Below are positions 1-61,359 of a stretch of DNA of 61,359 nucleotides, piece after piece. Numbering within the stretch: the first letter of the stretch is position 1; the number at the start of each line of letters is the position of its first letter. The notes below the pieces were generated by a model. It worked only from the letters and a program-made list of their open reading frames with translations. It did no database searches and was not told where the DNA came from. Source of the stretch: Planctomycetota bacterium (GTDB lineage Bacteria; Planctomycetota; Planctomycetia; Pirellulales; Thermoguttaceae); NCBI GenBank assembly GCA_029550925.1, contig JAKPGL010000229.1:1-61359 (forward strand), written 5' to 3'. Made by a program: the position numbers and the translations under genes.

Positions 1-1
1 G

Positions 2-3000
2 CATCCGGTCCATCTGGGCGTTGTACGGTGGAAGGAATGGTTTCTGGTGCACGCCCGCATGACGCCGGCCCAGATCGAAGCCTTCAAGCAGGGCGGCTCT
101 TTTTCCGGTATTCGGATCACCGGCGCACGCAATAAAGAAGACCGCACCCTCTATTTCGACAACTTGGCCGTCTATCAGGAGGTGCTTCGGCCCTTGCAGT
201 TTGAACCCCGGCCCAAACGAGGCATTGAACCATTTCCGGGTCAGACCACCGGCGCCAACACCGGTCCCGGCCGGCTCCCCTTCCCCACCCGGGAAGAGAC
301 CATCCTGCCGGGCAATCTCACCGCCCAGTTCAAAACCTCTCTCCAGGAGGAAGGCGGGCAGTTTGTGTTTCGGTATGAAGGCCCTGACGGCCAATTGGTG
401 TATCGGTATCGGCCAGCAACTGGTACGCTCAGCGATGTGCAGGTGGAGTGGGTGGGCCGGGGCGCTGCGTTTCGGCCCATGGACGGCGGCGGCGTGTTTC
501 TCATCGCCCCCAATAAACCAACGCCCACCTCGCCCGAAGGCCTGAAACTGCTTCGTTGCCAGCGACAGGGCGACCGGGTCGAGTCCGTCTGGCAATGCCC
601 GTGGGAAGGCAAAACCATCGAACTGGCCTATACGTTTCGGCTCTGGCAGAAGTCGTTGGTGGTCGATGTGCGGTGTTTGGGCGGGCATGTAGGCGAGGTG
701 CAGTTCGGGGCGGCTGAGGGCGTGGAAAATCCCCGGTTGGTTACCCTGCCTTATTTAACCGGCGATTATCAGCATCGGCCTGCCGTCCTGGTCATGGGCC
801 CGCCGGAAAAGCCGCTTTTCCTGATGGGTCTGGTGGATCATTGCCGATCGAACGCCTCGGCCCTGTTTTTCCTCAATGAAGTCAAAGGGGAGCGGGCTGT
901 TTACAACGGCGGCGCACGCTACTTGCCGCGCACCGACGGCCAGCGAAACGATTGCTTCGAGCGGCTCTTTCTAACCGTTTCGCCGCGGTTTGAGGAAGTG
1001 TTGCCAAACGTACCGAATCCGAAGTCCCCTTGGATGCACGTGGCGGGCGAGCGTGTCTGGCGGGCGCATGGCGCCCACAATCGCCAGCAGGATTACGCCC
1101 TGTGGAAGCGGGTGGCCCGCTATGGGATGAGTAAAATCTTAATCACCGACCACGAGACCGGCTGGCGCGACGGCGGCGAGAGTTTTACGTTTCGCACCCG
1201 TGCCGCCCCAGGCAAAGGCGGCGACGAAGGTCAGGCCGAGTACGCCCGGAAAATCCGCGCCCTGGGGTTCCGCTACGGCATCTACAACAACTACACCGAT
1301 TACGCCCCAGTGAACGAATACTGGGACGAGGATTGTGTAACCCGGCTTTCCGACGGGTCTTGGCGGACGGCTTGGCCGCGCTGCTACAACCCCAAACCGG
1401 CCCGGGCCGTGGAGTTCGAGGCTCGGCTAGCCCCGATCATCCAGAAAAAGTTTCAGCTCGACACCGCCTATTGCGACGTACATACGGCGGTTCGGGCTTG
1501 GGACTATGTGGATTTCGACGCCCGCGTGCCGGGCGCCGGCACGTTCGCCGCCACCTTCTACGCCTACGGCGAAATCATGCTCCACCAAAAGGCCACCTGG
1601 GACGGCCCCGTCTATAGCGAAGGGAACAACCATTGGTATTACTGCGGCCTGACGGACGGCAATTACGGCCAGGATCAGGCGGCCCACTTGGACGAAAATC
1701 CGTGGCTCGTGGATTTCGATCTGCGGAAGCTCCACCCCTTGTGTTGCAATTTCGGGATGGGCAACTTAGGGATGTTTTTCGGCCGGGGGGAACGGCTGGG
1801 CGACACGCCGGAGGAGCGGGACCAGCGGTTGGATCGTTTCTTGGCCGCCACGCTGGCCTTCGGGCATACCGGGTTTTTGGTCATGGAAGGCGGCATTCCC
1901 AGCGCCGCCCGGAGTTATTTTGCCCTCCAGCAGGTCCATGCCGCCTACGCCCAGCAAGAGGCGGTCGATATTCGCTATGCGGACGAAAAAGGCAGCCTCC
2001 TGCCCAGCACCGAGGCGGTGGCTACCGGCGCCTTCCGTCGCTCCCAGGTGGTTACCACCTACGCCAATGGCCTGAAAGTATGGGTCAACGGACATCCGAC
2101 GGAAACCTGGAAACTGCCTGAGGTGGAACTTCCGCCCAACGGCTGGTTCGTCCAGGACCCGTCGGGCAAGCTGGCGGCCTTTAGCGCCCTGCGAGACGGA
2201 CGCCGCGTCGATTACGTCGATTCGCCGGAGTATCTATACGCCGACGGCCGAGGCCGGCTCAGCCGGTTTGACAAACTGGTTACCGACAGCCAAGCGGCGG
2301 CCATCAAGCGGTCGGACGGCCGGCTGGAACTGATCCCCATCCAAAAGTGCACTGCGCTGGGCGTCTGGTTGGGCGGCGGCAGCGGCCAGGCAATCGGCTT
2401 GGACGAAGAAGGCCATGAGCTTGGTCCAATACCTAGCCGGTTTTCTCGCGGATTGGTCCACATCGCGCCGGAAGCCCTTCAAGAGGCGGCCAGTAAAAAG
2501 GTGTTTAGCTATTTGCTCCGGCCAGGGCCTAAGCCAGATTTAGTGCTTCAATGCGATCGGTCTGAAGTGGCGCCGGGCGAAACGGTCCGGATCGTCGGCA
2601 AAACCGAGCACACTTATCAGGTTCCGGCGGACGTCAAACCCGGCCAAGTCCTCTGGGTCGAGCGGGACGGCGCCTGGATCGACTTCAGCGTGGTCCCTTT
2701 GGTGGACGCCTCGTTGCAGTTGGAGAATGGCCAGTTGCGATTGCGCCTCCGGCCGAACGTGGCCGGCCCGACCGAAGCAACTGTTCAGTTGGCCGATCCG
2801 ACCCAGGCCGGTCCACCCCAGGCCTATTCCCCGCAGAAAGTCCGCGTTACGCCAAAACAACTGGTGGAAATCTGCTGGCCCTTCCAAACGCCTGCCAAAG
2901 AAGGCCAGCGGGAACTCAAACTTCTGGTAGAAGCGGCTGGCTTGAAGTATGAACGAACCTGGTATCTGAAGACCCAGCGGGTAATTATGCCGGTGGCGGC

Positions 3001-3517
3001 ATTGCCCAGCGAGTTTCCGTTTGGCCAAGCCCTGCGCGGCAAGTCGGAGGAAAAACTCTCGCCGGACACAGGGGCGATGGTCCAGAGGCGTCGGGCGACC
3101 TCCTGCGGCGAGCTAACCCGAGAAGCTCTTTTCATGCACCCGCCCTATAAGACTGGGGTGGGATATGTCTGGGCGGAGTTCGGGCCGGTGGAACTGCCCA
3201 AAACGCCGTCGGCCATGTTCCGCTGCCAGATCGGCAAAGCCGACGGAAGCGATCCGGGCGACGGTATTCTCTTCCGGGTCGTGGTCATTGGGCCGGACGG
3301 CCAACAGACCACGGCAGCCGAAAAACAATGGACTCAGCACGCCTGGACCCCGCTGGAAGCCAGTCTAGGACCTTGGGCCGGGCAAAAGATTCGGCTGAAA
3401 CTAGTCGCCGATGTCGGCCCGGCGAACAATTCCGTGGGCGATTGGGCTGCCTGGACAGAAATGCGGATCGAAACCGCCCAACCGGTGCTCTCCAGCAGCC
3501 TGCACGATCGCCCCTGA
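2..3517 (+). CDS. Secreted glycosidase-like TIM-barrel protein, 5' end outside the window
   Basis: The reading frame is open from the first bases of the window, so the true start lies upstream; a GTG at 47 lacks a convincing ribosome-binding site. At least 1171 residues are encoded. The first part ends in a carbohydrate-binding-like stretch (FSGIRITGAR...YFDNLAVYQ). The middle looks like a glycoside-hydrolase barrel, with acid-rich strand ends such as LDTAYCDVHTAVRAWDY and GPVYSEGNNHWYYCG, whose Asp and Glu are candidate catalytic residues. The C-terminal third is beta-rich. The layout recalls large barrel glycosidases such as GH101, but I cannot assign a family. The gene is followed 250 bp later by an exported oxidoreductase, which fits a polysaccharide-degradation setting. 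Confident that it is a gene; family assignment is weak. Confidence 0.75.
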   Translation, partial: HPVHLGVVRWKEWFLVHARMTPAQIEAFKQGGSFSGIRITGARNKEDRTLYFDNLAVYQEVLRPLQFEPRPKRGIEPFPGQTTGANTGPGRLPFPTREETILPGNLTAQFKTSLQEEGGQFVFRYEGPDGQLVYRYRPATGTLSDVQVEWVGRGAAFRPMDGGGVFLIAPNKPTPTSPEGLKLLRCQRQGDRVESVWQCPWEGKTIELAYTFRLWQKSLVVDVRCLGGHVGEVQFGAAEGVENPRLVTLPYLTGDYQHRPAVLVMGPPEKPLFLMGLVDHCRSNASALFFLNEVKGERAVYNGGARYLPRTDGQRNDCFERLFLTVSPRFEEVLPNVPNPKSPWMHVAGERVWRAHGAHNRQQDYALWKRVARYGMSKILITDHETGWRDGGESFTFRTRAAPGKGGDEGQAEYARKIRALGFRYGIYNNYTDYAPVNEYWDEDCVTRLSDGSWRTAWPRCYNPKPARAVEFEARLAPIIQKKFQLDTAYCDVHTAVRAWDYVDFDARVPGAGTFAATFYAYGEIMLHQKATWDGPVYSEGNNHWYYCGLTDGNYGQDQAAHLDENPWLVDFDLRKLHPLCCNFGMGNLGMFFGRGERLGDTPEERDQRLDRFLAATLAFGHTGFLVMEGGIPSAARSYFALQQVHAAYAQQEAVDIRYADEKGSLLPSTEAVATGAFRRSQVVTTYANGLKVWVNGHPTETWKLPEVELPPNGWFVQDPSGKLAAFSALRDGRRVDYVDSPEYLYADGRGRLSRFDKLVTDSQAAAIKRSDGRLELIPIQKCTALGVWLGGGSGQAIGLDEEGHELGPIPSRFSRGLVHIAPEALQEAASKKVFSYLLRPGPKPDLVLQCDRSEVAPGETVRIVGKTEHTYQVPADVKPGQVLWVERDGAWIDFSVVPLVDASLQLENGQLRLRLRPNVAGPTEATVQLADPTQAGPPQAYSPQKVRVTPKQLVEICWPFQTPAKEGQRELKLLVEAAGLKYERTWYLKTQRVIMPVAALPSEFPFGQALRGKSEEKLSPDTGAMVQRRRATSCGELTREALFMHPPYKTGVGYVWAEFGPVELPKTPSAMFRCQIGKADGSDPGDGILFRVVVIGPDGQQTTAAEKQWTQHAWTPLEASLGPWAGQKIRLKLVADVGPANNSVGDWAAWTEMRIETAQPVLSSSLHDRP

Positions 3518-3770
3518 AGCGGTTTTTTCCCTCCCGTTGCCACAACCAAAATGTCCATCCGTTGCCCATGAAGTCTCCTCAGTTTAGAGCCCTTTTCCCA
3601 AAGGGCATAACGTAGGGGAGCACTTGTCCGCTGCTTGCCCCTTCGAAGAGACTTGGATACCATAGATATCCGTGCTCATGCGATTGGGTGTTTTCCAGGA
3701 GCGAGAGATTGTTGGGGAGACAATGTGTCCCATTGTGGTTGAAGGCTTGTTTTCAAGGGAGAGAAGAAGC

Positions 3771-5219
3771 ATGAACGGCGCACTTCGAGAAGCGGGACGG
3801 TTTTCTATAGGTGGATGGACGCCGCCGGAGTTTCGGGTGTCGCGTCGGCGTTGGCTCCAGACGGCTGCGGGGGCGTTGGCGGTTTCGACCTTAGGCGCCT
3901 ATGGCGAAGAGTTAATCCATCAGAAGCCGAGGCGGGTGGGATTGATCGGCGCCGGTTGGTACGGCAAAAGCGATCTGTGGCGGCTCAACCAGGTGGCGCC
4001 GATCGAGATCGTTTCCATTTGCGACCCCGACCGACACTATTTGGAAGAAGCGATCCAGATGGCCGCCCAGCGGCAGAAATCGGGCAACAAGCCCCGCGGT
4101 TATACCGACTATCGCCAAATGCTGAAGGAGCGGGACCTGGACATCGTATTGGTCGGCTCGCCGGATCATTGGCATGCGCTTCATGCGATAGCGGCCATCG
4201 AGGCGGGGGCGGACGTGTATCTGCAGAAGCCGACCAGTGCGGATGTGATCGAGGGGGAGGCCATCCTGGCCGCCGCCCGAAAACACGGTCGAGTGGTCCA
4301 GGTGGGCACCCAGCGGAAAAGCACCCCGCACCTGATCGACGCCAAGAAGCGGGTCGTCGAGGCCGGGCTGTTAGGGAAGGTGGGCCATGTGGACCTGTGT
4401 TGCTATTTCCACATGCGGGCCAACGGCAACCCGCCGGTGCAGCCCGTGCCGGACTATTTCGACTACGATATGTGGACCGGCCCAGCCCCGCTTCGCCCCT
4501 TCGACGGAATGCCCCATCTGCGGTGGTGGCGGACCTTCATGGAATATGGCAACGGGATTGTCGGCGACATGTGCGTCCACTTGCTCGATACGGTCCGGTG
4601 GATGTTGGGACTCGGTTGGCCCAAACGCATCAGTTCCGTCGGCGGCATCTACGTCCAAAAAGAAGGCAAATCCAATATCACCGACACGCAGACGGCCGTG
4701 TTTGAATACGACGGGTTCAACGTGGTCTGGCAACATCGCACCTGGGGGCTGCCGACCGATCCGGATTACCCCTGGGCCTTGTTCATCCACGGCGAAAAAG
4801 GCGTCTTGAAGGCCAGCACCATGCAGGCCGACTTCATCCCTTGGGACAAAAAGGCCGAGCGAATCCATTTCGACTGCCTCTATGAACGAGAACAATATCC
4901 CGAGGACTTGAAGGAAGAACGCATCGAGCTAAACGCCGCGCCGGCCACCCGCCGACACATGCTCGATTTTCTGGCGGCCATCGACAAACGCTCTCGACCC
5001 GTGGCCGACATCGAAGACGGCCACATCTCTAGCGCCAGTTGCATCCTGGCCAATATCGCGATGGAACTGGGCCGACCGCTGGTGTACGATCCGGTGAAAC
5101 GGGAAGTGGTAGGCGACGCCGAGGCAACCGCCCGATTGCGCCGCCCCTACCGGGCCCCCTGGCGCCATCCGGAACCAGAAACAGTCGCTTCGCCTGCCGC
5201 TGTTCCGAAACAGACATAA
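3771..5219 (+). CDS. Tat-exported Gfo/Idh/MocA-family oxidoreductase
   Basis: This 482-residue protein has an N-terminal twin-arginine signal (SRRRWLQTAAGALAVSTLGA), then a Rossmann NAD(P)-binding start (RRVGLIGAGWYGKSD), the family's substrate-side segment (VGSPDHWHALHAIAAIEAGADVYLQKP) and a C-terminal alpha/beta domain. Members oxidise or reduce sugars and related polyols with NAD(P). Planctomycetes carry many exported copies of unknown substrate. I chose the ATG at 3771 because it follows GAGAGAAGAAGC and leaves the Tat motif near the N-terminus; a longer frame starts at 3672. A stem-loop with flanking A and T runs lies 47 bp past the stop. The family call is firm; the substrate is unknown. 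Confidence 0.9.
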   Translation: MNGALREAGRFSIGGWTPPEFRVSRRRWLQTAAGALAVSTLGAYGEELIHQKPRRVGLIGAGWYGKSDLWRLNQVAPIEIVSICDPDRHYLEEAIQMAAQRQKSGNKPRGYTDYRQMLKERDLDIVLVGSPDHWHALHAIAAIEAGADVYLQKPTSADVIEGEAILAAARKHGRVVQVGTQRKSTPHLIDAKKRVVEAGLLGKVGHVDLCCYFHMRANGNPPVQPVPDYFDYDMWTGPAPLRPFDGMPHLRWWRTFMEYGNGIVGDMCVHLLDTVRWMLGLGWPKRISSVGGIYVQKEGKSNITDTQTAVFEYDGFNVVWQHRTWGLPTDPDYPWALFIHGEKGVLKASTMQADFIPWDKKAERIHFDCLYEREQYPEDLKEERIELNAAPATRRHMLDFLAAIDKRSRPVADIEDGHISSASCILANIAMELGRPLVYDPVKREVVGDAEATARLRRPYRAPWRHPEPETVASPAAVPKQT

Positions 5220-5648
5220 CTCCGCCGCAAAACGGCTGTTTCCTTATCGGCAGAGGGTTGGCGAAAAAATCGACGCCGGCGGCGATTTTCTGACCATCGC
5301 CGGGAAGACGCTGCCCGCTCCGAAAAGTTTTTTTCACCGGCCGGATTCCTGCCGACACTTCCCACCCCAAATGCCAGGTTGCTGGTCCGAAAAAGCCCGA
5401 ATCCTTAAAGAGAGTGTTTACCTTACCTCTCTTCTTGCAATGGGTTATGACGATTTCATTCTGACGCTGCTTGAATAGTTCCCGCCGTCGGCCCAAAACA
5501 TGGCCCCTTGGGGCGGAACCCAATAATCGCCGCCAACAATCTCCTTCGGCATGAAAGTTGCCCTTTTCTGAGCGGGGCCTGAGCTGTCGCTCAGCGTCTG
5601 GTCGCAGAGTATCCAGATCAACGACCCAAAAGAAAAGGAGTATTTTTC
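5220..5648. other. Intergenic region with a terminator-like hairpin
   Basis: No credible gene is visible in these 429 bases. The stretch holds the hairpin described at 5266-5289 and a small hairpin at 5579-5594 (CTGAGC, loop TGTC, GCTCAG). The second lies about 55 bases before the next start codon and could sit in that gene's leader. Confidence 0.5.
5266..5289 (+). terminator. Probable bidirectional intrinsic terminator
   Basis: AAAATCG at 5266-5272 pairs with CGATTTT at 5283-5289 around a GC-rich ACGCCGGCGG loop. The left side is preceded by further A residues, so the structure could work in either direction. It lies just downstream of the oxidoreductase stop at 5219. Confidence 0.5.
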
Positions 5649-6869
5649 ATGCAGAAATGGTTGGTAGGGTTGGTGATTTTCGGCGTATGTTTCTCAGCAA
5701 TGGCCGTGTGCGCGGCGGAGTCGTCCAAACCGGATGCGGAGGCAGGTCAGCCAGAGATTAAGCCAGATACGTCCAAGCCGGCGCCGTCGGACTCCCCGCA
5801 GGCAAAACCGGCCGGGGCCATTGGACCGGATCGGCAATTGCTGCAAAAGACCGTCGATCGAGGCTTGCAGTTTCTGGCCGGCGCCCAGGCCGAGGAGGGT
5901 TCCTGGAGTGGTCAGATGGGCATGGGTCCGACGGCCCTAGGCGCCTTGGCCTTTTTGCGTCATGGCCGACCGGCGACCGATCCCACCGTCGCCAAAGCCC
6001 TCAAGTACCTGGAAGAATACGTGCAGGAAAACGGCGGCATCTATACGCCCGGTGGCCGGATCGCCACCTATGAAACCTGTATCGCCCTGCTCTGTTTCCA
6101 GCAGGCCAACACCCAGGGCCGATATAACAAGATTCTGAAGGATGCGGAGGCGTTTTTGCGCGGCACGCCCTGGGACGAAACCCGCGGCAAACAGCGTTCG
6201 GACCTTTATTACGGCGGGGCCGGGTATAGTGCGAAAAGTCGGCCGGACCTGTCGAACACGGCCTTTTTGGTCGAGGCTCTGCGCGCGGCCGGCGCTAAGC
6301 CGGACGATCCAGCTATCCAAAGGGCCCTAGTCTTTGTCAGCCGGTGCCAAAACCTGGAAAGCGAACATAATACCACGCCGTTTGCCGGCAAAATCAACGA
6401 CGGCGGTTTTTACTATACCTGTGTGCTGGACAAGGCCGACCAGGAGCGTCAAGGTCCCCAAGGCGGCCTGCGCAGCTACGGCTCGATGAGCTATGCGGGC
6501 CTGAAAAGCATGGTCTATGCCGGGCTCAGCAAAGACGATCCCCGCGTCAAGGCGGTGCTCGGCTGGGTGCGGAAATACTATAGTGTGGCGGAAAACCCCG
6601 GCATGGGCGATGCCGGCGTGTATTACTATTACCACACCTTTGCCAAGGCGATGGCTGCGGCCGGCATCGACCTGGTCGAAGACGCCCAGGGCGTCAAGCA
6701 CGATTGGCGTCGGGAACTTGTCGAGGAGCTGGCCCGCCGGCAAAAGCCCGACGGCTCCTGGGTCAATACCAATCCCCGCTGGATGGAAGGCGACGCCAAC
6801 CTCTCGACCGCCTTCGCCCTGCTGGCTCTGTCGTATTGCCAGCCGCCTTCCACCCAACCACGACCATAA
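5649..6869 (+). CDS. Secreted prenyltransferase/squalene-cyclase-repeat protein
   Basis: This 406-residue protein starts with a signal peptide (MQKWLVGLVIFGVCFSAMAV, then an ACAA-type cleavage region) and a Pro/Lys-rich linker. The rest is an alpha/alpha-toroid with cyclase-type repeats, for example FLAGAQAEEGSWSGQMGMGP at about residue 75 and RQKPDGSWVNTNPRWMEGD near the end. The fold is that of squalene cyclases and protein prenyltransferases, but an exported copy is unlikely to be a terpene cyclase. Such proteins are common in planctomycetes with unknown function. The start follows AAAAGGAG with good spacing. A DUF1559 pseudopilin follows 75 bp downstream on the same strand. Confidence 0.85.
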   Translation: MQKWLVGLVIFGVCFSAMAVCAAESSKPDAEAGQPEIKPDTSKPAPSDSPQAKPAGAIGPDRQLLQKTVDRGLQFLAGAQAEEGSWSGQMGMGPTALGALAFLRHGRPATDPTVAKALKYLEEYVQENGGIYTPGGRIATYETCIALLCFQQANTQGRYNKILKDAEAFLRGTPWDETRGKQRSDLYYGGAGYSAKSRPDLSNTAFLVEALRAAGAKPDDPAIQRALVFVSRCQNLESEHNTTPFAGKINDGGFYYTCVLDKADQERQGPQGGLRSYGSMSYAGLKSMVYAGLSKDDPRVKAVLGWVRKYYSVAENPGMGDAGVYYYYHTFAKAMAAAGIDLVEDAQGVKHDWRRELVEELARRQKPDGSWVNTNPRWMEGDANLSTAFALLALSYCQPPSTQPRP

Positions 6870-6944
6870 TCCCCCAAGGAAGACAGGAAAAGAGAGGAAA
6901 GTAGGTGTTTTTGCTAAGAGTTTGAATAGAAGGAGTAGCCCTCG

Positions 6945-7970
6945 ATGCGAAAAGTTTTCAGGAATATGAATCGTGGTTTCACCTTAGTGGAACTTTTAGT
7001 GGTGATATTGATCATTGGAATATTGGTGGCTTTATTATTACCTGCAGTGCAGGCGGCCCGCGAGGCGGCCCGACGGACTCAATGCGCCAACAACTTAAAG
7101 CAAATCGGCCTGGCCGTGCATAACTACGTAGATCGGTCCCGCGGGATGCTGCCCAACGCCGGGTGGAGCGTACCCGGAAACTATCCAAACGATTATTCCC
7201 CGCTGGCCAAGATATTGCCCTACTGCGAACAGGCCCACTTGCAGGACTTAATCGACTTCCGGATTACGTTGGGGCATCCTGGGCGAGATGATTTGCCGGT
7301 CGCCTTGCAGACAGCCGCCTCCAAAGTGGTTCCGCTTTTCTTGTGCCCTAGCGATCCAGAACCTGCAGTCCACCAACTGACTATGCCTTCTGGGGCGGCC
7401 ATTCCGGTGGCGGGAACCAATTATGCCATGAATCAAGGGAGCGGCATGGACGGCATTTTCCATCCGGCCTTTGGGGCTTCAGATGGCCTTTGCTGGGTCG
7501 ATGCTCAGGTAAAGCTGGAAAGCATCCGGGACGGAACCTCCAATACGCTTGCTTTTACCGAATCCATCCGAGGTCCAGGAGGCACGAAAGCCATCACGGA
7601 CACGGTCAATCCCCGAGTGTATCGTCTCCAGGCGCCGACCAATTCTACGGTGTTAGCGGCGGCCGATGTCGAAGACTGGGATACGGTGTTTTCGTATGGC
7701 AGTGGCTGGGACGGCAACCGACTGACCTATTGGCTTCGCGGGTGTGTACCAGGCGGGCCGGTGATGAACGGCCGATTTCCACCCAATTTTAAAATTCCTG
7801 ATCTGACCGGCGGTTCCGCCAAGGTAACAGCCGCCCGCAGTTGGCACGCCAAAGGAGTCAATGCTCTGTTCTGCGACGGTGCGGTGCATTTCATTGACGA
7901 TTCGATCAGCCTGCGCGTGTGGCGGGCCTTGTGGACCCGCGCCGGTGGCGAAGTCGAAAATGAGTGGTAA
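6945..7970 (+). CDS. DUF1559 type II pseudopilin-like protein
   Basis: This 341-residue protein has a short charged leader, then the prepilin peptidase motif [10 protein letters not shown] and a hydrophobic helix ending in [20 protein letters not shown], which is the planctomycete DUF1559 signature. The C-terminus carries the usual [14 protein letters not shown] block. Such proteins are exported and cleaved like type II pseudopilins; planctomycetes have many paralogues and their roles are poorly known. The start at 6945 follows AGAAGGAG with suitable spacing. An ABC ATPase gene begins 51 bp downstream. Confidence 0.92.
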
Positions 7971-8021
7971 TCTCTTGCGGTTTTTCTCAGCTTTTTGCCC
8001 TCATCTGTTGGAAATCTTACG

Positions 8022-8783
<762 letters not shown>

Positions 8784-8796
8784 CGCCGGGTAGGAG

Positions 8797-8941
8797 ACGT
8801 GGCGTCGTCTGTCCAGCCGGCGCGTTGTAGCGCCGCCTGTTTAGGTGGTCGCCGGCTCAGGCTAGACAGCCTAAGTAACGCCGGCTGTTAAGCCGGCAGG
8901 TAGCTCAGGCTAGACAGCCTAAGCTACGTGGCGTCGTCTGT
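8797..8941. repeat. Cluster of palindromic REP-like repeats, copy A
   Basis: Several repeats crowd between the ABC ATPase and permease genes. A 16-bp direct repeat (ACGTGGCGTCGTCTGT) occurs at 8797-8812 and 8926-8941. A 21-bp direct repeat, containing CAGGCTAGACAGCCTAAG, occurs at 8855-8875 and 8903-8923. The second copy lies in a near-perfect hairpin at 8900-8927 (GTAGCT, then AGGCT, loop AGAC, AGCCT, AGCTAC). Another hairpin, GCCGGCT-GTTA-AGCCGGC, is at 8880-8897. A related cluster follows the permease gene. Confidence 0.85.
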
Positions 8942-8990
8942 TCGACGGCGTTTCACTTATGGGGTGAGAATGTTTGCTGGAGAGATATCT

Positions 8991-11900
8991 ATGTTTCTCT
9001 GTTGGAAGTTGGCCTGGTCGTATGTTCGGCGGCATCCGTTGCGGATGGTGCTGGCTGGTTTGGCGATCGTGGCTTCGGCCGGGATGGTCGTCTGGGTGGT
9101 GAGCCGATACGACGCCCTGATGGCGCAGTTCGCCCACCAAACGCCGCAATATCTGGGCCGATACGACTTTTTCATCTCGCCGGAAAATCCGGAGGCCGGT
9201 TTCCTCCCCTCGGAACTGGTCGAACCATTGCGTCAGGACCCGGACATTGCCGAGTTGGACCTGGCGATTCAGTGGTCGGTCCGGGTATTGCCGGATCGAC
9301 CGGAAGGTTTTCCAGGCCAAGGCCCTGGCGGAGGCGGCATGGGCGGATTCGGCGGCGGAATGGGAGGTCCAGGGCCTGGCGGCGGAGGACCGGGCGGCTT
9401 TGGCGGGTTGGACGGTCCGAGTTTTGGCGGAAAGGGCGGCTTTGGAGGTGGTGGCTTCGGTGCAGCAGGGGGAAAGGGCGGCTTGGGAGGCGGTGGCTTC
9501 GGTGGGCCGGGCGGCTTGGCCGGGCCGGGCGGCCCGAGTTTTTCGAAAAAAGCTCCTGGCGGGCCGACCGGACCAGGACGCCGACCGATGTTCTTCGGCA
9601 GTCCTAAACTGATGGGTGTGCAAAGTCCAGAGCCTCCTTATCCGCTGGTGGAAGGCCAGTGGATCGACCCGGCTGATTCAAAAGCCCGCCAAACGGTGAT
9701 CACCCAGCCGTTGGCCGAGGCGATGCAGTTGAAACTGGGCGACCAGGTGCTGGTGATTTCCGGGACCAAAGAATATCGGCTCACGGTGATAGGGATCATC
9801 CAGCAGACATCCGAGGCGCCGACGTTGCAGAAACAATCGCCGACAGGTCGGCCGATGCTGAGCGGGCCGGGGCCGACGTTGGGGCCGCCACCGCTGGCCT
9901 TGTATGTGCCCAAGGTGTTGGCGGAGAAGGTAGCTCGGAAGCCCGGCCAGGTGAATCTGGTCAGTCTGAAGTTGCGGTCCGAGGCAGACCGGCAGGCGTT
10001 TCGGCGGCGTTGGCTGGAGCGGTTGGCCGCGGTGCAGCCGCCGGCGCTTCTGGTGGGGTTGGAGGAAATCCGGGCGGCAAGGGAAGAAGGCTTTTGGGCG
10101 GCCAGCGCGCGTCGGCAGGCATGGTCGGCCACGGGACTGGCCCTGTTGGCCGCCGTGTTTATCATCTTCACCACCCTGAGCATGGGGGTAACCGAGCGAG
10201 TTCGGCAATTGGCCGTCTTGCGGGCCGTCGGGCTGAGCCGAGTGCAGGTGGCCGGCATCATCGGCATGGAAAGCCTGCTTTTGGGCCTTTTGGGCTGGAT
10301 CGGCGGCCTGGCTGCCGGATGGGGAATGCTTCAGATATTGGCCTGGGCCAAACCGGAAATGTTCTCCGAGCCGGTGAGTTTGGGCGGTTGGTGCATAGGG
10401 CTTTCGGGTCTGAGTGCGTTGGGTGGGGCGATGCTGGCGGCCATTGTGCCTGCCTGGCAAGCCACCCGGACGCCGCCCGGCGAAGTGCTCTCGCCGCCCA
10501 GCGCCCGAAGGCCCCGGTGGGTTTGGCTTTTGGGGCTGGCGGCGGTCGGCCTGGTGCTGATCGGGGTAAATCCGCTGGTGGTCTTTGTGGTGCAATTGCC
10601 GGAAGAGGCCCGATACGACATCTACGCCGCCGTAGGATGTACGAGCATGGCCCTGGGCTTTTTGGCCCTGTCGCCGTTGGCCATTGTGCTGATCGAGGCG
10701 ATCGTAGGGCCGATGATGGCCTGGGCGCTTCGGCTGCAACCGTATCTGTTGCGACAGCAGCTTTCTAACCATCTGGGCCGAACCCTGGGCACCACAGCCG
10801 CCCTGAGCGTGGGGCTGGGGCTTTATGCGGCCATGATGGTCTGGGGCTACTCCATGCTGGAGCCGTTCAAGCCCGGGGATTGGACGCCGGATATGCTGGC
10901 GGCTTTCCAACTGGGCGGACTGCCGGAAACCGAAGTGGAGACGGTTCGGCGCATCCCCGGCGTGCGGGCCGACCAGTGTCTGCCGCTGGCCGTCGAACAA
11001 CCCCGATTGGCCGAGGACATTACCGGAAGCCGACTCGGCACCTCGGTAACCCGGCAGGACAATGTGATTATGGTTGGCGTGGACCCGCAGCGGGCTTTCG
11101 GCGGCCCGAATCCGGTGTTTAAGCTCCAATTTGTTCACGGCTCGGCGGAAGAGGCGATTCGGCTTTTCCGCCAGGGCCGATACTGCATCGTGCCGGACCA
11201 TTTTCTGACGGCGACTGGGCTTCGGGTGGGGGATCGGTTTTCGGTTGTGCCGCCGAGCAGACCGGATCGGACGGTGGAATACACGATTGCGGGGGCGGTT
11301 CGGCTTCCGGGCTGGCACTGGATGACGAAGTTTTCCGGTCTGCGGCGGCGGAGCGGTCGGTCGGCTGCCCTGGTCTTTGCACCCTATGAGCAGGTCCGGC
11401 AGGACTTCGAGCTGAAAGAGATCAACTTTTTCTGGCTAAATCGGGATAAACAGGTGCCGGTGGATGAGACGGGCAAGGCGCTGGCGGAGCTGGCTCAACG
11501 CTATCCCGGCCCGCCCCAGCCGGTCAACCAGCAAGGAACCTGGACGTTTGCCGCCCGGATGTACGGGCCTTCCGTGCGGATCACCTTGCCGGAGGATATT
11601 TACGATCGGCTCATCCAGCGGGCCGATGCAATGATCTGGACCATGTGCCAACTGCCGCTGGTGACGTTGGTGGTAACTTCGCTGGGGGTGATCAATACGG
11701 TGATGGCCTCGGTGCGGGCGCGTCGGTGGGAGTTGGGCGTGCTGCGCTCGGTGGGACTCAGCCGAAGCGGCTTGCTCCGGCTGATCTTGGCCGAGGGAGT
11801 GCTCATCGGTGTGGCCGCCTGCACACTGAGTCTGGCCTTCGGCGTGATGGCCGGCTGGTGCGGCGTCGGCATTTCCCAATATGTGAGTTTCTTCGGCGGG

Positions 11901-12053
11901 ATGGAAACGCCGCTGGTCGCACCATGGGCGAAAATGGCTGGCGGATTTGGATTGGCGTTGGGGTTGTGTTTTTTAGGGGCGATCGGCCCGGCCGTTTCCG
12001 CTGCCTGCCAAGAACCCCTCTCTCTTCTCCAAGAAGGTCGGGCCGCTCTGTAA
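8991..12053 (+). CDS. ABC permease with two FtsX-like domains and a glycine-rich insert
   Basis: This 1020-residue membrane protein has an N-terminal helix, a large extracytoplasmic domain, a first FtsX-type domain (LAAVFIIFTTLSMGVTERVR, then VLRAVGLSR), further helices and a second FtsX domain near the C-terminus (VINTVMASVRARRWELGVLR). It resembles MacB/LolCE-type permeases and probably works with the ATPase just upstream. Roughly 75 residues in the first extracytoplasmic domain (bases about 9316-9545) are mostly Gly with Phe, Pro and Lys, which is unusual for the family. I chose ATG 8991 because GGAGAG precedes it; an upstream start at 8928 would fall inside the repeat cluster. Confidence 0.88.
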   Translation: MFLCWKLAWSYVRRHPLRMVLAGLAIVASAGMVVWVVSRYDALMAQFAHQTPQYLGRYDFFISPENPEAGFLPSELVEPLRQDPDIAELDLAIQWSVRVLPDRPEGFPGQGPGGGGMGGFGGGMGGPGPGGGGPGGFGGLDGPSFGGKGGFGGGGFGAAGGKGGLGGGGFGGPGGLAGPGGPSFSKKAPGGPTGPGRRPMFFGSPKLMGVQSPEPPYPLVEGQWIDPADSKARQTVITQPLAEAMQLKLGDQVLVISGTKEYRLTVIGIIQQTSEAPTLQKQSPTGRPMLSGPGPTLGPPPLALYVPKVLAEKVARKPGQVNLVSLKLRSEADRQAFRRRWLERLAAVQPPALLVGLEEIRAAREEGFWAASARRQAWSATGLALLAAVFIIFTTLSMGVTERVRQLAVLRAVGLSRVQVAGIIGMESLLLGLLGWIGGLAAGWGMLQILAWAKPEMFSEPVSLGGWCIGLSGLSALGGAMLAAIVPAWQATRTPPGEVLSPPSARRPRWVWLLGLAAVGLVLIGVNPLVVFVVQLPEEARYDIYAAVGCTSMALGFLALSPLAIVLIEAIVGPMMAWALRLQPYLLRQQLSNHLGRTLGTTAALSVGLGLYAAMMVWGYSMLEPFKPGDWTPDMLAAFQLGGLPETEVETVRRIPGVRADQCLPLAVEQPRLAEDITGSRLGTSVTRQDNVIMVGVDPQRAFGGPNPVFKLQFVHGSAEEAIRLFRQGRYCIVPDHFLTATGLRVGDRFSVVPPSRPDRTVEYTIAGAVRLPGWHWMTKFSGLRRRSGRSAALVFAPYEQVRQDFELKEINFFWLNRDKQVPVDETGKALAELAQRYPGPPQPVNQQGTWTFAARMYGPSVRITLPEDIYDRLIQRADAMIWTMCQLPLVTLVVTSLGVINTVMASVRARRWELGVLRSVGLSRSGLLRLILAEGVLIGVAACTLSLAFGVMAGWCGVGISQYVSFFGGMETPLVAPWAKMAGGFGLALGLCFLGAIGPAVSAACQEPLSLLQEGRAAL

Positions 12054-12355
12054 GCCGCGCGAGTGCCTGGAATGCTTGGGAATCTTTCCGGCGATATGGC
12101 GCCGTCGCTAGAACCCATCGCCTAGGTAGCTTAGCCTGTGCAGGCTGAGATGTAGCTTAGCCTTTGCAGGCTAAGAAGGTCGCCGCCTAACAGCCGGTGG
12201 TACGACGCACAGTCGGCGGTACATCCCCATCGTCCGTCGCTCTGTTTACTTTTGCCAACCGGGTATAGACCTGGGGTTTTTTGATAGGCATAATAGCTTG
12301 CAGCGGCGTGGAATGGCGTGATTGGGAATGTGCTTTTTAAGAAAAGGATCGGACG
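12054..12355. other. Intergenic region dominated by repeat cluster B
   Basis: No gene is visible in these 302 bases. The first half holds the hairpin repeats listed at 12126-12240. The second half is AT-richer; GATAGGCATAATAG near 12290 could contain a -10 element for the oxidoreductase gene starting at 12356, but I see no good -35. Confidence 0.5.
12126..12240. repeat. Cluster of palindromic REP-like repeats, copy B
   Basis: Two tandem hairpins begin with GTAGCTTAGCCT, at 12126-12149 and 12152-12175. The second contains a perfect stem at 12156-12175 (CTTAGCCT, loop TTGC, AGGCTAAG). They match the cluster before the permease gene in outline, but the stem arm reads AGCCT/AGGCT here and AGGCT/AGCCT there, so pairing is kept although the bases are swapped. 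GCCGCCTAACAGCCGGTGG and a GGCGGTAC word follow and resemble the outer parts of cluster A. Confidence 0.8.
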
Positions 12356-13699
12356 ATGGAGAAGAAAGTTCTACTAGGACATGGCGGCGGGTTGTCGGGA
12401 GCGGTGGGGCGGGGCCGGAGTCGGCGGGAGTTTTTGAAGGCGGCTGCTGGCGGCACGACGGCGGCTTTGGCGGGGCTATCCATTGCCCGATCGGCCCACG
12501 CCCGCGGCGAACAGGTGGTCAAGATCGGCATGATCGGCGCTGGCGGCCGATGCAGCGGGGCAGCCGCCGAAAGTATGCGGGCCGGCCCGTTCGTCAAACT
12601 GGTGGCTATGTGCGATGTGTTTGAAAGCCGGGTCCGGGCCGGCCGGGATCGGCTCAAAAAGATGTTCCCCGATCAGGTCCAGGTGGATGACGACCACTGC
12701 ATGGCCGGGTTCGATGTGCAACAGAAGGTGATCGACTCGGTCGATGTGGTGCTGATTGCCTGTGCCTCGAAGTTCCATGCGATGTATGCGGAGATGGCGA
12801 TCAAGGCGGGCAAACATGTGTTTGTGGAAAAGCCGCCGGCCATCGACCCGGCCGGTTGCAAACGCTTGCAAGCTGTCTGCGAACTGGCCAAGCAAAAGGG
12901 CCTGAGTATTGTCAGCGGCCTGCAAAGCCGATTCCATCGCGGCTACCAGGAGTGCATGAAACGGATTCACGACGGGGTGATCGGTCAGATCGTGGCCGCC
13001 CAGGCGATGTTCCTGCGCGGCCCATACCAACTGGTCAAGCGAGACCCGAAGCTCACGGAAACCCAATATCAGTTCAGCAACTGGTACCATTTCTGTTGGC
13101 TTTCGGGCGACGATGTGCCGCAGTCGCTGGTACACAATATGGATCGGGTGGCCTGGGCCTTGAAAGAGGAGACGCCCACATGGTGTTTTGGTCTGGCGGG
13201 CCGATCCACCAGCTTCGGCGAAGAGTACGGCGATATGTTCGATCACCATACGGTGGTTTATGAATACGGAAGCGGCGCCCGCGTCTATGCACTGTGCCAG
13301 ACCCGTAACGGCTGCTACCACAACTCCTCCGATATCATCATGGGCACCAAAGGCGTCTGCTACCTGGGCGATTGCCGCATCACAGGCGAAACGAATTGGA
13401 AGTTTGAAGGCCCGCACAACAACCCCTACGAGGAGGAGCAGAAGGCCCTGATCGACTCGGTCTTACAAGGCAAGCCGATCAACAGCGGCTATCACATGAT
13501 CACCAGCACCCTGACGACCATCATGGGGCAGATTGCCTGCTATACGGGCAAAGCGGTGGAGTGGGCCCAGGTGGTCAAATCGAACTTTCAGTACGCCCCG
13601 CCGCCAGACCAGAGCAGTTTCGACACGCCGCCGCCGGTAAAGCCCGGCCCGGACGGCAACTACCCCCTGCCCATCCCCGGAATGACCAAAATGATTTAG
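12356..13699 (+). CDS. Tat-exported Gfo/Idh/MocA-family oxidoreductase
   Basis: This 447-residue protein has a twin-arginine-type leader (SRREFLKAAAGGTTAALAG), a Rossmann start (VKIGMIGAGGRCSGAA) and the lysine-containing segment KAGKHVFVEKPPAIDPAG typical of the family. The C-terminal half has the NWYHFCWLSGDDVPQSLVHN block also found in the gene at 14850-16181, so the two are paralogues. NAD(P)-dependent sugar or polyol oxidoreduction is expected; the substrate is unknown. Its TAG stop overlaps the stop of the convergent gene by four bases (13696-13699). Confidence 0.9.
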   Translation: MEKKVLLGHGGGLSGAVGRGRSRREFLKAAAGGTTAALAGLSIARSAHARGEQVVKIGMIGAGGRCSGAAAESMRAGPFVKLVAMCDVFESRVRAGRDRLKKMFPDQVQVDDDHCMAGFDVQQKVIDSVDVVLIACASKFHAMYAEMAIKAGKHVFVEKPPAIDPAGCKRLQAVCELAKQKGLSIVSGLQSRFHRGYQECMKRIHDGVIGQIVAAQAMFLRGPYQLVKRDPKLTETQYQFSNWYHFCWLSGDDVPQSLVHNMDRVAWALKEETPTWCFGLAGRSTSFGEEYGDMFDHHTVVYEYGSGARVYALCQTRNGCYHNSSDIIMGTKGVCYLGDCRITGETNWKFEGPHNNPYEEEQKALIDSVLQGKPINSGYHMITSTLTTIMGQIACYTGKAVEWAQVVKSNFQYAPPPDQSSFDTPPPVKPGPDGNYPLPIPGMTKMI

Positions 13700-14673
13700 C
13701 CCCCACCAGCAGACGCTGGGGCTTTCGACAGGGCGCTAAAGCGGCGGACATACTCAGCGTTTTCGGCCGGTTGGTCGCTGTAGCGGTCGTAGATGCCGAC
13801 GATCGCGGCGTCGGTGGGTTTGATGTTAGCGAAGGTCTGCCGGAAGGCCTCTTCGACCCAGCTTTTGCGGTCCGAAAGCCGACCGGCGGCTAAAATCTTA
13901 AACGCCAAGCAGGGACGTCGGGTGGCCTGGATGGCCCGATACATGCGCGGCGGGTCCATCGGCAAATAGACCTCGCCTACCGGAATCGGCGCCTGGCCGA
14001 GCAGTTTTTCCAGCTCCTCTTTCGACCGGTGCCGTTCATACACGCAGGTCATATAGTAATCCAGGTCCCAGCCGCGGGATTCGATCTCTTCGACCACCGC
14101 AGGCATGTGCGTGGAAACACCGACCAAAAGGCCGGCGTCCCGCACCTTTTTGAGATACTCCTGGACCTGCCCCAATCGGCCTGCCTTAAACAGTTGGTCG
14201 GTGCGTTCGCCGTGATGGGCGATAGCAATACAACCGGCTTCGCGCAAGTTGCGGATGGACTCCGCATCGCCGGCGTCGATGGCCAGAAAGTGCATTTGGC
14301 TTCCCGTTTCCCGGAGCCGACGATAAAGTTGGGCGTTGTGCGGGCCGCTGCCTTGCCAGGCGTTGATGCCTACCTGTTCGCATCGGCGCAAGGTTTTCAG
14401 GATTTGCTCGTCGGTGTAATAGGCCCGCATTTCGTAGTTGACAAAGATCGACAGGTGCGACCCGGCGTTGAAACAGTTCGATCCGCAGATGAGGCGGGAA
14501 ATTTTATACGGGCCGAGCGAAATCTGCGGCAACGAGGCCGGAGTATGGGCTGTCGGCGGTTTTCCGCCGTCTGATATGGCCGAGCGGGCCGAAGCAACCG
14601 CGCCAGCCGAGGTAACCGAATATGCCCCGGCTGCCAGGGTCAAAAAATCCCGACGGCCAAGATCTCTTTTCAC
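13696..14673 (-). CDS. Tat-exported aldo/keto reductase-like barrel protein
   Basis: This 325-residue protein carries a Tat-like leader (LGRRDFLTLAAGAYSVTSAG), then a TIM-barrel sequence with aldo/keto-reductase features (ISRLICGSNCFNAG near the start, KTLRRCEQVGINAWQGSG). I do not see the classic Asp-Tyr-Lys-His catalytic set, so it may not be an active reductase. The start is the GTG at 14673, which follows GGGAGGAACTTG; the frame also continues to 14706. It converges on the oxidoreductase gene ending at 13699 with a four-base overlap of stop codons. Confidence 0.8.
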   Translation of the reverse strand: MKRDLGRRDFLTLAAGAYSVTSAGAVASARSAISDGGKPPTAHTPASLPQISLGPYKISRLICGSNCFNAGSHLSIFVNYEMRAYYTDEQILKTLRRCEQVGINAWQGSGPHNAQLYRRLRETGSQMHFLAIDAGDAESIRNLREAGCIAIAHHGERTDQLFKAGRLGQVQEYLKKVRDAGLLVGVSTHMPAVVEEIESRGWDLDYYMTCVYERHRSKEELEKLLGQAPIPVGEVYLPMDPPRMYRAIQATRRPCLAFKILAAGRLSDRKSWVEEAFRQTFANIKPTDAAIVGIYDRYSDQPAENAEYVRRFSALSKAPASAGGG

Positions 14674-14760
14674 ACCAAGTTCCTCCCAGAAGACAAAAGC
14701 AAACACCCTTTTTCTGGAAGATTCCTTCTCTGTCTAAAATTTTGATATCCATGCACAGGA

Positions 14761-14798
14761 AAGAAAAGCCCCAGGCAGGTTTTCCACCTTCCTGGGGC
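14761..14798 (-). terminator. Intrinsic terminator after the oxidoreductase gene
   Basis: On the minus strand GCCCCAGG (14798-14791) pairs with CCTGGGGC (14775-14768) and is followed by TTTTCTT. It lies about 50 bp past the stop of the oxidoreductase gene at 14850-16181 and before the aldo/keto reductase-like gene, so it probably separates the two transcripts. Confidence 0.7.
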
Positions 14799-14849
14799 GT
14801 TGAAAGCGTCATTAGACCATTTCTTTAGGGAAATCGCCAGCCCGTAGAG

Positions 14850-16181
14850 TTAGTACGGTTTGTATTCGCCGGGCATGGGGATGGGGTAGTTGCCGGCGGC
14901 GTCTTTTTGGACCGGGGCCGGGGCGTCCCAGCGAAGTTCTTTGGGGAACTCCGTGCCGCCCTTGGCTACCGCATCGTCCCACTTGACCACCTGGCCGCTG
15001 TAGGTGGCCATTCGGCCAAGTACGGCGGTCATGCTGCTGAGGGCGCCGTACCAACCTTCGTTATATTTTTCGCCCGATCGGATGGCGGCAATCAAATCCC
15101 GATGTTCTTGGACATAGGGATTCTCGCCTTTGCCCTTAAAACTCCATTCATTTTTGCCGCGGATCCAGCCGCTGCAGTTGGATTCGCCTTCGGTCCCGTG
15201 GACGTGCTCGGACACGCTGGAGAAGGTATTGGGAATTTGCCGGCATTGGCTATACATCTTGGTGCCGTCGGCGTAGGTGAACTCGACGAAGTGTTCGTCG
15301 AAGATTTGTCCGGTGCCTTTCAGGTCGCCGAGATAGCGTTTTAGGCAGGCGCCCATGCCGTTGGCTTCGACCGGATGGGCGTTTTTGACGCCGCCGAGGG
15401 CGGCTACCATGACCCAGTTACAAATATCCAGATTGTGCACATGCTGCTCGCAGATGTTATCGCCCGACAGCCAGCAGAAGTGATACCAGTTGTGGACCTG
15501 GTACTGCATTTCGGTCATGCCTTCTTCACGTCGGCGATTCCAGATGCCGTGGCCGTTCCAATAGGCCCGCAGGAGCATCGGCCGTCCGATCGCCCCGTCA
15601 TGAATCCGTTTGATGGTTTCCACATAAGAGGCCTGATGGTGCCGTTGCAAGCCGACGCCCACTTTCAGACCCTTTTGATCGGCCAGCTCATTGGCCTCCA
15701 TGAGCATCCGGAAACCTGGGGCATCGACACAGCAAGGCTTTTCCATGAACACATGTTTGCCGGCCTTGATGGCGGCCGCATAGTGCATTGGCCGGAAGCC
15801 GGGCGGAGCGGCCGTCACCACCAGTTCCGATTCCACCGCCAAGGCGCCTTTATGGCACTCCAAACCGGTAAACACACGATCGTCCGGCAAATCGACACGG
15901 TCTTTGAATTTTTCGCGGAAGTGTTTTGCCGCGCCTTGGGCTTTATTTTCGAAAGCATCGGCCACGGCCACGACCACCACCGCCGGGTCGGCCTCCAAGC
16001 AATTCTCCATAGCGCCGTTGCCTCGGCCGCCGCAGCCGATGAGCACCGCCCGGATACGTTCTGATCCGGCGGCGTGGGCGCTTCGGGCAATGCTGAGCGA
16101 ACTGGCCAAGCCGGCCCCGGCGGCAACCAGCCCGCTGGTCTTCAAAAACTCACGACGGGAACTCTCTTTGGGATTTCGCAT
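14850..16181 (-). CDS. Tat-exported Gfo/Idh/MocA-family oxidoreductase
   Basis: This 443-residue protein has a Tat leader (SSRREFLKTSGLVAAGAG), a Rossmann start (IRAVLIGCGGRGNGAMENC) and the family segment KAGKHVFMEKPCCVDAPG. It shares the NWYHFCWLSGDN block with the protein at 12356-13699, which makes them close paralogues. The ATG at 16181 is preceded by TTGGAGG with eight bases of spacing; a longer frame to 16217 is less likely. NAD(P)-linked oxidoreduction of a sugar-like compound is inferred from the family. Confidence 0.9.
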   Translation of the reverse strand: MRNPKESSRREFLKTSGLVAAGAGLASSLSIARSAHAAGSERIRAVLIGCGGRGNGAMENCLEADPAVVVVAVADAFENKAQGAAKHFREKFKDRVDLPDDRVFTGLECHKGALAVESELVVTAAPPGFRPMHYAAAIKAGKHVFMEKPCCVDAPGFRMLMEANELADQKGLKVGVGLQRHHQASYVETIKRIHDGAIGRPMLLRAYWNGHGIWNRRREEGMTEMQYQVHNWYHFCWLSGDNICEQHVHNLDICNWVMVAALGGVKNAHPVEANGMGACLKRYLGDLKGTGQIFDEHFVEFTYADGTKMYSQCRQIPNTFSSVSEHVHGTEGESNCSGWIRGKNEWSFKGKGENPYVQEHRDLIAAIRSGEKYNEGWYGALSSMTAVLGRMATYSGQVVKWDDAVAKGGTEFPKELRWDAPAPVQKDAAGNYPIPMPGEYKPY

Positions 16182-16328
16182 GGCGAGAACCTCCAAGCAA
16201 AGGGGACAAAAATACAAAGATGCTTTCCAAGCAACACGCGTTTTCTGTATAAAAAAATCGGGCGCGGCGGACCGGCAACGACGCTGTGCGGTCTGCGTTT
16301 GCCTTGGATCGTTCTATTCCGCCTCGGC

Positions 16329-18065
16329 TTACATCTTGTTGGCCTGGGCTTCTCGATATTCCTTGACCACTTCCGGTTCGGGGTCGTATTTCTGGGCTTC
16401 TTCTGGGGTGGGCAGTTTCAAGGGACGAATCACCCGGAAGCCGACAAAATTGGCGTCGGTCAAGTACCAGATGCTTTGCGGAATCTGCGGGTCCTGCATC
16501 TTCCAGTCTTTGTGCGAGGCGGTGCGGGCCGCACTGCGAAGCCGGTCGGCGTCGTCGTTCCACGATCCCCCGCGGACCACCCGCCCCCATTCCTGCTTCG
16601 GATCCGGCGGGTTCCACGGACGCACCGGTTTCTTGCCCACTAGGGTCTTGTAAAAGTCCGGATCATAGCGATCCAGGACCCACTCGGCCACGTTGCCGTG
16701 CATGTCGTACAGGCCCCAGGGGTTGGGTTTCTTCTTGCCGACTTTCTGATACTTGTCGTCGCTGTTGTCGGCGTACCAGGCATATTCGCCCAGCTTCTCC
16801 GGATCGTCGCCGAAGCTGTAGGCGCTGGTTGTGCCGGCCCGGCAGGCATATTCCCATTCGGCCTCGGTGGGCAGACGATAATACCGGCCCGTTTTGGCCG
16901 ACAGCCACTTGCAGTACATCTTGGCCGCTAGTTGCGTCATGCACACGGCCGGATACCCTTCCTTGCCCATGCCGAACGTCATATCCGTATAGGGTTTGGT
17001 GGGAATGGTAATGGCGTCGGCAATACGGTCCTGTTCCGTGGATTCGATCTTTTTGATCTTGCGACGCTGTTTGTCCAGACCCATCGCCCACAACTCGTAT
17101 TCATCCCAAGTTACCTCGCACTTGCCCATCCAGAACGGCTCCACCTGGACTTCCACCTGGGGGCCTTCGTCCGGTTTACGATTCTTTTCATTCTCTGGGC
17201 TTCCCATTTTGAATGTGCCGCCCCGGATCGGTATCATCTCAAACTTCACGTCCGTACCGGGGATGATCTCCGTATAGGGTTTCATCTCGGCTTCTGTGGC
17301 GGCTTCGGATTCAGGGATGCGGATGGTCGGCTTGGGCAACCAGACCACGGCCGGCACATCGGTCGGGTCCCGACCGTCGGGCAATCGAAACGCCTGCTCC
17401 CCCGCGGCAGGCTTGGGTTGTTGGGGGGTTGACGCCGGTTCGGCCGGTTTTTCTTGGGCTGTTTTTTCCGCGGGTTTTTCGGCGGGCTTTTCCTCCGCGG
17501 GTTTCTCTGTAGGCTTTGGTTCAGCGGGCTTTTCCGCTGGTTTTTCCTCGGTCATTTTTTCGGCAGGTTTTTCGGCGGGCTTTTCTTCCGGCTTTTCCGC
17601 AGCAGGCTTTTCCGCTGGTTTTTCTTCCGCTGGTTTCTCTGTAGGCTTTGGTTCAGCGGGCTTTTCCGCTGGTTTTTCTTCCGGCGGTTTTGGTTCAGCG
17701 GGTTTTTCTTGCGGCATCTTTTCCGCGGGTTTTTCGGCGGGTTTTTCCTCCGCTGGTTTCTCTGTAGGCTTTGGTTCAGCGGGCTTTTCCGCTGGTTTTT
17801 CCTCGGTCATTTTTTCGGCAGGTTTTTCGGCTGGTTTTTCTTCCGGCGGCGTCAGCTCCGGAAGTTTTACCGCTGGCGGTGTCGGCTCTGAGGGTTGAGG
17901 TTTTGTCGGCTCGCTAGTCGGCTGTTCCACCTTGGCCGGCGGTTTAACAGGCGGCTTTTCTTTCGGGCCGCAACCAACCATCAGCCCCGCTATCAACCCA
18001 CAAACCATGAGACCTACACACCATCCCAACCCATGTCGGCTGACAGGTACCACGCGATGCATCAT
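16329..18065 (-). CDS. Lipoprotein with Pro/Glu/Lys stalk and SUMF1/FGE-like domain
   Basis: This 578-residue protein begins with a lipoprotein signal (LIAGLMVGC, lipobox Cys at about residue 32), which suggests a membrane anchor. Roughly residues 45-220 are a low-complexity stalk of EKPAEKPAE-type units. The rest is a sulfatase-modifying-factor fold: [49 protein letters not shown] and [20 protein letters not shown]. True formylglycine-generating enzymes have a Cys pair in the C-terminal region, in a motif like LCHxSYC; here the matching stretch has none, so a non-catalytic or carbohydrate-binding role is likelier. GGGAG lies five bases before the ATG. Confidence 0.88.
17501..17801. repeat. 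Three exact 46-bp direct repeats inside the lipoprotein stalk
   Basis: A 46-bp unit beginning GTTTCTCTGTAGGCTTTGG and ending GCTGGTTTTTC is identical at 17501-17546, 17633-17678 and 17756-17801. Copies 1 and 3 also share about 30 bp on one side. They encode repeated Glu-Lys-Pro-Ala stalk units on the minus strand. The exact DNA identity points to recent unequal recombination or slippage rather than protein-level selection alone. Confidence 0.85.
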
Positions 18066-18286
18066 GAAATCTCCCTCAACATAAGAAAACAGACCCTCAC
18101 GATCGTTTCAAAACCGCTGTTTAGCGCAAACAACATCGCCTTTCCAAGGTTTTGAAACCCTCTTTGTCTAAATTGTCTAAACGATTCCTTGTACCGTAAC
18201 CTAAACGATTTCCCCACGGGAATCAACTGCCCAAGGCTCATTTTTTTCCGAAACAATTGAATCGGGACCGGGGGGCTGGTTCCTGC

Positions 18287-18559
18287 TCAAGGACTCCGAG
18301 CGTCCGGCGTAGCCTGCTCTTCCGATTCCGTCCAGGACGCCTCCATCTGAGCCAGCATGGAGAAGATTTCGTCGGCCTCGGCCTGATCGATTCGGCTGAT
18401 AGCAAAGCCGACATGGACCAGGACGTATTCGCCTGGTTGCGCCTCAGGCGTATAGGCTAAGCAAACTTCTTTGACCACGCCGCCGAAGTCCGCCTTGCCC
18501 ATAGGCAGATCGTCTTTTTGATACACGTCGAGCAATTTCCCGGGGATGCCTAAACACAT
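18287..18559 (-). CDS. hypC: HypC/HupF-type hydrogenase maturation chaperone, orphan
   Basis: This 90-residue protein starts MCLGIPGKLLDVYQ, the hallmark of HypC-family chaperones; Cys2 is the residue that contacts the iron centre of the [NiFe] hydrogenase large subunit or HypD. The rest (YVLVHVGFAISRIDQAEADE) fits the family's small beta-barrel plus helix. The start is the ATG at 18559, eight codons inside a longer frame, because family members begin at this Met-Cys. No other hyp or hydrogenase gene lies in the window. The family call is firm; the partner is unknown. Confidence 0.88.
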   Translation of the reverse strand: MCLGIPGKLLDVYQKDDLPMGKADFGGVVKEVCLAYTPEAQPGEYVLVHVGFAISRIDQAEADEIFSMLAQMEASWTESEEQATPDARSP

Positions 18560-18806
18560 GGCCGACGCCTCTGGGTAAGCCATCAGAGCGCATTTGGTGA
18601 ATTATACCCTTAGAACAACGTGCCGGGGGAAAAGAACCCGAAACCAGCGGCCAGATTTCCGGAATTCCTTGGCCCCAGCGGCCAGATTCTTTATTCAATC
18701 TACTTAATTTCTCTATTTTGTTCAATCGTTTTATTTTCTCTTGACCCAGGAAAAAGTTCTGCCAAAATACCACTTTTTAGTTCTCCAAAATCCAGGAGTC
18801 CCGCTC

Positions 18807-19643
18807 ATGAGGATTAAATCATCCCAATTCGGGGGGAAACGGGAAGGATTCAGGACTAATCCGGGGCCAGATGCCAGTCCGGGCGTTTTCCTTTGCTCGG
18901 TCCACCGGGCCGACTCGAACAAGTGGATAAAAATAAAAAACAGTCTAACAGACTATGTTACGAACCGGGTTCCTGGTAATCGGCAAAGCCCAAAAGGGCA
19001 TAAAATACTTTCCTTCGCTTTTCTGTGGGGGGGAGTGCTGTTGGCGGGGATGTCTGTTGGGTGCGCCTCGTGGACGCATACGGATCGAGGGGTGTTGACG
19101 GGCGGGCTGTTGGGCGCAGGCAGTGGGGCCCTTATCGGCAGTTCCACAGGCCATGCCGGAGCAGGTGCGGTCCTAGGGGCCGGGCTGGGGACTTTGGCAG
19201 GGGCCTTGGTGGGATCGGAGCTGGATGAGGTGGAGGCCAAGAATCGGGCCATGATCGCCCAGCAATTAGGTCGGCCTGTTGGCCCGGGCGCAGTCTCGAT
19301 GGAAGATGTGGTCGCCATGACCCAAGCCGGGGTAGCCGAAGAATTGATCGTCAACCACATCCGGGCCAATGGGGTCCAGCGTCCGCTAACGGCCAACGAC
19401 ATCATCTTGCTTCAGCAGCAGGGGGTGAGCACTCGGGCGATTGCCGCCATGCAGGAGGCAGGGCAAGCTCGGCCCCCAGCGCAAGCGGTCCAAGTGGTTC
19501 CCGCAGCGCCGCCGGGCGCGGTGCCGGTGATTGTGGAGGAATACCATTACGGTCCCTGGGGGCCGCCCCATTGGTGGTGGCATTATCGCCATCGTCCGCC
19601 GCCCCGGGGAGGGGTCAGTTGGGGGATCGCCGTCGGGAACTAA
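18807..19643 (+). CDS. Glycine-zipper lipoprotein
   Basis: The protein has a hydrophobic segment and lipobox (WGGVLLAGMSVGC), then a glycine-zipper helix pair (GGLLGAGSGALIGSSTGHAG, then GAVLGAGLGTLAGALVG) as in SlyB-type and related envelope proteins, and a Pro/His/Trp-rich tail. The ATG at 18807 follows CAGGAG and is the only in-frame start with a good binding site, but it puts about 75 residues before the lipobox, which is unusual. A later non-ATG start may be the real one. A TTGACC element at about 18751 could belong to a promoter. Confidence 0.7.
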   Translation: MRIKSSQFGGKREGFRTNPGPDASPGVFLCSVHRADSNKWIKIKNSLTDYVTNRVPGNRQSPKGHKILSFAFLWGGVLLAGMSVGCASWTHTDRGVLTGGLLGAGSGALIGSSTGHAGAGAVLGAGLGTLAGALVGSELDEVEAKNRAMIAQQLGRPVGPGAVSMEDVVAMTQAGVAEELIVNHIRANGVQRPLTANDIILLQQQGVSTRAIAAMQEAGQARPPAQAVQVVPAAPPGAVPVIVEEYHYGPWGPPHWWWHYRHRPPPRGGVSWGIAVGN

Positions 19644-19674
19644 ACCTTGGAAGGCCCGGCTGAGATCGCCGCGA

Positions 19675-20922
19675 TCAATCGCCGTTTCGGAGCAGTCCGC
19701 AGAGCAAACAGGCGTTGTGGCCGCCAAAGCCGAAGCTGTTCTTCAGGGCAATCGAGATTTTCCGCTCCCGCGGCTGATTGGGGGTATAGTCCAGGTCGCA
19801 CTGGGGATCAGGGAATTCGTAGTTGATCGTCGGCGGGATGACGCCGCGAACTAACGCCAGGACGGTAACGACCATTTCGACGCCGCCGCTTGCGCCCAGC
19901 AGATGCCCCAATTGGCTTTTGGTGCTGGAGATGCTTACCCGACGTGCGTGGTCGCCAAAGACGTTTTTGATGGCGATGGTTTCGGCGATGTCTCCCAAGG
20001 GGGTGCTCGTGCCGTGGGCGTTGATGTAATCGACCTGGGAAGGATCGATTCCGGCGTCCCGCAGGGCGCTTTGGATGGCCCGGGCGGCGCCGCTGCCTTG
20101 GGGGTCGGGCTGGGTGATATGGCTTGCGTCGGCCGTGGAGCCGTAGCCTAGGAGTTCCGCATAGATCCGGGCGCCGCGTTTTTTCGCATGTTCGAGTTCT
20201 TCCAGCACGAGGATGCCGGCGCCTTCAGCCATGACGAAGCCGTCCCGCTGGAGATCGAACGGTCGGCTGGCGTGGGCCGGGTCGTCGTTGCGTTCCGACA
20301 AGGCCCGCATGGCGCTGAAACCGCTGATTCCCATGGGGGTGACGGCGGCTTCGCTGCCGCCGGTGATCATAATATCAGCGTCATCGTGTTGGATGGCTTT
20401 GAATGCCTCGCCGATGGCGTTGGTGGCGCTGGCGCAAGCGGTGGCCACGGCAGCGTTGGGACCTCGCAGGCCAAACTGAATGGATATTTGCCCGGCGGCC
20501 GCATTGACCATCAACTTCGGAATGGTAAATGCGGAGACCTTTTCCGGCCCTTTTTCCAGCAAGCGGGTATGTTGGACCTCGATTTCCCGGATGCCGCCAA
20601 TGCCAGAACCGATGATCACGCCGCAACGGAAGGGGTCTTCTTTGGCGAAATCCAGTCCTGCATCTCGCACCGCATCGATGCCGGCGACCATGGCGAATTG
20701 GGTGAAGCGGTCGAGGCGTTTTTCTTCTTTGGGTTCGATGTACCCTTCGGTAGAAAAGTTCAGGACCTCCCCCCCAAAACGAACTCGAAACCGCGAGGCG
20801 TCCATCAGGCGCAAGGGCCCAATGCCGCTTTCGCACCGAAGCAGCCGGTCCCAGAGTTCTTCCACCTTACAGCCTAGGGAAGTAACGACTCCTAGTCCCG
20901 TAATGACCACCCGCCGTTTCAT
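19675..20922 (-). CDS. fabF: 3-oxoacyl-[acyl-carrier-protein] synthase II
   Basis: This 415-residue condensing enzyme elongates fatty acyl-ACP with malonyl-ACP. The catalytic triad is complete: Cys163 in VATACASATNAIG, His303 in NAHGTSTPLGD and His340 in KSQLGHLLGASGG. The protein is full length and colinear with typical FabF. It lies 39 bp downstream of the acyl carrier protein gene, its obligate partner, in the rpmF-fabD-acpP-fabF cluster. Confidence 0.96.
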   Translation of the reverse strand: MKRRVVITGLGVVTSLGCKVEELWDRLLRCESGIGPLRLMDASRFRVRFGGEVLNFSTEGYIEPKEEKRLDRFTQFAMVAGIDAVRDAGLDFAKEDPFRCGVIIGSGIGGIREIEVQHTRLLEKGPEKVSAFTIPKLMVNAAAGQISIQFGLRGPNAAVATACASATNAIGEAFKAIQHDDADIMITGGSEAAVTPMGISGFSAMRALSERNDDPAHASRPFDLQRDGFVMAEGAGILVLEELEHAKKRGARIYAELLGYGSTADASHITQPDPQGSGAARAIQSALRDAGIDPSQVDYINAHGTSTPLGDIAETIAIKNVFGDHARRVSISSTKSQLGHLLGASGGVEMVVTVLALVRGVIPPTINYEFPDPQCDLDYTPNQPRERKISIALKNSFGFGGHNACLLCGLLRNGD

Positions 20923-20961
20923 GCTCTGAGTACCCTTTAAGGTCGGGTTGGGGAGAAGTTC

Positions 20962-21216
20962 CTAGGCCGTCTCGTCTTTGGCGCTGATGGCCTTTTCGAT
21001 ATGATCAATCGCCTGACCGACGGTTTGGATTTTCTCGGCGGCGTCCTCCGGGATGTTGATGTCAAACTCTTCTTCCAGCTCCATGACCAATTCCACAGTA
21101 TCCAGGGAATCCGCGCCCAGATCGTTGACAAACGACGTATCGCGGGTAATCCGATCTTTGCTCACGCCGAGTTGTTCTGCCACAATTTCAATGACGCGTT
21201 CTTCTACCGAAGCCAC
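20962..21216 (-). CDS. acpP: Acyl carrier protein
   Basis: This 84-residue acidic protein carries the phosphopantetheine attachment motif GADSLD with Ser37. It shuttles acyl chains between fatty-acid synthesis enzymes. The start is GTG at 21216, preceded by GAGGAGG with eight bases of spacing. The frame stays open for another 240 bp upstream, but that extension matches nothing in the family. fabF follows and fabD lies upstream across a long structured gap. Confidence 0.95.
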
Positions 21217-21698
21217 CTTTTTGTCCTCCTCAAAACACTCTTCAATTCGATCGAAGGCAAACGCCCCAAAAGCCTCCAAAAAAACATCCACCTTACTCTG
21301 GTACACCCTCCGGGCACCAGACGTCCCCAAAGAGTACCAGAATCCTATCGTTTTTTTATAACATTTCCGCCGAATGAATCGCCGCCAGTTTCTCCCCTCC
21401 CCTGGCGGGAGATGGAGGCTTGGCGTAAGCCAAGCCGGGCGCGACGCCGGAACGGGCAAGGCTTAGGCCGGCCTCTCCCACGGCGGGAAGAGGCGGATTT
21501 CTTCACGCGGCTGAAGTGTTACGTATTTTCCAGGTATAACTACTTTTCTAAAGAATGTCTATATAGAATTGGCGTTCTCAGCCCCCCCAGTTAGTGCACG
21601 CAAAAACCACAAAAAGGGGAGGCGAGGCCTTCGTAGGAAACCACTACCGATCCTTTTTCGGGGAAGGTATGAATCCCACAGGCCTCCGGATACAAGGC
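21217..21698 (-). other. Long structured gap between fabD and acpP
   Basis: These 482 bases lie inside what should be one transcript. No fabG or fabH reading frame is present. The region holds a hairpin at 21417-21436 (GGCTTGGC, loop GTAA, GCCAAGCC), GC-rich inverted sequences on both sides (CTCCC-CTGGC-GGGAG near 21397 and CCTCTCCC...GGGAAGAGG near 21472), and an 8-bp inverted repeat nearer acpP (TCTGGTAC 21297-21304, GTACCAGA 21334-21341). Candidate -10 elements such as TATAAA near 21360 suggest acpP may also have its own promoter. Confidence 0.5.
21390..21492. repeat. Cluster of GC-rich palindromes, REP-like
   Basis: Three adjacent inverted repeats are seen, the best being the perfect 8-bp stem at 21417-21436 with loop GTAA. 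The build (short GC stem, four-base loop, several in a row) is like the clusters around the ABC permease gene, but the sequence differs. Confidence 0.55.
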
Positions 21699-22607
21699 TC
21701 ATCCAGATATGTTATGGCAGCTTACCGATCGATCAATCCGTTTCAGCAACCCGCGCAAGACGCGGCCTGGTCCCACTTCATAAAACTGGGTAAACCCCTG
21801 GGAAATTAAATACCGCATCGAGTCTTCCCATAACACCGGATGCAAGACCTGTTGAATTAACAGTTGACGGATTTCCTCCGGGTCCTCGTGCGGACGGGCG
21901 TCCACATTGGAAATGACCGGAATCCGGGGCCGACGCAGACGTACCTGGGAAAGCACCTCCGCCAGGCGCTGGTCTGCCGGATGCATGATCCGGGTATGAA
22001 ACGCCCCAGCCACCGCTAAGGGCACTACCTTCATCGCCCCCATGGCTGCGGCCAATTCGGCGGCCCGTTCACAGGCCGCATTCGTCCCGGAAACCACAAT
22101 CGTTTCCGGCGCCAACAGATTGGCGATTTCCAGGATGTCCTCCTGCCGGGCTTTGGCGCAGAGAGCTTCGACCTGCACCCGTTCCAGCCCCAGGATGGTT
22201 ACCATCCCGCTAGGCGTCCGATCCGAGGCCTCCTGCATGGCCGCCCCACGCTGCTGCACCACCATCAACCCATCTTCAAAATCCATCACTCCCGCAAAGA
22301 CCATGGCCGTATATTCGCCCAGACTCAGCCCCGCGGCCGCCTCGCAGGACAAAACCACCTCGGGCGACTCGGCCCGCAGCACTTCCAAGGCCGCTAAACT
22401 GGTAACAAAAATGGCCGGCTGGCTACAAACGGTCGAATCCAGTTGCTCGGCCGGGCCTTCAAAACATAACTTGGCCAAATCATAACCGAGCAACTCGCTG
22501 GCCCGGTCGTACAAACGCCGAGCGGCTGGCGTCGTCTCGGCCAGTCGCTTGCCCATTCCGACCATCTGGGCCCCTTGCCCAGGAAACAAAAATGCGATCC
22601 GACTCAA
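21699..22607 (-). CDS. fabD: Malonyl-CoA:ACP transacylase
   Basis: This 302-residue enzyme loads malonyl groups from CoA onto ACP. FPGQGAQMVGMG is the N-terminal family motif; the nucleophile is Ser95 in GLSLGEYTAM and the catalytic His is His204 in GAFHTRIMHP. Translation starts at TTG 22607, which overlaps the TGA of rpmF in the sequence TTGA, so the two are probably translationally coupled. Length is normal for the family. Confidence 0.95.
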   Translation of the reverse strand: MSRIAFLFPGQGAQMVGMGKRLAETTPAARRLYDRASELLGYDLAKLCFEGPAEQLDSTVCSQPAIFVTSLAALEVLRAESPEVVLSCEAAAGLSLGEYTAMVFAGVMDFEDGLMVVQQRGAAMQEASDRTPSGMVTILGLERVQVEALCAKARQEDILEIANLLAPETIVVSGTNAACERAAELAAAMGAMKVVPLAVAGAFHTRIMHPADQRLAEVLSQVRLRRPRIPVISNVDARPHEDPEEIRQLLIQQVLHPVLWEDSMRYLISQGFTQFYEVGPGRVLRGLLKRIDRSVSCHNISG

Positions 22608-22810
22608 GGCCTGCTAGTAGTCTTCTTTTTCTTCTTGGGGGGTTCATCTACCTTTCGCCCCATGTAGGAACCGCACTTCGCACAGACCACATGAGGCATC
22701 AAGGCTGCCCCACACTGGGGGCAATACGTGTACTGTTTGGGCTTTAACGCATCGTGCGCCCGACGCCTTCCGGTGCGGGCATTGGATTGTCGCCTTTTAG
22801 GAACGGCCAT
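22604..22810 (-). CDS. rpmF: 50S ribosomal protein L32
   Basis: This 68-residue basic protein starts MAVPKRRQSNARTGRRRAHD, the conserved L32 N-terminus, and keeps the zinc ribbon (CPQCG and CAKCG). A lysine-rich tail follows. The ATG at 22810 is the family start; the frame extends further upstream. It heads the rpmF-fabD-acpP-fabF cluster, a well-known link between ribosome and lipid synthesis genes. A strong promoter lies about 90 bp upstream. Confidence 0.96.
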   Translation of the reverse strand: MAVPKRRQSNARTGRRRAHDALKPKQYTYCPQCGAALMPHVVCAKCGSYMGRKVDEPPKKKKKTTSRP

Positions 22811-23147
22811 ACTGAAGTTTCCTATTCGCAAAATCCCTCGCTGTTCTGCTCTTCCCAACCCCTCCTCTCAAAGTAGCAACCATCAGGGGTAAGAACTGCT
22901 TATCCTAGAAACCCCCCGCTAGTGTGTCAAGCCGCCCCGGCCATTTTCCACCACAGATTTTTCTCCAAAACACCTCCATGATACTCCCAGAGGCACGCCC
23001 AGAATCTACTAAAGGGGGGGCCGACCCTTTCAGGAGGCTTTCTGCTGTCCTGGTAAGAAAAACGGGCTGCCCAAGCACCCTGGAAGAAAACCTAGAATCC
23101 CCAGCGGTTCGGCAGTGGGGTGTGGTGTCCCCTAAATGTGGGTTCTT
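22811..23147. other. Intergenic region upstream of rpmF
   Basis: No gene is seen in these 337 bases. The part next to rpmF carries the promoter at 22902-22930. The part beyond it lies downstream of the BON-domain gene, which is also on the minus strand; I see no clear terminator there. Confidence 0.5.
22902..22930 (-). promoter_or_regulatory. Sigma70-type promoter of the rpmF-fabD-acpP-fabF cluster
   Basis: On the minus strand TTGACA (22930-22925) is separated by 17 bp from TAGGAT (22907-22902). The spacer ends in a G6TTTC run. Transcription should start near 22895, giving a leader of about 85 bases before rpmF. A similar G-tract spacer occurs in the promoter at 59303-59332. Confidence 0.65.
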
Positions 23148-23774
23148 TTAACGAAGGGCCCGCCACGGAGAGCCTAGGTTCCGATTCACATGCGGTTTGA
23201 CCGTCAAATAACACCGCACCTTTTGGGCCCCTGCCTGATAGGCATTGGAGACCGCTGAATACATGGCATCCAAGTTGGGCACTTCCCCTCGGAGGATGAC
23301 CACCCCGTCGGCCACTTGGACACTGACAGCCCACCCAGGAACCAAGGGACTCCAAGTCAGTTCTCGCTCCACATCTTCCTTTAGGAGCCAATCGGGTTTG
23401 GCAACCGCCCCGGATTGCACCTCCAAGAGATTTCGGATGGCTTTGACGCCTTCGACGCGAGCGGCCGTACGTTCCACACGCTTTTTGCTAAACGCCGATT
23501 CTACCACCCCTCGCAAGGTAACCACTCCGTCGGCTGCTCCGACCGAAATCCGATAAGGGTATGTATATGGATCGTGTCGCAACGTAAGCTGGACAGCCTC
23601 GGCCAGAAGTTCGTCGGCCGATTTGGCTGCCGCCGCGGAGGGGAACACCTCCTTAATCGGACCTGGCATCCCAGACCGGGTTGGCGGGGAAGGGGATTCC
23701 GCCCATAGACTTCTCGGAGCGAACAGAGTCCCCCAGACAATGGCCCACATTCCTACCCAAAGGAACTTGTTCAT
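23148..23774 (-). CDS. Exported protein with two BON-like domains
   Basis: This 208-residue protein begins with a signal peptide (MNKFLWVGMWAIVWGTLFAP, cleavage near LWA) and has two BON-type modules, each with the V-x-DGVVxLRG-x-V pattern (ADGVVTLRGVVES at about residue 80, ADGVVILRGEVPN at about 155). BON domains bind membranes or phospholipids and occur in OsmY-like periplasmic proteins. ATG 23774 follows GGGAGG with six bases of spacing. It is monocistronic as far as I can see. Confidence 0.85.
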   Translation of the reverse strand: MNKFLWVGMWAIVWGTLFAPRSLWAESPSPPTRSGMPGPIKEVFPSAAAAKSADELLAEAVQLTLRHDPYTYPYRISVGAADGVVTLRGVVESAFSKKRVERTAARVEGVKAIRNLLEVQSGAVAKPDWLLKEDVERELTWSPLVPGWAVSVQVADGVVILRGEVPNLDAMYSAVSNAYQAGAQKVRCYLTVKPHVNRNLGSPWRALR

Positions 23775-24632
23775 CGTGCGCCTCCCTAAGCAAACTTTTT
23801 GAAGAAACCTGGAAAAGTTCCACTGATTGGAGGGGGGAAAACTCCTCTGCCTGTTATTTCCCTCCATGCATCGTGCAACACCCATCGGAACAAAGGATGT
23901 TACCACCCAAGAATCCCAAAATCAGGGTTTTTGCGTCAGACAACCTCTCTGTGGGGGCTCTGGCGGTGGAAATTGTCTTCTCCCTTCTCCAAAGGGCCGA
24001 AGTCTCTTGATCTGGGACCACCTCTCCAAGCCGCCTTTGTAGGGAACGCCGTCTGTCCGACACAGTAATTGCAACCCTCTCTATCAGATGGGAACTAACC
24101 CCGTCTGACAGACCGGGTTACAAAAAATCTCCCCCTTTTTCTGTTGATCTGGAATGTTGACCGGCCCAGTGGGAGAGAGTTGAAATGTGTTCACGTATTC
24201 CTTTCTAACATACCCGCATTTTGTTATTAGGTTAGGGTATCAGATTTTCTAAAATTTGCAATAATAGGGGACGTGGAAAAAAGAGGCAAAATGTTAGGGT
24301 TGCATAAATTGGGGGAACGGCAAGCTCCAGGAACCCAGACGGAATATATCCCCTTACATATCTAAATGAAATCCCCCCCAATCGGGCAAAATTAAGAAAC
24401 CCCCCTTTATGGTAAAATGCTTCTACGGCTCAAGATGGCCGTCCGGCAAAAAGCCCCAGACGATTAAGGCAACCCCCCGAACCTCCCGATGGAGAATCTT
24501 CTGTTGTAACACTTCCAGGGGGCCTTACCCTCTCCAGCAGTTTCCCTACCCCTAGGAAACCACGCCAAACCGGTAAAAATGAATGCATCCTCTTTTGTTC
24601 CGACTCTTCCAAAAACCTTCAGGAGACAGGCT
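23775..24632. other. Long gene-free region, AT-richer
   Basis: These 858 bases separate divergent genes (BON protein and TIGR03790 protein) and hold no convincing coding sequence. One good hairpin lies at 24097-24119 (AACCC-C-GTCTG, centre A, CAGAC-C-GGGTT, one mismatch) and is followed by A-rich sequence. TAAAAT at about 24411 may be a -10 element for the downstream gene, without a clear -35. A small RNA is possible but not shown. Confidence 0.45.
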
Positions 24633-26348
24633 ATGGGACGAAATGTAAATCTTTCCTCTCGCGTCCATCAGAGATGCTGGATGCTTTTGGTAGGGATTGG
24701 TTGGCTCGGGTTTTGGGGGGCTGCCGACGCCTGGGCGGAGCTAAGGCCGGAGCAGATCGGGCTGGTAGCCATGGCCCAAAGCCCCGAAGGCCAGCAATTG
24801 GCTCAGCACTACGCCCAACGCCGCGGGGTCCCCAAGGAGCATATCTTGCTTTTGCCGGGAAAACCCGGAGAAGACATGAGCCGAACGGAATGGGAAGAAC
24901 ATGTCCGGCCTGCCCTTCGTGCGTGGCTTCAGGCCGAGGCTCGACAGGAAAAAATCCGGTGTCTGGTAACCTGCTGGGATGTGCCGTTGCGGATCGCTCG
25001 GCGGGACCCGGCCAGTCCGGAAGTCCAGACGCGAAAGGATTTCTTCGCGCGCAGTCGGGCCAATCATGTCGGGCAGATTGCCAAGGTTTTGGAGATGCTC
25101 CAGTCGGTGGGCCAACAGGAAAAACCTTCGGAATCGCCGAGTTTGGATCCGGAAACGCCGGTTTCTCAGATCGGTCAACAATTAGACGCTGCGATGAAAG
25201 GCGCTCAGGCCCGGGCGCAATCGCTCCAGGGGCAAGAGCTCCAACGAGCCGAGACCGCCCTCCAGCAGGTGCTTACCGTAGTCGGCGGGATCAACGCTTT
25301 ATTGCAAGTGGCCGCTAAACAGCCGGAAAGCAAAAAAACGCCCGAATTTGCCGCCTCGGTGGCCCTGCTTCGGGGCCGAATGGAAGGGCTGCAACAAGGT
25401 CTCCGCGCCCTGGATAGTTTGCCGGATAGCCCGGCCCGCGACATTCAAATCTTCAATCTCCTGGTTCAAGTCCATGGTTTGCTCGGATGCCTGCAATGGA
25501 TCGACCACCAGAAAGAACTGCTCGAAAAAAACGAGACCCACGCCAGTTTCGACAGCGAACTATCGCTCATTTTGTGGGATGATTATCCGCTGTTTGGCTG
25601 GCAGCCGAACTTGCTCCACTATATGTTCGACCGACTGCCTGGAAAACGGCCGGTGATGATGGTCAGCCGGTTGGCCGCTCCCAGTTTGCAGTTGGCCAAG
25701 GGCCTGGTAGATACGGCCATCGAGGTAGAAAAACAGGGGTTAAAGGGAAAGGTGTATTTGGACGCCCGGGGCATTCCCTTTACCCCCGGGCCGCAGCAAC
25801 GGGGGTCTTATGGCGAGTATGATCAATCGCTCCGAGACCTGGCCGATCGGCTCAAAGCCCACACCAACTTGGAAGTCATCCTGGACAACGAGCAAAAACT
25901 CTTCCAGGCGGGCCAGTGTCCAGAGGCGGCCCTTTACTGCGGTTGGTATTCGCTGGGGGCGTATGTCGATGCTTTCCAATGGCAGCCGGGCGCGGTCGGC
26001 TATCACATGGCCAGCATCGAAGCGGTTACCCTGCGCGACCCGAACCACAAGGCGTGGTGTCCGTCGATGTTGGCCCGCGGCGTCTGCGCTACGCTGGGGC
26101 CGGTGGCTGAGCCGTATCTGGCCGCCTTCCCGCTGCCGGACGATTTCTTCTCGCTCCTGCTGACCGGCAAATACACGCTGGTCGAGGTCTATTATCGAAC
26201 GGTTCCGTTCACCTCCTGGCAGATGGTGTTGGTGGGCGATCCGCTGTACAATCCTTTCCGGGCCAAACCGGCCTTGTCCGAGGACCATCTGCCCGATCGG
26301 ATCCGTCAGCCGGAATTGCCGGTCCAGGAGCTCCCTGCAAAACCATAA
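24633..26348 (+). CDS. TIGR03790-family exported protein
   Basis: This 571-residue protein has an N-terminal signal (WMLLVGIGWLGFWGAADAWA). The C-terminal half carries family blocks: YCGWYSLGAYVD, PGAVGYHMASIEAVTLRD, CPSMLARGVCATLGPVAEPY and LVGDPLYNPF. TIGR03790 proteins are common in planctomycetes and acidobacteria and have no known biochemical function. Residues about 150-300 are a charged, Gln-rich, probably coiled-coil stretch that looks inserted between the two conserved halves. ATG 24633 follows AGGAGA with good spacing. An HtrA-like protease gene follows on the same strand after 188 bp. Confidence 0.88.
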   Translation: MGRNVNLSSRVHQRCWMLLVGIGWLGFWGAADAWAELRPEQIGLVAMAQSPEGQQLAQHYAQRRGVPKEHILLLPGKPGEDMSRTEWEEHVRPALRAWLQAEARQEKIRCLVTCWDVPLRIARRDPASPEVQTRKDFFARSRANHVGQIAKVLEMLQSVGQQEKPSESPSLDPETPVSQIGQQLDAAMKGAQARAQSLQGQELQRAETALQQVLTVVGGINALLQVAAKQPESKKTPEFAASVALLRGRMEGLQQGLRALDSLPDSPARDIQIFNLLVQVHGLLGCLQWIDHQKELLEKNETHASFDSELSLILWDDYPLFGWQPNLLHYMFDRLPGKRPVMMVSRLAAPSLQLAKGLVDTAIEVEKQGLKGKVYLDARGIPFTPGPQQRGSYGEYDQSLRDLADRLKAHTNLEVILDNEQKLFQAGQCPEAALYCGWYSLGAYVDAFQWQPGAVGYHMASIEAVTLRDPNHKAWCPSMLARGVCATLGPVAEPYLAAFPLPDDFFSLLLTGKYTLVEVYYRTVPFTSWQMVLVGDPLYNPFRAKPALSEDHLPDRIRQPELPVQELPAKP

Positions 26349-26536
26349 GGAAAATATCTATAAAAAAGGAATGGCGCGCTGTCTGCGATTAAGTTCGGTA
26401 AGGATAATCCTAAAGGCCATCCTGGGCGATCGATCTTCCGCCAGGACGGAGCGAACTCTTGACGCATCCGGCGACCTACCAACCGGAAGGAAAACAGACG
26501 TTGTCTGATATTTCCCAGAGAGGGAGGGGCGAGAAA

Positions 26537-28045
26537 ATGTCCAAAGGATTTCAAAAGCTGAATGTGTTTCTGCTGGGAATCCTGTTGTGGAGCGGTATGG
26601 GGGAGGAAATTTTTTGGGGTAGATATCCGATCTCTAGAGGGCTTTGGGCGGAAGAAAATGACCGGGCACTACTAGCCGCTCTGGAAGATGCTTTAAGCGG
26701 GGCGATTGGCCGAGCGGAAAAGTCCGTGGCGGCGATAGCCCTTATCCCCAGGACCCCGCCGGGGTCGGCCATGCGATGGGAAGATCGGCCGGATGCGTTC
26801 GGTCGCCGAGTGAGTCCGCCGGTGCAGCCAGGGCCGATGGACCCAGATTTTACTCCCAACCAGTATGCGACCGGCGTGGTGATCGACCCGAACGGCCTGA
26901 TCCTGACCGCCTTTCATGCCTTGCCGGAAAATTGCGAGTATTATGTAACTACCCCAGATCGGAAAATCTATCGGGCCGCCCTCAAAGGGGCCGATCCCCG
27001 CAGCGATCTGGCCGTCTTGAGCATTGACGCCAAGGGCCTCACGCCGATCGCCTTTGGCGACGGCCAACGAGTGCGCAAAGGGCAGATCGTCATTGCCCTG
27101 GGCAATCCGTATGCGATTGCCCGCGACGGGCAGGCCAGCGCCAGTTGGGGGATCATTTCCAATGTGGCCCGCAAGGCGCCGCCCCAACCGGATGAAAACG
27201 ATCCGGTGGGCAAAATCGCCCTGTATCATTTCGGCGCATTGATTCAGACGGACGCCAAGCTCAACTTAGGCACAAGCGGCGGGGCGTTAGTGAATTTGCA
27301 AGGCGAGATGATCGGCCTGTGTGTATCGTTGGCGGCAGTAGCAGGCTATGAAACAGCCGCCGGTTATGCCATCCCGGTCGATGCCACGTTCCGCCGGGTG
27401 GTCGAGACGCTCAAGACAGGCCGGGAAGTGGAATATGGGTATCTTGGGGTACGTCGCACAAGCGGCGGCGGTCCTCCTTCCGAGGGGGCGGACGGTCCGG
27501 GAGTCCGGGTGGAAGACCTTGTGCCGGGATCCCCCGCCCATCGGAGCGGGTTGCGGGTGGGCGATGTGATCCGGACGGTCAACGGCAAGCCGATCTACGA
27601 TTTTGATAGCCTGGTCCTGGAAGTAGGCAAATTGCCGGTGGAGGCTCGGGTTCGGCTGGAGGTATCGCGAGATGGTCGAACGACGCCGATCGAGGTGGTG
27701 TTGAGCAAATATCCGATTCGGGGCCGAAAGGTGGTCAGCCAGCGTCCGCCTGCATGGCGTGGGTTGTGGGTGGATTATTTGACCGGGGTAGTGGATGCTA
27801 CCGGTCGGCCGATGTTTACGGCCTTGCCGTTTGATCTGGGCGTGGCGGTTACCGAGGTGCAGGAAGGTTCGCCTGCTTGGCAGGCGGGGTTGCGTGCGGG
27901 GATGGTCATTAGCCATGTCGGTCGCACTCCGGTACGGACGCCGCGGGAATTTCAGGAGGCGGTAGCCCGACAAAGCGGGCCGGTCGAGGTCCGCTTGGCC
28001 GACGAGCCGGACCAACCCGTGCGAATCATTCCCCCCGGTTCCTAG
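26537..28045 (+). CDS. HtrA/DegP-like serine protease with two PDZ domains
   Basis: This 502-residue exported protein has the S1C trypsin-like fold with an intact triad: His127 in LTAFHALP, Asp157 in DPRSDLAVLSI and Ser247 in LGTSGGALV. Two PDZ-type domains follow: the first around residues 290-370 (YGYLGVRRTSGG, then SPAHRSGLRVGDVIRTVNGK), the second around 410-490 (SPAWQAGLRAGMVISHVGR). It should degrade or chaperone misfolded periplasmic proteins. ATG 26537 follows GGGAGGGGCGAGAAA. The Thr before the nucleophile replaces the usual Asn of GNSGG. Confidence 0.92.
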   Translation: MSKGFQKLNVFLLGILLWSGMGEEIFWGRYPISRGLWAEENDRALLAALEDALSGAIGRAEKSVAAIALIPRTPPGSAMRWEDRPDAFGRRVSPPVQPGPMDPDFTPNQYATGVVIDPNGLILTAFHALPENCEYYVTTPDRKIYRAALKGADPRSDLAVLSIDAKGLTPIAFGDGQRVRKGQIVIALGNPYAIARDGQASASWGIISNVARKAPPQPDENDPVGKIALYHFGALIQTDAKLNLGTSGGALVNLQGEMIGLCVSLAAVAGYETAAGYAIPVDATFRRVVETLKTGREVEYGYLGVRRTSGGGPPSEGADGPGVRVEDLVPGSPAHRSGLRVGDVIRTVNGKPIYDFDSLVLEVGKLPVEARVRLEVSRDGRTTPIEVVLSKYPIRGRKVVSQRPPAWRGLWVDYLTGVVDATGRPMFTALPFDLGVAVTEVQEGSPAWQAGLRAGMVISHVGRTPVRTPREFQEAVARQSGPVEVRLADEPDQPVRIIPPGS

Positions 28046-28127
28046 TCGCCGCGGGATGCTCGGAGAAGAAACTTTTTGCCCAACAACCGGGATCGCCTAT
28101 CGTCAGGAAAACTCGTGGGAGGATCAG

Positions 28128-29369
28128 ATGGCTGAGGCCGGCGCAACAGTTCAAGGCAAACGGATTGCGATTGTGGGCCGATTGGCCAGCATGAATCGCC
28201 GGGAATTGGCCCACCTATTGCGCCAGCATGGTGCGGTCGTCCTGGAAAAGGCCGGGCCGGAGGCGGAGCTGATTGTGCTGGGCGAGTGGGCCAGCCCAAG
28301 CGGGGAAGCGTCGGGGGACGCAACAGGATTGGGTCTGCCCCCAGAACTTCAAGAAGCAGCGGATCAAGGCCGAGTGGAACTGGTGCGGGAAAGCCAACTT
28401 TGGCAACGGCTTGGGCTGGTCGATCCGCAGCAGGAGGTCCATCGGCTCTACACGCTGGCCATGCTGGCCGAGTTATTGCGAACGCCTTTGGCGGAAGTGC
28501 GGCGGTGGTATCGACGGGGCTGGCTTCGTCCGGCTCGGTTGGTCCACAAGTTGCCGTATTTCGATTTTCAGGAGGTTACGGTGGCCCGTCGGTTGGCCGA
28601 GCTTCATTCGGCCGGCGCCAGCCAGCAGACGATCCAACGCCAGATGGCCGAGCTGAGCCGTGCGATGCCGGAAGTGCCCAGGCCGCTGAGCCAACTGCCG
28701 GTGCGGATCGAGGGAAAACGGATTTTGGTTTGGCGGGACGATCGGCTGATGGAGCCGACCGGTCAGTTTCGATTCGACTTTGAGTCGCCGGCCGCCCAGA
28801 CGGAACAAGCCGGAAGCCCCGCAGGGCCTCTGTCGGAGGTCCAACCGCCGTCCGGGGCGTTGCTGCTGGGAGGGAAAATCCGCTGGGGAGTTGACGCACC
28901 GCCGTATTACAGCCCGGAAGAACTGGTCCAAATCGCCCAGGAGTTGGAAGAAGCAGGTCAGCTCCGAGAATCTGCGGAAATGCTTCGGGCCGCCTTGGCC
29001 GCCGGAGGACCTTCGGCGGAACTATGTTTCCAATTGGCCGAGGTGCTTTATCAGCTTGGCGACGTTTCAGCGGCGCGGGAACGGTATTACATGGCCGTCG
29101 AACTGGACGAAGACTTCGTAGAAGCTCGCTGCAATCTGGGTTGTCTTTTGGCGGAAACCGGAGAAGCGGAATTGGCCCTGGCGGCCTTGCAAGGGGCCTT
29201 GGCCTACCACCCGCATTATGCGGACGCCCATTACCAACTAGCCCGCTTGCTGGACGAATTGGGCCGATCCGAAGAGGCCCAACAGCATTGGCGCAGTTTT
29301 CTGGCCCTGGCGCCGGAAAGCCCGTGGGTCGAACAGGCCCGAAACCGCTTGGGCGAACCGCACGGATAA
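28128..29369 (+). CDS. BRCT-like / MerR-like / TPR protein
   Basis: This 413-residue protein has three parts. Residues about 8-90 look like a BRCT domain (KRIAIVGRLASMNRRELAHL, then HGAVV). Residues about 108-180 look like a MerR-type winged helix (YTLAMLAELLRTPLAEVRRW, then YFDFQEVTVARRLAELHSAG). The C-terminal 130 residues contain TPR-like repeats (LCFQLAEVLYQLGDVSAARE, ARCNLGCLLAETGEAELALA). No signal peptide is present, so it is cytoplasmic. BRCT binds phosphopeptides or DNA ends, MerR binds DNA, and TPR binds protein partners; a DNA-bound scaffold is inferred only. ATG 28128 follows GGGAGGATCAG. Confidence 0.8.
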   Translation: MAEAGATVQGKRIAIVGRLASMNRRELAHLLRQHGAVVLEKAGPEAELIVLGEWASPSGEASGDATGLGLPPELQEAADQGRVELVRESQLWQRLGLVDPQQEVHRLYTLAMLAELLRTPLAEVRRWYRRGWLRPARLVHKLPYFDFQEVTVARRLAELHSAGASQQTIQRQMAELSRAMPEVPRPLSQLPVRIEGKRILVWRDDRLMEPTGQFRFDFESPAAQTEQAGSPAGPLSEVQPPSGALLLGGKIRWGVDAPPYYSPEELVQIAQELEEAGQLRESAEMLRAALAAGGPSAELCFQLAEVLYQLGDVSAARERYYMAVELDEDFVEARCNLGCLLAETGEAELALAALQGALAYHPHYADAHYQLARLLDELGRSEEAQQHWRSFLALAPESPWVEQARNRLGEPHG

Positions 29370-29370
29370 C

Positions 29371-29414
29371 CGTTCTTCCGCCGTAGGAAAGAACGCCCGG
29401 CGTTGGAGACGCCG
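29371..29414 (+). terminator. Two consecutive hairpins after the BRCT/MerR/TPR gene
   Basis: CGTTCTT (29371-29377) pairs with AAGAACG (29389-29395), and CGGCGT (29398-29403) pairs with ACGCCG (29409-29414). They sit directly after the stop codon at 29369. There is no T run, so termination is only inferred. Confidence 0.4.
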
Positions 29415-29481
29415 AGGAAAAACCGTAGGATGGGTTTCTAGGCCGATGTTTCTAGGAAAAGTTCTCGAAAAGGATACCCTC

Positions 29482-30912
29482 ATGGCTGATGTATTCATTA
29501 CCGAAAATTTCCTTCTTCAAACAGAAGCTGCGGTGCGATTGTATCATGAATACGCCAAGCCGATGCCCATTTTCGACTACCACAGTCATCTGCCCCCGCA
29601 ACAGATCGCCGAGGACCACCAGTTTGAGAACCTGACTCGCATCTGGCTGGCCGGCGACCATTACAAGTGGCGGGCCATGCGATCGGCCGGCGTGCCGGAA
29701 CGCTATTGCACCGGCGACGCCTCGGACTGGGAAAAGTTTCTCAAATGGGCCGAGACCGTCCCCAAGACCCTCCGAAACCCTCTGTATCACTGGACCCACC
29801 TGGAACTGAAGCGGCCCTTCGGGATTTCCGATCGGTTGCTTTCGCCCGCTACCGCCCAGGGCGTTTGGGAACATTGCAACGCCCTGTTACGGCAGAAGGA
29901 GTTTTCGGCCCGCGGGATTTTACGGCAAATGAATGTGGTGCTTTTGTGTACGACGGACGATCCGACCGACGACCTTCGCTGGCATCGGCGGATTGCCGAG
30001 GACGCCGCATTTCCGATCCGGGTCCTGCCCACCTTTCGACCGGATCGGGCGTTGGCCGTGGAGAATCCGGCGGCGTTTCGGGCCTGGGTGGATCGGCTCA
30101 GCGAGGCCAGCGGCGTCGCCATTCAGGATTTCGATTCTTTTTTAGAAGCCCTTCGGCGTCGGCACGACGGGTTTCATGCAGCCGGTTGTCGATTGGCCGA
30201 TCACGGCTTGAGCGTTTTTTACGCCGAGCCGTACACCGCCCAGGAAATCGAATCGGCCTTCCGACAGGTGTATCGGGACGGGCGTCCGTTGGACGCCGAG
30301 TTGACGGCCAAGTTCAAATCGGCCGTCCTACTGGAATTGGCCGTCATGAACGCCGAAAAAGATTGGGCCCAGCAGTTCCACTTCGGCTGCATGAGGAACA
30401 ACAATACCCGCGCCTTCCAGACCCTGGGGCCGGACACAGGATTCGACTCCATCGGCGATTGGCCGCAAGGGACGGCGATGGCCCGGTTCCTCGATCGGCT
30501 GGAACAGCGCGGTCGGCTGACTCGCACCATCCTCTATAACCTGAACCCAGCGGATAATGAGCTAGTGGCTACCATGCTCGGCAACTTCCAGGACGGCCTG
30601 ACGCCCGGCAAAATGCAGATGGGCAGCGCCTGGTGGTTCCTAGACCAAAAAGACGGCATGGAACGACAGATCGAAGCCCTCTCGAACATGGGCCTTTTGA
30701 GCCAGTTCGTCGGAATGCTCACCGATAGCCGATCGTTCCTCTCCTTCACCCGGCACGAATACTTCCGCCGAATCCTGTGCAACGTGCTGGGCCGCGATAT
30801 GACCGAAGGCCTCCTGCCCCGGGATTTCGACCTGGTAGGCGCCATGGTCCAAGACATCTGCTACCGAAACGCCGTCCGATATTTTAAGATCGAAGGAATA
30901 TCCGTCCCATAA
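29482..30912 (+). CDS. uxaC: Glucuronate (uronate) isomerase
   Basis: This 476-residue enzyme interconverts D-glucuronate and D-fructuronate (or galacturonate and tagaturonate) at the head of hexuronate catabolism. It has the family N-terminus (FDYHSHLPPQQIAEDHQFEN), the CTTDDPTDDLRWHRRI block and FGCMRNNNTRAFQTLGPDTG. It is a cytoplasmic amidohydrolase-fold protein of normal length. ATG 29482 follows AAAGGATACCCTC. No uxaB, uxuA or kdgK neighbour is present, so the rest of the pathway is elsewhere. Confidence 0.94.
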   Translation: MADVFITENFLLQTEAAVRLYHEYAKPMPIFDYHSHLPPQQIAEDHQFENLTRIWLAGDHYKWRAMRSAGVPERYCTGDASDWEKFLKWAETVPKTLRNPLYHWTHLELKRPFGISDRLLSPATAQGVWEHCNALLRQKEFSARGILRQMNVVLLCTTDDPTDDLRWHRRIAEDAAFPIRVLPTFRPDRALAVENPAAFRAWVDRLSEASGVAIQDFDSFLEALRRRHDGFHAAGCRLADHGLSVFYAEPYTAQEIESAFRQVYRDGRPLDAELTAKFKSAVLLELAVMNAEKDWAQQFHFGCMRNNNTRAFQTLGPDTGFDSIGDWPQGTAMARFLDRLEQRGRLTRTILYNLNPADNELVATMLGNFQDGLTPGKMQMGSAWWFLDQKDGMERQIEALSNMGLLSQFVGMLTDSRSFLSFTRHEYFRRILCNVLGRDMTEGLLPRDFDLVGAMVQDICYRNAVRYFKIEGISVP

Positions 30913-31004
30913 CCGCCTTTGTCGTTTTGAGAAAGAACCATCGCAACAGGAGTCGCTCCCGGATACACGGAGATTCCTACCCCTTTCCCAAAAGGAGAGC
31001 TTCC

Positions 31005-32330
31005 ATGTTCGGAATATCTGCGGCGCTCTTGTGGGTGTATATCGGCGGGCTATTGGAGGGCGTCGCGCCGGTAGGGGTCGAAAAGGCGGGAGCGGTTGCG
31101 GTTCATTGGTCAGAAGGCGTTATGAGTCCTGGGCCGGAATCGAGTCTTGGGGAGGATAATTTGACTTTTGTACATATTCCTCTGGATACGCCGTTCCGTT
31201 TGCAGGAATGTTCTGCGGCGGGCGAATCCCCCGCCGCCGTGGAGCAGTCCAGTCCTTCGGCAGGCGATCCGTTTGAATTGCCCGATGGTTCCGCCTCGGA
31301 GTTGCTAGACTATATCGGCCGGCTTCGCCAGTTGAAGCCTCCGGAAGACATCGACCCAGACCATATCTCCCAATTCCAGCGGAAAAAGGCAGAAGCCCTT
31401 CTAAAAGCCGCCGAAAAGGTCTTTACCCAAAAACCTAAGGAAGCCCAGTGGAACGAGGCGGCCCAGGCGAAGTTGGAGGCCTTGGGCCTGTTGGCCTTCA
31501 CCGGCGACGCGGCCGCTGAAAAACAACTGGAAACCTATCTCCGGAACCTCCAAGCTCTTCGGAAACGAGACCTGGCTCGGTATGGTCGAGGCGTCCTTTT
31601 GGCCGTCCGCGTTCAACAAACGAAAACCCCCCAAGAGACGAAAAAATGGTTTAAGGAGTTCGTCCAATTCCTTTCTCAAGGGCCGCTGAGTCCCAGGGAA
31701 TTGGAATTGATGGACACCCTGCCCCAACTCCTGGAACGTGAAAATCCAGCCGTTGCGGTGGAAATCTACCGCCAGTTGGTCTTCGCGACCGCGAAAAGCC
31801 GAGATACCCTGGCCGCCTCGCTGGCCAAAAAGTGGGAAGAAAAAGGCCGCAGATTGGAACTACTGACCAAACCGATCCAAATTGTCGGATTTACGGTAGA
31901 TGGCCGGGAATTCCAGTGGGAACGGTTTCGGCAAGGGAAAATCGTTCTGGTGGATTTCTGGGCCACCTGGTGCGGATGGTGCGTGCGAGAGATCCCGGAA
32001 CTGATGCGGCTTTACCAGACGTACCGCAGTCGGGGGTTCGAGATCGTCGGCATTAGCGCCGACCGCAATCGCAAAGAATTGGAAGAGTTTCTCGGGAAAA
32101 CCCCAATCCCTTGGCCTATTGTGTATGGCCGAAATAGCCCCAGTCCAAGCCTGGAGTATTATGGTATTCACGCTTTCCCAACGATGTGGCTTGTAGGCAA
32201 AGACGGCAAAGTGATTGCGTTTAACGCCCGGGGAGAAAACCTTCGACGGGAACTGGAGCGGCTTTTGGGACCTGCCGACCAAAAGGAGGCCGGCGGATTG
32301 TCCTCCCCAGCGCCTCCGGACAGAAAGTAA
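31005..32330 (+). CDS. Exported TlpA/ResA-like thioredoxin-fold protein
   Basis: This 441-residue protein starts with a signal segment (MFGISAALLWVYIGGLLEGV). A long helical region (residues about 90-300) precedes a C-terminal thioredoxin domain with the active site WATWCGWCVREIPEL (CxxC = CGWC) and the cis-Pro loop GIHAFPTMWLVG. Proteins of this group reduce or isomerise disulfides outside the cytoplasm. ATG 31005 follows AAAGGAGAGCTTCC. The helical N-terminal part is unlike plain TlpA and may be a planctomycete-type partner-binding region. Confidence 0.88.
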   Translation: MFGISAALLWVYIGGLLEGVAPVGVEKAGAVAVHWSEGVMSPGPESSLGEDNLTFVHIPLDTPFRLQECSAAGESPAAVEQSSPSAGDPFELPDGSASELLDYIGRLRQLKPPEDIDPDHISQFQRKKAEALLKAAEKVFTQKPKEAQWNEAAQAKLEALGLLAFTGDAAAEKQLETYLRNLQALRKRDLARYGRGVLLAVRVQQTKTPQETKKWFKEFVQFLSQGPLSPRELELMDTLPQLLERENPAVAVEIYRQLVFATAKSRDTLAASLAKKWEEKGRRLELLTKPIQIVGFTVDGREFQWERFRQGKIVLVDFWATWCGWCVREIPELMRLYQTYRSRGFEIVGISADRNRKELEEFLGKTPIPWPIVYGRNSPSPSLEYYGIHAFPTMWLVGKDGKVIAFNARGENLRRELERLLGPADQKEAGGLSSPAPPDRK

Positions 32331-32390
32331 ACTCTATTTCAACCTACTAGCGGACTTGTCCCACTAGAGTAAGTCGGTTGTCCAGCAGTT

Positions 32391-32458
32391 TCATTCCTCG
32401 AAAAGCAGAGTTCTTACCATGTCATCCTGCGGAAGCGGGGATGACATGTCAGGAATGA
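32391..32458. repeat. Nested palindromic element
   Basis: An outer 8-bp inverted repeat (TCATTCCT 32391-32398, AGGAATGA 32451-32458) encloses a perfect 10-bp hairpin (CATGTCATCC 32418-32427, GGATGACATG 32439-32448). It sits between the thioredoxin gene and the ABC ATPase gene. The GGAATGAC word also marks the repeats at 54239-54318, so both may belong to one dispersed family. Confidence 0.7.
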
Positions 32459-32576
32459 CAAGTTACTCCTGCGATTGAAATGTTATGAAAGAAATAGCCC
32501 TCAGCTTCCGTCGGCGGAAATGTTTCTGGTAAAACAATTGTTGCCAGCGGGGCGGAATCCCGGAGGAAACCTCCCA

Positions 32577-33260
32577 ATGGATAATCTTGAGCCGCTTTTG
32601 CGAACAGACAGCGTGTGTCGCGTGTATCCGGACGGGCAGGTTCAGGCCTTGCAGGAGGTGAGTTTACAGATCGAGGCGGGGCAGTTTGTCGCCATCATGG
32701 GACCCAGCGGCAGCGGCAAATCCACGTTGCTGAACCTTTTGGGCGGCCTGGATCGGCCCACCAGCGGCGAGGTGTATTTCCGGGGCCAGGCCCTTTCGGC
32801 CATGTCAAGCCTGGACGCTTACCGCGCCCGGCATGTGGGGTTTGTGTTTCAGTCGTTTTATTTGTTGCCCACACTGACCGCGGCGGAAAACGTCCAAATT
32901 CCCATGTTCGAGACGGTCTCCTCGGCCGCCAAACGGCGCGAGCGGGCCGGGGAGCTTCTGGAAATCGTCGGCCTGGCCCATCGGGCCGAGCATCTGCCCA
33001 GCCAACTTTCTGTCGGCGAACGCCAGCGAGTGGCCGTCGCCCGGGCGTTGGCCAATCAACCGGATGTGCTGCTGGCCGACGAACCTACAGGTAATCTCGA
33101 TAGCCAAACCGCCGAGCAAATCCTGGACCTTTTCTGCCAACTGCACCAATCGCACGGCATGACCCTGGTCGTGGTAACCCACGGCATGGAAGTGGCCCGC
33201 CGGGCGCAGCACATCTTCCACATCCGGGACGGTCGGCTGCAGAACCCCATGGACCGCTAA
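32577..33260 (+). CDS. ABC transporter ATP-binding protein without adjacent permease
   Basis: This 227-residue ATPase is of the LolD/MacB/FtsE type: Walker A GPSGSGKST at residues 41-49, signature LSVGERQRVAVARAL (LSVGE instead of LSGGE), Walker [13 protein letters not shown], and switch His in VVVTHGMEVARR. No FtsX-like permease adjoins it; the next gene is a glycosidase. It might serve a distant permease or the large permease at 8991-12053. ATG 32577 is preceded by GGAGG, which lies in a small perfect palindrome (GGAGG-AAA-CCTCC, 32562-32574) that could mask the ribosome-binding site. Confidence 0.9.
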   Translation: MDNLEPLLRTDSVCRVYPDGQVQALQEVSLQIEAGQFVAIMGPSGSGKSTLLNLLGGLDRPTSGEVYFRGQALSAMSSLDAYRARHVGFVFQSFYLLPTLTAAENVQIPMFETVSSAAKRRERAGELLEIVGLAHRAEHLPSQLSVGERQRVAVARALANQPDVLLADEPTGNLDSQTAEQILDLFCQLHQSHGMTLVVVTHGMEVARRAQHIFHIRDGRLQNPMDR

Positions 33261-33295
33261 CCATCCCAACCCACTTTTTGTAGGAGGGCGACAGA

Positions 33296-34462
33296 ATGAG
33301 CCGTTTCCAGAAACTCTCCTTGACCCGACGGCAGTTTACCCAACGCGTTTCGATTGGTTTGGCCTCCGTGTGGAGTTGGAAGGGGATCGGCCCTGTTGGA
33401 GCGGCTGAGCCGGCCCCGACGGACGCCGTTCCACCAGCCCCTTCTTCCCAACAAAAAAACGTTCCCACAGCAGCCTCTCCAAACCCCACCCAGCCGCCCC
33501 GAATGCCCGACTCTCCTTGGACGGAAATCCGCGGTTTCAATTACCAGCCCAGCTACGGCTCCAACGGGTTTGAGCTGTGGCGGAAGTTCGATCCCAAAAT
33601 CATCGAAACCGAACTGGCCCGCGGCAAAAAGTATTTCCCCAAGATGAACGCCCTGCGTTGGTGGCAATCCTGGGACGCTTTCGTCCGGGACCCAAAACGC
33701 TATGCAGAATGTTTCGACATCACCTTGGAACTGGCCGACAAGGTGGGGTGCCGGGTGATGCCGGTGCTGTTTAACCGCTGGCACGATTCGGTGCTGGACT
33801 ACGGCGGGATATACATTGATCATTTTTTGCCGGGCGTCAGTTGGGTCCAGCGGCCCAAGATGTTCGAGCCGTTCCTGGAAGCCCTGGTAGGCCGACACGC
33901 CGACGATCCTCGCATCCTGGCCTGGGACCTGTGCAACGAGCCGTACTCGTACTCCTGCCCGGTGGACAAAATCCCGGAGATTGTTTCCGCAGAGACGGCC
34001 TGGTTGGAGGGGCTTTCCAAGCGGTGCAAACAGTTGGGCGCTAAGGCGCCGATTACCGTGGGCATTCATCCCGGCGTGCCGCTGGAGCGGGTCGAACCGT
34101 TCTGCGATCTGCTGAGCATCCATCCCTACTGGGTCCATACCAATCCCCGAAACACCAAAGAAGCGTATGAAAAATCCTTGGACCGGGATGTGCAGTTTGC
34201 CCTGAAAGTGCAAAAGCCGCTTTTATCTACCGAGTGCTGCTGGGGCGATTTGGACGATCAGCGCCGGGTGGAATCGGCGCGATATACACTCAGCGAGCTT
34301 CGGAAGCGGAAGATCGGCTATTTGGTGTATCTATTGCACCATAGTTTGATCGCCGACGCCCATCGGCCGGAGTTTGGCCCGGTGGGCGGCCCGGGCAATC
34401 TATCCTTCATCGAAGCCGACGGCCGCTTGCGCCCCGACCACGAACTGTTCAACGAGTTTTAG
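33296..34462 (+). CDS. Exported GH5-like cellulase/mannanase-type glycosidase
   Basis: This 388-residue protein has a twin-arginine-type leader (LTRRQFTQRVSIGLASVWSW), a Pro/Ala-rich linker and a TIM barrel. WDLCNEPYSY carries the Asn-Glu-Pro acid/base motif of clan A glycosidases, and LLSTECCWGD holds the likely nucleophile Glu. The family is probably GH5 or a close relative acting on beta-linked glycans. ATG 33296 follows TAGGAGGGCGACAGA. The convergent gene on the other side is also a glycosidase-like protein. Confidence 0.82.
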   Translation: MSRFQKLSLTRRQFTQRVSIGLASVWSWKGIGPVGAAEPAPTDAVPPAPSSQQKNVPTAASPNPTQPPRMPDSPWTEIRGFNYQPSYGSNGFELWRKFDPKIIETELARGKKYFPKMNALRWWQSWDAFVRDPKRYAECFDITLELADKVGCRVMPVLFNRWHDSVLDYGGIYIDHFLPGVSWVQRPKMFEPFLEALVGRHADDPRILAWDLCNEPYSYSCPVDKIPEIVSAETAWLEGLSKRCKQLGAKAPITVGIHPGVPLERVEPFCDLLSIHPYWVHTNPRNTKEAYEKSLDRDVQFALKVQKPLLSTECCWGDLDDQRRVESARYTLSELRKRKIGYLVYLLHHSLIADAHRPEFGPVGGPGNLSFIEADGRLRPDHELFNEF

Positions 34463-34575
34463 CGCTCGGAAAGCCAAAGGCAAAAAACTGACCCCGGTGA
34501 AGATTCCTTTTGGTGTCCGGCGGCAAAGGGCCGCTAGACCCGGCGACGCCGCTTGGTCAACAAGAATCTTCTCCC

Positions 34576-34604
34576 CGGAACTTCCCTGATAGGGAAGGGT
34601 TCCG
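34576..34604. terminator. Hairpin between two convergent glycosidase genes
   Basis: CGGAAC-TTCCCT (34576-34587) pairs with AGGGAA and GTTCCG (34591-34604) around a GAT loop with a two-base bulge. It sits in the 249-bp space between convergent genes and could end both transcripts. There is no T run. Confidence 0.4.
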
Positions 34605-34711
34605 CAACAGAGCGGCGCAGCGGCCGTCCTTCGAACCGACTTCCCACCGCACTCCCCAATGGATAGATACCAATGCCCTCGTGGGCCAGTCTCCGACCGA
34701 CCTCCGGCGAG

Positions 34712-36415
34712 CTAGGGGCGAGGCGGTTTTCCCGCCGGCGACAGAAACAGCAACCGGCCGAACGGCTGGAGAAGCTCGTATTTTTTCTGCCATGTAGTGT
34801 ACATAAAGCCTCGAACGCCGGGTAGTCCCTCGGACGCCTTCCGCCACTCCGCCACATCGTTCAGATCGTCGGCGTCGTAGTAGCAGGCCGCCAGGGTTTG
34901 GAACCCATGTTCGGCGAAGAAGCGAAGGCTTTCCGGACGGGCCTGGCCGCCCCAAACGGCGATGATCAAGTCCTTCGGTACATGGCGCCAAGAGCCGGTA
35001 AAATCGCCGGCCACTAGGTAATACTCATTGCGGGCGTTATGGTGCGGATCGAGCATATCGGACCAAATATAGACCTCCACGCCCGGATTGTGCCGACGCA
35101 GAGCTTCCACTTGCTGGGTGATACAGCGGCCCAGCAGTTCGGCCATGTTTTTACCCTGGCAGGCCGCACACGTGCCGCCCATCCGCACTTCGTCCATGTT
35201 CAGGAGCACCTTTTTCGGACGAAGATGTTTCGCCAACAGGGCTGATTCATGATCGAAGATTTTTTCTAGCTCCGGCTCGGCCATGCAGACGGTAACCTGA
35301 GACTCATAGATTTTCTGCGAATGGTACCAACTCGCCCGGAGACGTTGGCCGGGCTTGATCCGACTATTGGCGGCCAGCCGAAGCGTCGGCGCCGGCCGAT
35401 CCACCCGATACGGACTATACAGAGGGTCTTCCAGGGGCAGATAATCCCGGCCTTCTTCGTAGGTGGTCTGTCCGTCCTCGCTTCGCACCACAATCGGCGC
35501 ACCAGGCCGGCGTAGGACGTTGATCGGGCCCATCTCTTCAATGGCCCAATCGTCCAACCAGAACCGACCTGCCCGGCCGTCCCAAGTACCCGCATAGACC
35601 CGGACCTTATCGTACTGATGGCTGTTGAAGATGAGCACGAGTTTGGTCCAGTCCATCGTGGGCTTTAGGGGGAACTCCACCGGGGCCAACGCCCGATTAC
35701 CAGCCAACACCTGTACCAGAAAGGCCGAGACCGGCTGGAGATTTTCTGTTTTGACCCACACAGACAGTTTATAACAGCGATAGGGATGCACCTGGACTTC
35801 CTGCATGACCCGGCCGTGGCCGTGGGGATTGGCCCGGAAGTTTTCCATCCGGAGGGAGGCCCGGCCGGTGTGGAACGTGTGGGTATCCAGGAAACTAACC
35901 TCGCCGGGCTGATCGTGGAAGTTCCAGCCGACGGCCTGATTGCCCCGAAACTCCTCGAATCCGGGATTCCGAAGACTGACCGGCGGATCGGGCGTCAAGC
36001 GGGCGACGTCGCCTTCGACGACAAACAGGGCGTCGCGCACCGGCAACCCCTCGGCCAAGTAGCGATTATGGCTCAAAATGCCGCCCCCATATCCGACCGA
36101 AAAAACCGAGGGGATAAGCTCTAGTTGGAGGCGATTGCAGGCAGCCTGGACCTGGTGAAGCCGCCGAAAATAATCCTCCGACCTTTTACAGAGCGAGTCC
36201 AGACCGAAGGAGACCACCGCCCCGTTGTAGCCACTCTGGGCCGCCTGCTGAAGGACCTTTTCGATCTCCGGTACGTCGCTCTCTTGGCCCAGCCCCCAGC
36301 CGAAAATCCAGACAAACCGGTCGGAATATGTTTCAGCGGCTTTTGCCGAGCCGCTAACTCCCAAAACCAACAAAACGCCTAAAAAATACTTCATGCCTTG
36401 GTGCGTCCCGGACAT
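34712..36415 (-). CDS. Secreted GH20-like glycosidase with a jelly-roll insert
   Basis: This 567-residue protein has a signal peptide (MKYFLGVLLVLGVSGSAKAA) and a barrel-like N-terminal part, then a beta-sandwich region (residues about 160-330; DPPVSLRNPGFEEFRG and FWLDDWAIEE) typical of carbohydrate-binding jelly rolls. The barrel resumes with LLNMDEVRMGG, whose Asp-Glu pair resembles the catalytic pair of GH20 hexosaminidases. The family is uncertain. ATG 36415 follows AAGGAGAACCTGCC. It follows nth and dcd on the same strand but is probably a separate transcript. Confidence 0.75.
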   Translation of the reverse strand: MSGTHQGMKYFLGVLLVLGVSGSAKAAETYSDRFVWIFGWGLGQESDVPEIEKVLQQAAQSGYNGAVVSFGLDSLCKRSEDYFRRLHQVQAACNRLQLELIPSVFSVGYGGGILSHNRYLAEGLPVRDALFVVEGDVARLTPDPPVSLRNPGFEEFRGNQAVGWNFHDQPGEVSFLDTHTFHTGRASLRMENFRANPHGHGRVMQEVQVHPYRCYKLSVWVKTENLQPVSAFLVQVLAGNRALAPVEFPLKPTMDWTKLVLIFNSHQYDKVRVYAGTWDGRAGRFWLDDWAIEEMGPINVLRRPGAPIVVRSEDGQTTYEEGRDYLPLEDPLYSPYRVDRPAPTLRLAANSRIKPGQRLRASWYHSQKIYESQVTVCMAEPELEKIFDHESALLAKHLRPKKVLLNMDEVRMGGTCAACQGKNMAELLGRCITQQVEALRRHNPGVEVYIWSDMLDPHHNARNEYYLVAGDFTGSWRHVPKDLIIAVWGGQARPESLRFFAEHGFQTLAACYYDADDLNDVAEWRKASEGLPGVRGFMYTTWQKKYELLQPFGRLLFLSPAGKPPRP

Positions 36416-36530
36416 GGCAGGTTCTCCTTCTTGGAAAGTAGGATGCAGGGCGGGGCCTCGGCGTAAAACAATTTCCTCTGCCCCCTCGGGTCGAGTGGAT
36501 AGAGAACTGCGGCCGCTCAACCGGAACCCC

Positions 36531-37118
36531 CTAGGACTGCTCCGGAGGGGGGGCCTCGGGAGAAAACAGCAAGGGTTGATGGATGTGCCAGGCGGATCGG
36601 GGAGTCAGTTCTTTAAACAGCAGACTGGGCTGGATGTCGGTATTGTTTTGATATTTGTCGCTGGCGTATTCGACGATCGGACCGCGGATGTCGTGATAAA
36701 AGATTTGGCAGATGGCCACGCCGGGGTAAATGCGAACCTGCTGAATGGCAAACATCTCCAGGGTCCAATAGCCGCGAAAGCCTACATCGCCGAAGCCGGC
36801 CGTTACATGAACAAAAAGTCCCAGCCGGCCGACGGAAGATCGGCCTTCGATCATAGGCACGAGATTATGGGTCTCGGTGCGTTCGACGGTTCGGCCCAGA
36901 TAGAGTTGGTTGGGCGTCAGGACCAGCCCCTCCGGCGGGATTTTAATCCGGCGGGTCCGGTTGGGCCGACGCATGTCCAACACCACCTCCTCATACACCA
37001 ACAGCTCGTCGTGCAACGTGAGATTATAGCTGTTAGGGTTGAGCCGGGATTCGTCGAACGGCTCGATAATGATGTTTTTCCCCAGTTGAGCTTTAATCTC
37101 TGGACCCGACAGAATCAT
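36531..37118 (-). CDS. dcd: dCTP deaminase
   Basis: This 195-residue protein matches the Dcd/dUTPase-fold family: MILSGPEIKAQL at the start, NPNSYNLTL, IEGRSSVGRLGLFVHVTAGF and GFRGYWTLEM with the catalytic Glu. It deaminates dCTP, either to dUTP or directly to dUMP in bifunctional members. It sits 78 bp after nth on the same strand; both genes help keep uracil and damaged bases out of DNA. Confidence 0.94.
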   Translation of the reverse strand: MILSGPEIKAQLGKNIIIEPFDESRLNPNSYNLTLHDELLVYEEVVLDMRRPNRTRRIKIPPEGLVLTPNQLYLGRTVERTETHNLVPMIEGRSSVGRLGLFVHVTAGFGDVGFRGYWTLEMFAIQQVRIYPGVAICQIFYHDIRGPIVEYASDKYQNNTDIQPSLLFKELTPRSAWHIHQPLLFSPEAPPPEQS

Positions 37119-37196
37119 CGGAGTACCTCACGTCGTGCAATCTGGTATGTAGGAATCCCATCGGCCAGGCGTGGTTCGGAAAGAAACGTTCGGACG

Positions 37197-37868
37197 CTAA
37201 GGAACACCGATCCGGGGACAAAGTTCCCCTAGAGGACACTGCGAACATTTTGGCTTCCGAGCGGTGCAAATTCGCCGTCCATGATGGATCAGCCGATGCC
37301 CAAAGTCGATCCACTCTTCTTGCGGCACAAGAGCCAACAGGTCCTGTTCGATTTTTTCCGCTTGCTCATGCTGCGTCAGACCGAGCCGACGACTCAGACG
37401 GCTGACATGGGTATCGACGACAATCCCGCTGGGAATGCCATAGGCTACGCCCAGGACGACATTGGCGGTTTTGCGTCCCACGCCCGGCAACTGCACCAAT
37501 GCATCCATGTCTTTAGGCACTTGGCCGCCGTAGTCCTGAAGCAATTTTCGGCAACAGGCCTGCAAAGTTTTTGCTTTATTCCGATAGAAGCCGGTGGGGC
37601 GAATGTCCTGTTCCAACTCGGCCAAAGGGGCGTTTGCATAATCGGCGGCGCAGCGATACTTGGTAAACAAAGACCGAGTTACCTGGTTTACCCGTTCATC
37701 AGTACACTGTGCCGACAAGATGGTGGCTACCAAAAGCTCCAACGGCGTAGTGAAATGCAGGGCGCACTGGGCGTCGGGATAGGCGGTTTCCAACAGCCGG
37801 ATGATCCGCTGGGCGTGCTCTTTTAGGGCCGAGTCGGCCTGGCGGCGGTTTTCCCGTCGTTGGACCAC
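37197..37868 (-). CDS. nth: Endonuclease III, DNA glycosylase/AP lyase
   Basis: This 223-residue enzyme removes oxidised pyrimidines and cuts at abasic sites. It has the helix-hairpin-helix LPGVGRKTAN with catalytic Lys133, Asp152 in VVDTHVSR, and the [4Fe-4S] ligands Cys201, Cys208, Cys211 and Cys217 in the C-X6-C-X2-C-X5-C pattern. The start is GTG 37868, preceded by GGGAGGGGAATCCAG. It lies between the DksA-type gene with its terminator and dcd. Confidence 0.95.
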   Translation of the reverse strand: MVQRRENRRQADSALKEHAQRIIRLLETAYPDAQCALHFTTPLELLVATILSAQCTDERVNQVTRSLFTKYRCAADYANAPLAELEQDIRPTGFYRNKAKTLQACCRKLLQDYGGQVPKDMDALVQLPGVGRKTANVVLGVAYGIPSGIVVDTHVSRLSRRLGLTQHEQAEKIEQDLLALVPQEEWIDFGHRLIHHGRRICTARKPKCSQCPLGELCPRIGVP

Positions 37869-37998
37869 CTGGATTCCCCTCCCGCTGAAAAGTCCTGTTC
37901 CTGAAGCCCTGTCGTCTCGAAGCCAGTGTTCTGCGAAACTCGTTCGGGGTCGATTGTCCGACGCCCGAAGGGTTTTGTCAAGGGTTGGCGGCGAGGAG

Positions 37999-38050
37999 AA
38001 AATAAAAAGTCCTTCTGACCGCTGGCCTCCCCGGCCAACAGCCAGAAGGA
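37999..38050 (-). terminator. Strong intrinsic terminator after the DksA-type gene
   Basis: On the minus strand TCCTTCTG (38050-38043) pairs with CAGAAGGA (38017-38010), with an inner TGGCC/GGCCA stem, followed by CTTTTTATTTT. It lies 33 bp past the stop at 38083. Confidence 0.82.
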
Positions 38051-38082
38051 ATCAAAAACCCTACCGCGGCGAGATCTATCGG

Positions 38083-38535
38083 TTAGGAAACGTCGAGTTC
38101 GATGTCGTTGATCGAGACATCGGTATCGGCGTCGGCGGGCAACTCGGTCAGTCGGCCCCAATCCGCCTCCGAACCGGAAGCCGCCATTTCCTGTTCCAGT
38201 TCCCGTTGGCATTTAATGCACAAGGTCGCATAGGGCAATGCCTGGAGCCGAGCCAGGGCAATGCTGTGCCCACAGGACTCACAAATGCCATATTGGCCGG
38301 ATCGCATCCGTTCTAAGGCGTTTTCGATCTGGGCCAATTCCCGACTTTCGACTTCCGCCAGTTGCGAAATGATTTCATCATGGACCGCATCCAAGGCGGC
38401 ATCGACCATATCGCCGGCCATGTTCGGACGGACTGATTTCAACTGGCTTAAATCACCCGCCAATACTTTCCGAAGGGCGTCACGCCGTTTCAGCAAAATC
38501 TGACGGAGATTCATCAATGCCTCTTTTCGGGTCAT
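38083..38535 (-). CDS. DksA/TraR-type zinc-finger protein
   Basis: This 150-residue protein has a coiled-coil N-terminal half and a C4 zinc finger (CESCGHSIALARLQALPYAT, then CIKC). DksA/TraR proteins enter the RNA polymerase secondary channel and tune initiation, often with ppGpp. The coiled-coil tip lacks an obvious DxxDxA motif that I can place, so DksA-like activity is not certain. The acidic C-terminal tail (ADADTDVSINDIELDVS) is extra. ATG 38535 follows AGGAGG with nine bases of spacing. Confidence 0.88.
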   Translation of the reverse strand: MTRKEALMNLRQILLKRRDALRKVLAGDLSQLKSVRPNMAGDMVDAALDAVHDEIISQLAEVESRELAQIENALERMRSGQYGICESCGHSIALARLQALPYATLCIKCQRELEQEMAASGSEADWGRLTELPADADTDVSINDIELDVS

Positions 38536-39543
38536 CCGTTCAAACCTCCTGGTCGAGACCTCTCCAAGGGAATACCCCCCGGAAGTCCCGAAAGCCTCTC
38601 TCTGTGAAAACCGGACCTCTTTTCACCCAATCTTTCTACGAATTCCTTTGGCTTGCGGGTTATGGAGATTTTGCGATTATTCCATAGGGAAACTAGAAAA
38701 AATAGCTTATTTGGATAACTTGTCGCCCCATGAAAAAAGATTTTTTCAAAAATCAGGTTTTCCCAACGTGCCGACCCTTCATCGCACGTACACTCTCCCT
38801 TCCTAAAGTATATCAAATCTTTTCCGTGCCCCCCCTGTTGGGGTATTTTGCTAGATACTCCTGGGTAGGGAAAGAGCCCGTAGGCTAAATTCGTTCGTAC
38901 CTCGCCCACCAAGCAGTCCTACCGCCGCGCATAAACACCATAACTATATTAGGCCTGCAAGGATTTTAAACACCTCGAAAAGGAAAAAAGGGAAGCCCCT
39001 TGAATCCGCTAGAAACCTTCCGCTCCTAAGTATTTACCAATAAAAGAGTTAGATATTTTTTAGTATCCGGCAATCCTCTTCTTCTTCTGGAACGGGGAGG
39101 GACAGGAGATTTTGGACACTTGCAAAATCGGCACACCCCCGCTCTTGGAGGGGCAACCCACCGATGGTCGCATTTGAAAATCGCTATCCGATAATCGTCA
39201 AAATCCGCATCGTTATCCAGCCGTTTTTTCGATCTACTAAGAAATTCTTAAATTCCGGACTTGGAAATGTTGGCGGTTTTAGGTAAAAAGTGGCCCGGAA
39301 AGCAGGTCAAACTAGTTCTTATGGGGGGGAGATATGCCTTTTGGCTTATCTTTGGCGGGCAGTTGTTGATCGGAACCCCGAAGCTATTTTTTTCGACGAA
39401 CCTCAGACAAAAGTAAGTTTCCTTCGTTTGACTGGATCCGGTCGGCCAAGCAGCCGCTAGACAGGGTGGCACAACGTTGTTGGTCCCATCCCATTGGGGC
39501 GGCAGTCCTACTCGCTCCGGTCAACGGAAGGGGAATCTCGGAT
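38536..39543. other. Long gene-free region, AT-richer
   Basis: These 1008 bases lie between divergent genes and hold no believable coding frame. Visible items are a perfect AT palindrome at 38731-38748 (TGAAAAAA, GA, TTTTTTCA), and a TATACT -10-like element on the minus strand at 38812-38807, far from any start. A GC-rich patch at about 39130-39180 (GGCACACCCCCGCTC, then GGAGGGGCAACCC) might fold. A long leader or a small RNA is possible, but I cannot show one. Confidence 0.45.
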
Positions 39544-41781
39544 ATGCCGGTTAGCCATCCGGAAGAAAGCCGTTTGAAGTCGGTGGAGGCCCCCTCTTTA
39601 GAGGCAGGAATGTTACTCCGGATTCAGGCCCCGGATTACCCCCCCCGAGAAGTCCATATTCGGTCCCCTCGATGTTCGATTGGTTCTGGCCGGGACTGCA
39701 CCTTACGATTGGTGGCTGAGGGCGTCGAACCGCTCCATTGCGTGATTGTCCGGTCGGAGAGGCAGGCCAGGGTGGAGCGGGCATCTCCTAGCACTCGGTT
39801 AAATCACCGAGAGTTTCATTCCGCCCCTTTTCAGCCTGGGGATCGCCTCCAGGTAGGACCGATCGAAATCCAACTGGTAGGGTTGGTGCCGGAATCGAAA
39901 AAGCCTGCTTCTTCCGAAGCTCCAGGGCCGCCGGTTCCGCCTCTGACCCAGCAGAGCGACGGTTCGCAATCGCTGCCCGAATCCTTCCGAGCAGAAGCCC
40001 CGGGACAAACGGCCTCCCTCCCGAAAGCTTCTCCAAAGCCGAAACCCGCGGAGAGGGCCGTCCCGGAACAAACCGCTCGTCGTCTGGGGCATCAGCGGGC
40101 CAAACACCTGGTCCGTTTACTTCGGCAAGCCCGGCAAGAGATCGTCGGCCTCCAAACGGAGATCGTTCAACTGCGGCGGCAGTTAGAGGACTTTCGCACG
40201 CGGGATGCATCCGCTAGGGCGCTGGAGGAAAGCCAGAAAGAGGAGCTCTGGAATAAGCGAACCCAACTCCTGGCGGACTTGGAAGCGCGGTTGACGCATC
40301 GGCAACACGACCTGGATCGCCGCGAAGCCCAATGGGAATCGCAACGTCAGGCGATGGAGCGTCAGTGGGCGCAGTGGAAAGAGGAACAAAACCAACTCCA
40401 ACAGGAGCTTCAACGCCAAGCTCAAGCCCTCCAACAGCAACAGGCGGACTTGCTCCAGTCCAAGAAAGCCTTGGAAGAACAACTCCGGCAACTGGAGGCC
40501 CAACAACAGACCCTCCTTGAGCAACAACAACGTCAGGTCCAACAACAGCAGACCCTTCAGACCCTGGAGGAAGCCGCCGCACAAAAACAACAGGAGCTGG
40601 CCGAGTGGCAGCAGCGTCTGGAGACCCAAGAGCAAGCTCTTGCCGACCAAAAGGCCGCCTTAGCCCAGCAACAAGCTGAGTTAGCCCAGCAACAAGAGGC
40701 CCTCCAGCGCCAACAGGAACTATTGGAGAAGGAGCGGCAGGAGTGGGAAGAGCAGAAAATGCAGGGCGATCTTTCGTCGCCGGAAGTGGGCGTACCTCAG
40801 GAACGGATCGAGCGTTACACCCGGCCTCCCGAACCCCGATCCGCATCGAGCGCGGAGGAAGTCTTACGCCGTTTGGGCATGATGCCGGATTTGGGCGAAC
40901 AAGAGGCGGAGGGATTGCCTTCGACCGTTGGGGAGGAAACAGGATCGCGGTCAGAAAGTTCTCCTCCCCGTTCCGAGCCAGAAAGCTCGGAGACTTCCGA
41001 GTCCGACGAAGAGAGGATTGTCCATGCGTATATGGAACGGCTCCTAGGCCGAGGGTGGAAACAAGCTGCCCAGCCGCACCCTGCAGATCCGCAATTCCAG
41101 TCCGAAGCTAGCAGTTCATCGGGAGGGACTTCTCGCCAAAGGAAGGCGGACGCCGGTGCGGCGGCTGACGAGGGCGGCCCGCAGCGACACAAAAGACGCG
41201 GCACCGCGGAATGGGTTCCCCGAGCGCCCGCACCCGAACGAGGTGTTGATCTGGAGGCCATGCGGAATTTGGCCAATCTTTCGGCCTCCAACGCCCTGGA
41301 ACACCATCAACGTCGCCAAGCGTTGGCCGCCGTCTGGGCCAAGTTCTTGGTGAGCGTTTTCAGTCTCCTTTTAGGCTGCGGAATGCTCTGGGTCTGGGGA
41401 GGCAACCCGGAACATGATTTGGCGCTCTATGCAGCCGGGGCCTGTTTTGCCGTGGCTGCCTTGTGGGGCGTCCAGTATTTTCTCTTGGCCGGAAAACTCA
41501 TCTTTCGTTCGTTTGGATTCCGCTTCGCGCAAGGATCGCTGACGGATGCTTCCGAGTCGGCGGACACCTCTCGTATTCCCTTGGAAGCCGGCGGGCCATC
41601 TCCCTTCGACGCCGCCGCGTCCCCCGACGCCGACCCCGCCGAAACCACTAGCTCTGGGATAGAAGAAAACAAAGACCCGGCCTATGCCGTTGCTGCGGAA
41701 GGAACGGCGTTTGTGGTGAGCGAGCACACTGAGGAAGGGTCCCGTCCGTCCGAAGCAGAAAGCCCGCCCACGGCGGGGTAA
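39544..41781 (+). CDS. FHA-domain protein with Gln-rich coiled coil and C-terminal membrane helices
   Basis: This 745-residue protein starts with an FHA-type phosphothreonine-binding fold (CSIGSGRDCTLRLVAEGVEP and a later LQVGPIEIQLVGL). Residues about 200-430 are a very Gln-rich coiled coil (LQQELQRQAQALQQQQADLL). An acidic, low-complexity stretch follows, then two hydrophobic helices near residues 600-655 (FLVSVFSLLLGCGMLWVWGG and LYAAGACFAVAALWGVQYFL) and an acidic tail. It may be a membrane-tethered scaffold that reads phosphorylation. ATG 39544 is chosen after GGAAGGGG; a longer frame starts at 39466. Confidence 0.82.
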   Translation: MPVSHPEESRLKSVEAPSLEAGMLLRIQAPDYPPREVHIRSPRCSIGSGRDCTLRLVAEGVEPLHCVIVRSERQARVERASPSTRLNHREFHSAPFQPGDRLQVGPIEIQLVGLVPESKKPASSEAPGPPVPPLTQQSDGSQSLPESFRAEAPGQTASLPKASPKPKPAERAVPEQTARRLGHQRAKHLVRLLRQARQEIVGLQTEIVQLRRQLEDFRTRDASARALEESQKEELWNKRTQLLADLEARLTHRQHDLDRREAQWESQRQAMERQWAQWKEEQNQLQQELQRQAQALQQQQADLLQSKKALEEQLRQLEAQQQTLLEQQQRQVQQQQTLQTLEEAAAQKQQELAEWQQRLETQEQALADQKAALAQQQAELAQQQEALQRQQELLEKERQEWEEQKMQGDLSSPEVGVPQERIERYTRPPEPRSASSAEEVLRRLGMMPDLGEQEAEGLPSTVGEETGSRSESSPPRSEPESSETSESDEERIVHAYMERLLGRGWKQAAQPHPADPQFQSEASSSSGGTSRQRKADAGAAADEGGPQRHKRRGTAEWVPRAPAPERGVDLEAMRNLANLSASNALEHHQRRQALAAVWAKFLVSVFSLLLGCGMLWVWGGNPEHDLALYAAGACFAVAALWGVQYFLLAGKLIFRSFGFRFAQGSLTDASESADTSRIPLEAGGPSPFDAAASPDADPAETTSSGIEENKDPAYAVAAEGTAFVVSEHTEEGSRPSEAESPPTAG

Positions 41782-41891
41782 CGGGACGGGATGGCCGGCA
41801 TCGTCTAAGGCCCCCCTTGGGACCTACCGCAGCCCTATTTATCGGCGTCTTGGCTGACCGGATACCGGCAAAGGAACGGGACGATGGCAAA

Positions 41892-42905
41892 TCAAAAGCC
41901 GCGGGCGGTGCGAATGTCGTCAAAATCTCGCAGATGGTAGGCGACGCCCACATAGTCGAGCACTCGGCAGAGGCTGCGTAGGGCGACTCCCATGCCGTCC
42001 GGCCCGCTGAAGCCGCCGAACTGGCCGCCGCCTTTCAGGTGCGGCTCCAACTCCAAAAAGACGCCCGGCACGCCGCGACGTTTCAACTTTTTCTGCAAAC
42101 TGGGGATCGTGTCGGCGAAGTCCCGTAATATCCGATCATATCCACAGTCGCCCAAATGGACCGGCACAAAGTGTTTCAGGGCCTCCTCGTCCACATGGCC
42201 GCCTTTGGCAGCTTGGGGCCGGTACCGATAATCCTTCACATGAATCCAGCCGATGCCCGGTTTCATGGCTTGGTATTGTTCGAAGGTCTCGGCAGGCGTG
42301 TATCCCTGACACAAGATATTGGCGGCGTCGAAGACCAAAACTAAGGCGGGATGCCGGAGTTGCCGATGGATCTCGGCCAAAAGATGGCCGTTTTGGCCCA
42401 CCAAATTGGCTTCCACCTCCAGGCCGAAGATCACTTCTTCCTTCTGGCACAGGTCGGCGATTTGTCCGAGTTGATCGACGGCTTGCGGCAGATACTGTCG
42501 CGGATCGGAACTCTTGGGCGGATAGAACGAAAAACCGCGAATCAGCCGGGTCTGGAACGCATGGGCTACCTGGCACGCACGGCGAACATCCTCAGCCAGA
42601 TACTTCTTGAAAGGAATAAATACATTCGAGGTCCCATCGTCGATGTCTTGGAGCTTCACCTTGCCGATGGGCGAACCGATCGACGAGACGCTCAACCCAT
42701 ACTCCTGCTGCTGCTGGCGAACCTGCTGGATTTCCTCCGGGGTGAGCTTCATGACGTTTTTGACCCCGGCGCCCACGTCGATAAAACGAATACTGTAATA
42801 CTGGAGTCCCAGAGCGGCAAAGGCGGCAAACTGCTCCACCACGGTTTTCCGATTGGCCGACTCGTCCGCAAACCCCGAAAGCAACACCTGAGCCGATTCC
42901 GCCAT
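41892..42905 (-). CDS. Sugar phosphate isomerase/epimerase-like TIM-barrel protein
   Basis: This 337-residue protein belongs to the xylose-isomerase-like barrel superfamily (PF01261 type): GLQYYSIRFIDVGAGVK, then VIFGLEVEANLVGQNGHLLA, ALVLVFDAANILCQG and GIGWIHVKDYRY. The Glu, Asp and His residues at strand ends are the expected metal ligands. No signal peptide is present. Its substrate cannot be told from sequence. ATG 42905 follows TGGAGG with eight bases of spacing. Confidence 0.87.
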   Translation of the reverse strand: MAESAQVLLSGFADESANRKTVVEQFAAFAALGLQYYSIRFIDVGAGVKNVMKLTPEEIQQVRQQQQEYGLSVSSIGSPIGKVKLQDIDDGTSNVFIPFKKYLAEDVRRACQVAHAFQTRLIRGFSFYPPKSSDPRQYLPQAVDQLGQIADLCQKEEVIFGLEVEANLVGQNGHLLAEIHRQLRHPALVLVFDAANILCQGYTPAETFEQYQAMKPGIGWIHVKDYRYRPQAAKGGHVDEEALKHFVPVHLGDCGYDRILRDFADTIPSLQKKLKRRGVPGVFLELEPHLKGGGQFGGFSGPDGMGVALRSLCRVLDYVGVAYHLRDFDDIRTARGF

Positions 42906-43073
42906 AAAAACATCCTCCAGGTTGAACGCCTAAGACAACTCCAGAAACAGATCGACTGAAACACGGGACGGCAGGTTGCGAAAGATTCCTGCGCATCAGT
43001 CCATAATAGTGTTGGCCCCCCTTCATCCTATAGATGGACCATGCCGGGGGGCGCCAGTCCGGACTTCCGAAGA

Positions 43074-43514
43074 TTAAACAGCCTGGTCCTCGGAAGCCGA
43101 TTCAACCCCTTCCGACTCTTCCGAATCGGAATCGTCAGCGGACAAAGACTGGTTGGAGTCGGCGGCGGTTTCCGAAAGGAGGGCCTCTGCGCGACGGCGG
43201 GCGTATTTGGTGTCCCGACGCCGATCGATGGCCCGTTGCACGGCGTGGCCGAGCCGATCCGCCGCCCTGTCAATCACCGCATAAAAATCCATATCCTGGT
43301 CCTCGATGACCAGAGTGCCATCCGAACGGAGCTTAGCGACCATCCGACATTGTTTATCCATCCCTCCTTTGGGGCCGTTCAGGTCGGCCAAGGTAACATC
43401 AATCCGTTCGATTTCCGCCTGAAACCGATCCAAAGCAAACGCCAACCGACGATCCACATGCTCTCGGACAGGCTCGCTTACCTTGAAATTCTTGGCCGAA
43501 ATGAACACCTGCAT
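43074..43514 (-). CDS. hpf: Ribosome hibernation promoting factor, HPF/RaiA family
   Basis: This 146-residue protein has the S30AE fold of HPF/RaiA: MQVFISAKNFKVSEPVREHV at the start and DMDFYAVIDRAADRLGHAVQ in the last helix. It binds idle 30S subunits and slows or dimerises ribosomes in starvation. It lacks the extra C-terminal domain of long HPFs but has an acidic Ser/Glu/Asp tail of about 30 residues. ATG 43514 follows AAGGAGTTTTT. A perfect TATAAT -10 lies upstream. Confidence 0.92.
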   Translation of the reverse strand: MQVFISAKNFKVSEPVREHVDRRLAFALDRFQAEIERIDVTLADLNGPKGGMDKQCRMVAKLRSDGTLVIEDQDMDFYAVIDRAADRLGHAVQRAIDRRRDTKYARRRAEALLSETAADSNQSLSADDSDSEESEGVESASEDQAV

Positions 43515-44030
43515 AAAAACTCCTTTCTATTCCTAAGAAGATGGCGTGCAGGACGGATTTCTTCAATTATAGCCCACCCCAGCGGGCAGAAGCGATCCCT
43601 TTCTCTGGACCCTGCAAACGGGGAGCCAATCCACTCCCCTAAAAGGACGCCTCCCCCCCTTTGGCGAAGAAATGGAAACCCTCCAGATTTCGCCTTGTTG
43701 CCTAATCTCCTTCCCGATAGGATAATCAAAAGGTTCTGTTTGAAAATCACCCCCTTGCGGAGCCAAGGCTTGCCGAAAGGGAGAAAGAACCTTACCCTAG
43801 GGATTTTCTCGCAGCGAATACACCCGACCGAATCGTCCGGAGACGGAAAATAGGAATTTTCTCGACACCTTCGTATGGAGGTGATTGAGAAAACTACTTC
43901 GCAGGGGAAGGAAATAAATGGTGTCGGAACGATGCCTAGGGAGAGGGGGCTTTAGCCCCTAGGGTATGGGAAGATCGGAAGCATTGTGGATTCTGCACTG
44001 ATGGCGAACGCCCATTTCGAGGAGAAGCAC
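43515..44030. other. Intergenic region between hpf and prc
   Basis: No gene is seen in these 516 bases between divergent genes. The hpf side has the -10 element described at 43566. The prc side has no promoter that I can defend. Confidence 0.45.
43566..43594 (-). promoter_or_regulatory. Probable promoter of hpf with perfect -10
   Basis: On the minus strand a perfect TATAAT (43571-43566) lies about 52 bp before the hpf start codon. Seventeen bases upstream the -35 position reads CGCTTC, unlike TTGACA. The promoter may depend on an activator or on an alternative sigma factor, which would suit a stress gene. Confidence 0.45.
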
Positions 44031-46106
44031 ATGATTTTTTACCACAGGGATCGAGTGCGACAATATGGAGTAATCGGACTGGTATTCGGGGTGTTGGCGG
44101 CGGCGGCCTGCGCCGACCCCGTGGGGCCGACAAACGAAGACCGACAAGTTACCCTGGCCGTGGTCAACTTGCTCCAGCGGGATCACGTGTCCCGCCGCCC
44201 GTTGGACGACGAAATCGCCCAACGCTGTTTGAAAAACTACCTGAAAACGCTTGATGCGATGAAGCTCTATTTTTATCAATCGGATGTCGATGGCTTCATG
44301 CGTCAGGCCAAGGAGCTGGACGAGGCGTTCCAACGGGGGGACATCCGTTTCGGTTTTGAGGTGTTTGACGTTTTCTTGCGACGGGTGGACGAGCGGGTGA
44401 GATGGGTTGATGAATTTTTGAATATGGAGCACGACTTCACCGTCGATGAAGAATTGGTCGTCGATCGAGAATCGGTCCAATATCCTGCGGACGAAGCAGA
44501 AGCTCGCCAGGTGTGGCGTAAGCGGATCAAGTACGATCTGCTGGTGCTCAAAACGACCGACAAACTCGAAGGCCAACCAGCGCGGGAAAAACTCGCCCGG
44601 CGCTACCACAGTTTCGCCAAACAGATGCACCAGATGGACAACGAGGAGGTGCTGGAGATGTATCTGTCGGCGATGACCAGCGCTTTTGATCCTCGCACCA
44701 CCTACATGTCGCCCCGAATGAAAGAAAACTTCGAAATTGTGATGAAATTGGAGTTGGAGGGGATCGGGGCTTCGCTGCAATATGAAGATGGTTATACTAA
44801 AGTTCATAAAATCATCCCCGGCGGGGCCGCCGACAAGGACGGACGCTTGAAAGTCGGGGACCGCATCGTCGGGGTCGGCCAAGGCAAGGACGGCGAAATC
44901 GTGGATGTCGTCGATATGAAACTTTCGGACGTGGTGGACTTGATCCGGGGCAAAAAAGGCACCGTCGTCCGGCTGAAAGTGATCCCCGCCGACGCCGGAG
45001 AACAAAAGATCATCGAAATCACCCGAGCCAAGATCGAACTCAAAGACAGCGAAGCCCAGGGAGAAATCTTCACCGTGGGGAAAAAGCCGGACGGCGCCCC
45101 GTATAAAATCGGCGTCATCGACCTGCCGAGTTTCTATATGGACATGACCGGCGCCCGGATGGGGCTGCCCATGTTCAAAAGCACCACTCGCGATGTCCGC
45201 CGTATCCTGGAGGACTTCAACGCCAAAGGCGTGGACGCCGTCATCCTCGATCTGCGCCGCAACGGCGGCGGGGCCTTGACCGAAGCGATCAACCTGACCG
45301 GCCTATTCATCGAAGAAGGCCCGGTCGTCCAAGTCAAGGACGCCGAGGGCCGCGTGCAGCCTTACCTCGATTCCGATCAGGAAATGGTTTGGAAAGGCCC
45401 CTTGGTCGTCTTGGTCAGCAAGTTTTCCGCCAGCGCCAGCGAAATCCTGGCCGGCGCCATTCAGGACTATCGCCGGGGGCTGATCGTCGGCGATCACGCC
45501 ACCCACGGCAAAGGGACCGTGCAGAGTCTGTTGGACATCGGGCGGGAACTGTTCCGCATTCCGAACGCCAAAAACCTCGGGGCGTTGAAAGTTACGATGC
45601 AACAGTTTTATCGGCCTTCGGGGGATAGTACTCAAAACCGAGGGGTGGTCTCGGACATCGAATGGCCATCGCTCACGACCCACTTGGACGTGGGCGAGTC
45701 CGACTTGGATTATGCGATGCCCTTCGATCGCGTCGAACCGCAGCCTTACAAAAAGTATAATTTTGTCCAGCCAGAGTGGGTCCGCCAATTGGCCGCCCGC
45801 TCTGCCGCCCGATGCCAAGCCTCCACCGATTTCCAGAAGGTGCTTAAAACCATCGAGCGGTACAAACTCCAAAAGGCCAAAAAGACAGTCCCCTTGAATG
45901 AACAAAAGTTTCTTGCCGAACGGGCGGAACTCAACGTCGAAGAAGAAGAAAAGAAAAAGATCGAAGAAAATGAAGAAAATATCGAACCCAAGTCCGGAAT
46001 CCAACGGGACTTCTATTTGGACGAAGCCTTGGCGATCACCGTCGATTACCTGGAACTGCTCCGAACCAAGCCCTCTTCGGAGCCGCCGCACCAGGTCCGC
46101 CGATAG
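44031..46106 (+). CDS. prc: Tail-specific (C-terminal processing) protease
   Basis: This 691-residue S41 protease has a signal-like N-terminus (GVIGLVFGVLAAAACA), an N-terminal helical domain, a PDZ domain (YTKVHKIIPGGAADKDGRLK at about residue 260) and a catalytic domain with the Ser-Lys dyad in FSASASEILAG and ATHGKGTVQ (about Ser468 and Lys494). It degrades periplasmic proteins from their C-termini. A very charged Glu/Lys stretch sits near the end. ATG 44031 follows GAGGAGAAGCAC; a longer frame starts at 43986. Confidence 0.94.
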   Translation: MIFYHRDRVRQYGVIGLVFGVLAAAACADPVGPTNEDRQVTLAVVNLLQRDHVSRRPLDDEIAQRCLKNYLKTLDAMKLYFYQSDVDGFMRQAKELDEAFQRGDIRFGFEVFDVFLRRVDERVRWVDEFLNMEHDFTVDEELVVDRESVQYPADEAEARQVWRKRIKYDLLVLKTTDKLEGQPAREKLARRYHSFAKQMHQMDNEEVLEMYLSAMTSAFDPRTTYMSPRMKENFEIVMKLELEGIGASLQYEDGYTKVHKIIPGGAADKDGRLKVGDRIVGVGQGKDGEIVDVVDMKLSDVVDLIRGKKGTVVRLKVIPADAGEQKIIEITRAKIELKDSEAQGEIFTVGKKPDGAPYKIGVIDLPSFYMDMTGARMGLPMFKSTTRDVRRILEDFNAKGVDAVILDLRRNGGGALTEAINLTGLFIEEGPVVQVKDAEGRVQPYLDSDQEMVWKGPLVVLVSKFSASASEILAGAIQDYRRGLIVGDHATHGKGTVQSLLDIGRELFRIPNAKNLGALKVTMQQFYRPSGDSTQNRGVVSDIEWPSLTTHLDVGESDLDYAMPFDRVEPQPYKKYNFVQPEWVRQLAARSAARCQASTDFQKVLKTIERYKLQKAKKTVPLNEQKFLAERAELNVEEEEKKKIEENEENIEPKSGIQRDFYLDEALAITVDYLELLRTKPSSEPPHQVRR

Positions 46107-46227
46107 GCCGCCACAGAAAGCGGCAGTAGGCCGAAAACTTTTCCGAGCCTCCTCCTGAGAGGCGCTGTTCACAACCGCCCACTACGCGGCAAATCACGCC
46201 TGCCTCATTTGCCTATTTTAAGTATTC

Positions 46228-46355
46228 ACTGGAGTTTTGCAAAATGGGCTTGTTCAGGTGTTCGTACACGGAACAGGTCCCTCAAAAATCCCGAGATTTT
46301 TGAGGGTCGGTAGTGTACAAGATCGGTGGAAATCTCCAATTTGCAAAACTCCAGT
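46228..46355. mobile_element. MITE-like nested palindromic element, 128 bp
   Basis: Terminal inverted repeats of 20 bp (46228-46247, ACTGGAGTTTTGCAAAATGG; 46336-46355, its near-perfect reverse complement) bound a short interior. The interior has a 6-bp inverted pair (GTACAC 46264-46269, GTGTAC 46313-46318) and a perfect central hairpin (CCCTCAAAAATC 46279-46290, loop CCGA, GATTTTTGAGGG 46295-46306). No open reading frame is carried. I could not identify a target-site duplication, so mobility is inferred from the shape alone. Confidence 0.6.
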
Positions 46356-46462
46356 TAGTCTGTACCGATTGCCATGGCGAGCACCGCCTGCCGCGCCGGG
46401 AAGTCGTCTGGGACAAACACACGGGCAAAGTGCTTCCGTCGAAAACGCCGCCGACCTCTGGA
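46349..46462 (+). pseudogene. Possible remnant of a c-type cytochrome gene
   Basis: In one plus-strand frame the bases at 46361 onward read VCTDCHGEHRLPRREVV, which resembles a CxxCH heme-binding segment of a multiheme cytochrome, and end at a stop near 46462. Upstream of the MITE-like element, a different frame reads TAHYAANHACLIC, which looks like a damaged second heme region. No full gene exists. CxxCH motifs arise by chance in a window of this size, so this is a weak call. Confidence 0.3.
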
Positions 46463-46591
46463 ACGAACCAGTGAAAGTTCGGCTCGTTTCTGCTGTTGGG
46501 GCAAAAGCCGATACGACGAGGAAAAAGCCCCGGAGCGAAAGATGGCAAAGGGGCGGATTCTTTTTCGCTGTCGAGAGAACGGAGACGGCGA

Positions 46592-47944
46592 TTATCGTCC
46601 GGGGGGATCGACCGGCGGCAAAGGCGCCAGTTCTTCTTCTCCGGGCGATTGCCTGGCGGCCTCCGGATCCGAAGAAAAAGTTCCGCCGGGTGCTCCATAG
46701 AGACGCGGCTGTTCCAACCGGATCGACGGCGGTTCTGAAGGGGCCTGCTGGCCGGGATAACCCCGGCTGTCAGACGGCCTTCCCAGGGGAGAAGGAACTG
46801 AGGGAGGGCTGGCGGGACCGCTTGGCGGCAGATCGCTGACCTCCGACCAGGAATTTTCCGTCCGAGGCGGAGTGGGACGGCGAGGCAGGTGGGCTACTTC
46901 TGTGCCGCCGCTCAAGGGGGCGCCCGCTTTCCGGCGGGCCAATTCTTCCAGCCAGGCCTTGGCCGCTTGCATGGAGGGATCCGCCTCTAAGGCGGCGGCG
47001 AACTGCTCTGCTGCTGTCTCCCATTGCCCCTTATGAAGCAGAAGCTGGCCCAGATTGTATCGGGCCACCGCCTCGGGATACACCGCTCGGAGATGGGCCA
47101 GGGCCGTGTCTGCTCGGCCCATTTCCACCAGAACCATCGCCAGATTATTGCGGTACAGCGGTTTTTTGGGCTGGAGTTGGACGGCTCGATGGAGCAAAGC
47201 GGCCGCTGTCTCCAACTGCCCATTTCGGGCGTAACAAAGCCCCGCATTGTTCAATACGGACGCCTCCTGCGGATAGAAGGAAAGGGCCCGTTGATAAATC
47301 TGGATCGCCTCCGCCGGATGTCCTTGGATCTCTTTCAGTTTGGCATACCCCAGCAGGGCGCCCAGATGTCGGGGATTGGCCCGGAGGGCGTTTTGGTAGT
47401 GTTGTTCGGCCTCGGCCAGTCGGCTGTTTTCCGCACAGAACCGAGCCATCGCCGCATAGGTGTCCGCACTAGGCCGGGCCTGGCTGAAAACCGAAGTCGG
47501 TTCCGTCGGTTTTTCTACTTTTTCTTGCGGGGTGAACGATTGGCTGACTTTAGTCCACCCTTGCTTGATCGACTGGCCGAACGAAGAAAATACGCCGCCT
47601 AATCCCCCCTGAGCGGAGGAGTTTTTCGTAGTTTGGGTTAAGTGGATCTCCCCTTTGGAAGATGGGCCGTCATAACCCAAAGCGGGGGAAATGATCGGCC
47701 GGGTTGCCATCTGCTCCCGGTAGGACTGGTAAGTCCTTCCATAATCTGGATCGGCCGCATGGGGAAACCAAGCCCGGGTTTGGGCAAACGCCGAGATCGG
47801 CCCCAACCCAAGCAAGACCATCCCCACCGACGACCAACGGAAGAGGAATTGGCGAGTAGTTGTTCGCCCCACTGGAAACCTCCCTGGATCCGGCAAACCT
47901 TGGTCCGCCAGTCCCGTGGTGCCCCCCGAACGGGGATAAACCAT
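46592..47944 (-). CDS. TPR protein, TadD-like, last gene of the tad operon
   Basis: This 450-residue protein has an N-terminal hydrophobic signal (WSSVGMVLLGLGPISAFAQ) and five or so TPR repeats in the middle (AAMARFCAENSRLAEAEQHY, ALLGYAKLKEIQGHPAEAIQ, VLNNAGLCYARNGQLETAAA). The C-terminal part is Pro-rich. In Tad systems TadD is a TPR lipoprotein of the secretion complex, and the position behind tadA-tadB-tadC suggests that role; no clear lipobox is seen, so the symbol is left open. The start codon has only a weak AAAGGG upstream. Confidence 0.8.
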   Translation of the reverse strand: MVYPRSGGTTGLADQGLPDPGRFPVGRTTTRQFLFRWSSVGMVLLGLGPISAFAQTRAWFPHAADPDYGRTYQSYREQMATRPIISPALGYDGPSSKGEIHLTQTTKNSSAQGGLGGVFSSFGQSIKQGWTKVSQSFTPQEKVEKPTEPTSVFSQARPSADTYAAMARFCAENSRLAEAEQHYQNALRANPRHLGALLGYAKLKEIQGHPAEAIQIYQRALSFYPQEASVLNNAGLCYARNGQLETAAALLHRAVQLQPKKPLYRNNLAMVLVEMGRADTALAHLRAVYPEAVARYNLGQLLLHKGQWETAAEQFAAALEADPSMQAAKAWLEELARRKAGAPLSGGTEVAHLPRRPTPPRTENSWSEVSDLPPSGPASPPSVPSPLGRPSDSRGYPGQQAPSEPPSIRLEQPRLYGAPGGTFSSDPEAARQSPGEEELAPLPPVDPPGR

Positions 47945-48059
47945 GAACCCTTTCTTGGAATCGGAAAAGGTTTTGTCTATTGATCGACCAAACCCGGGTC
48001 TATTCTGAAAGGGATTTGGGGGATTGGGAAAAATTAAACGATTTTGCCGGTCGGGAAGG

Positions 48060-48869
48060 TTATTGCGATTTGTTGGAGTTCGATTGCGATTTCAACCGAG
48101 GCGGCGGGGTGGTTTCCTGATATTTCCGTTGGATAGTGTCCACCTGACTCGCAGGCCAACCGATAGGCGAAAGCTCCGATTCCAAAATAGGGGGTAGGGG
48201 GCGATCCCCCACAAGCTGGGAGGCCGCCTTCTGAACCGAAGCCATTCGGGCTGCTGTTTCCGAAGGATGTACCGCACGGGCCACATAAACAAGCCGGTGT
48301 TTTTCAGGAACCTCCCAAAGAATCCACCGAAGTTTCTCTTGGCCCGAGGCATTCAGTTGCCCGGTTCCTGGGTCGAAGTGGAAATCGCTCAACAGGTTTT
48401 GCCGACGCCAGCCGTTATGGATGATCATTTCCATCGTCGAATGAACCTGCTGACGATCCGATTCCGGCAGTTCGTTCGGCCAAAGATTGTTCTCCCGCCA
48501 ATCTTCGATCACATGGCGGATAAAGATTTTTAGGGGGCCGGGGGGGTAAGTATTCTGAGGGTACCCCTCATAGACAGGCTGACTGGAATACGCAGTATTC
48601 GCATCTTGTGTATCTTTTCCATTTTGTTTATTTTGTCCATTTTTGCCGCTGCCCAAAGGAAGGGCCGGGGCAGGTTCAGGGGACACTGAGGGAAGCGGAG
48701 AGATTTCTTCTTCCGAAGAAACCTTGCTCTGGTTTGAAGACGTTTCGGAAATGGCCTGTCTGTTCGGAAGGGTATTGGGAGACTGGCCTTTCAGGATGCT
48801 AGGCGATATACACAAAATAGACAATATAGAAAGGATGCTGAGAATTACATCAATTTTTCGAGCGGGCAT
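48060..48869 (-). CDS. Unknown exported protein in the tad operon
   Basis: This 269-residue protein starts with a repetitive hydrophobic leader (IDVILSILSILSILCISPSI). A Ser/Pro/Asn-rich linker follows, then a conserved-looking domain from about residue 110 (PGPLKIFIRHVIEDWRENN, WILWEVPEKHRLVYVARAVH). I do not recognise the domain; part of it faintly resembles OmpA-type sequences. It lies between tadC and the TPR gene on the same strand, so a role in the Tad envelope complex is likely. Confidence 0.72.
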   Translation of the reverse strand: MPARKIDVILSILSILSILCISPSILKGQSPNTLPNRQAISETSSNQSKVSSEEEISPLPSVSPEPAPALPLGSGKNGQNKQNGKDTQDANTAYSSQPVYEGYPQNTYPPGPLKIFIRHVIEDWRENNLWPNELPESDRQQVHSTMEMIIHNGWRRQNLLSDFHFDPGTGQLNASGQEKLRWILWEVPEKHRLVYVARAVHPSETAARMASVQKAASQLVGDRPLPPILESELSPIGWPASQVDTIQRKYQETTPPPRLKSQSNSNKSQ

Positions 48870-48963
48870 GAGAGGCTTCCTCCCAGGGAAGATTCCAAAA
48901 AATAAAGAAACCAGGGTCTTATCGGGATTCGTAGTCCAGACTATCCCTGTTCTTTTATCGGTC

Positions 48964-49944
48964 TTAGCCGCCCGCCATCTTCGGGAACATGTCTCGCATC
49001 ATGGAGATCGCGGCCGGTCCGACCAGCACCACAAAGATCCCTGGGAAGATAAACAGGACCAAGGGGAAGATCAGTTTGACGGCGGTTTTGGCGGCTTTTT
49101 CTTCCGCGAGTTGTCGGCGGCGGACCCGCATGGAATCGCTCTGGACCCGGAGGGCCTGGGCCACGCTGGAGCCGAACTTTTCCGCCTGGATCAGTACGCC
49201 GGCCAAACTGCGCAGGTCGGCCACGCCGGTCCGGGCGCCCAACTCATGGAGTACCTCGGCGCGAGGTCGGCCCATCTGGAGTTGGAAATTGGCTAGGGTG
49301 AACTCCTGAGAGACCACGGGATAAACGCTTTTCATTTCTTCCGCTACTTTGCGCATGGCGTGGTCCAAGCCCAAGCCGGCCTCGACGCAGACGACCATCA
49401 TATCCAAGGCGTCGGGCAAGCCGAGAAAAATCTGCTGTTGCCGACGTCGGCCCAGATACCAAACGACCAGATCGGGCAGATAGAACAAAAATCCAGCCGT
49501 GGCGATGGTGGTGAAGAGACCTTTTTGCTGGAGTCCATAGGACCATAAGCCGACGCCGCCGCCTAAGAAGAGCCCCAAAACCAGGCCGCCGAACTTCAGG
49601 GCCAGGAACACGCGGCTTACCTGTTCTCCGCGGAAGCCGGCGTAGGAGAGTTTCGCTCTGAGTCGGCTCAATTCTTCCTGGGTTTTCGGTTCCAGCGGTT
49701 TGGCCAAGGCCGCGGTTTTTTCCAGCATTTTGCTGACCGAATCTTCCTTTAAGAGGCCCTGGGCGGCAGCTCGGCGGGGCGTTTTGATCTCTTCCAGACG
49801 TTCCAATGTGCGGGGTTTTTGGCCGGCGAGTTGTTCCAACAGCCACCAGGCTGCTGCGGTGAACAGTCCAAACAGCGCCCACGGCAGAAGTTCTTCGAAG
49901 TTCCAAAACAGTAGATCAGCGGCAAACACGGTTATCAGCCTCAC
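48964..49944 (-). CDS. tadC: Type II/IV secretion inner-membrane protein TadC
   Basis: This 326-residue protein has the T2SSF (GspF) domain with helices in the middle and at the end (LKFGGLVLGLFLGGGVGLWS, LIFPLVLFIFPGIFVVLVGP). The family blocks LPDALDMMVVCVEAGLGLDH and AEKFGSSVAQALRVQSDSMR are present. With TadB it forms the membrane platform of the Tad pilus/secretion machine. The GTG start overlaps the tadB stop by four bases (GTGA), which indicates translational coupling. Confidence 0.9.
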   Translation of the reverse strand: MRLITVFAADLLFWNFEELLPWALFGLFTAAAWWLLEQLAGQKPRTLERLEEIKTPRRAAAQGLLKEDSVSKMLEKTAALAKPLEPKTQEELSRLRAKLSYAGFRGEQVSRVFLALKFGGLVLGLFLGGGVGLWSYGLQQKGLFTTIATAGFLFYLPDLVVWYLGRRRQQQIFLGLPDALDMMVVCVEAGLGLDHAMRKVAEEMKSVYPVVSQEFTLANFQLQMGRPRAEVLHELGARTGVADLRSLAGVLIQAEKFGSSVAQALRVQSDSMRVRRRQLAEEKAAKTAVKLIFPLVLFIFPGIFVVLVGPAAISMMRDMFPKMAGG

Positions 49945-50909
49945 ACTTGAATGTTGACGATCTTTTTAATGACGAAAGCCCCAAGAATCTGCATTCCGAT
50001 GGCGCCGGCAAGCATTTTTTTGCCCATCGGATCGTTGAACAGGACCATCACGTAATCGCGGTTGAGCTGATAGACGACAAAGAACAAAAGCACCGGCAAC
50101 GCCAACAGAACCACGCCGGACAATCGGCCTTCGGCCGTCAGGGCCTGGACCTGTCCCCATAGTTGGAATCGTTCTCGGATCAGGCGGCCGATTTTGTCGA
50201 GGATTTCGGCCAGGTCGCCGCCGGTTTGACGCTGTAAGATGACGGCGGTGGCGAAAAATTTCAGGTCCAAGTTGGGTATCCGTTCGGTCAAGTCCCGGAG
50301 CGATTGTTCCATAGGGACGCCCAGGTTTTGTTCCTCGAAAATCCGCCCGAACTCTTTTCCGATGGGCGGGGGCATTTCGGCGGCGATCATTTGGAAGCCG
50401 GCGGCCAAGCTTTGACCGGCCCGCAGCGCCCGGGCCAACATCTCCATCGCGTCGGGGAGTTGCTGGGCGAAGTGTTTGAGTCGCTGTTTCCGACGCCAAA
50501 AAATCCATAGGAGCGGCAAGCTGCCGGCGCCAAATATCCCTACGGGCACAATCGCACCGTGCCAGCGAAGCACGAGGCCGAGCAGGCCGCCCATGACGGC
50601 CAACCCGGCGGAAAAGAGCACCAGCCGAGGCACGGTCATCGCCACATCCGCCTGTTCAAAAAGCAGGCTCAAATTGCCGAATCGGCTCAAAAACCTTTCA
50701 AAGAACCCCGGGGAATCTTCCAGCGGTTCGGCCAGCAGACTGCCACTTTTTTGTTCTTTGGTCAAGGCGGAACCGGTTTTGGCGTAAACTTCCAGTCGGC
50801 TTTCTAGGCGCGTGGTATGAGGATTCCGGAAGCTGAGGGCAAGCCCGGCCACCAGAGCGGCCGCGCCCACGAAGACGGCTATTGCAATCCACAACGGAGG
50901 AATCGTCAT
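49941..50909 (-). CDS. tadB: Type II/IV secretion inner-membrane protein TadB
   Basis: This 322-residue protein has an N-terminal helix (IPPLWIAIAVFVGAAALVAG), a mid-region helix and the T2SSF domain with LPDAMEMLARALRAGQSLAA and LKFFATAVILQRQTGGDLAE. It pairs with TadC as the membrane platform. Its ATG lies three bases after the stop of the tadA-type ATPase gene. Confidence 0.9.
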   Translation of the reverse strand: MTIPPLWIAIAVFVGAAALVAGLALSFRNPHTTRLESRLEVYAKTGSALTKEQKSGSLLAEPLEDSPGFFERFLSRFGNLSLLFEQADVAMTVPRLVLFSAGLAVMGGLLGLVLRWHGAIVPVGIFGAGSLPLLWIFWRRKQRLKHFAQQLPDAMEMLARALRAGQSLAAGFQMIAAEMPPPIGKEFGRIFEEQNLGVPMEQSLRDLTERIPNLDLKFFATAVILQRQTGGDLAEILDKIGRLIRERFQLWGQVQALTAEGRLSGVVLLALPVLLFFVVYQLNRDYVMVLFNDPMGKKMLAGAIGMQILGAFVIKKIVNIQV

Positions 50910-50912
50910 CGT

Positions 50913-52235
50913 TTAGCACTCCATCATCACGCGTTGGCGGAACACGGTGGCAGGCAATCGAATGCCGGCCGCTTCCAAACGGGACATAAACGAAGGCCGA
51001 ATGCCAGTGGCGATGAACTTGCCGTAGGCCCGGCCATGTTCATCCACCCCGTCCTGTTGGTAAAGGAAAATGTCTTGAAGAACAATGGTGTCCTGCTCCA
51101 TGCCGACCACTTCGGTAATATGGGTTACTTTTCGGGGACCGCCTTGGAGTCGGTTGGCCTGAATAATCAGATCGACGGCGCTGGCGATTTGGGTGCGCAT
51201 GGCTTTCAGCGGCAACTCAAAGCCGGCCATCATGATCATCGTTTCCAGCCGGGCCAGTGCGTCGCGGGGGCTATTGGCGTGCAAGGTGGTCATGGAGCCT
51301 TCGTGGCCGGTGTTCATGGCCTGGAGCATATCGAGGGCTTCGGCGCCTCGACATTCGCCGATGATGATCCGCTCCGGCCGCATTCGCAATGCGTTCCGCA
51401 GCAGGTCGGTGGCGGTGATGGCGCCTTTGCCTTCGATGTTGGGCGGACGGGTCTCCAGCCGAACCACGTGCTCCTGCTGAAGCTGCAATTCCGCAGCGTC
51501 TTCAATGGTTACAATTCGCTGATCGTTCGGAATAAAACTGGAAAGCGTATTCAGCAGGGTGGTCTTACCGGAGCCGGTGCCGCCGGAAATGATGATGTTC
51601 AACCGGGCCTTGATCGCCCCTTCCAGGAGCATGACCATTTCCGGCGTGAACGCCTTCAGCCGCAAAAGGTCTTCCAGCTTCAAGGGATTGGCGCCAAATC
51701 GGCGGATCGAAACGCACGGCCCATCCAGCGCCAACGGCGGAATGATGGCGTTGAATCGAGAACCGTCCAGCATTCGAGCATCGACCATCGGGCAACTTTC
51801 GTCCACCCGTCGGCCCACCTTGGAGACGATCCGGTCGATGATTTGCAGCAGGTGTTCATTGTTCCGAAACGTGACATTCGTCTTTTCCATCTTGCCGCGG
51901 CGTTCTACGTACACGCTCTTCGGCCCGTTGATCAGGATGTCGCTAATCGTGGCGTCTTTGAGGAGACATTCCAGCGGCCCCAGGCCGAACGTCTCGTCCA
52001 ACACCTCTTCGACCAGGCGTTCCCGTTCGGCCCGGTTGAGCATGGTGTTTTCTGTATCGCACAGATGCTCCACCACCAGGCGGATTTCCCGCCGCAGTAC
52101 GTCGCCTTCCAACTCGCCGACGCGCGACAGGTCAAGTTTATCGACCAGTTTGCTATGGATACGCTGTTTAAGTTCTTCAAACGTGGTCTCTTTCGAGGCC
52201 GGCGCTCGAGACAGGTTAGTCGGAGTACGTGTCAT
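50913..52235 (-). CDS. tadA: CpaF/TadA-type secretion ATPase
   Basis: This 440-residue ATPase powers Tad pilus assembly. It has Walker [13 protein letters not shown], Walker [16 protein letters not shown] and the His box [20 protein letters not shown]. The N-terminal part contains the CpaF linker domain ([20 protein letters not shown]). Gene order tadA-tadB-tadC-unknown-TPR matches Tad operons, but Flp pilin, TadZ, CpaB and CpaC are missing nearby. The ATG at 52235 has no strong ribosome-binding site. Confidence 0.94.
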
Positions 52236-52407
52236 AGTAGCTAGTGCTCAGCGACTCAAAATCCCAAAAAGACGATGAAACCCAGAAAATCCCTATCGGA
52301 GCCTTTTTGCCGAAGGACTCCCAAGAAAACATAGCTTATGCGTTTTGCGACCTATACTTGAAAAAAGGGGGTTTTTCGTAATTTTCTTTTGGGAACCGAG
52401 GGTTCTA

Positions 52408-54165
52408 ATGAATACCCATTTTCCCTGGGGGGCGCATGTACGGGCGTTTTGGGGGGCGTGGAAGGCTCATCCCCGGTTGGCCTGGGGTCCGGTGGTCGTA
52501 CTGGTGGTGCTAGGGGGCCTTTACGTGGCGACTGTACCCCCTAAATGGAGGGCTTCCCAGGCGTTCCTGGTCCGGGAGGAGGCTGCCACAGGGACCCGGT
52601 TGGGCCGGTTCGATTCCGGCGAGGCCCTCAAAACCGCTCAAGAAACCCTGCTCGAATTGGCCCGGAATTCTTCCGTCTTGGCCGACACCTTACGCCAAGC
52701 CGGTCCTCCAGAGGACTCTTCTTCGGCGGCGGAAGCCTGGCCTACAGAAAAAGAAATTCGAACCCTCCAGGAGGCGGTTACCGTAACTGCGCCGAAGGGA
52801 GCGGAGTTCGGCAAAACGGAGGTGATCTATCTGAGCGTTACCGCGCCGAGTCGGGAACGGGCGTTGCGGTTGACGGCCGCTCTGAGCACTGCTCTCCAGC
52901 GGTACAGCCAGCAACTCCGGGACCGCAAAGCCCAAAGCATCATCGCCGAACTGGAAGAGCAGGTCCGGTTGGCCCGGTCGGCCTTGGACGAGGCAACCGG
53001 CCGATTGCAACAGATGGAACGTCAGGTCGGCAGCGACCTGGGCGAATTGCGCAACCTGAACGATTCGGGCCGGGGCGATAGCAACCTCCGGACCTTGATG
53101 ACGCAAATCAAAGAAAGTCTCCGCGGCGTGCAGGCCGCCTTGGCCGCCAAAACCGAGTTGCTCCAACTGCTTCAATCGGCCCAGAAGGACCCGCAGTCGT
53201 TGGCGGCTGCCCCGAACGAAATGTTGGACGGGCTTCCCACGCTTCGTCGGCTCAAAGAGGGGCTGGTGGAAGCCCAGCTCCGCTCCGCCCAAGTGTTGGG
53301 AAAAATGAGTCCTGAGCATCCTCTGGCCCAGGCCGCCCTGGCCGCCGAACAAGAGGTCCGGGACCGGTTGCGCAAGGAGTTGGCCTCCGCAGCGGAAGGA
53401 CTGCAATCGGATATCAAGGTCGAACAAGCACGCGCCGACAACCTCCAACACCAACTGGCCGAGGTCCAGCAACGTTTGGATCGGCTGGCGGGCCTACGGG
53501 CCGAGTATAACAATCTGGTCAACGAAGTCCGGCAACGAAGTGAGATTTTAGATCGGTCCTCCAAAGCTCTAGCCGAGGCCAAGGCCGCTCAGGCGGCGGC
53601 CCAATCCACTAGCCTGCTTACCCCGCTGGAAGGACCAGAGGCCGACCCCAACCCCCTAGGCCCCGGACCGGTCGCCATTTTGCTCAGTGCATTGGCAGGC
53701 GGCTGGCTGATCGGTGCGGGGTTGATCTTTTTGATCTATCCGCCGCCGGACGCCCAAGGGCGTCGGTGGACGGATCGGCTCCGGTTCGGACGCCGCGCCA
53801 CGGATCCGCCGATCGGCCGACGAGCCACCGATTTCCTTCCCCGTGGATTGCCAGCGGTTTCCACCGCTGGGTCGCCGGCGGGTTTGCCGGCGGATGCCTC
53901 ATCGGGCCAACCTACCACTCCGGGAACCGGCATGCCCTTTGGCCGACGCTCTACCGATCCCCAACCACCGTCGGAGTGGATCGGTCCTGGCCCAGGGGCC
54001 GGTACAGTTCCGCTTCCGCCGCCATGCCCAACGGTTGTTCCAGGGAATTGCCCCACTTCTCCAGAAGCGCCGCCCGACCAGGTGCAACCATGCCGAACCC
54101 CGGCAGACCTGCCGGTCCCATTGGTCGAGCGCCGTAGCGGCCAGGACCGCCGCCGATCCGGGTAA
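52408..54165 (+). CDS. Wzz/GumC-like polysaccharide chain-length protein with GRRxTD tail
   Basis: This 585-residue protein has a first helix (GPVVVLVVLGGLYVATVPP), a Wzz-type extracytoplasmic start (KWRASQAFLVREEAATGTRL), a long coiled coil, and a second helix (VAILLSALAGGWLIGAGLIF) at about residues 430-450. No tyrosine-kinase domain follows, unlike many GumC/Wzc proteins. The cytoplasmic tail is Pro-rich with four basic repeats of GRRATDP or GRRSTDP type, and ends ERRSGQDRRRSG. It faces an EPS module (glycosyltransferase and sugar transferase). ATG 52408 follows GAGGGTTCTA. Confidence 0.85.
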   Translation: MNTHFPWGAHVRAFWGAWKAHPRLAWGPVVVLVVLGGLYVATVPPKWRASQAFLVREEAATGTRLGRFDSGEALKTAQETLLELARNSSVLADTLRQAGPPEDSSSAAEAWPTEKEIRTLQEAVTVTAPKGAEFGKTEVIYLSVTAPSRERALRLTAALSTALQRYSQQLRDRKAQSIIAELEEQVRLARSALDEATGRLQQMERQVGSDLGELRNLNDSGRGDSNLRTLMTQIKESLRGVQAALAAKTELLQLLQSAQKDPQSLAAAPNEMLDGLPTLRRLKEGLVEAQLRSAQVLGKMSPEHPLAQAALAAEQEVRDRLRKELASAAEGLQSDIKVEQARADNLQHQLAEVQQRLDRLAGLRAEYNNLVNEVRQRSEILDRSSKALAEAKAAQAAAQSTSLLTPLEGPEADPNPLGPGPVAILLSALAGGWLIGAGLIFLIYPPPDAQGRRWTDRLRFGRRATDPPIGRRATDFLPRGLPAVSTAGSPAGLPADASSGQPTTPGTGMPFGRRSTDPQPPSEWIGPGPGAGTVPLPPPCPTVVPGNCPTSPEAPPDQVQPCRTPADLPVPLVERRSGQDRRRSG

Positions 54166-54213
54166 ACACATGGATTCCTGGACAAACAGCCGTCCCTATC
54201 CCCCGCACTAACC

Positions 54214-54318
54214 CTCGCCCTAGCGGGCGAGGCGCTGGATTCCCGCTAGAGCGGGAATGACGACAGGGGCCGCGGGAATGACAACAGGGACCGCCGCAAT
54301 GACAAATAGGGGTCTCGT
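54214..54318. repeat. Hairpins and tandem GGAATGAC repeats
   Basis: A hairpin CTCGCCC-TAGC-GGGCGAG lies at 54214-54231 and a near-perfect palindrome ATTCCCGCT-AG-AGCGGGAAT at 54239-54258. It runs into three tandem copies of about 21 bp that begin AATGACGACAGGG, AATGACAACAGGG and AATGACAAATAGGG. This GGAATGAC type of dispersed repeat is seen in many bacteria. It lies between the convergent chain-length and glycosyltransferase genes. Confidence 0.75.
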
Positions 54319-54332
54319 AATTACCGCTCGTC

Positions 54333-55688
54333 CTAGCGGTCGAGACTCTGTGCCAGCACCTGGCGATAGACTTTGGCCACACCGGCGGCCATGGCCCGAT
54401 CGGAATAGCGTTCCAAGTGCCGCTGGCGGGCGTTTTCGCTCAGGCGGGCGGCCTGGTCTGGGTGGGTGAGCAGATGAGCGATTGCCTGGGCCAATGTCTG
54501 GGGGTTGCCAGGTGGGACCAAAAGGCCCTGTTGCCCGTCCTCGACGACTTCCTCCATGCCGTCGATTTGGCTGGCAATGATCGGCGTCCCGACCGCCATC
54601 GCCTCCAAAAGGACCATGGGGAGTCCCTCACCGAATAGGCTAGGCAAGACGAAAAGGTCCATCTGGGCCAGTTGGGCTTCGACCTGTTCGACCGGCCCGG
54701 TCCATTCCACATGGCCCGCCAGCCCCAACTGAATCGCCTTTTGACGGACGGCGGCCTCGTACATGGGGCTTTCAAACGGTCCAACAGCCCGCACACGCAC
54801 CGGCAACCCTTGCCGATCCAGCAAGGCCGCTGCCTCCAACAGCACCTCGATCCCTTTTCTGGGGCGAAATAGGGCCACGACGCCCACCGTGGGCGTAAAC
54901 GGGGCTGGTCCTGGAGTCGCCCGGTGCATTGCCGATCCCGGAGTCAGGCAGAGGCTTCTAGGCGTCCAACGAGATTGGGCCGAGGGCACGCCGTTGGGCA
55001 CAACGACCATGTTCGCCGCCTCGCCGATGCGGCGGCGCATCTGGTCGGCCAAGGTCCGGGAGACGCAAATCACCGCACTGGCGCGACGAATCGCAAGTCT
55101 CTCGACGGCGGCGTTGGTCCAGTTGAAAAACCATCGGGTGCTGTCGGCCCAGGCCGGGCTATGAACATGATAGAGTAACGGAACCCTGGCCCACCAGGCC
55201 GCCAATACACCTACCAACAACGTCCGCGGTGTATGAGCATGGATCAACCGGTATCCTTCCTGCCGAACAATCCGGGCCAGTCGCCGCGCAGGCCGAAGGT
55301 CCAAACGACTTCGCATGGGCGTCTGGAAAAGCGGCGTTTTCTGGGACAGCCGCCGAATACCAAACAAGCCTGGTTTTACCGCAGCGAACGCAGGCTCAAA
55401 ACCGAACTCCGGCAACCGGAGGGCCAACAAATCTTGGACCCGCTCCGCCCCGGCGTAATGCTGGCCGTTGATAAGGTGCAGGACTCGGATGGCAGCCGAC
55501 GGGACAAGGGCGGCCTGTTGCTCCTCGGCCTGCCGAGAAAGCCCTTCCAAGGCGGTTGGTTCCATGACTCCCGGCTGCGCAGCCGCCGGCAGAGGATCGC
55601 CGATCCCCTCCAGATCAGACGGTTCCGGCGGAAAAGAAAGCTCCGGGAAAATCATGACCGATCGTCTCATCCACCAATCCAACAGCAA
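54333..55688 (-). CDS. Glycosyltransferase family 4 protein
   Basis: This 451-residue enzyme has a GT-B fold of the GT4 group: an N-terminal IRVLHLINGQHYAGAERV acceptor domain and a C-terminal donor-binding domain with FVLPSLFGEGLPMVLLEAMA (the EGLPMVLLEA motif holds the nucleotide-sugar binding Glu). It should add a sugar during exopolysaccharide assembly. The start is uncertain: TTG 55688, ATG 55670 and ATG 55655 are possible and none has a strong ribosome-binding site. It lies just downstream of the sugar transferase gene. Confidence 0.88.
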   Translation of the reverse strand: MLLDWWMRRSVMIFPELSFPPEPSDLEGIGDPLPAAAQPGVMEPTALEGLSRQAEEQQAALVPSAAIRVLHLINGQHYAGAERVQDLLALRLPEFGFEPAFAAVKPGLFGIRRLSQKTPLFQTPMRSRLDLRPARRLARIVRQEGYRLIHAHTPRTLLVGVLAAWWARVPLLYHVHSPAWADSTRWFFNWTNAAVERLAIRRASAVICVSRTLADQMRRRIGEAANMVVVPNGVPSAQSRWTPRSLCLTPGSAMHRATPGPAPFTPTVGVVALFRPRKGIEVLLEAAALLDRQGLPVRVRAVGPFESPMYEAAVRQKAIQLGLAGHVEWTGPVEQVEAQLAQMDLFVLPSLFGEGLPMVLLEAMAVGTPIIASQIDGMEEVVEDGQQGLLVPPGNPQTLAQAIAHLLTHPDQAARLSENARQRHLERYSDRAMAAGVAKVYRQVLAQSLDR

Positions 55689-55733
55689 GACCTACGGAAC
55701 CCCCTAACAAGTGCGGTTCGGGTGGTGCGCCCC

Positions 55734-57197
55734 TTAATAGGCGTTTTGTCGGCTCAGGACAGCCCGTATCGTCCGGGCCAGTATCTTCAGGTCAAGCCAT
55801 AAACTCCATTCTTGTATATATTTATGATCATATTCGATCCGCTTTGCCATTTTGTCCAGGGTGTCGGTTTCTCCCCGGTAACCCTCCACCTGGGCCAGGC
55901 CGGTGATGCCCGGTTTCACTTTGTGCCGAAGCATGTAGCCGTGAATTTTCTTCCGGTACAGTTCATTATGGGCGGCGGCATGGGGCCGGGGGCCCACGAG
56001 CGACATGCTCCCTCCCAGCACATTGAACAGTTGCGGCAATTCGTCCAGAGAAGTGCGGCGTAAGAACCGCCCGATGGGCGTTACCCGAGCATCGTGCTGC
56101 TTGGCCTGGGGGAGTTCCGGTCCGTCTTCACAGACATACATGGTGCGGAACTTCCAGACCCGGATTTCTCGGCCATCGAGGCCATAACGTCGCTGCCGGA
56201 AAAACACCGGCCCCGGCGAGGTCCACTTGATGGCCAGGGCAATGATCGCCATCGGCCCAGCGGCCAGCAGAAGAAAAAAGACGCCCAAAATCAAGTCCAA
56301 CACCCGTTTGACCAGTCCATCGACCCCGTAGAAGGGATTTTCAAAGACGCTGACGACCGGCAGGCCGTTGATCGTGGTCCATCGGGAATGGAGCAATTGG
56401 AAGACAAAAAAGTCGGGCGCCAGATAGACGGAAGCCGTCGTATCGCTCAGTTTGTCGAGGATGGAACGGATACGGGCCTCGGCGCGGAGAGGAAGGGTAA
56501 TATAGATCACCTCCACCCGGCCCTGGCGAGCGTGTTCGACCAGCTCGTCGATGGCGCCTACCCGATGGCCCAGTTCCGGCGGGATGGGCGGGGTTCGGTC
56601 CGGGGACCGATCATCGTAAAAGCCTAAACATCGCAGGCCCAACTCTGGAGCTTGCTCGATGCTGGAGGCCAACTGAAATCCCAGCCGATTCACCCCCACC
56701 ACCGCAAAACCACGGATATTGTAGCCCAACGCTCGGATCGCCCGGCGAACCGCTCGGACGCCCAGCCGACCAATCACCAAAAAACCTACCACAACGGCGG
56801 TCCAGAGAAGGAACGTTTTTCTAGGCAACCAATCGGTCCATCCCGCGGCAAGTCCCACTCCGCCCATCGCCAACAGCGTAAAGGCCCATGTCCACAGGGC
56901 GCAAAATATCTCTTGGGCAACCGGAATGCCCCGCCAATTGCGATACAACCCGGCAATCTCCGCCGTGATATAGAAGACCAATACTCCCACCCCGCCCAGC
57001 CAAAGATGGGAACCGTTGTCTCCCGGCTGCCCCCACTGGAGGGCTAGCCAAAACCCCACCATCGTTGCCAAGCCATCCCACAGCCGGGTCAACGTCTCCC
57101 GCACATACCAAGGCTCTTGAATGCGAACCGGAACATGGGACGCTCCATCTGCTGGGGGGGGCAATTGCTGAGGCGGTCTCTCCAGGGTGGAAGCCAT
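55734..57197 (-). CDS. Polyprenyl-phosphate sugar-1-phosphate transferase, WcaJ/WbaP type
   Basis: This 487-residue protein begins exopolysaccharide repeat assembly by moving a sugar phosphate onto undecaprenyl phosphate. It has four N-terminal helices, a CoA-binding-like domain (IRGFAVVGVNRLGFQLASS), a fifth helix (LDLILGVFFLLLAAGPMAII) and the catalytic bacterial sugar transferase domain (GPVFFRQRRYGLDGREIRVW, RRTSLDELPQLFNVLGGSMS, SLVGPRPHAAAHN). ATG 57197 is chosen; the frame extends 64 codons upstream without family similarity, and its ribosome-binding site is weak. Confidence 0.93.
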   Translation of the reverse strand: MASTLERPPQQLPPPADGASHVPVRIQEPWYVRETLTRLWDGLATMVGFWLALQWGQPGDNGSHLWLGGVGVLVFYITAEIAGLYRNWRGIPVAQEIFCALWTWAFTLLAMGGVGLAAGWTDWLPRKTFLLWTAVVVGFLVIGRLGVRAVRRAIRALGYNIRGFAVVGVNRLGFQLASSIEQAPELGLRCLGFYDDRSPDRTPPIPPELGHRVGAIDELVEHARQGRVEVIYITLPLRAEARIRSILDKLSDTTASVYLAPDFFVFQLLHSRWTTINGLPVVSVFENPFYGVDGLVKRVLDLILGVFFLLLAAGPMAIIALAIKWTSPGPVFFRQRRYGLDGREIRVWKFRTMYVCEDGPELPQAKQHDARVTPIGRFLRRTSLDELPQLFNVLGGSMSLVGPRPHAAAHNELYRKKIHGYMLRHKVKPGITGLAQVEGYRGETDTLDKMAKRIEYDHKYIQEWSLWLDLKILARTIRAVLSRQNAY

Positions 57198-57368
57198 GAT
57201 CTGCTTTCTTCCAGAAAGAATTGGTTTCTGGGGGAGTAAATGATCGTTTCTAGCCCCGGAAAGCTGGCGTAAACGCCGCATTTCCCCACAAAAACATAGA
57301 ACATCCCCGCCTATCTGCCAAAAAACGTCTTCCGTTTTCTTCGTTTCCTTTGGGAAGCGAGCGGGCCC

Positions 57369-57395
57369 AAAAGAAAAAGTCCTGCCCAAATGGGC
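57369..57395 (-). terminator. Probable intrinsic terminator after the FHA-GAF-PP2C gene
   Basis: On the minus strand GCCC (57395-57392) pairs with GGGC (57387-57384) across ATTT, within a larger GC-rich inverted region. The strand then reads AGGACTTTTTCTTTT. It lies about 80 bp past the stop at 57472. Confidence 0.5.
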
Positions 57396-57471
57396 TGGGC
57401 GGGCAAGGAAAAAACATTGCCGGAAGAAGGCGGATGTCCCACAGGGGGGGGCGACGAACCCGTCTGTCTGC

Positions 57472-59157
57472 CTAGACCAGACGCCGCAAGCAGCTCATGC
57501 AGATGTCGTCGGTGGCGGGATGTTGGCCGACAAAATGGTGCAAATCTTCCACCACCGCTTCGATCAGTTCTTCTCCTGCGGGAGGGGCCGCCGCTACCGT
57601 CTCGATGAGCCGATCTAGCCCGTAGAATTGGCCTGCCGCATTCATGGCGTCCGGCACGCCGTCGGTAAAGATGAGCACCGTTTCGCCCGGAGAAAGAGAA
57701 ACCGTCTGTTTCGGGTATCGGGTTCGGCATTCGACGCCCAAGGGGAGTTCCGCGGTTTGGTCGGCCAAGGGAAACACGCGTCCGTCCGTGCGACGCCAAA
57801 GCGGCGGCAGATGCCCGGCATTGAGCAGGGTCAGCTCGTGTCGGCTAGGATCGAGGATGGCCAAAAGACAGGTAACAAATCGGCCTTCCCATCGCTGCTC
57901 GCAGAACAGGCGATTCAACCGCCCTAGGGCCTCCGACGGATCGGGTTCCATGGCCAGGCAGTAGCGCATTTCCGCCGACAGCCGGGCCACCAATAAGGCC
58001 GCCGCCACTCCCTTGCCCGACACATCGGCGACAAAGATCGCCCACCGTCCCCCGGCCAGCTCCACATAGTCGAAATAGTCGCCCCCGAGATGTTTGGCCG
58101 GCATGTAGTAATCAAAAAACTCATACCCAGGTGCATTGGGCCGACCGGAAGGCAAAAAACCCAGTTGCACTTCATGGGCCACCGACATCTCCCGCTCATA
58201 CACCCGTTCCTGAAGGGCGATCTCCTGCAATTGGGCGTTTTCCACCAACACGGCCGCCTCGCAAGCCACACTGGCCAGCAATTCGAGGTCCTCCGGGGAA
58301 AATCGCTGTTTGGGGTCCCGGCTGTCGATCTGGATCACGCCCAACGCCTCCCCGGCGGAATTCACCAACGGCGCACACATCACCGATCGGATTTGAAAAT
58401 CCACGATGCTGTCCGAAAGATTGAATCGGGCGTCGCTCATGGCGTCGGCCGATAGAACGGCCTCTTTGGTCTCCAAAACTCGCTGGACAATCGTACGACT
58501 CAGCCGGATGGGCGCCTCGGCCGGCGCACGCCGACAATGGACGGCTTTCGGGACCAGTCGGCCCGATCGGCGGTCCCGAAGCAACACCACGCCCCGATCC
58601 GCTTGGAGAAAGATGGTAAAGAGCGTTTCCAGCAACTTCGCCAACGTTTCCGAAAGCCCAAGCGCCTTGCCCACCTGTTGATTGATCTCCAACAGGGCCC
58701 GAAGTTTCGCCTCGGGATGGACCGTCAGTCGCAGGCTGCTCGGCCCGGAGGACACATCCACCTTGGACATCACGGGCGACGGCTCGAGGGGGCGGTCCTC
58801 TTCGATAAACATCGTCGTCGCTTCCACGCCTTGTTCACGCTCCCAGGCGGCGGCCGCCTCCTCCGCCGATCCCTCGTGGAAGACAAACTCCAGATCGCAA
58901 ATCCGCACCCGGTCGCCGTCTTGCAGAAGGCGTCGGCCTTGGACGGGCTGATCATTAACAAATGTTCCGTTCCGGCTCCGAAGGTCCTCGATGTAGTGTT
59001 TGCTGTCGATCCGAAGTATCCGGGCGTGCTGGCGACTGACCGCCTTCTGGTCCAGCACAATATCGCACTCCGGATGCCGACCTAAAATAGCGCTCGCTCG
59101 CTCCACCGGGAAAATTTGCCCCGGTGCAAGGCCCTTGACCGCTCGCAAGACCGCCAT
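57472..59157 (-). CDS. FHA-GAF-PP2C (RsbU/SpoIIE-type) serine phosphatase
   Basis: This 561-residue protein joins an FHA domain (ILGRHPECDIVLDQKAVSRQ, then LRSRNGTFVND, residues about 20-95), a GAF sensor domain (about 160-310) and a SpoIIE/RsbU PP2C phosphatase domain (LGGDYFDYVELAGGRWAIFV, VADVSGKGVAAALLVARLSA, LLNAGHLPPLWRR, FTDGVPDAMN). Such proteins dephosphorylate anti-sigma antagonists or related partners. The FHA part would direct it to phosphothreonine targets. Tandem promoter-like sequences lie upstream. Confidence 0.93.
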   Translation of the reverse strand: MAVLRAVKGLAPGQIFPVERASAILGRHPECDIVLDQKAVSRQHARILRIDSKHYIEDLRSRNGTFVNDQPVQGRRLLQDGDRVRICDLEFVFHEGSAEEAAAAWEREQGVEATTMFIEEDRPLEPSPVMSKVDVSSGPSSLRLTVHPEAKLRALLEINQQVGKALGLSETLAKLLETLFTIFLQADRGVVLLRDRRSGRLVPKAVHCRRAPAEAPIRLSRTIVQRVLETKEAVLSADAMSDARFNLSDSIVDFQIRSVMCAPLVNSAGEALGVIQIDSRDPKQRFSPEDLELLASVACEAAVLVENAQLQEIALQERVYEREMSVAHEVQLGFLPSGRPNAPGYEFFDYYMPAKHLGGDYFDYVELAGGRWAIFVADVSGKGVAAALLVARLSAEMRYCLAMEPDPSEALGRLNRLFCEQRWEGRFVTCLLAILDPSRHELTLLNAGHLPPLWRRTDGRVFPLADQTAELPLGVECRTRYPKQTVSLSPGETVLIFTDGVPDAMNAAGQFYGLDRLIETVAAAPPAGEELIEAVVEDLHHFVGQHPATDDICMSCLRRLV

Positions 59158-59508
59158 ACCTACTTCCCTCCTCCAAAAATCCCCCCTGGCGAAACTACCC
59201 CAAGCCCCCTCCCGCCGTCAACCCCGCTCCGCGAAAAAAGCGGCTGCCCCCCCTAGAAAGAACCCCTTCCCCGCCTGCGAGCCAGAGGGAACAACATTTC
59301 GATTCTAAAAACCCCCCGCCCCCGCCGTCAACTGCACCGCCTCCCTTCGGGAGACGCTAGCCCACGCCTCCTCCCCCTGAAAATGGTCCTCAGGAGATTG
59401 CACCCAAAGGACCGGGAAAGTATGCTGAAAGAGAACTGGGGGCCTCTCCCTCGGTCCAAAAGAATCGTTTTCGGCGGCTTCCGTGATCTTTCCAACAGGA
59501 GTTGTACG
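59158..59508. other. Divergent promoter region
   Basis: These 351 bases lie between the divergent phosphatase and ThuA genes. The minus strand has the promoter at 59303-59332 and a second TTGACG at 59221-59216 with a weaker TAGTTT after 18 bp. No promoter is clear for the ThuA gene. Confidence 0.5.
59303..59332 (-). promoter_or_regulatory. Sigma70-type promoter of the FHA-GAF-PP2C gene
   Basis: On the minus strand TTGACG (59332-59327) is 18 bp from TAGAAT (59308-59303). The spacer is nearly all G and ends G6TTTT, strikingly like the rpmF promoter. Transcription would start near 59295, about 140 bases before the start codon. Confidence 0.5.
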
Positions 59509-60528
59509 ATGGGTGTAAAGAAAAAGTTCTGGATGAGCGCTGCATTGGCTTGGCTTTGGCTTGGCGGCCTGACCGCTCTGGCGGACGAAAAACCCTGGGT
59601 AGTCATGGAAGGCAAGGACGGGCCCGGCCACGGCAAACACATCGTCTTCGTTACCGGCGACGAAGAATACCGCGGCGAAGAGTCTATGCCGCAACTGGCC
59701 AAAATCCTGGCCAAGCATCATGGCTTCCGCTGCACGGTGCTATTTGCCGTCAACCCCAAGACCGGCGAGATCGAACCGACCATCCTGGACAATATCCCCG
59801 GCCTGGAAGCCCTACGAACCGCGGACCTGATGGTCATGTTTCTGCGGTTTCGTGAGTTGCCGGATGAGCAGATGAAAGAAATCATCGACTACACCAATTC
59901 GGGGCGTCCGATCCTGGCCCTGCGCACCTCGACCCATCCGTTCTTCTACCGAAAAAATACCCAAAGCCCCTATGCCAAATGGACCTGGAACAACAAGGAC
60001 GCGGCGTTTTTGGGCGGCTATGGTCGGCAGGTGTTGGGCGAAACCTGGATCAGCCATTACGGCCATCACCAAAAAGAAAGCACCCGCGGCGTCATTCCGG
60101 AGGAAATGAAAAATCATCCGCTGGTTCGCGGTTGCGAGGACATTTGGGGGCCCTCGGATGTCTATGGTCTGACCACGCTGCACGGCGATTGCACGCCGGT
60201 CGTCTTGGGCCAAGTGCTTCAAGGCATGAATCCGTCCGATCCGCCCAACCCGGAGAAAAAACTGACGCCTATCGCCTGGATTAAAACTTACCAAGGCGAA
60301 TCGGGCAAAACGTCCAAAATTTTCACTACCACCATGGGCCATGCCGGCGACCTTCAGAGCGAAGGGTTCCGTCGGCTTTTGGTCAATGCGGTCTATTGGC
60401 TTTTAGGTATGGAGGTTCCGGAGCGGGCCAAGGTCGATTTTGTCGGGGAATATCAACCCACGCCGATCGGCTTTGGCGGCCATAAAAAGGGCGTCAAACC
60501 CGCCGACCACCGACTCCAGGACCCGTAG
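59509..60528 (+). CDS. Exported ThuA-domain protein
   Basis: This 339-residue protein has a signal peptide (KFWMSAALAWLWLGGLTALA) and a ThuA (trehalose-utilisation-like, glutamine-amidotransferase-fold) domain: HIVFVTGDEEYRGEESMPQL, DLMVMFLRFRELPDEQMKEI, RPILALRTSTHPF and TTMGHAGDLQSEGFRRLLVN. ThuA-like proteins in planctomycetes are usually exported and linked to sugar metabolism, with no proven activity. ATG 59509 follows CAGGAGTTGTACG; a longer frame starts at 59383. Confidence 0.9.
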   Translation: MGVKKKFWMSAALAWLWLGGLTALADEKPWVVMEGKDGPGHGKHIVFVTGDEEYRGEESMPQLAKILAKHHGFRCTVLFAVNPKTGEIEPTILDNIPGLEALRTADLMVMFLRFRELPDEQMKEIIDYTNSGRPILALRTSTHPFFYRKNTQSPYAKWTWNNKDAAFLGGYGRQVLGETWISHYGHHQKESTRGVIPEEMKNHPLVRGCEDIWGPSDVYGLTTLHGDCTPVVLGQVLQGMNPSDPPNPEKKLTPIAWIKTYQGESGKTSKIFTTTMGHAGDLQSEGFRRLLVNAVYWLLGMEVPERAKVDFVGEYQPTPIGFGGHKKGVKPADHRLQDP

Positions 60529-60586
60529 GGCCTCCGCAACATACCCTAGGCCGTCCATAGGCCGGAAAAATTCTTCTCCCGGCCTG

Positions 60587-60615
60587 TTGACAAGCCGGGA
60601 GTGGATGGTTAAACT
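60587..60615 (+). promoter_or_regulatory. Strong sigma70-type promoter of the riboswitch transcript
   Basis: TTGACA (60587-60592) and TAAACT (60610-60615) are separated by exactly 17 bp. Transcription should begin near 60622, about 40 bases before the first riboswitch helix. Confidence 0.7.
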
Positions 60616-60662
60616 TCGTTTTAGATAGACGTGAATCAGCCGATTTTGGCTCTTTGGTAAGT

Positions 60663-60857
60663 TGCGTTGGTGGTCGGTCGTCCGGAGCTTGGGCGGCCGA
60701 CAAACAGGGAACTCCGGTGCAAATCCGGGACGGCCCCGCCGCTGTGAGCGGGCCTTAGAAGAAGCGGCCCAGTCTTGGAATCGGCCATTGTCGCTATGCT
60801 TGCGATGAGAAGGCCGGGCTGCTCCATCGCCCGCAAGTCAGAAGACCTACCAACGCA
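60663..60857 (+). ncRNA. Cobalamin (B12) riboswitch
   Basis: The closing helix pairs TGCGTTGGT (60663-60671) with ACCAACGCA (60849-60857). Inside are conserved cobalamin-riboswitch blocks: GGTGCAAATCC at 60716-60726, followed by GGGACGGCCCCGCCGCTGTGA, GCCATTG at 60784-60790 with a following GAGAAGGC, and the B12 box AGTCAGAAGACCTACC at 60836-60851. The riboswitch should lower downstream expression when cobalamin is plentiful. The only gene downstream in the window is a pseudopilin, about 150 bases away. Confidence 0.92.
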
Positions 60858-61009
60858 CCTGCCGTGGACCGCTGCGAGGGTCAGCCGACCACGGTCGCCA
60901 AAAGTTTTCTTAACGCCCTGAGAACGGCGCGTGCTTGAGGTGTTTTGTGTTTGCCTCGGCGGCGCTTACCGTGTGCGCTTGAAAACCGTCCCAAGGAAAG
61001 CGTGTTCCT

Positions 61010-61359
61010 ATGGACATGGATTTTCTCGGTCGCTCATTCTTCATCAAGCCAGGCCGACTTGCCAGCCCGCAGAAGCCGACGGCAGACGGATTGCCAGTTA
61101 GGGAAAAAGCTACTCCGTCGGCAGTGCGAGCCGACGCCCAAAAGCTCATCGTCCGCCCGGCGCCACATGGTTTCACGCTGGTGGAGCTATTGGTGGTCAT
61201 CACGATCATCGGCATTTTGATCGGGCTGCTTTTGCCGGCGGTGCAAGCAGCCCGGGAAGCCGCCCGTCGTACCGCCTGCGCCAATAACCTCCGGCAGATC
61301 GGCCTGGCCATGGAAAATTATCACAGTCAGTACATTTGTTATCCTACCGGCGGCCTGGA
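61010..61359 (+). CDS. DUF1559 pseudopilin-like protein, 3' end outside the window
   Basis: The first 116 residues are present. An unusually long 53-residue leader precedes the prepilin motif [20 protein letters not shown], followed by [15 protein letters not shown] and [15 protein letters not shown], the DUF1559 signature. The leader before the motif is normally short, so the true start may be later, but no ATG or GTG with a good binding site is seen there. ATG 61010 is preceded by AAGGAAAG. The gene lies about 150 bases behind the cobalamin riboswitch and is likely under its control. Confidence 0.85.

Follow-up and report, generated by a model that had tools for sequence, protein, structure and literature searches.

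The DNA analysed here, hereafter the window, is a stretch of 61,359 nucleotides from a Planctomycetota bacterium of the lineage Thermoguttaceae (GCA_029550925.1, contig JAKPGL010000229.1). An ABC permease gene is flanked by two intergenic gaps, 8784-8990 and 12054-12355, each of which holds a cluster of short hairpins, located at 8798-8950 (cluster 1) and 12125-12204 (cluster 2). The hairpin units are of two types, A and B, with bit scores from covariance model R1.

8022-8783, + strand: ABC-transporter ATPase gene, upstream of cluster 1 (Walker and signature motifs, by eye)
8798-8822, + strand: B-type unit, 22.4 bits
8826-8850, + strand: B-type unit bearing the GCCGCCT arm of the initial annotation, 26.1 bits
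8856-8880, - strand: A-type unit, apex GGCT/AGCC, 32.4 bits
8874-8898, + strand: B-type unit, apex GGCT/AGCC, 29.4 bits
8904-8928, - strand: A-type unit, apex GGCT/AGCC, 39.9 bits
8927-8950, + strand: degenerate B-type unit adjoining the preceding A unit, 14 bits, E 0.22
8991-12053, + strand: ABC permease gene, between clusters 1 and 2 (so named in the initial annotation)
12125-12149, + strand: A-type unit, apex GCCT/AGGC (flipped pair), 28 bits
12151-12175, + strand: A-type unit, apex GCCT/AGGC, 17.5 bits, E 0.026
12181-12204, - strand: B-type unit, 21.8 bits
12356-13699, + strand: gene for a Gfo/Idh/MocA-type oxidoreductase (by eye), downstream of cluster 2
18939-18962, - strand: solitary unit with the sister-species apex GTCT/AGAC, 21.1 bits, read as an old relic
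24099-24122, - strand: solitary degenerate unit, apex GTCT/AGAC, 16 bits, E 0.065, a probable relic

The hairpin clusters flanking the permease were confirmed. Positions 8784-8960 folded better than 200 out of 200 shuffled sequences (z -5.3 as DNA, -4.0 as RNA), and so did 12090-12260 (z -3.1 as RNA). When GTAGCTTAGSCTNNNCAGSCT was searched with up to 3 mismatches, 5 matches were found in the window, all of them inside the two clusters (0.11 expected). The covariance model detected 6 units in cluster 1 (starts 8798, 8826, 8856, 8874, 8904 and, weakly, 8927) and 3 in cluster 2 (starts 12125, 12151 and 12181); 8926-8941 is an exact repeat of 8797-8812. A further degenerate B-like hairpin, reaching to about 12228, was seen by eye and is absent from the matches at E 1. 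No known Rfam family matched either cluster at its gathering score, the one match in the window being a cobalamin riboswitch elsewhere.

The initial annotation had described GTAGCT-led hairpins with a GCCGCCT outer motif and an inner stem that reads AGGCT/AGCCT in one cluster and AGCCT/AGGCT in the other. Pairing is indeed kept between the two, but it is a single base pair that is flipped (G-C to C-G) and not the whole stem. GCCGCCT is present as an arm of the second hairpin type, B, which alternates with the GTAGCT type A. The GTAGCT lead holds for some units, but others start with GTAACG, GTAGCG or GTTACT.

Each unit spans approx. 25 nt. It has NGTARC as its foot, followed by the lower stem, above which one or two apical pairs are exchangeable; the stem closes with CT/AG, and the loop starts with GT. 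The lower stem is TTA...TGA in type A and GYC...GRC in type B, and the two types are paralogous hairpins. Adjacent A and B units lay on opposite strands in 206 of 206 cases, the inverse orientation known from BIMEs, and a single polarity was kept in 75 of the 76 arrays of at least two units. A replication-strand rule for this polarity was ruled out, as different arrays on one contig agreed in 29 pairs and disagreed in 23. The usual REP tag is GTAG. Among 393 units the foot tetranucleotide was GTAA in 247, GTAG in 107, GTAC in 21 and another in 18, so that the GTAG (or GT[AG]G) foot of the GTAG REP super-family is in the minority here.

The family was surveyed in 61 stretches of the same genome (850,777 b), which had been picked by patterns partly fixed at the apex and account for 84-95% of the pattern matches. 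The scan returned 463 matches, with 13 untyped units left out, whereas reversed sequence gave 26 and Markov sequence 9-11; a looser scan (505 matches against 196 and 90-110, respectively) was set aside. Merging the A units counted on both strands reduced the 463 matches to 423, and the filter for a GT loop left 392 hairpins. Only 2 of these lay inside predicted genes, where 74.7% were expected. The family is thus a palindromic, high-copy intergenic repeat within the 20-40 nt of the GTAG REP super-family, and copies exist genome-wide. The initial annotation had proposed to look at their location relative to gene ends, and the outcome was mixed. In tandem gaps the arrays lay nearer to the upstream stop (median 46) than to the next start (median 162.5), but divergent gaps were not avoided in these stretches, unlike in published REPs: arrays per kb numbered 0.46 between divergent, 0.55 between convergent and 0.52 between tandem genes. 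The preference for tandem and convergent gaps that characterises the super-family was therefore not seen.

The permease had been described as exactly bracketed by the clusters. The gaps do flank it, but the bracketing is incidental, since array density differs little from one kind of gap to another and the corresponding two gaps of a congener, G469, contained no family unit in a relaxed scan. The G469 permease is an ortholog (83% over residues 110-1020 and 74% over 1-196), and a conserved role of the hairpins at this gene was ruled out for G469.

Paired base changes were confined to the apex, namely pair 6 of type A and pairs 5 and 6 of type B. For the count per pair, 426 units were picked by sequence alone and 25 dropped. 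Watson-Crick pairs were found in 173 of 192 units at A pair 6 (shuffle mean 98), and in 199 and 184 of 209 units at B pairs 5 and 6 (shuffle means 116 and 118). All other stem pairs remained near the shuffle level, the lower ones hardly varying. Restricted to distinct rows, A pair 6 gave 22 of 33, a value equalled by the best of 500 shuffles. An overall covariation score of 0.505 (0.162 shuffled, at most 0.070 slid) came from units chosen with pairing as a criterion and therefore favours structure; the count per pair is free of that criterion. Pairs changed on both sides (4) and further pair types (12) did not exceed the shuffles (344 and 48 of 500). Sub-families with alternative complementary stem residues, as in the GTAG REP super-family, are present. 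Stem covariation across the genome thus exceeds shuffles at the apical pairs, and the outcome that would have spoken against the initial annotation, copies at random positions with no covariation, did not occur. The intergenic location and the REP-like design also bear it out. Selection for the structure, which it had proposed, is one reading among several, as copying of sub-families and palindrome-templated repair would also keep the arms paired.

Two congeneric genomes, G465 and G469, contain a hairpin family of the same architecture. Covariance-model scans, whose counts are lower bounds, gave at least 41 matches in G465 and at least 5 in G469 (at E 0.01). The apex differs by species. G465 has GTCT/AGAC (GT..AC) in 22 of its 31 A units and 24 of its 35 B units, and G469 has it in 4 of 5 A and 4 of 7 B units. 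In the genome of the window GGCT/AGCC is the main apex, with 103 of 180 A units and 89 of 207 B units, and GT..AC occurs in 2 of 180 A and 12 of 207 B units. A unit entered the tally when 6 or more of its 8 pairs were present, which was so for 393 of 426 in the window's genome; 6, 3 and 2 rows were dropped, four of the 6 with apex GT..AC, and one G469 locus (L166) read as coding was excluded. An apex-open pattern gave 58 GG, 22 GC and 0 GT among the A units of the surveyed stretches. The few GT copies are decayed, with a mean of 1.43-1.67 mismatches versus 0.06-0.60 in subtypes of at least 10 copies. A shift in composition as the cause of the apex change was not supported (GC 0.581, 0.571 and 0.562 in the compared stretches).

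Pattern searches had suggested a species-specific origin (1 of 392 genomes of the phylum). This was overturned by the covariance-model matches in the congeners, which the early patterns had missed because the apex letters were fixed in them, and which show that the family is older than the species. Of the remaining 60 genomes in the family, 18 had one or two near-matches (reversed control 0-5), and four inspected in relatives all read as coding sequence. Exact-pattern matches in other organisms (17 stretches, mostly one each) were put down to chance, and scanning viral contigs yielded nothing.

Array positions are partly shared. Among 44 sister clusters, 9 had a two-sided orthologous gap in the fetched stretches of the window's genome. 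An array stood opposite in 7 of the 9, with the same polarity in 7 of 7; the remaining two faced an empty gap. With weaker flanks admitted there were 12 comparisons covering 10 gaps, all of the same polarity by majority of units. Copies with the new apex were found at shared positions, namely six gaps with two-sided flanks and four whose flanks are weaker, as well as in many other places. Some arrays thus appear to have been inherited and changed in place. The sameness of REPs across a genome is an old question, to which RAYT copying and gene conversion are two answers. The present arrays allow a comparison between congeners: several loci agree in position and polarity, and the tips differ by species, so that the question of homogenisation becomes testable without guessing ancestors. 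Should the lack of a RAYT prove genuine, homogenisation would not depend on one.

A RAYT-like enzyme recognising the hairpins had been proposed, but no RAYT/TnpA_REP gene was found in this draft or in either congener. PF01797 was detected in 0 of the 3 draft genomes of the genus; for comparison, 6 of 11 family genomes and 70 of 97 order genomes have it. The Y1 models A1 and A2 had no matches at E 10 in the window's genome (G000) and G465, and in G469 they gave only E 0.635 and E 0.009; this second match was rejected as a RAYT, its frame reading by eye as a coiled coil. A loose motif scan, which recovered 26 of 32 control loci, found no HUH-like motif in the fetched stretches. Among 102 proteins encoded beside arrays, no transposase was seen in the 25 commonest of 188 Pfam families. 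At 12 Y1 loci examined in the same family, hairpins stood on both sides in 4 (L150, L153, L156 and L158). A RAYT gene flanked by its hairpins, the mark of a REPtron/RAYT system, was thus not found in the three drafts. The gene may have been lost from the drafts: of 48 contig ends inspected, 14 break off no more than 250 bases from a unit.

We consider it probable that the two clusters are members of a REP/BIME-like intergenic DNA hairpin family that is homogenised within each species. Copies with the new apex would have replaced GTCT copies in place, as the decayed GTCT relics also suggest, and would be neither independent arrivals nor survivors of mixed ancestral arrays. The hairpins may be processed as single strands by an enzyme reading foot, lower stem and loop, for which it would be enough that the apex is paired; E. 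coli TnpA_REP is reported to behave in this way. The copies would then spread and be homogenised by inserting into existing arrays or converting them. As to the enzyme, the simplest guess would be a RAYT whose gene is absent from the drafts or disappeared from the genus once the last wave was over. Against this reading stand the lack of a credible Y1/RAYT gene in the drafts, the GTAA foot, the density in divergent gaps, the limited covariation on distinct rows, the 35 of 44 sister clusters without a two-sided ortholog in the fetched stretches and the two that face an empty gap, and the TnpA_REPs of other bacteria for which loop or stem letters matter. No 40-mer was found in more than 4 places either, hence there is no sign of very recent copying.

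Less probable, though the strongest of the alternatives, is that no dedicated transposase took part and that old arrays, multiplied by local tandem duplication, were homogenised by ordinary recombination or gene conversion; Higgins et al. reportedly asked in 1988 about such conversion among E. coli REPs. This would agree with the failed search for a Y1 gene and with an apex that differs at shared positions while polarity is kept. Units within one array also share their apex above expectation (A 0.66 versus 0.51, B 0.44 versus 0.32), and contig C16 contains an exact 52-bp period in 4 copies. However, a hairpin of 25-50 bp is short for ordinary homologous recombination, and 35 of the 44 sister clusters had no two-sided counterpart in the fetched stretches, so many positions arise anew or are lost.

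It is rather unlikely that palindrome-templated repair, in which one arm is rewritten from the other, made the covariation purely mutational with no need of selection on pairing. The changes do lie at the apex, beside the short loop, and GG or CC mismatches at A pair 6 were seen in only 14 of 192 units. The near-invariance of the lower pairs speaks against it, and it leaves unexplained why A and B share GG..CC here but GT..AC in the sisters. To about the same low degree we credit a bolder version of events, in which several hundred hairpins of two kinds made a joint switch of their apical pair (from T-A to G-C, among others) in a genus free of Y1/RAYT, without moving or changing polarity at inherited positions. 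If true, there would be unrecognised machinery converting DNA hairpins to one specificity independently of known REP transposases.

RNA elements, such as terminators or mRNA stabilisers at gene ends, are very unlikely: the nearness to the upstream stop in tandem gaps would suit them, but divergent gaps are as dense as the others, array orientation to genes is mixed (26 same, 14 opposite) and neither cluster in the window contains a terminator-like site (stem-loop followed by a T run). Moreover, as A and B occupy opposite strands, the T-G of one type would become G-U in a transcript and that of the other C-A. A separate terminator-like site was noted at 12259-12274, in the gap downstream of the permease. 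Equally improbable are sites for a chromosome-structuring protein or gyrase kept by selection, which the intergenic location, the conserved foot and lower stem and some positions common to the congeners would fit, but which explain neither the apex difference nor the many unshared positions; G469 also shows few copies (at least 5 at E 0.01).

Compared with known systems, the family resembles Class 3 TnpA-Y1 systems of Planctomycetes and Acidobacteria (PMC6006769) in its planctomycete host and high-copy hairpins; their reported foot is CnGA and here it is GTAR, and PF01797 may not cover class 3. It shares inverted hairpin pairs with the REPINs of Pseudomonas fluorescens, for which compensatory changes are described in the segment between the REPs (PMC3116915). 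Unlike REPINs, it forms arrays and not two-REP units, has a head-to-head junction GTTACGTARC common to both units, and no RAYT was found in the drafts. The E. coli BIMEs (REP types y and z) likewise show opposite orientation, tandem intergenic arrays, a conserved foot and lower stem and an exchangeable upper stem (PMC8266576). Replacing the upper stem by its complement leaves binding and cleavage by E. coli TnpA_REP intact, but the enzyme is sensitive to GTAG, the bulge and positions in the lower stem (PMC8266576); for the TnpA_REPs of S. maltophilia and Marinomonas, loop or stem letters do matter. Here, by contrast, GTAA exceeds GTAG, a T-G at pair 3 of type A stands in place of the two-base bulge, divergent gaps are not avoided and TnpA_REP was not found in the drafts. 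The GTAG-tagged REP super-family comprises 24 families and occurs also in Planctomycetes (Di Nocera et al. 2013). Our family differs from it in placement relative to genes and in the tag, GTAG being found in only 107 of 393 units, while the degenerate tags listed there keep the final G; it agrees with it in size, hairpin form, inverted dimers, heterodimers and alternative complementary stem residues.

The initial annotation had marked hairpin clusters on both sides of an ABC permease gene in the window, which is contig C86 of a draft genome (G000; 4.9 Mb, 233 contigs, 97.5% complete). The features recorded in the window were:

8798-8950, hairpin array
8991-12053, ABC permease gene
12125-12204, hairpin array
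17437-17945, long imperfect repeat encoding a Pro-Ala-Glu-Lys-rich stretch, within a minus-strand ORF (16329-18065)
54238-54258, palindrome related to the hairpin family GTCATTCCYGCGNNNGCRGGAATCC
60651-60868, cobalamin riboswitch (97.5 bits)

Both clusters folded better than every shuffle, and each was a short array of two hairpin kinds, A with the sequence CGTARC-TTAGGCT-GTCC-AGCCTGAG and B, which lies on the strand opposite to A, with CGTAAC-GCCGGCT-GTT-AGCCGGCG; in an alignment of 70 units the gaps were confined to the loop. On the G000 stretches all 206 pairs of neighbouring A and B units lay on opposite strands, 89 of 90 pairs of neighbouring like units shared a strand, and 75 of the 76 arrays with at least two units had a single polarity. 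The two window arrays opposed each other in polarity, and between different arrays on one contig 29 pairs agreed and 23 disagreed. Since arrays on one contig agreed about as often as they disagreed, we concluded that polarity is a property of the array and not of the replication strand.

Three search patterns matched G000 at 66, 127 and 182 places, the last with at most one mismatch allowed; the reversed control gave none. The sample of 60 stretches fetched around pattern matches, together with the window, comprised 850,777 bases and covered 63/66, 116/127 and 153/182 of these matches. A tight scan of the sample gave 463 hits; reversed sequence gave 26 and Markov sequence 9 to 11. The hits represented 423 hairpins, 392 of them with a GT loop, in 96 clusters (20 single units, 76 with two or more). 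Two of the 392 were located inside genes predicted with a codon-usage script, compared to 74.7% of random points. Array density was equal across divergent, convergent and tandem gaps, and in tandem gaps the arrays were closer to the upstream stop. Orientation relative to the genes showed no clear preference (26 same, 14 opposite). The terminator-like form was absent from the window arrays, and an RNA role for the arrays is unlikely. The adjoining genes include members of the DUF1559 and Gfo/Idh families, which are associated with planctomycetes and suggest that the host belongs to this phylum.

To follow the stem pairs we used 426 units picked by sequence alone, of which 192 were typed A and 209 typed B. 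Pairing exceeded the shuffles only at A pair 6 and at B pairs 5 and 6; the other stem pairs stayed near shuffle level, with B pair 1 just touching the shuffle maximum, and A pair 3 was T-G in 180/192. When only distinct rows were counted, both B pairs remained above all shuffles and A pair 6 was no better than the best shuffle. At B pair 6 all four Watson-Crick pairs were present. The earlier claim that pairing is kept while bases change was thus borne out, the flipped pair being one instance of a more general pattern in which foot and lower stem are fixed and the apex is free yet paired.

Patterns with fixed apex letters had suggested a family unique to this species, which was overturned by covariance-model matches in two congeneric genomes, G465 and G469 (at E 0.01 at least 157 in G000, 41 in G465 and 5 in G469). 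The sister copies were of the same two kinds and followed the same polarity rule (A-B neighbours opposite in 20/20, like neighbours the same in 14/14). Their apex was GT..AC in 22/31 A and 24/35 B units of G465 and in 4/5 A and 4/7 B units of G469, with no GG..CC among those copies. In G000 the A apex (n = 180) was GG..CC in 103, GC..GC in 55 and GT..AC in 2 units, and the B apex (n = 207) GG..CC in 89, CG..CG in 47 and GT..AC in 12. Of the G000 subtypes represented by at least two copies, the GT subtypes were the most heavily mismatched in foot and lower stem. The three genomes are approx. equidistant, with 73-82% identity around two shared arrays. Because of the two sisters and these decayed relics we infer that GTCT is the older apex state.

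Sister arrays were located on the fetched G000 stretches through their flanks. With two-sided flank matches, seven of nine sister clusters faced a G000 array, all seven with the same polarity; they correspond to six G000 gaps, one being reached from both sisters, and two G465 clusters faced an empty gap. The chance of a random gap point falling in an array-bearing gap was 0.269 on these stretches, giving P 0.002 when the nine clusters are treated as independent. Admitting weaker flanks gave 12 hand-picked comparisons in 10 G000 gaps, all of the same polarity by unit majority, four depending on one sister unit and one array having a discordant unit. For 35 of 44 sister clusters there was no two-sided ortholog within the stretches; as these contain most G000 pattern matches, the majority of sister positions probably have no equivalent in G000. 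Some arrays thus appear to be inherited and now carry a different apex, and most appear to have turned over. Less probably, the apex difference arose by differential survival out of mixed ancestral arrays.

The bracketing of the permease did not extend to G469, in which the window's two arrays have no counterpart. There, in the gaps flanking the permease ortholog (L146:2740-3430 and 6655-7120), a second hairpin family, GTCATTCCYGCGNNNGCRGGAATCC, stands where G000 has its A/B arrays, and the upstream gap has an additional GGACAACC...GGTTGTCC repeat. This second family has 54, 41 and 53 copies in G000, G465 and G469 (none in the reversed control), with one stem pair either C-G or T-A. The best permease match in G465 (C49:69764-69964; ~70 residues, 78%) adjoins a GTCATTCC repeat and is perhaps a gene remnant.

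A RAYT gene, for which a search had been proposed, was found neither with PF01797 in the three genus genomes nor, at E 10, in G000 with two models derived from Y1 proteins found in its taxonomic family and order. PF01797 was present in 6/11 genomes of the family and 70/97 of the order, and this search gives a match in 5/14 control genomes. Among 12 Y1 loci examined in the family, the gene lay between hairpins in four (L150, L153, L156, L158) and had hairpins on one side in one; in five the gene was missed by the motif search. Several of these four loci have CCCAGGG-type stems in the flanking hairpins. As 14 of 48 contig ends examined lay within 250 bases of a unit, a small array-enclosed gene could drop out of the draft. 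Missing REPtrons are also reported elsewhere, in a part of PMC3733652. Two G000 contigs, C16 and C17, have the first 141 bases in common and part within a hairpin array, which may reflect a difference between strains, a rearrangement or a branch in the assembly.

In titles and abstract openings on planctomycete REPs and palindromes, on the loss of RAYTs and on gene conversion of REPs, we found no description of the A/B family or of such an apex switch. Compensatory changes themselves are already known in REPs and REPINs, according to excerpts of PMC3733652 and PMC3116915. The A/B hairpins are a REP/BIME-like family. In the tests made here they lacked the GTAG tag as a rule and no RAYT was found with them, and they also depart from the usual placement at gene ends; for these reasons we do not file them as GTAG REPs. 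The family works like a GTAG REP. As described in part of PMC8266576, other TnpA_REPs are stricter on loop or stem, and the E. coli TnpA_REP tolerates a substrate whose upper stem is swapped for its complement; the free but paired apex of the A/B family fits this tolerance.
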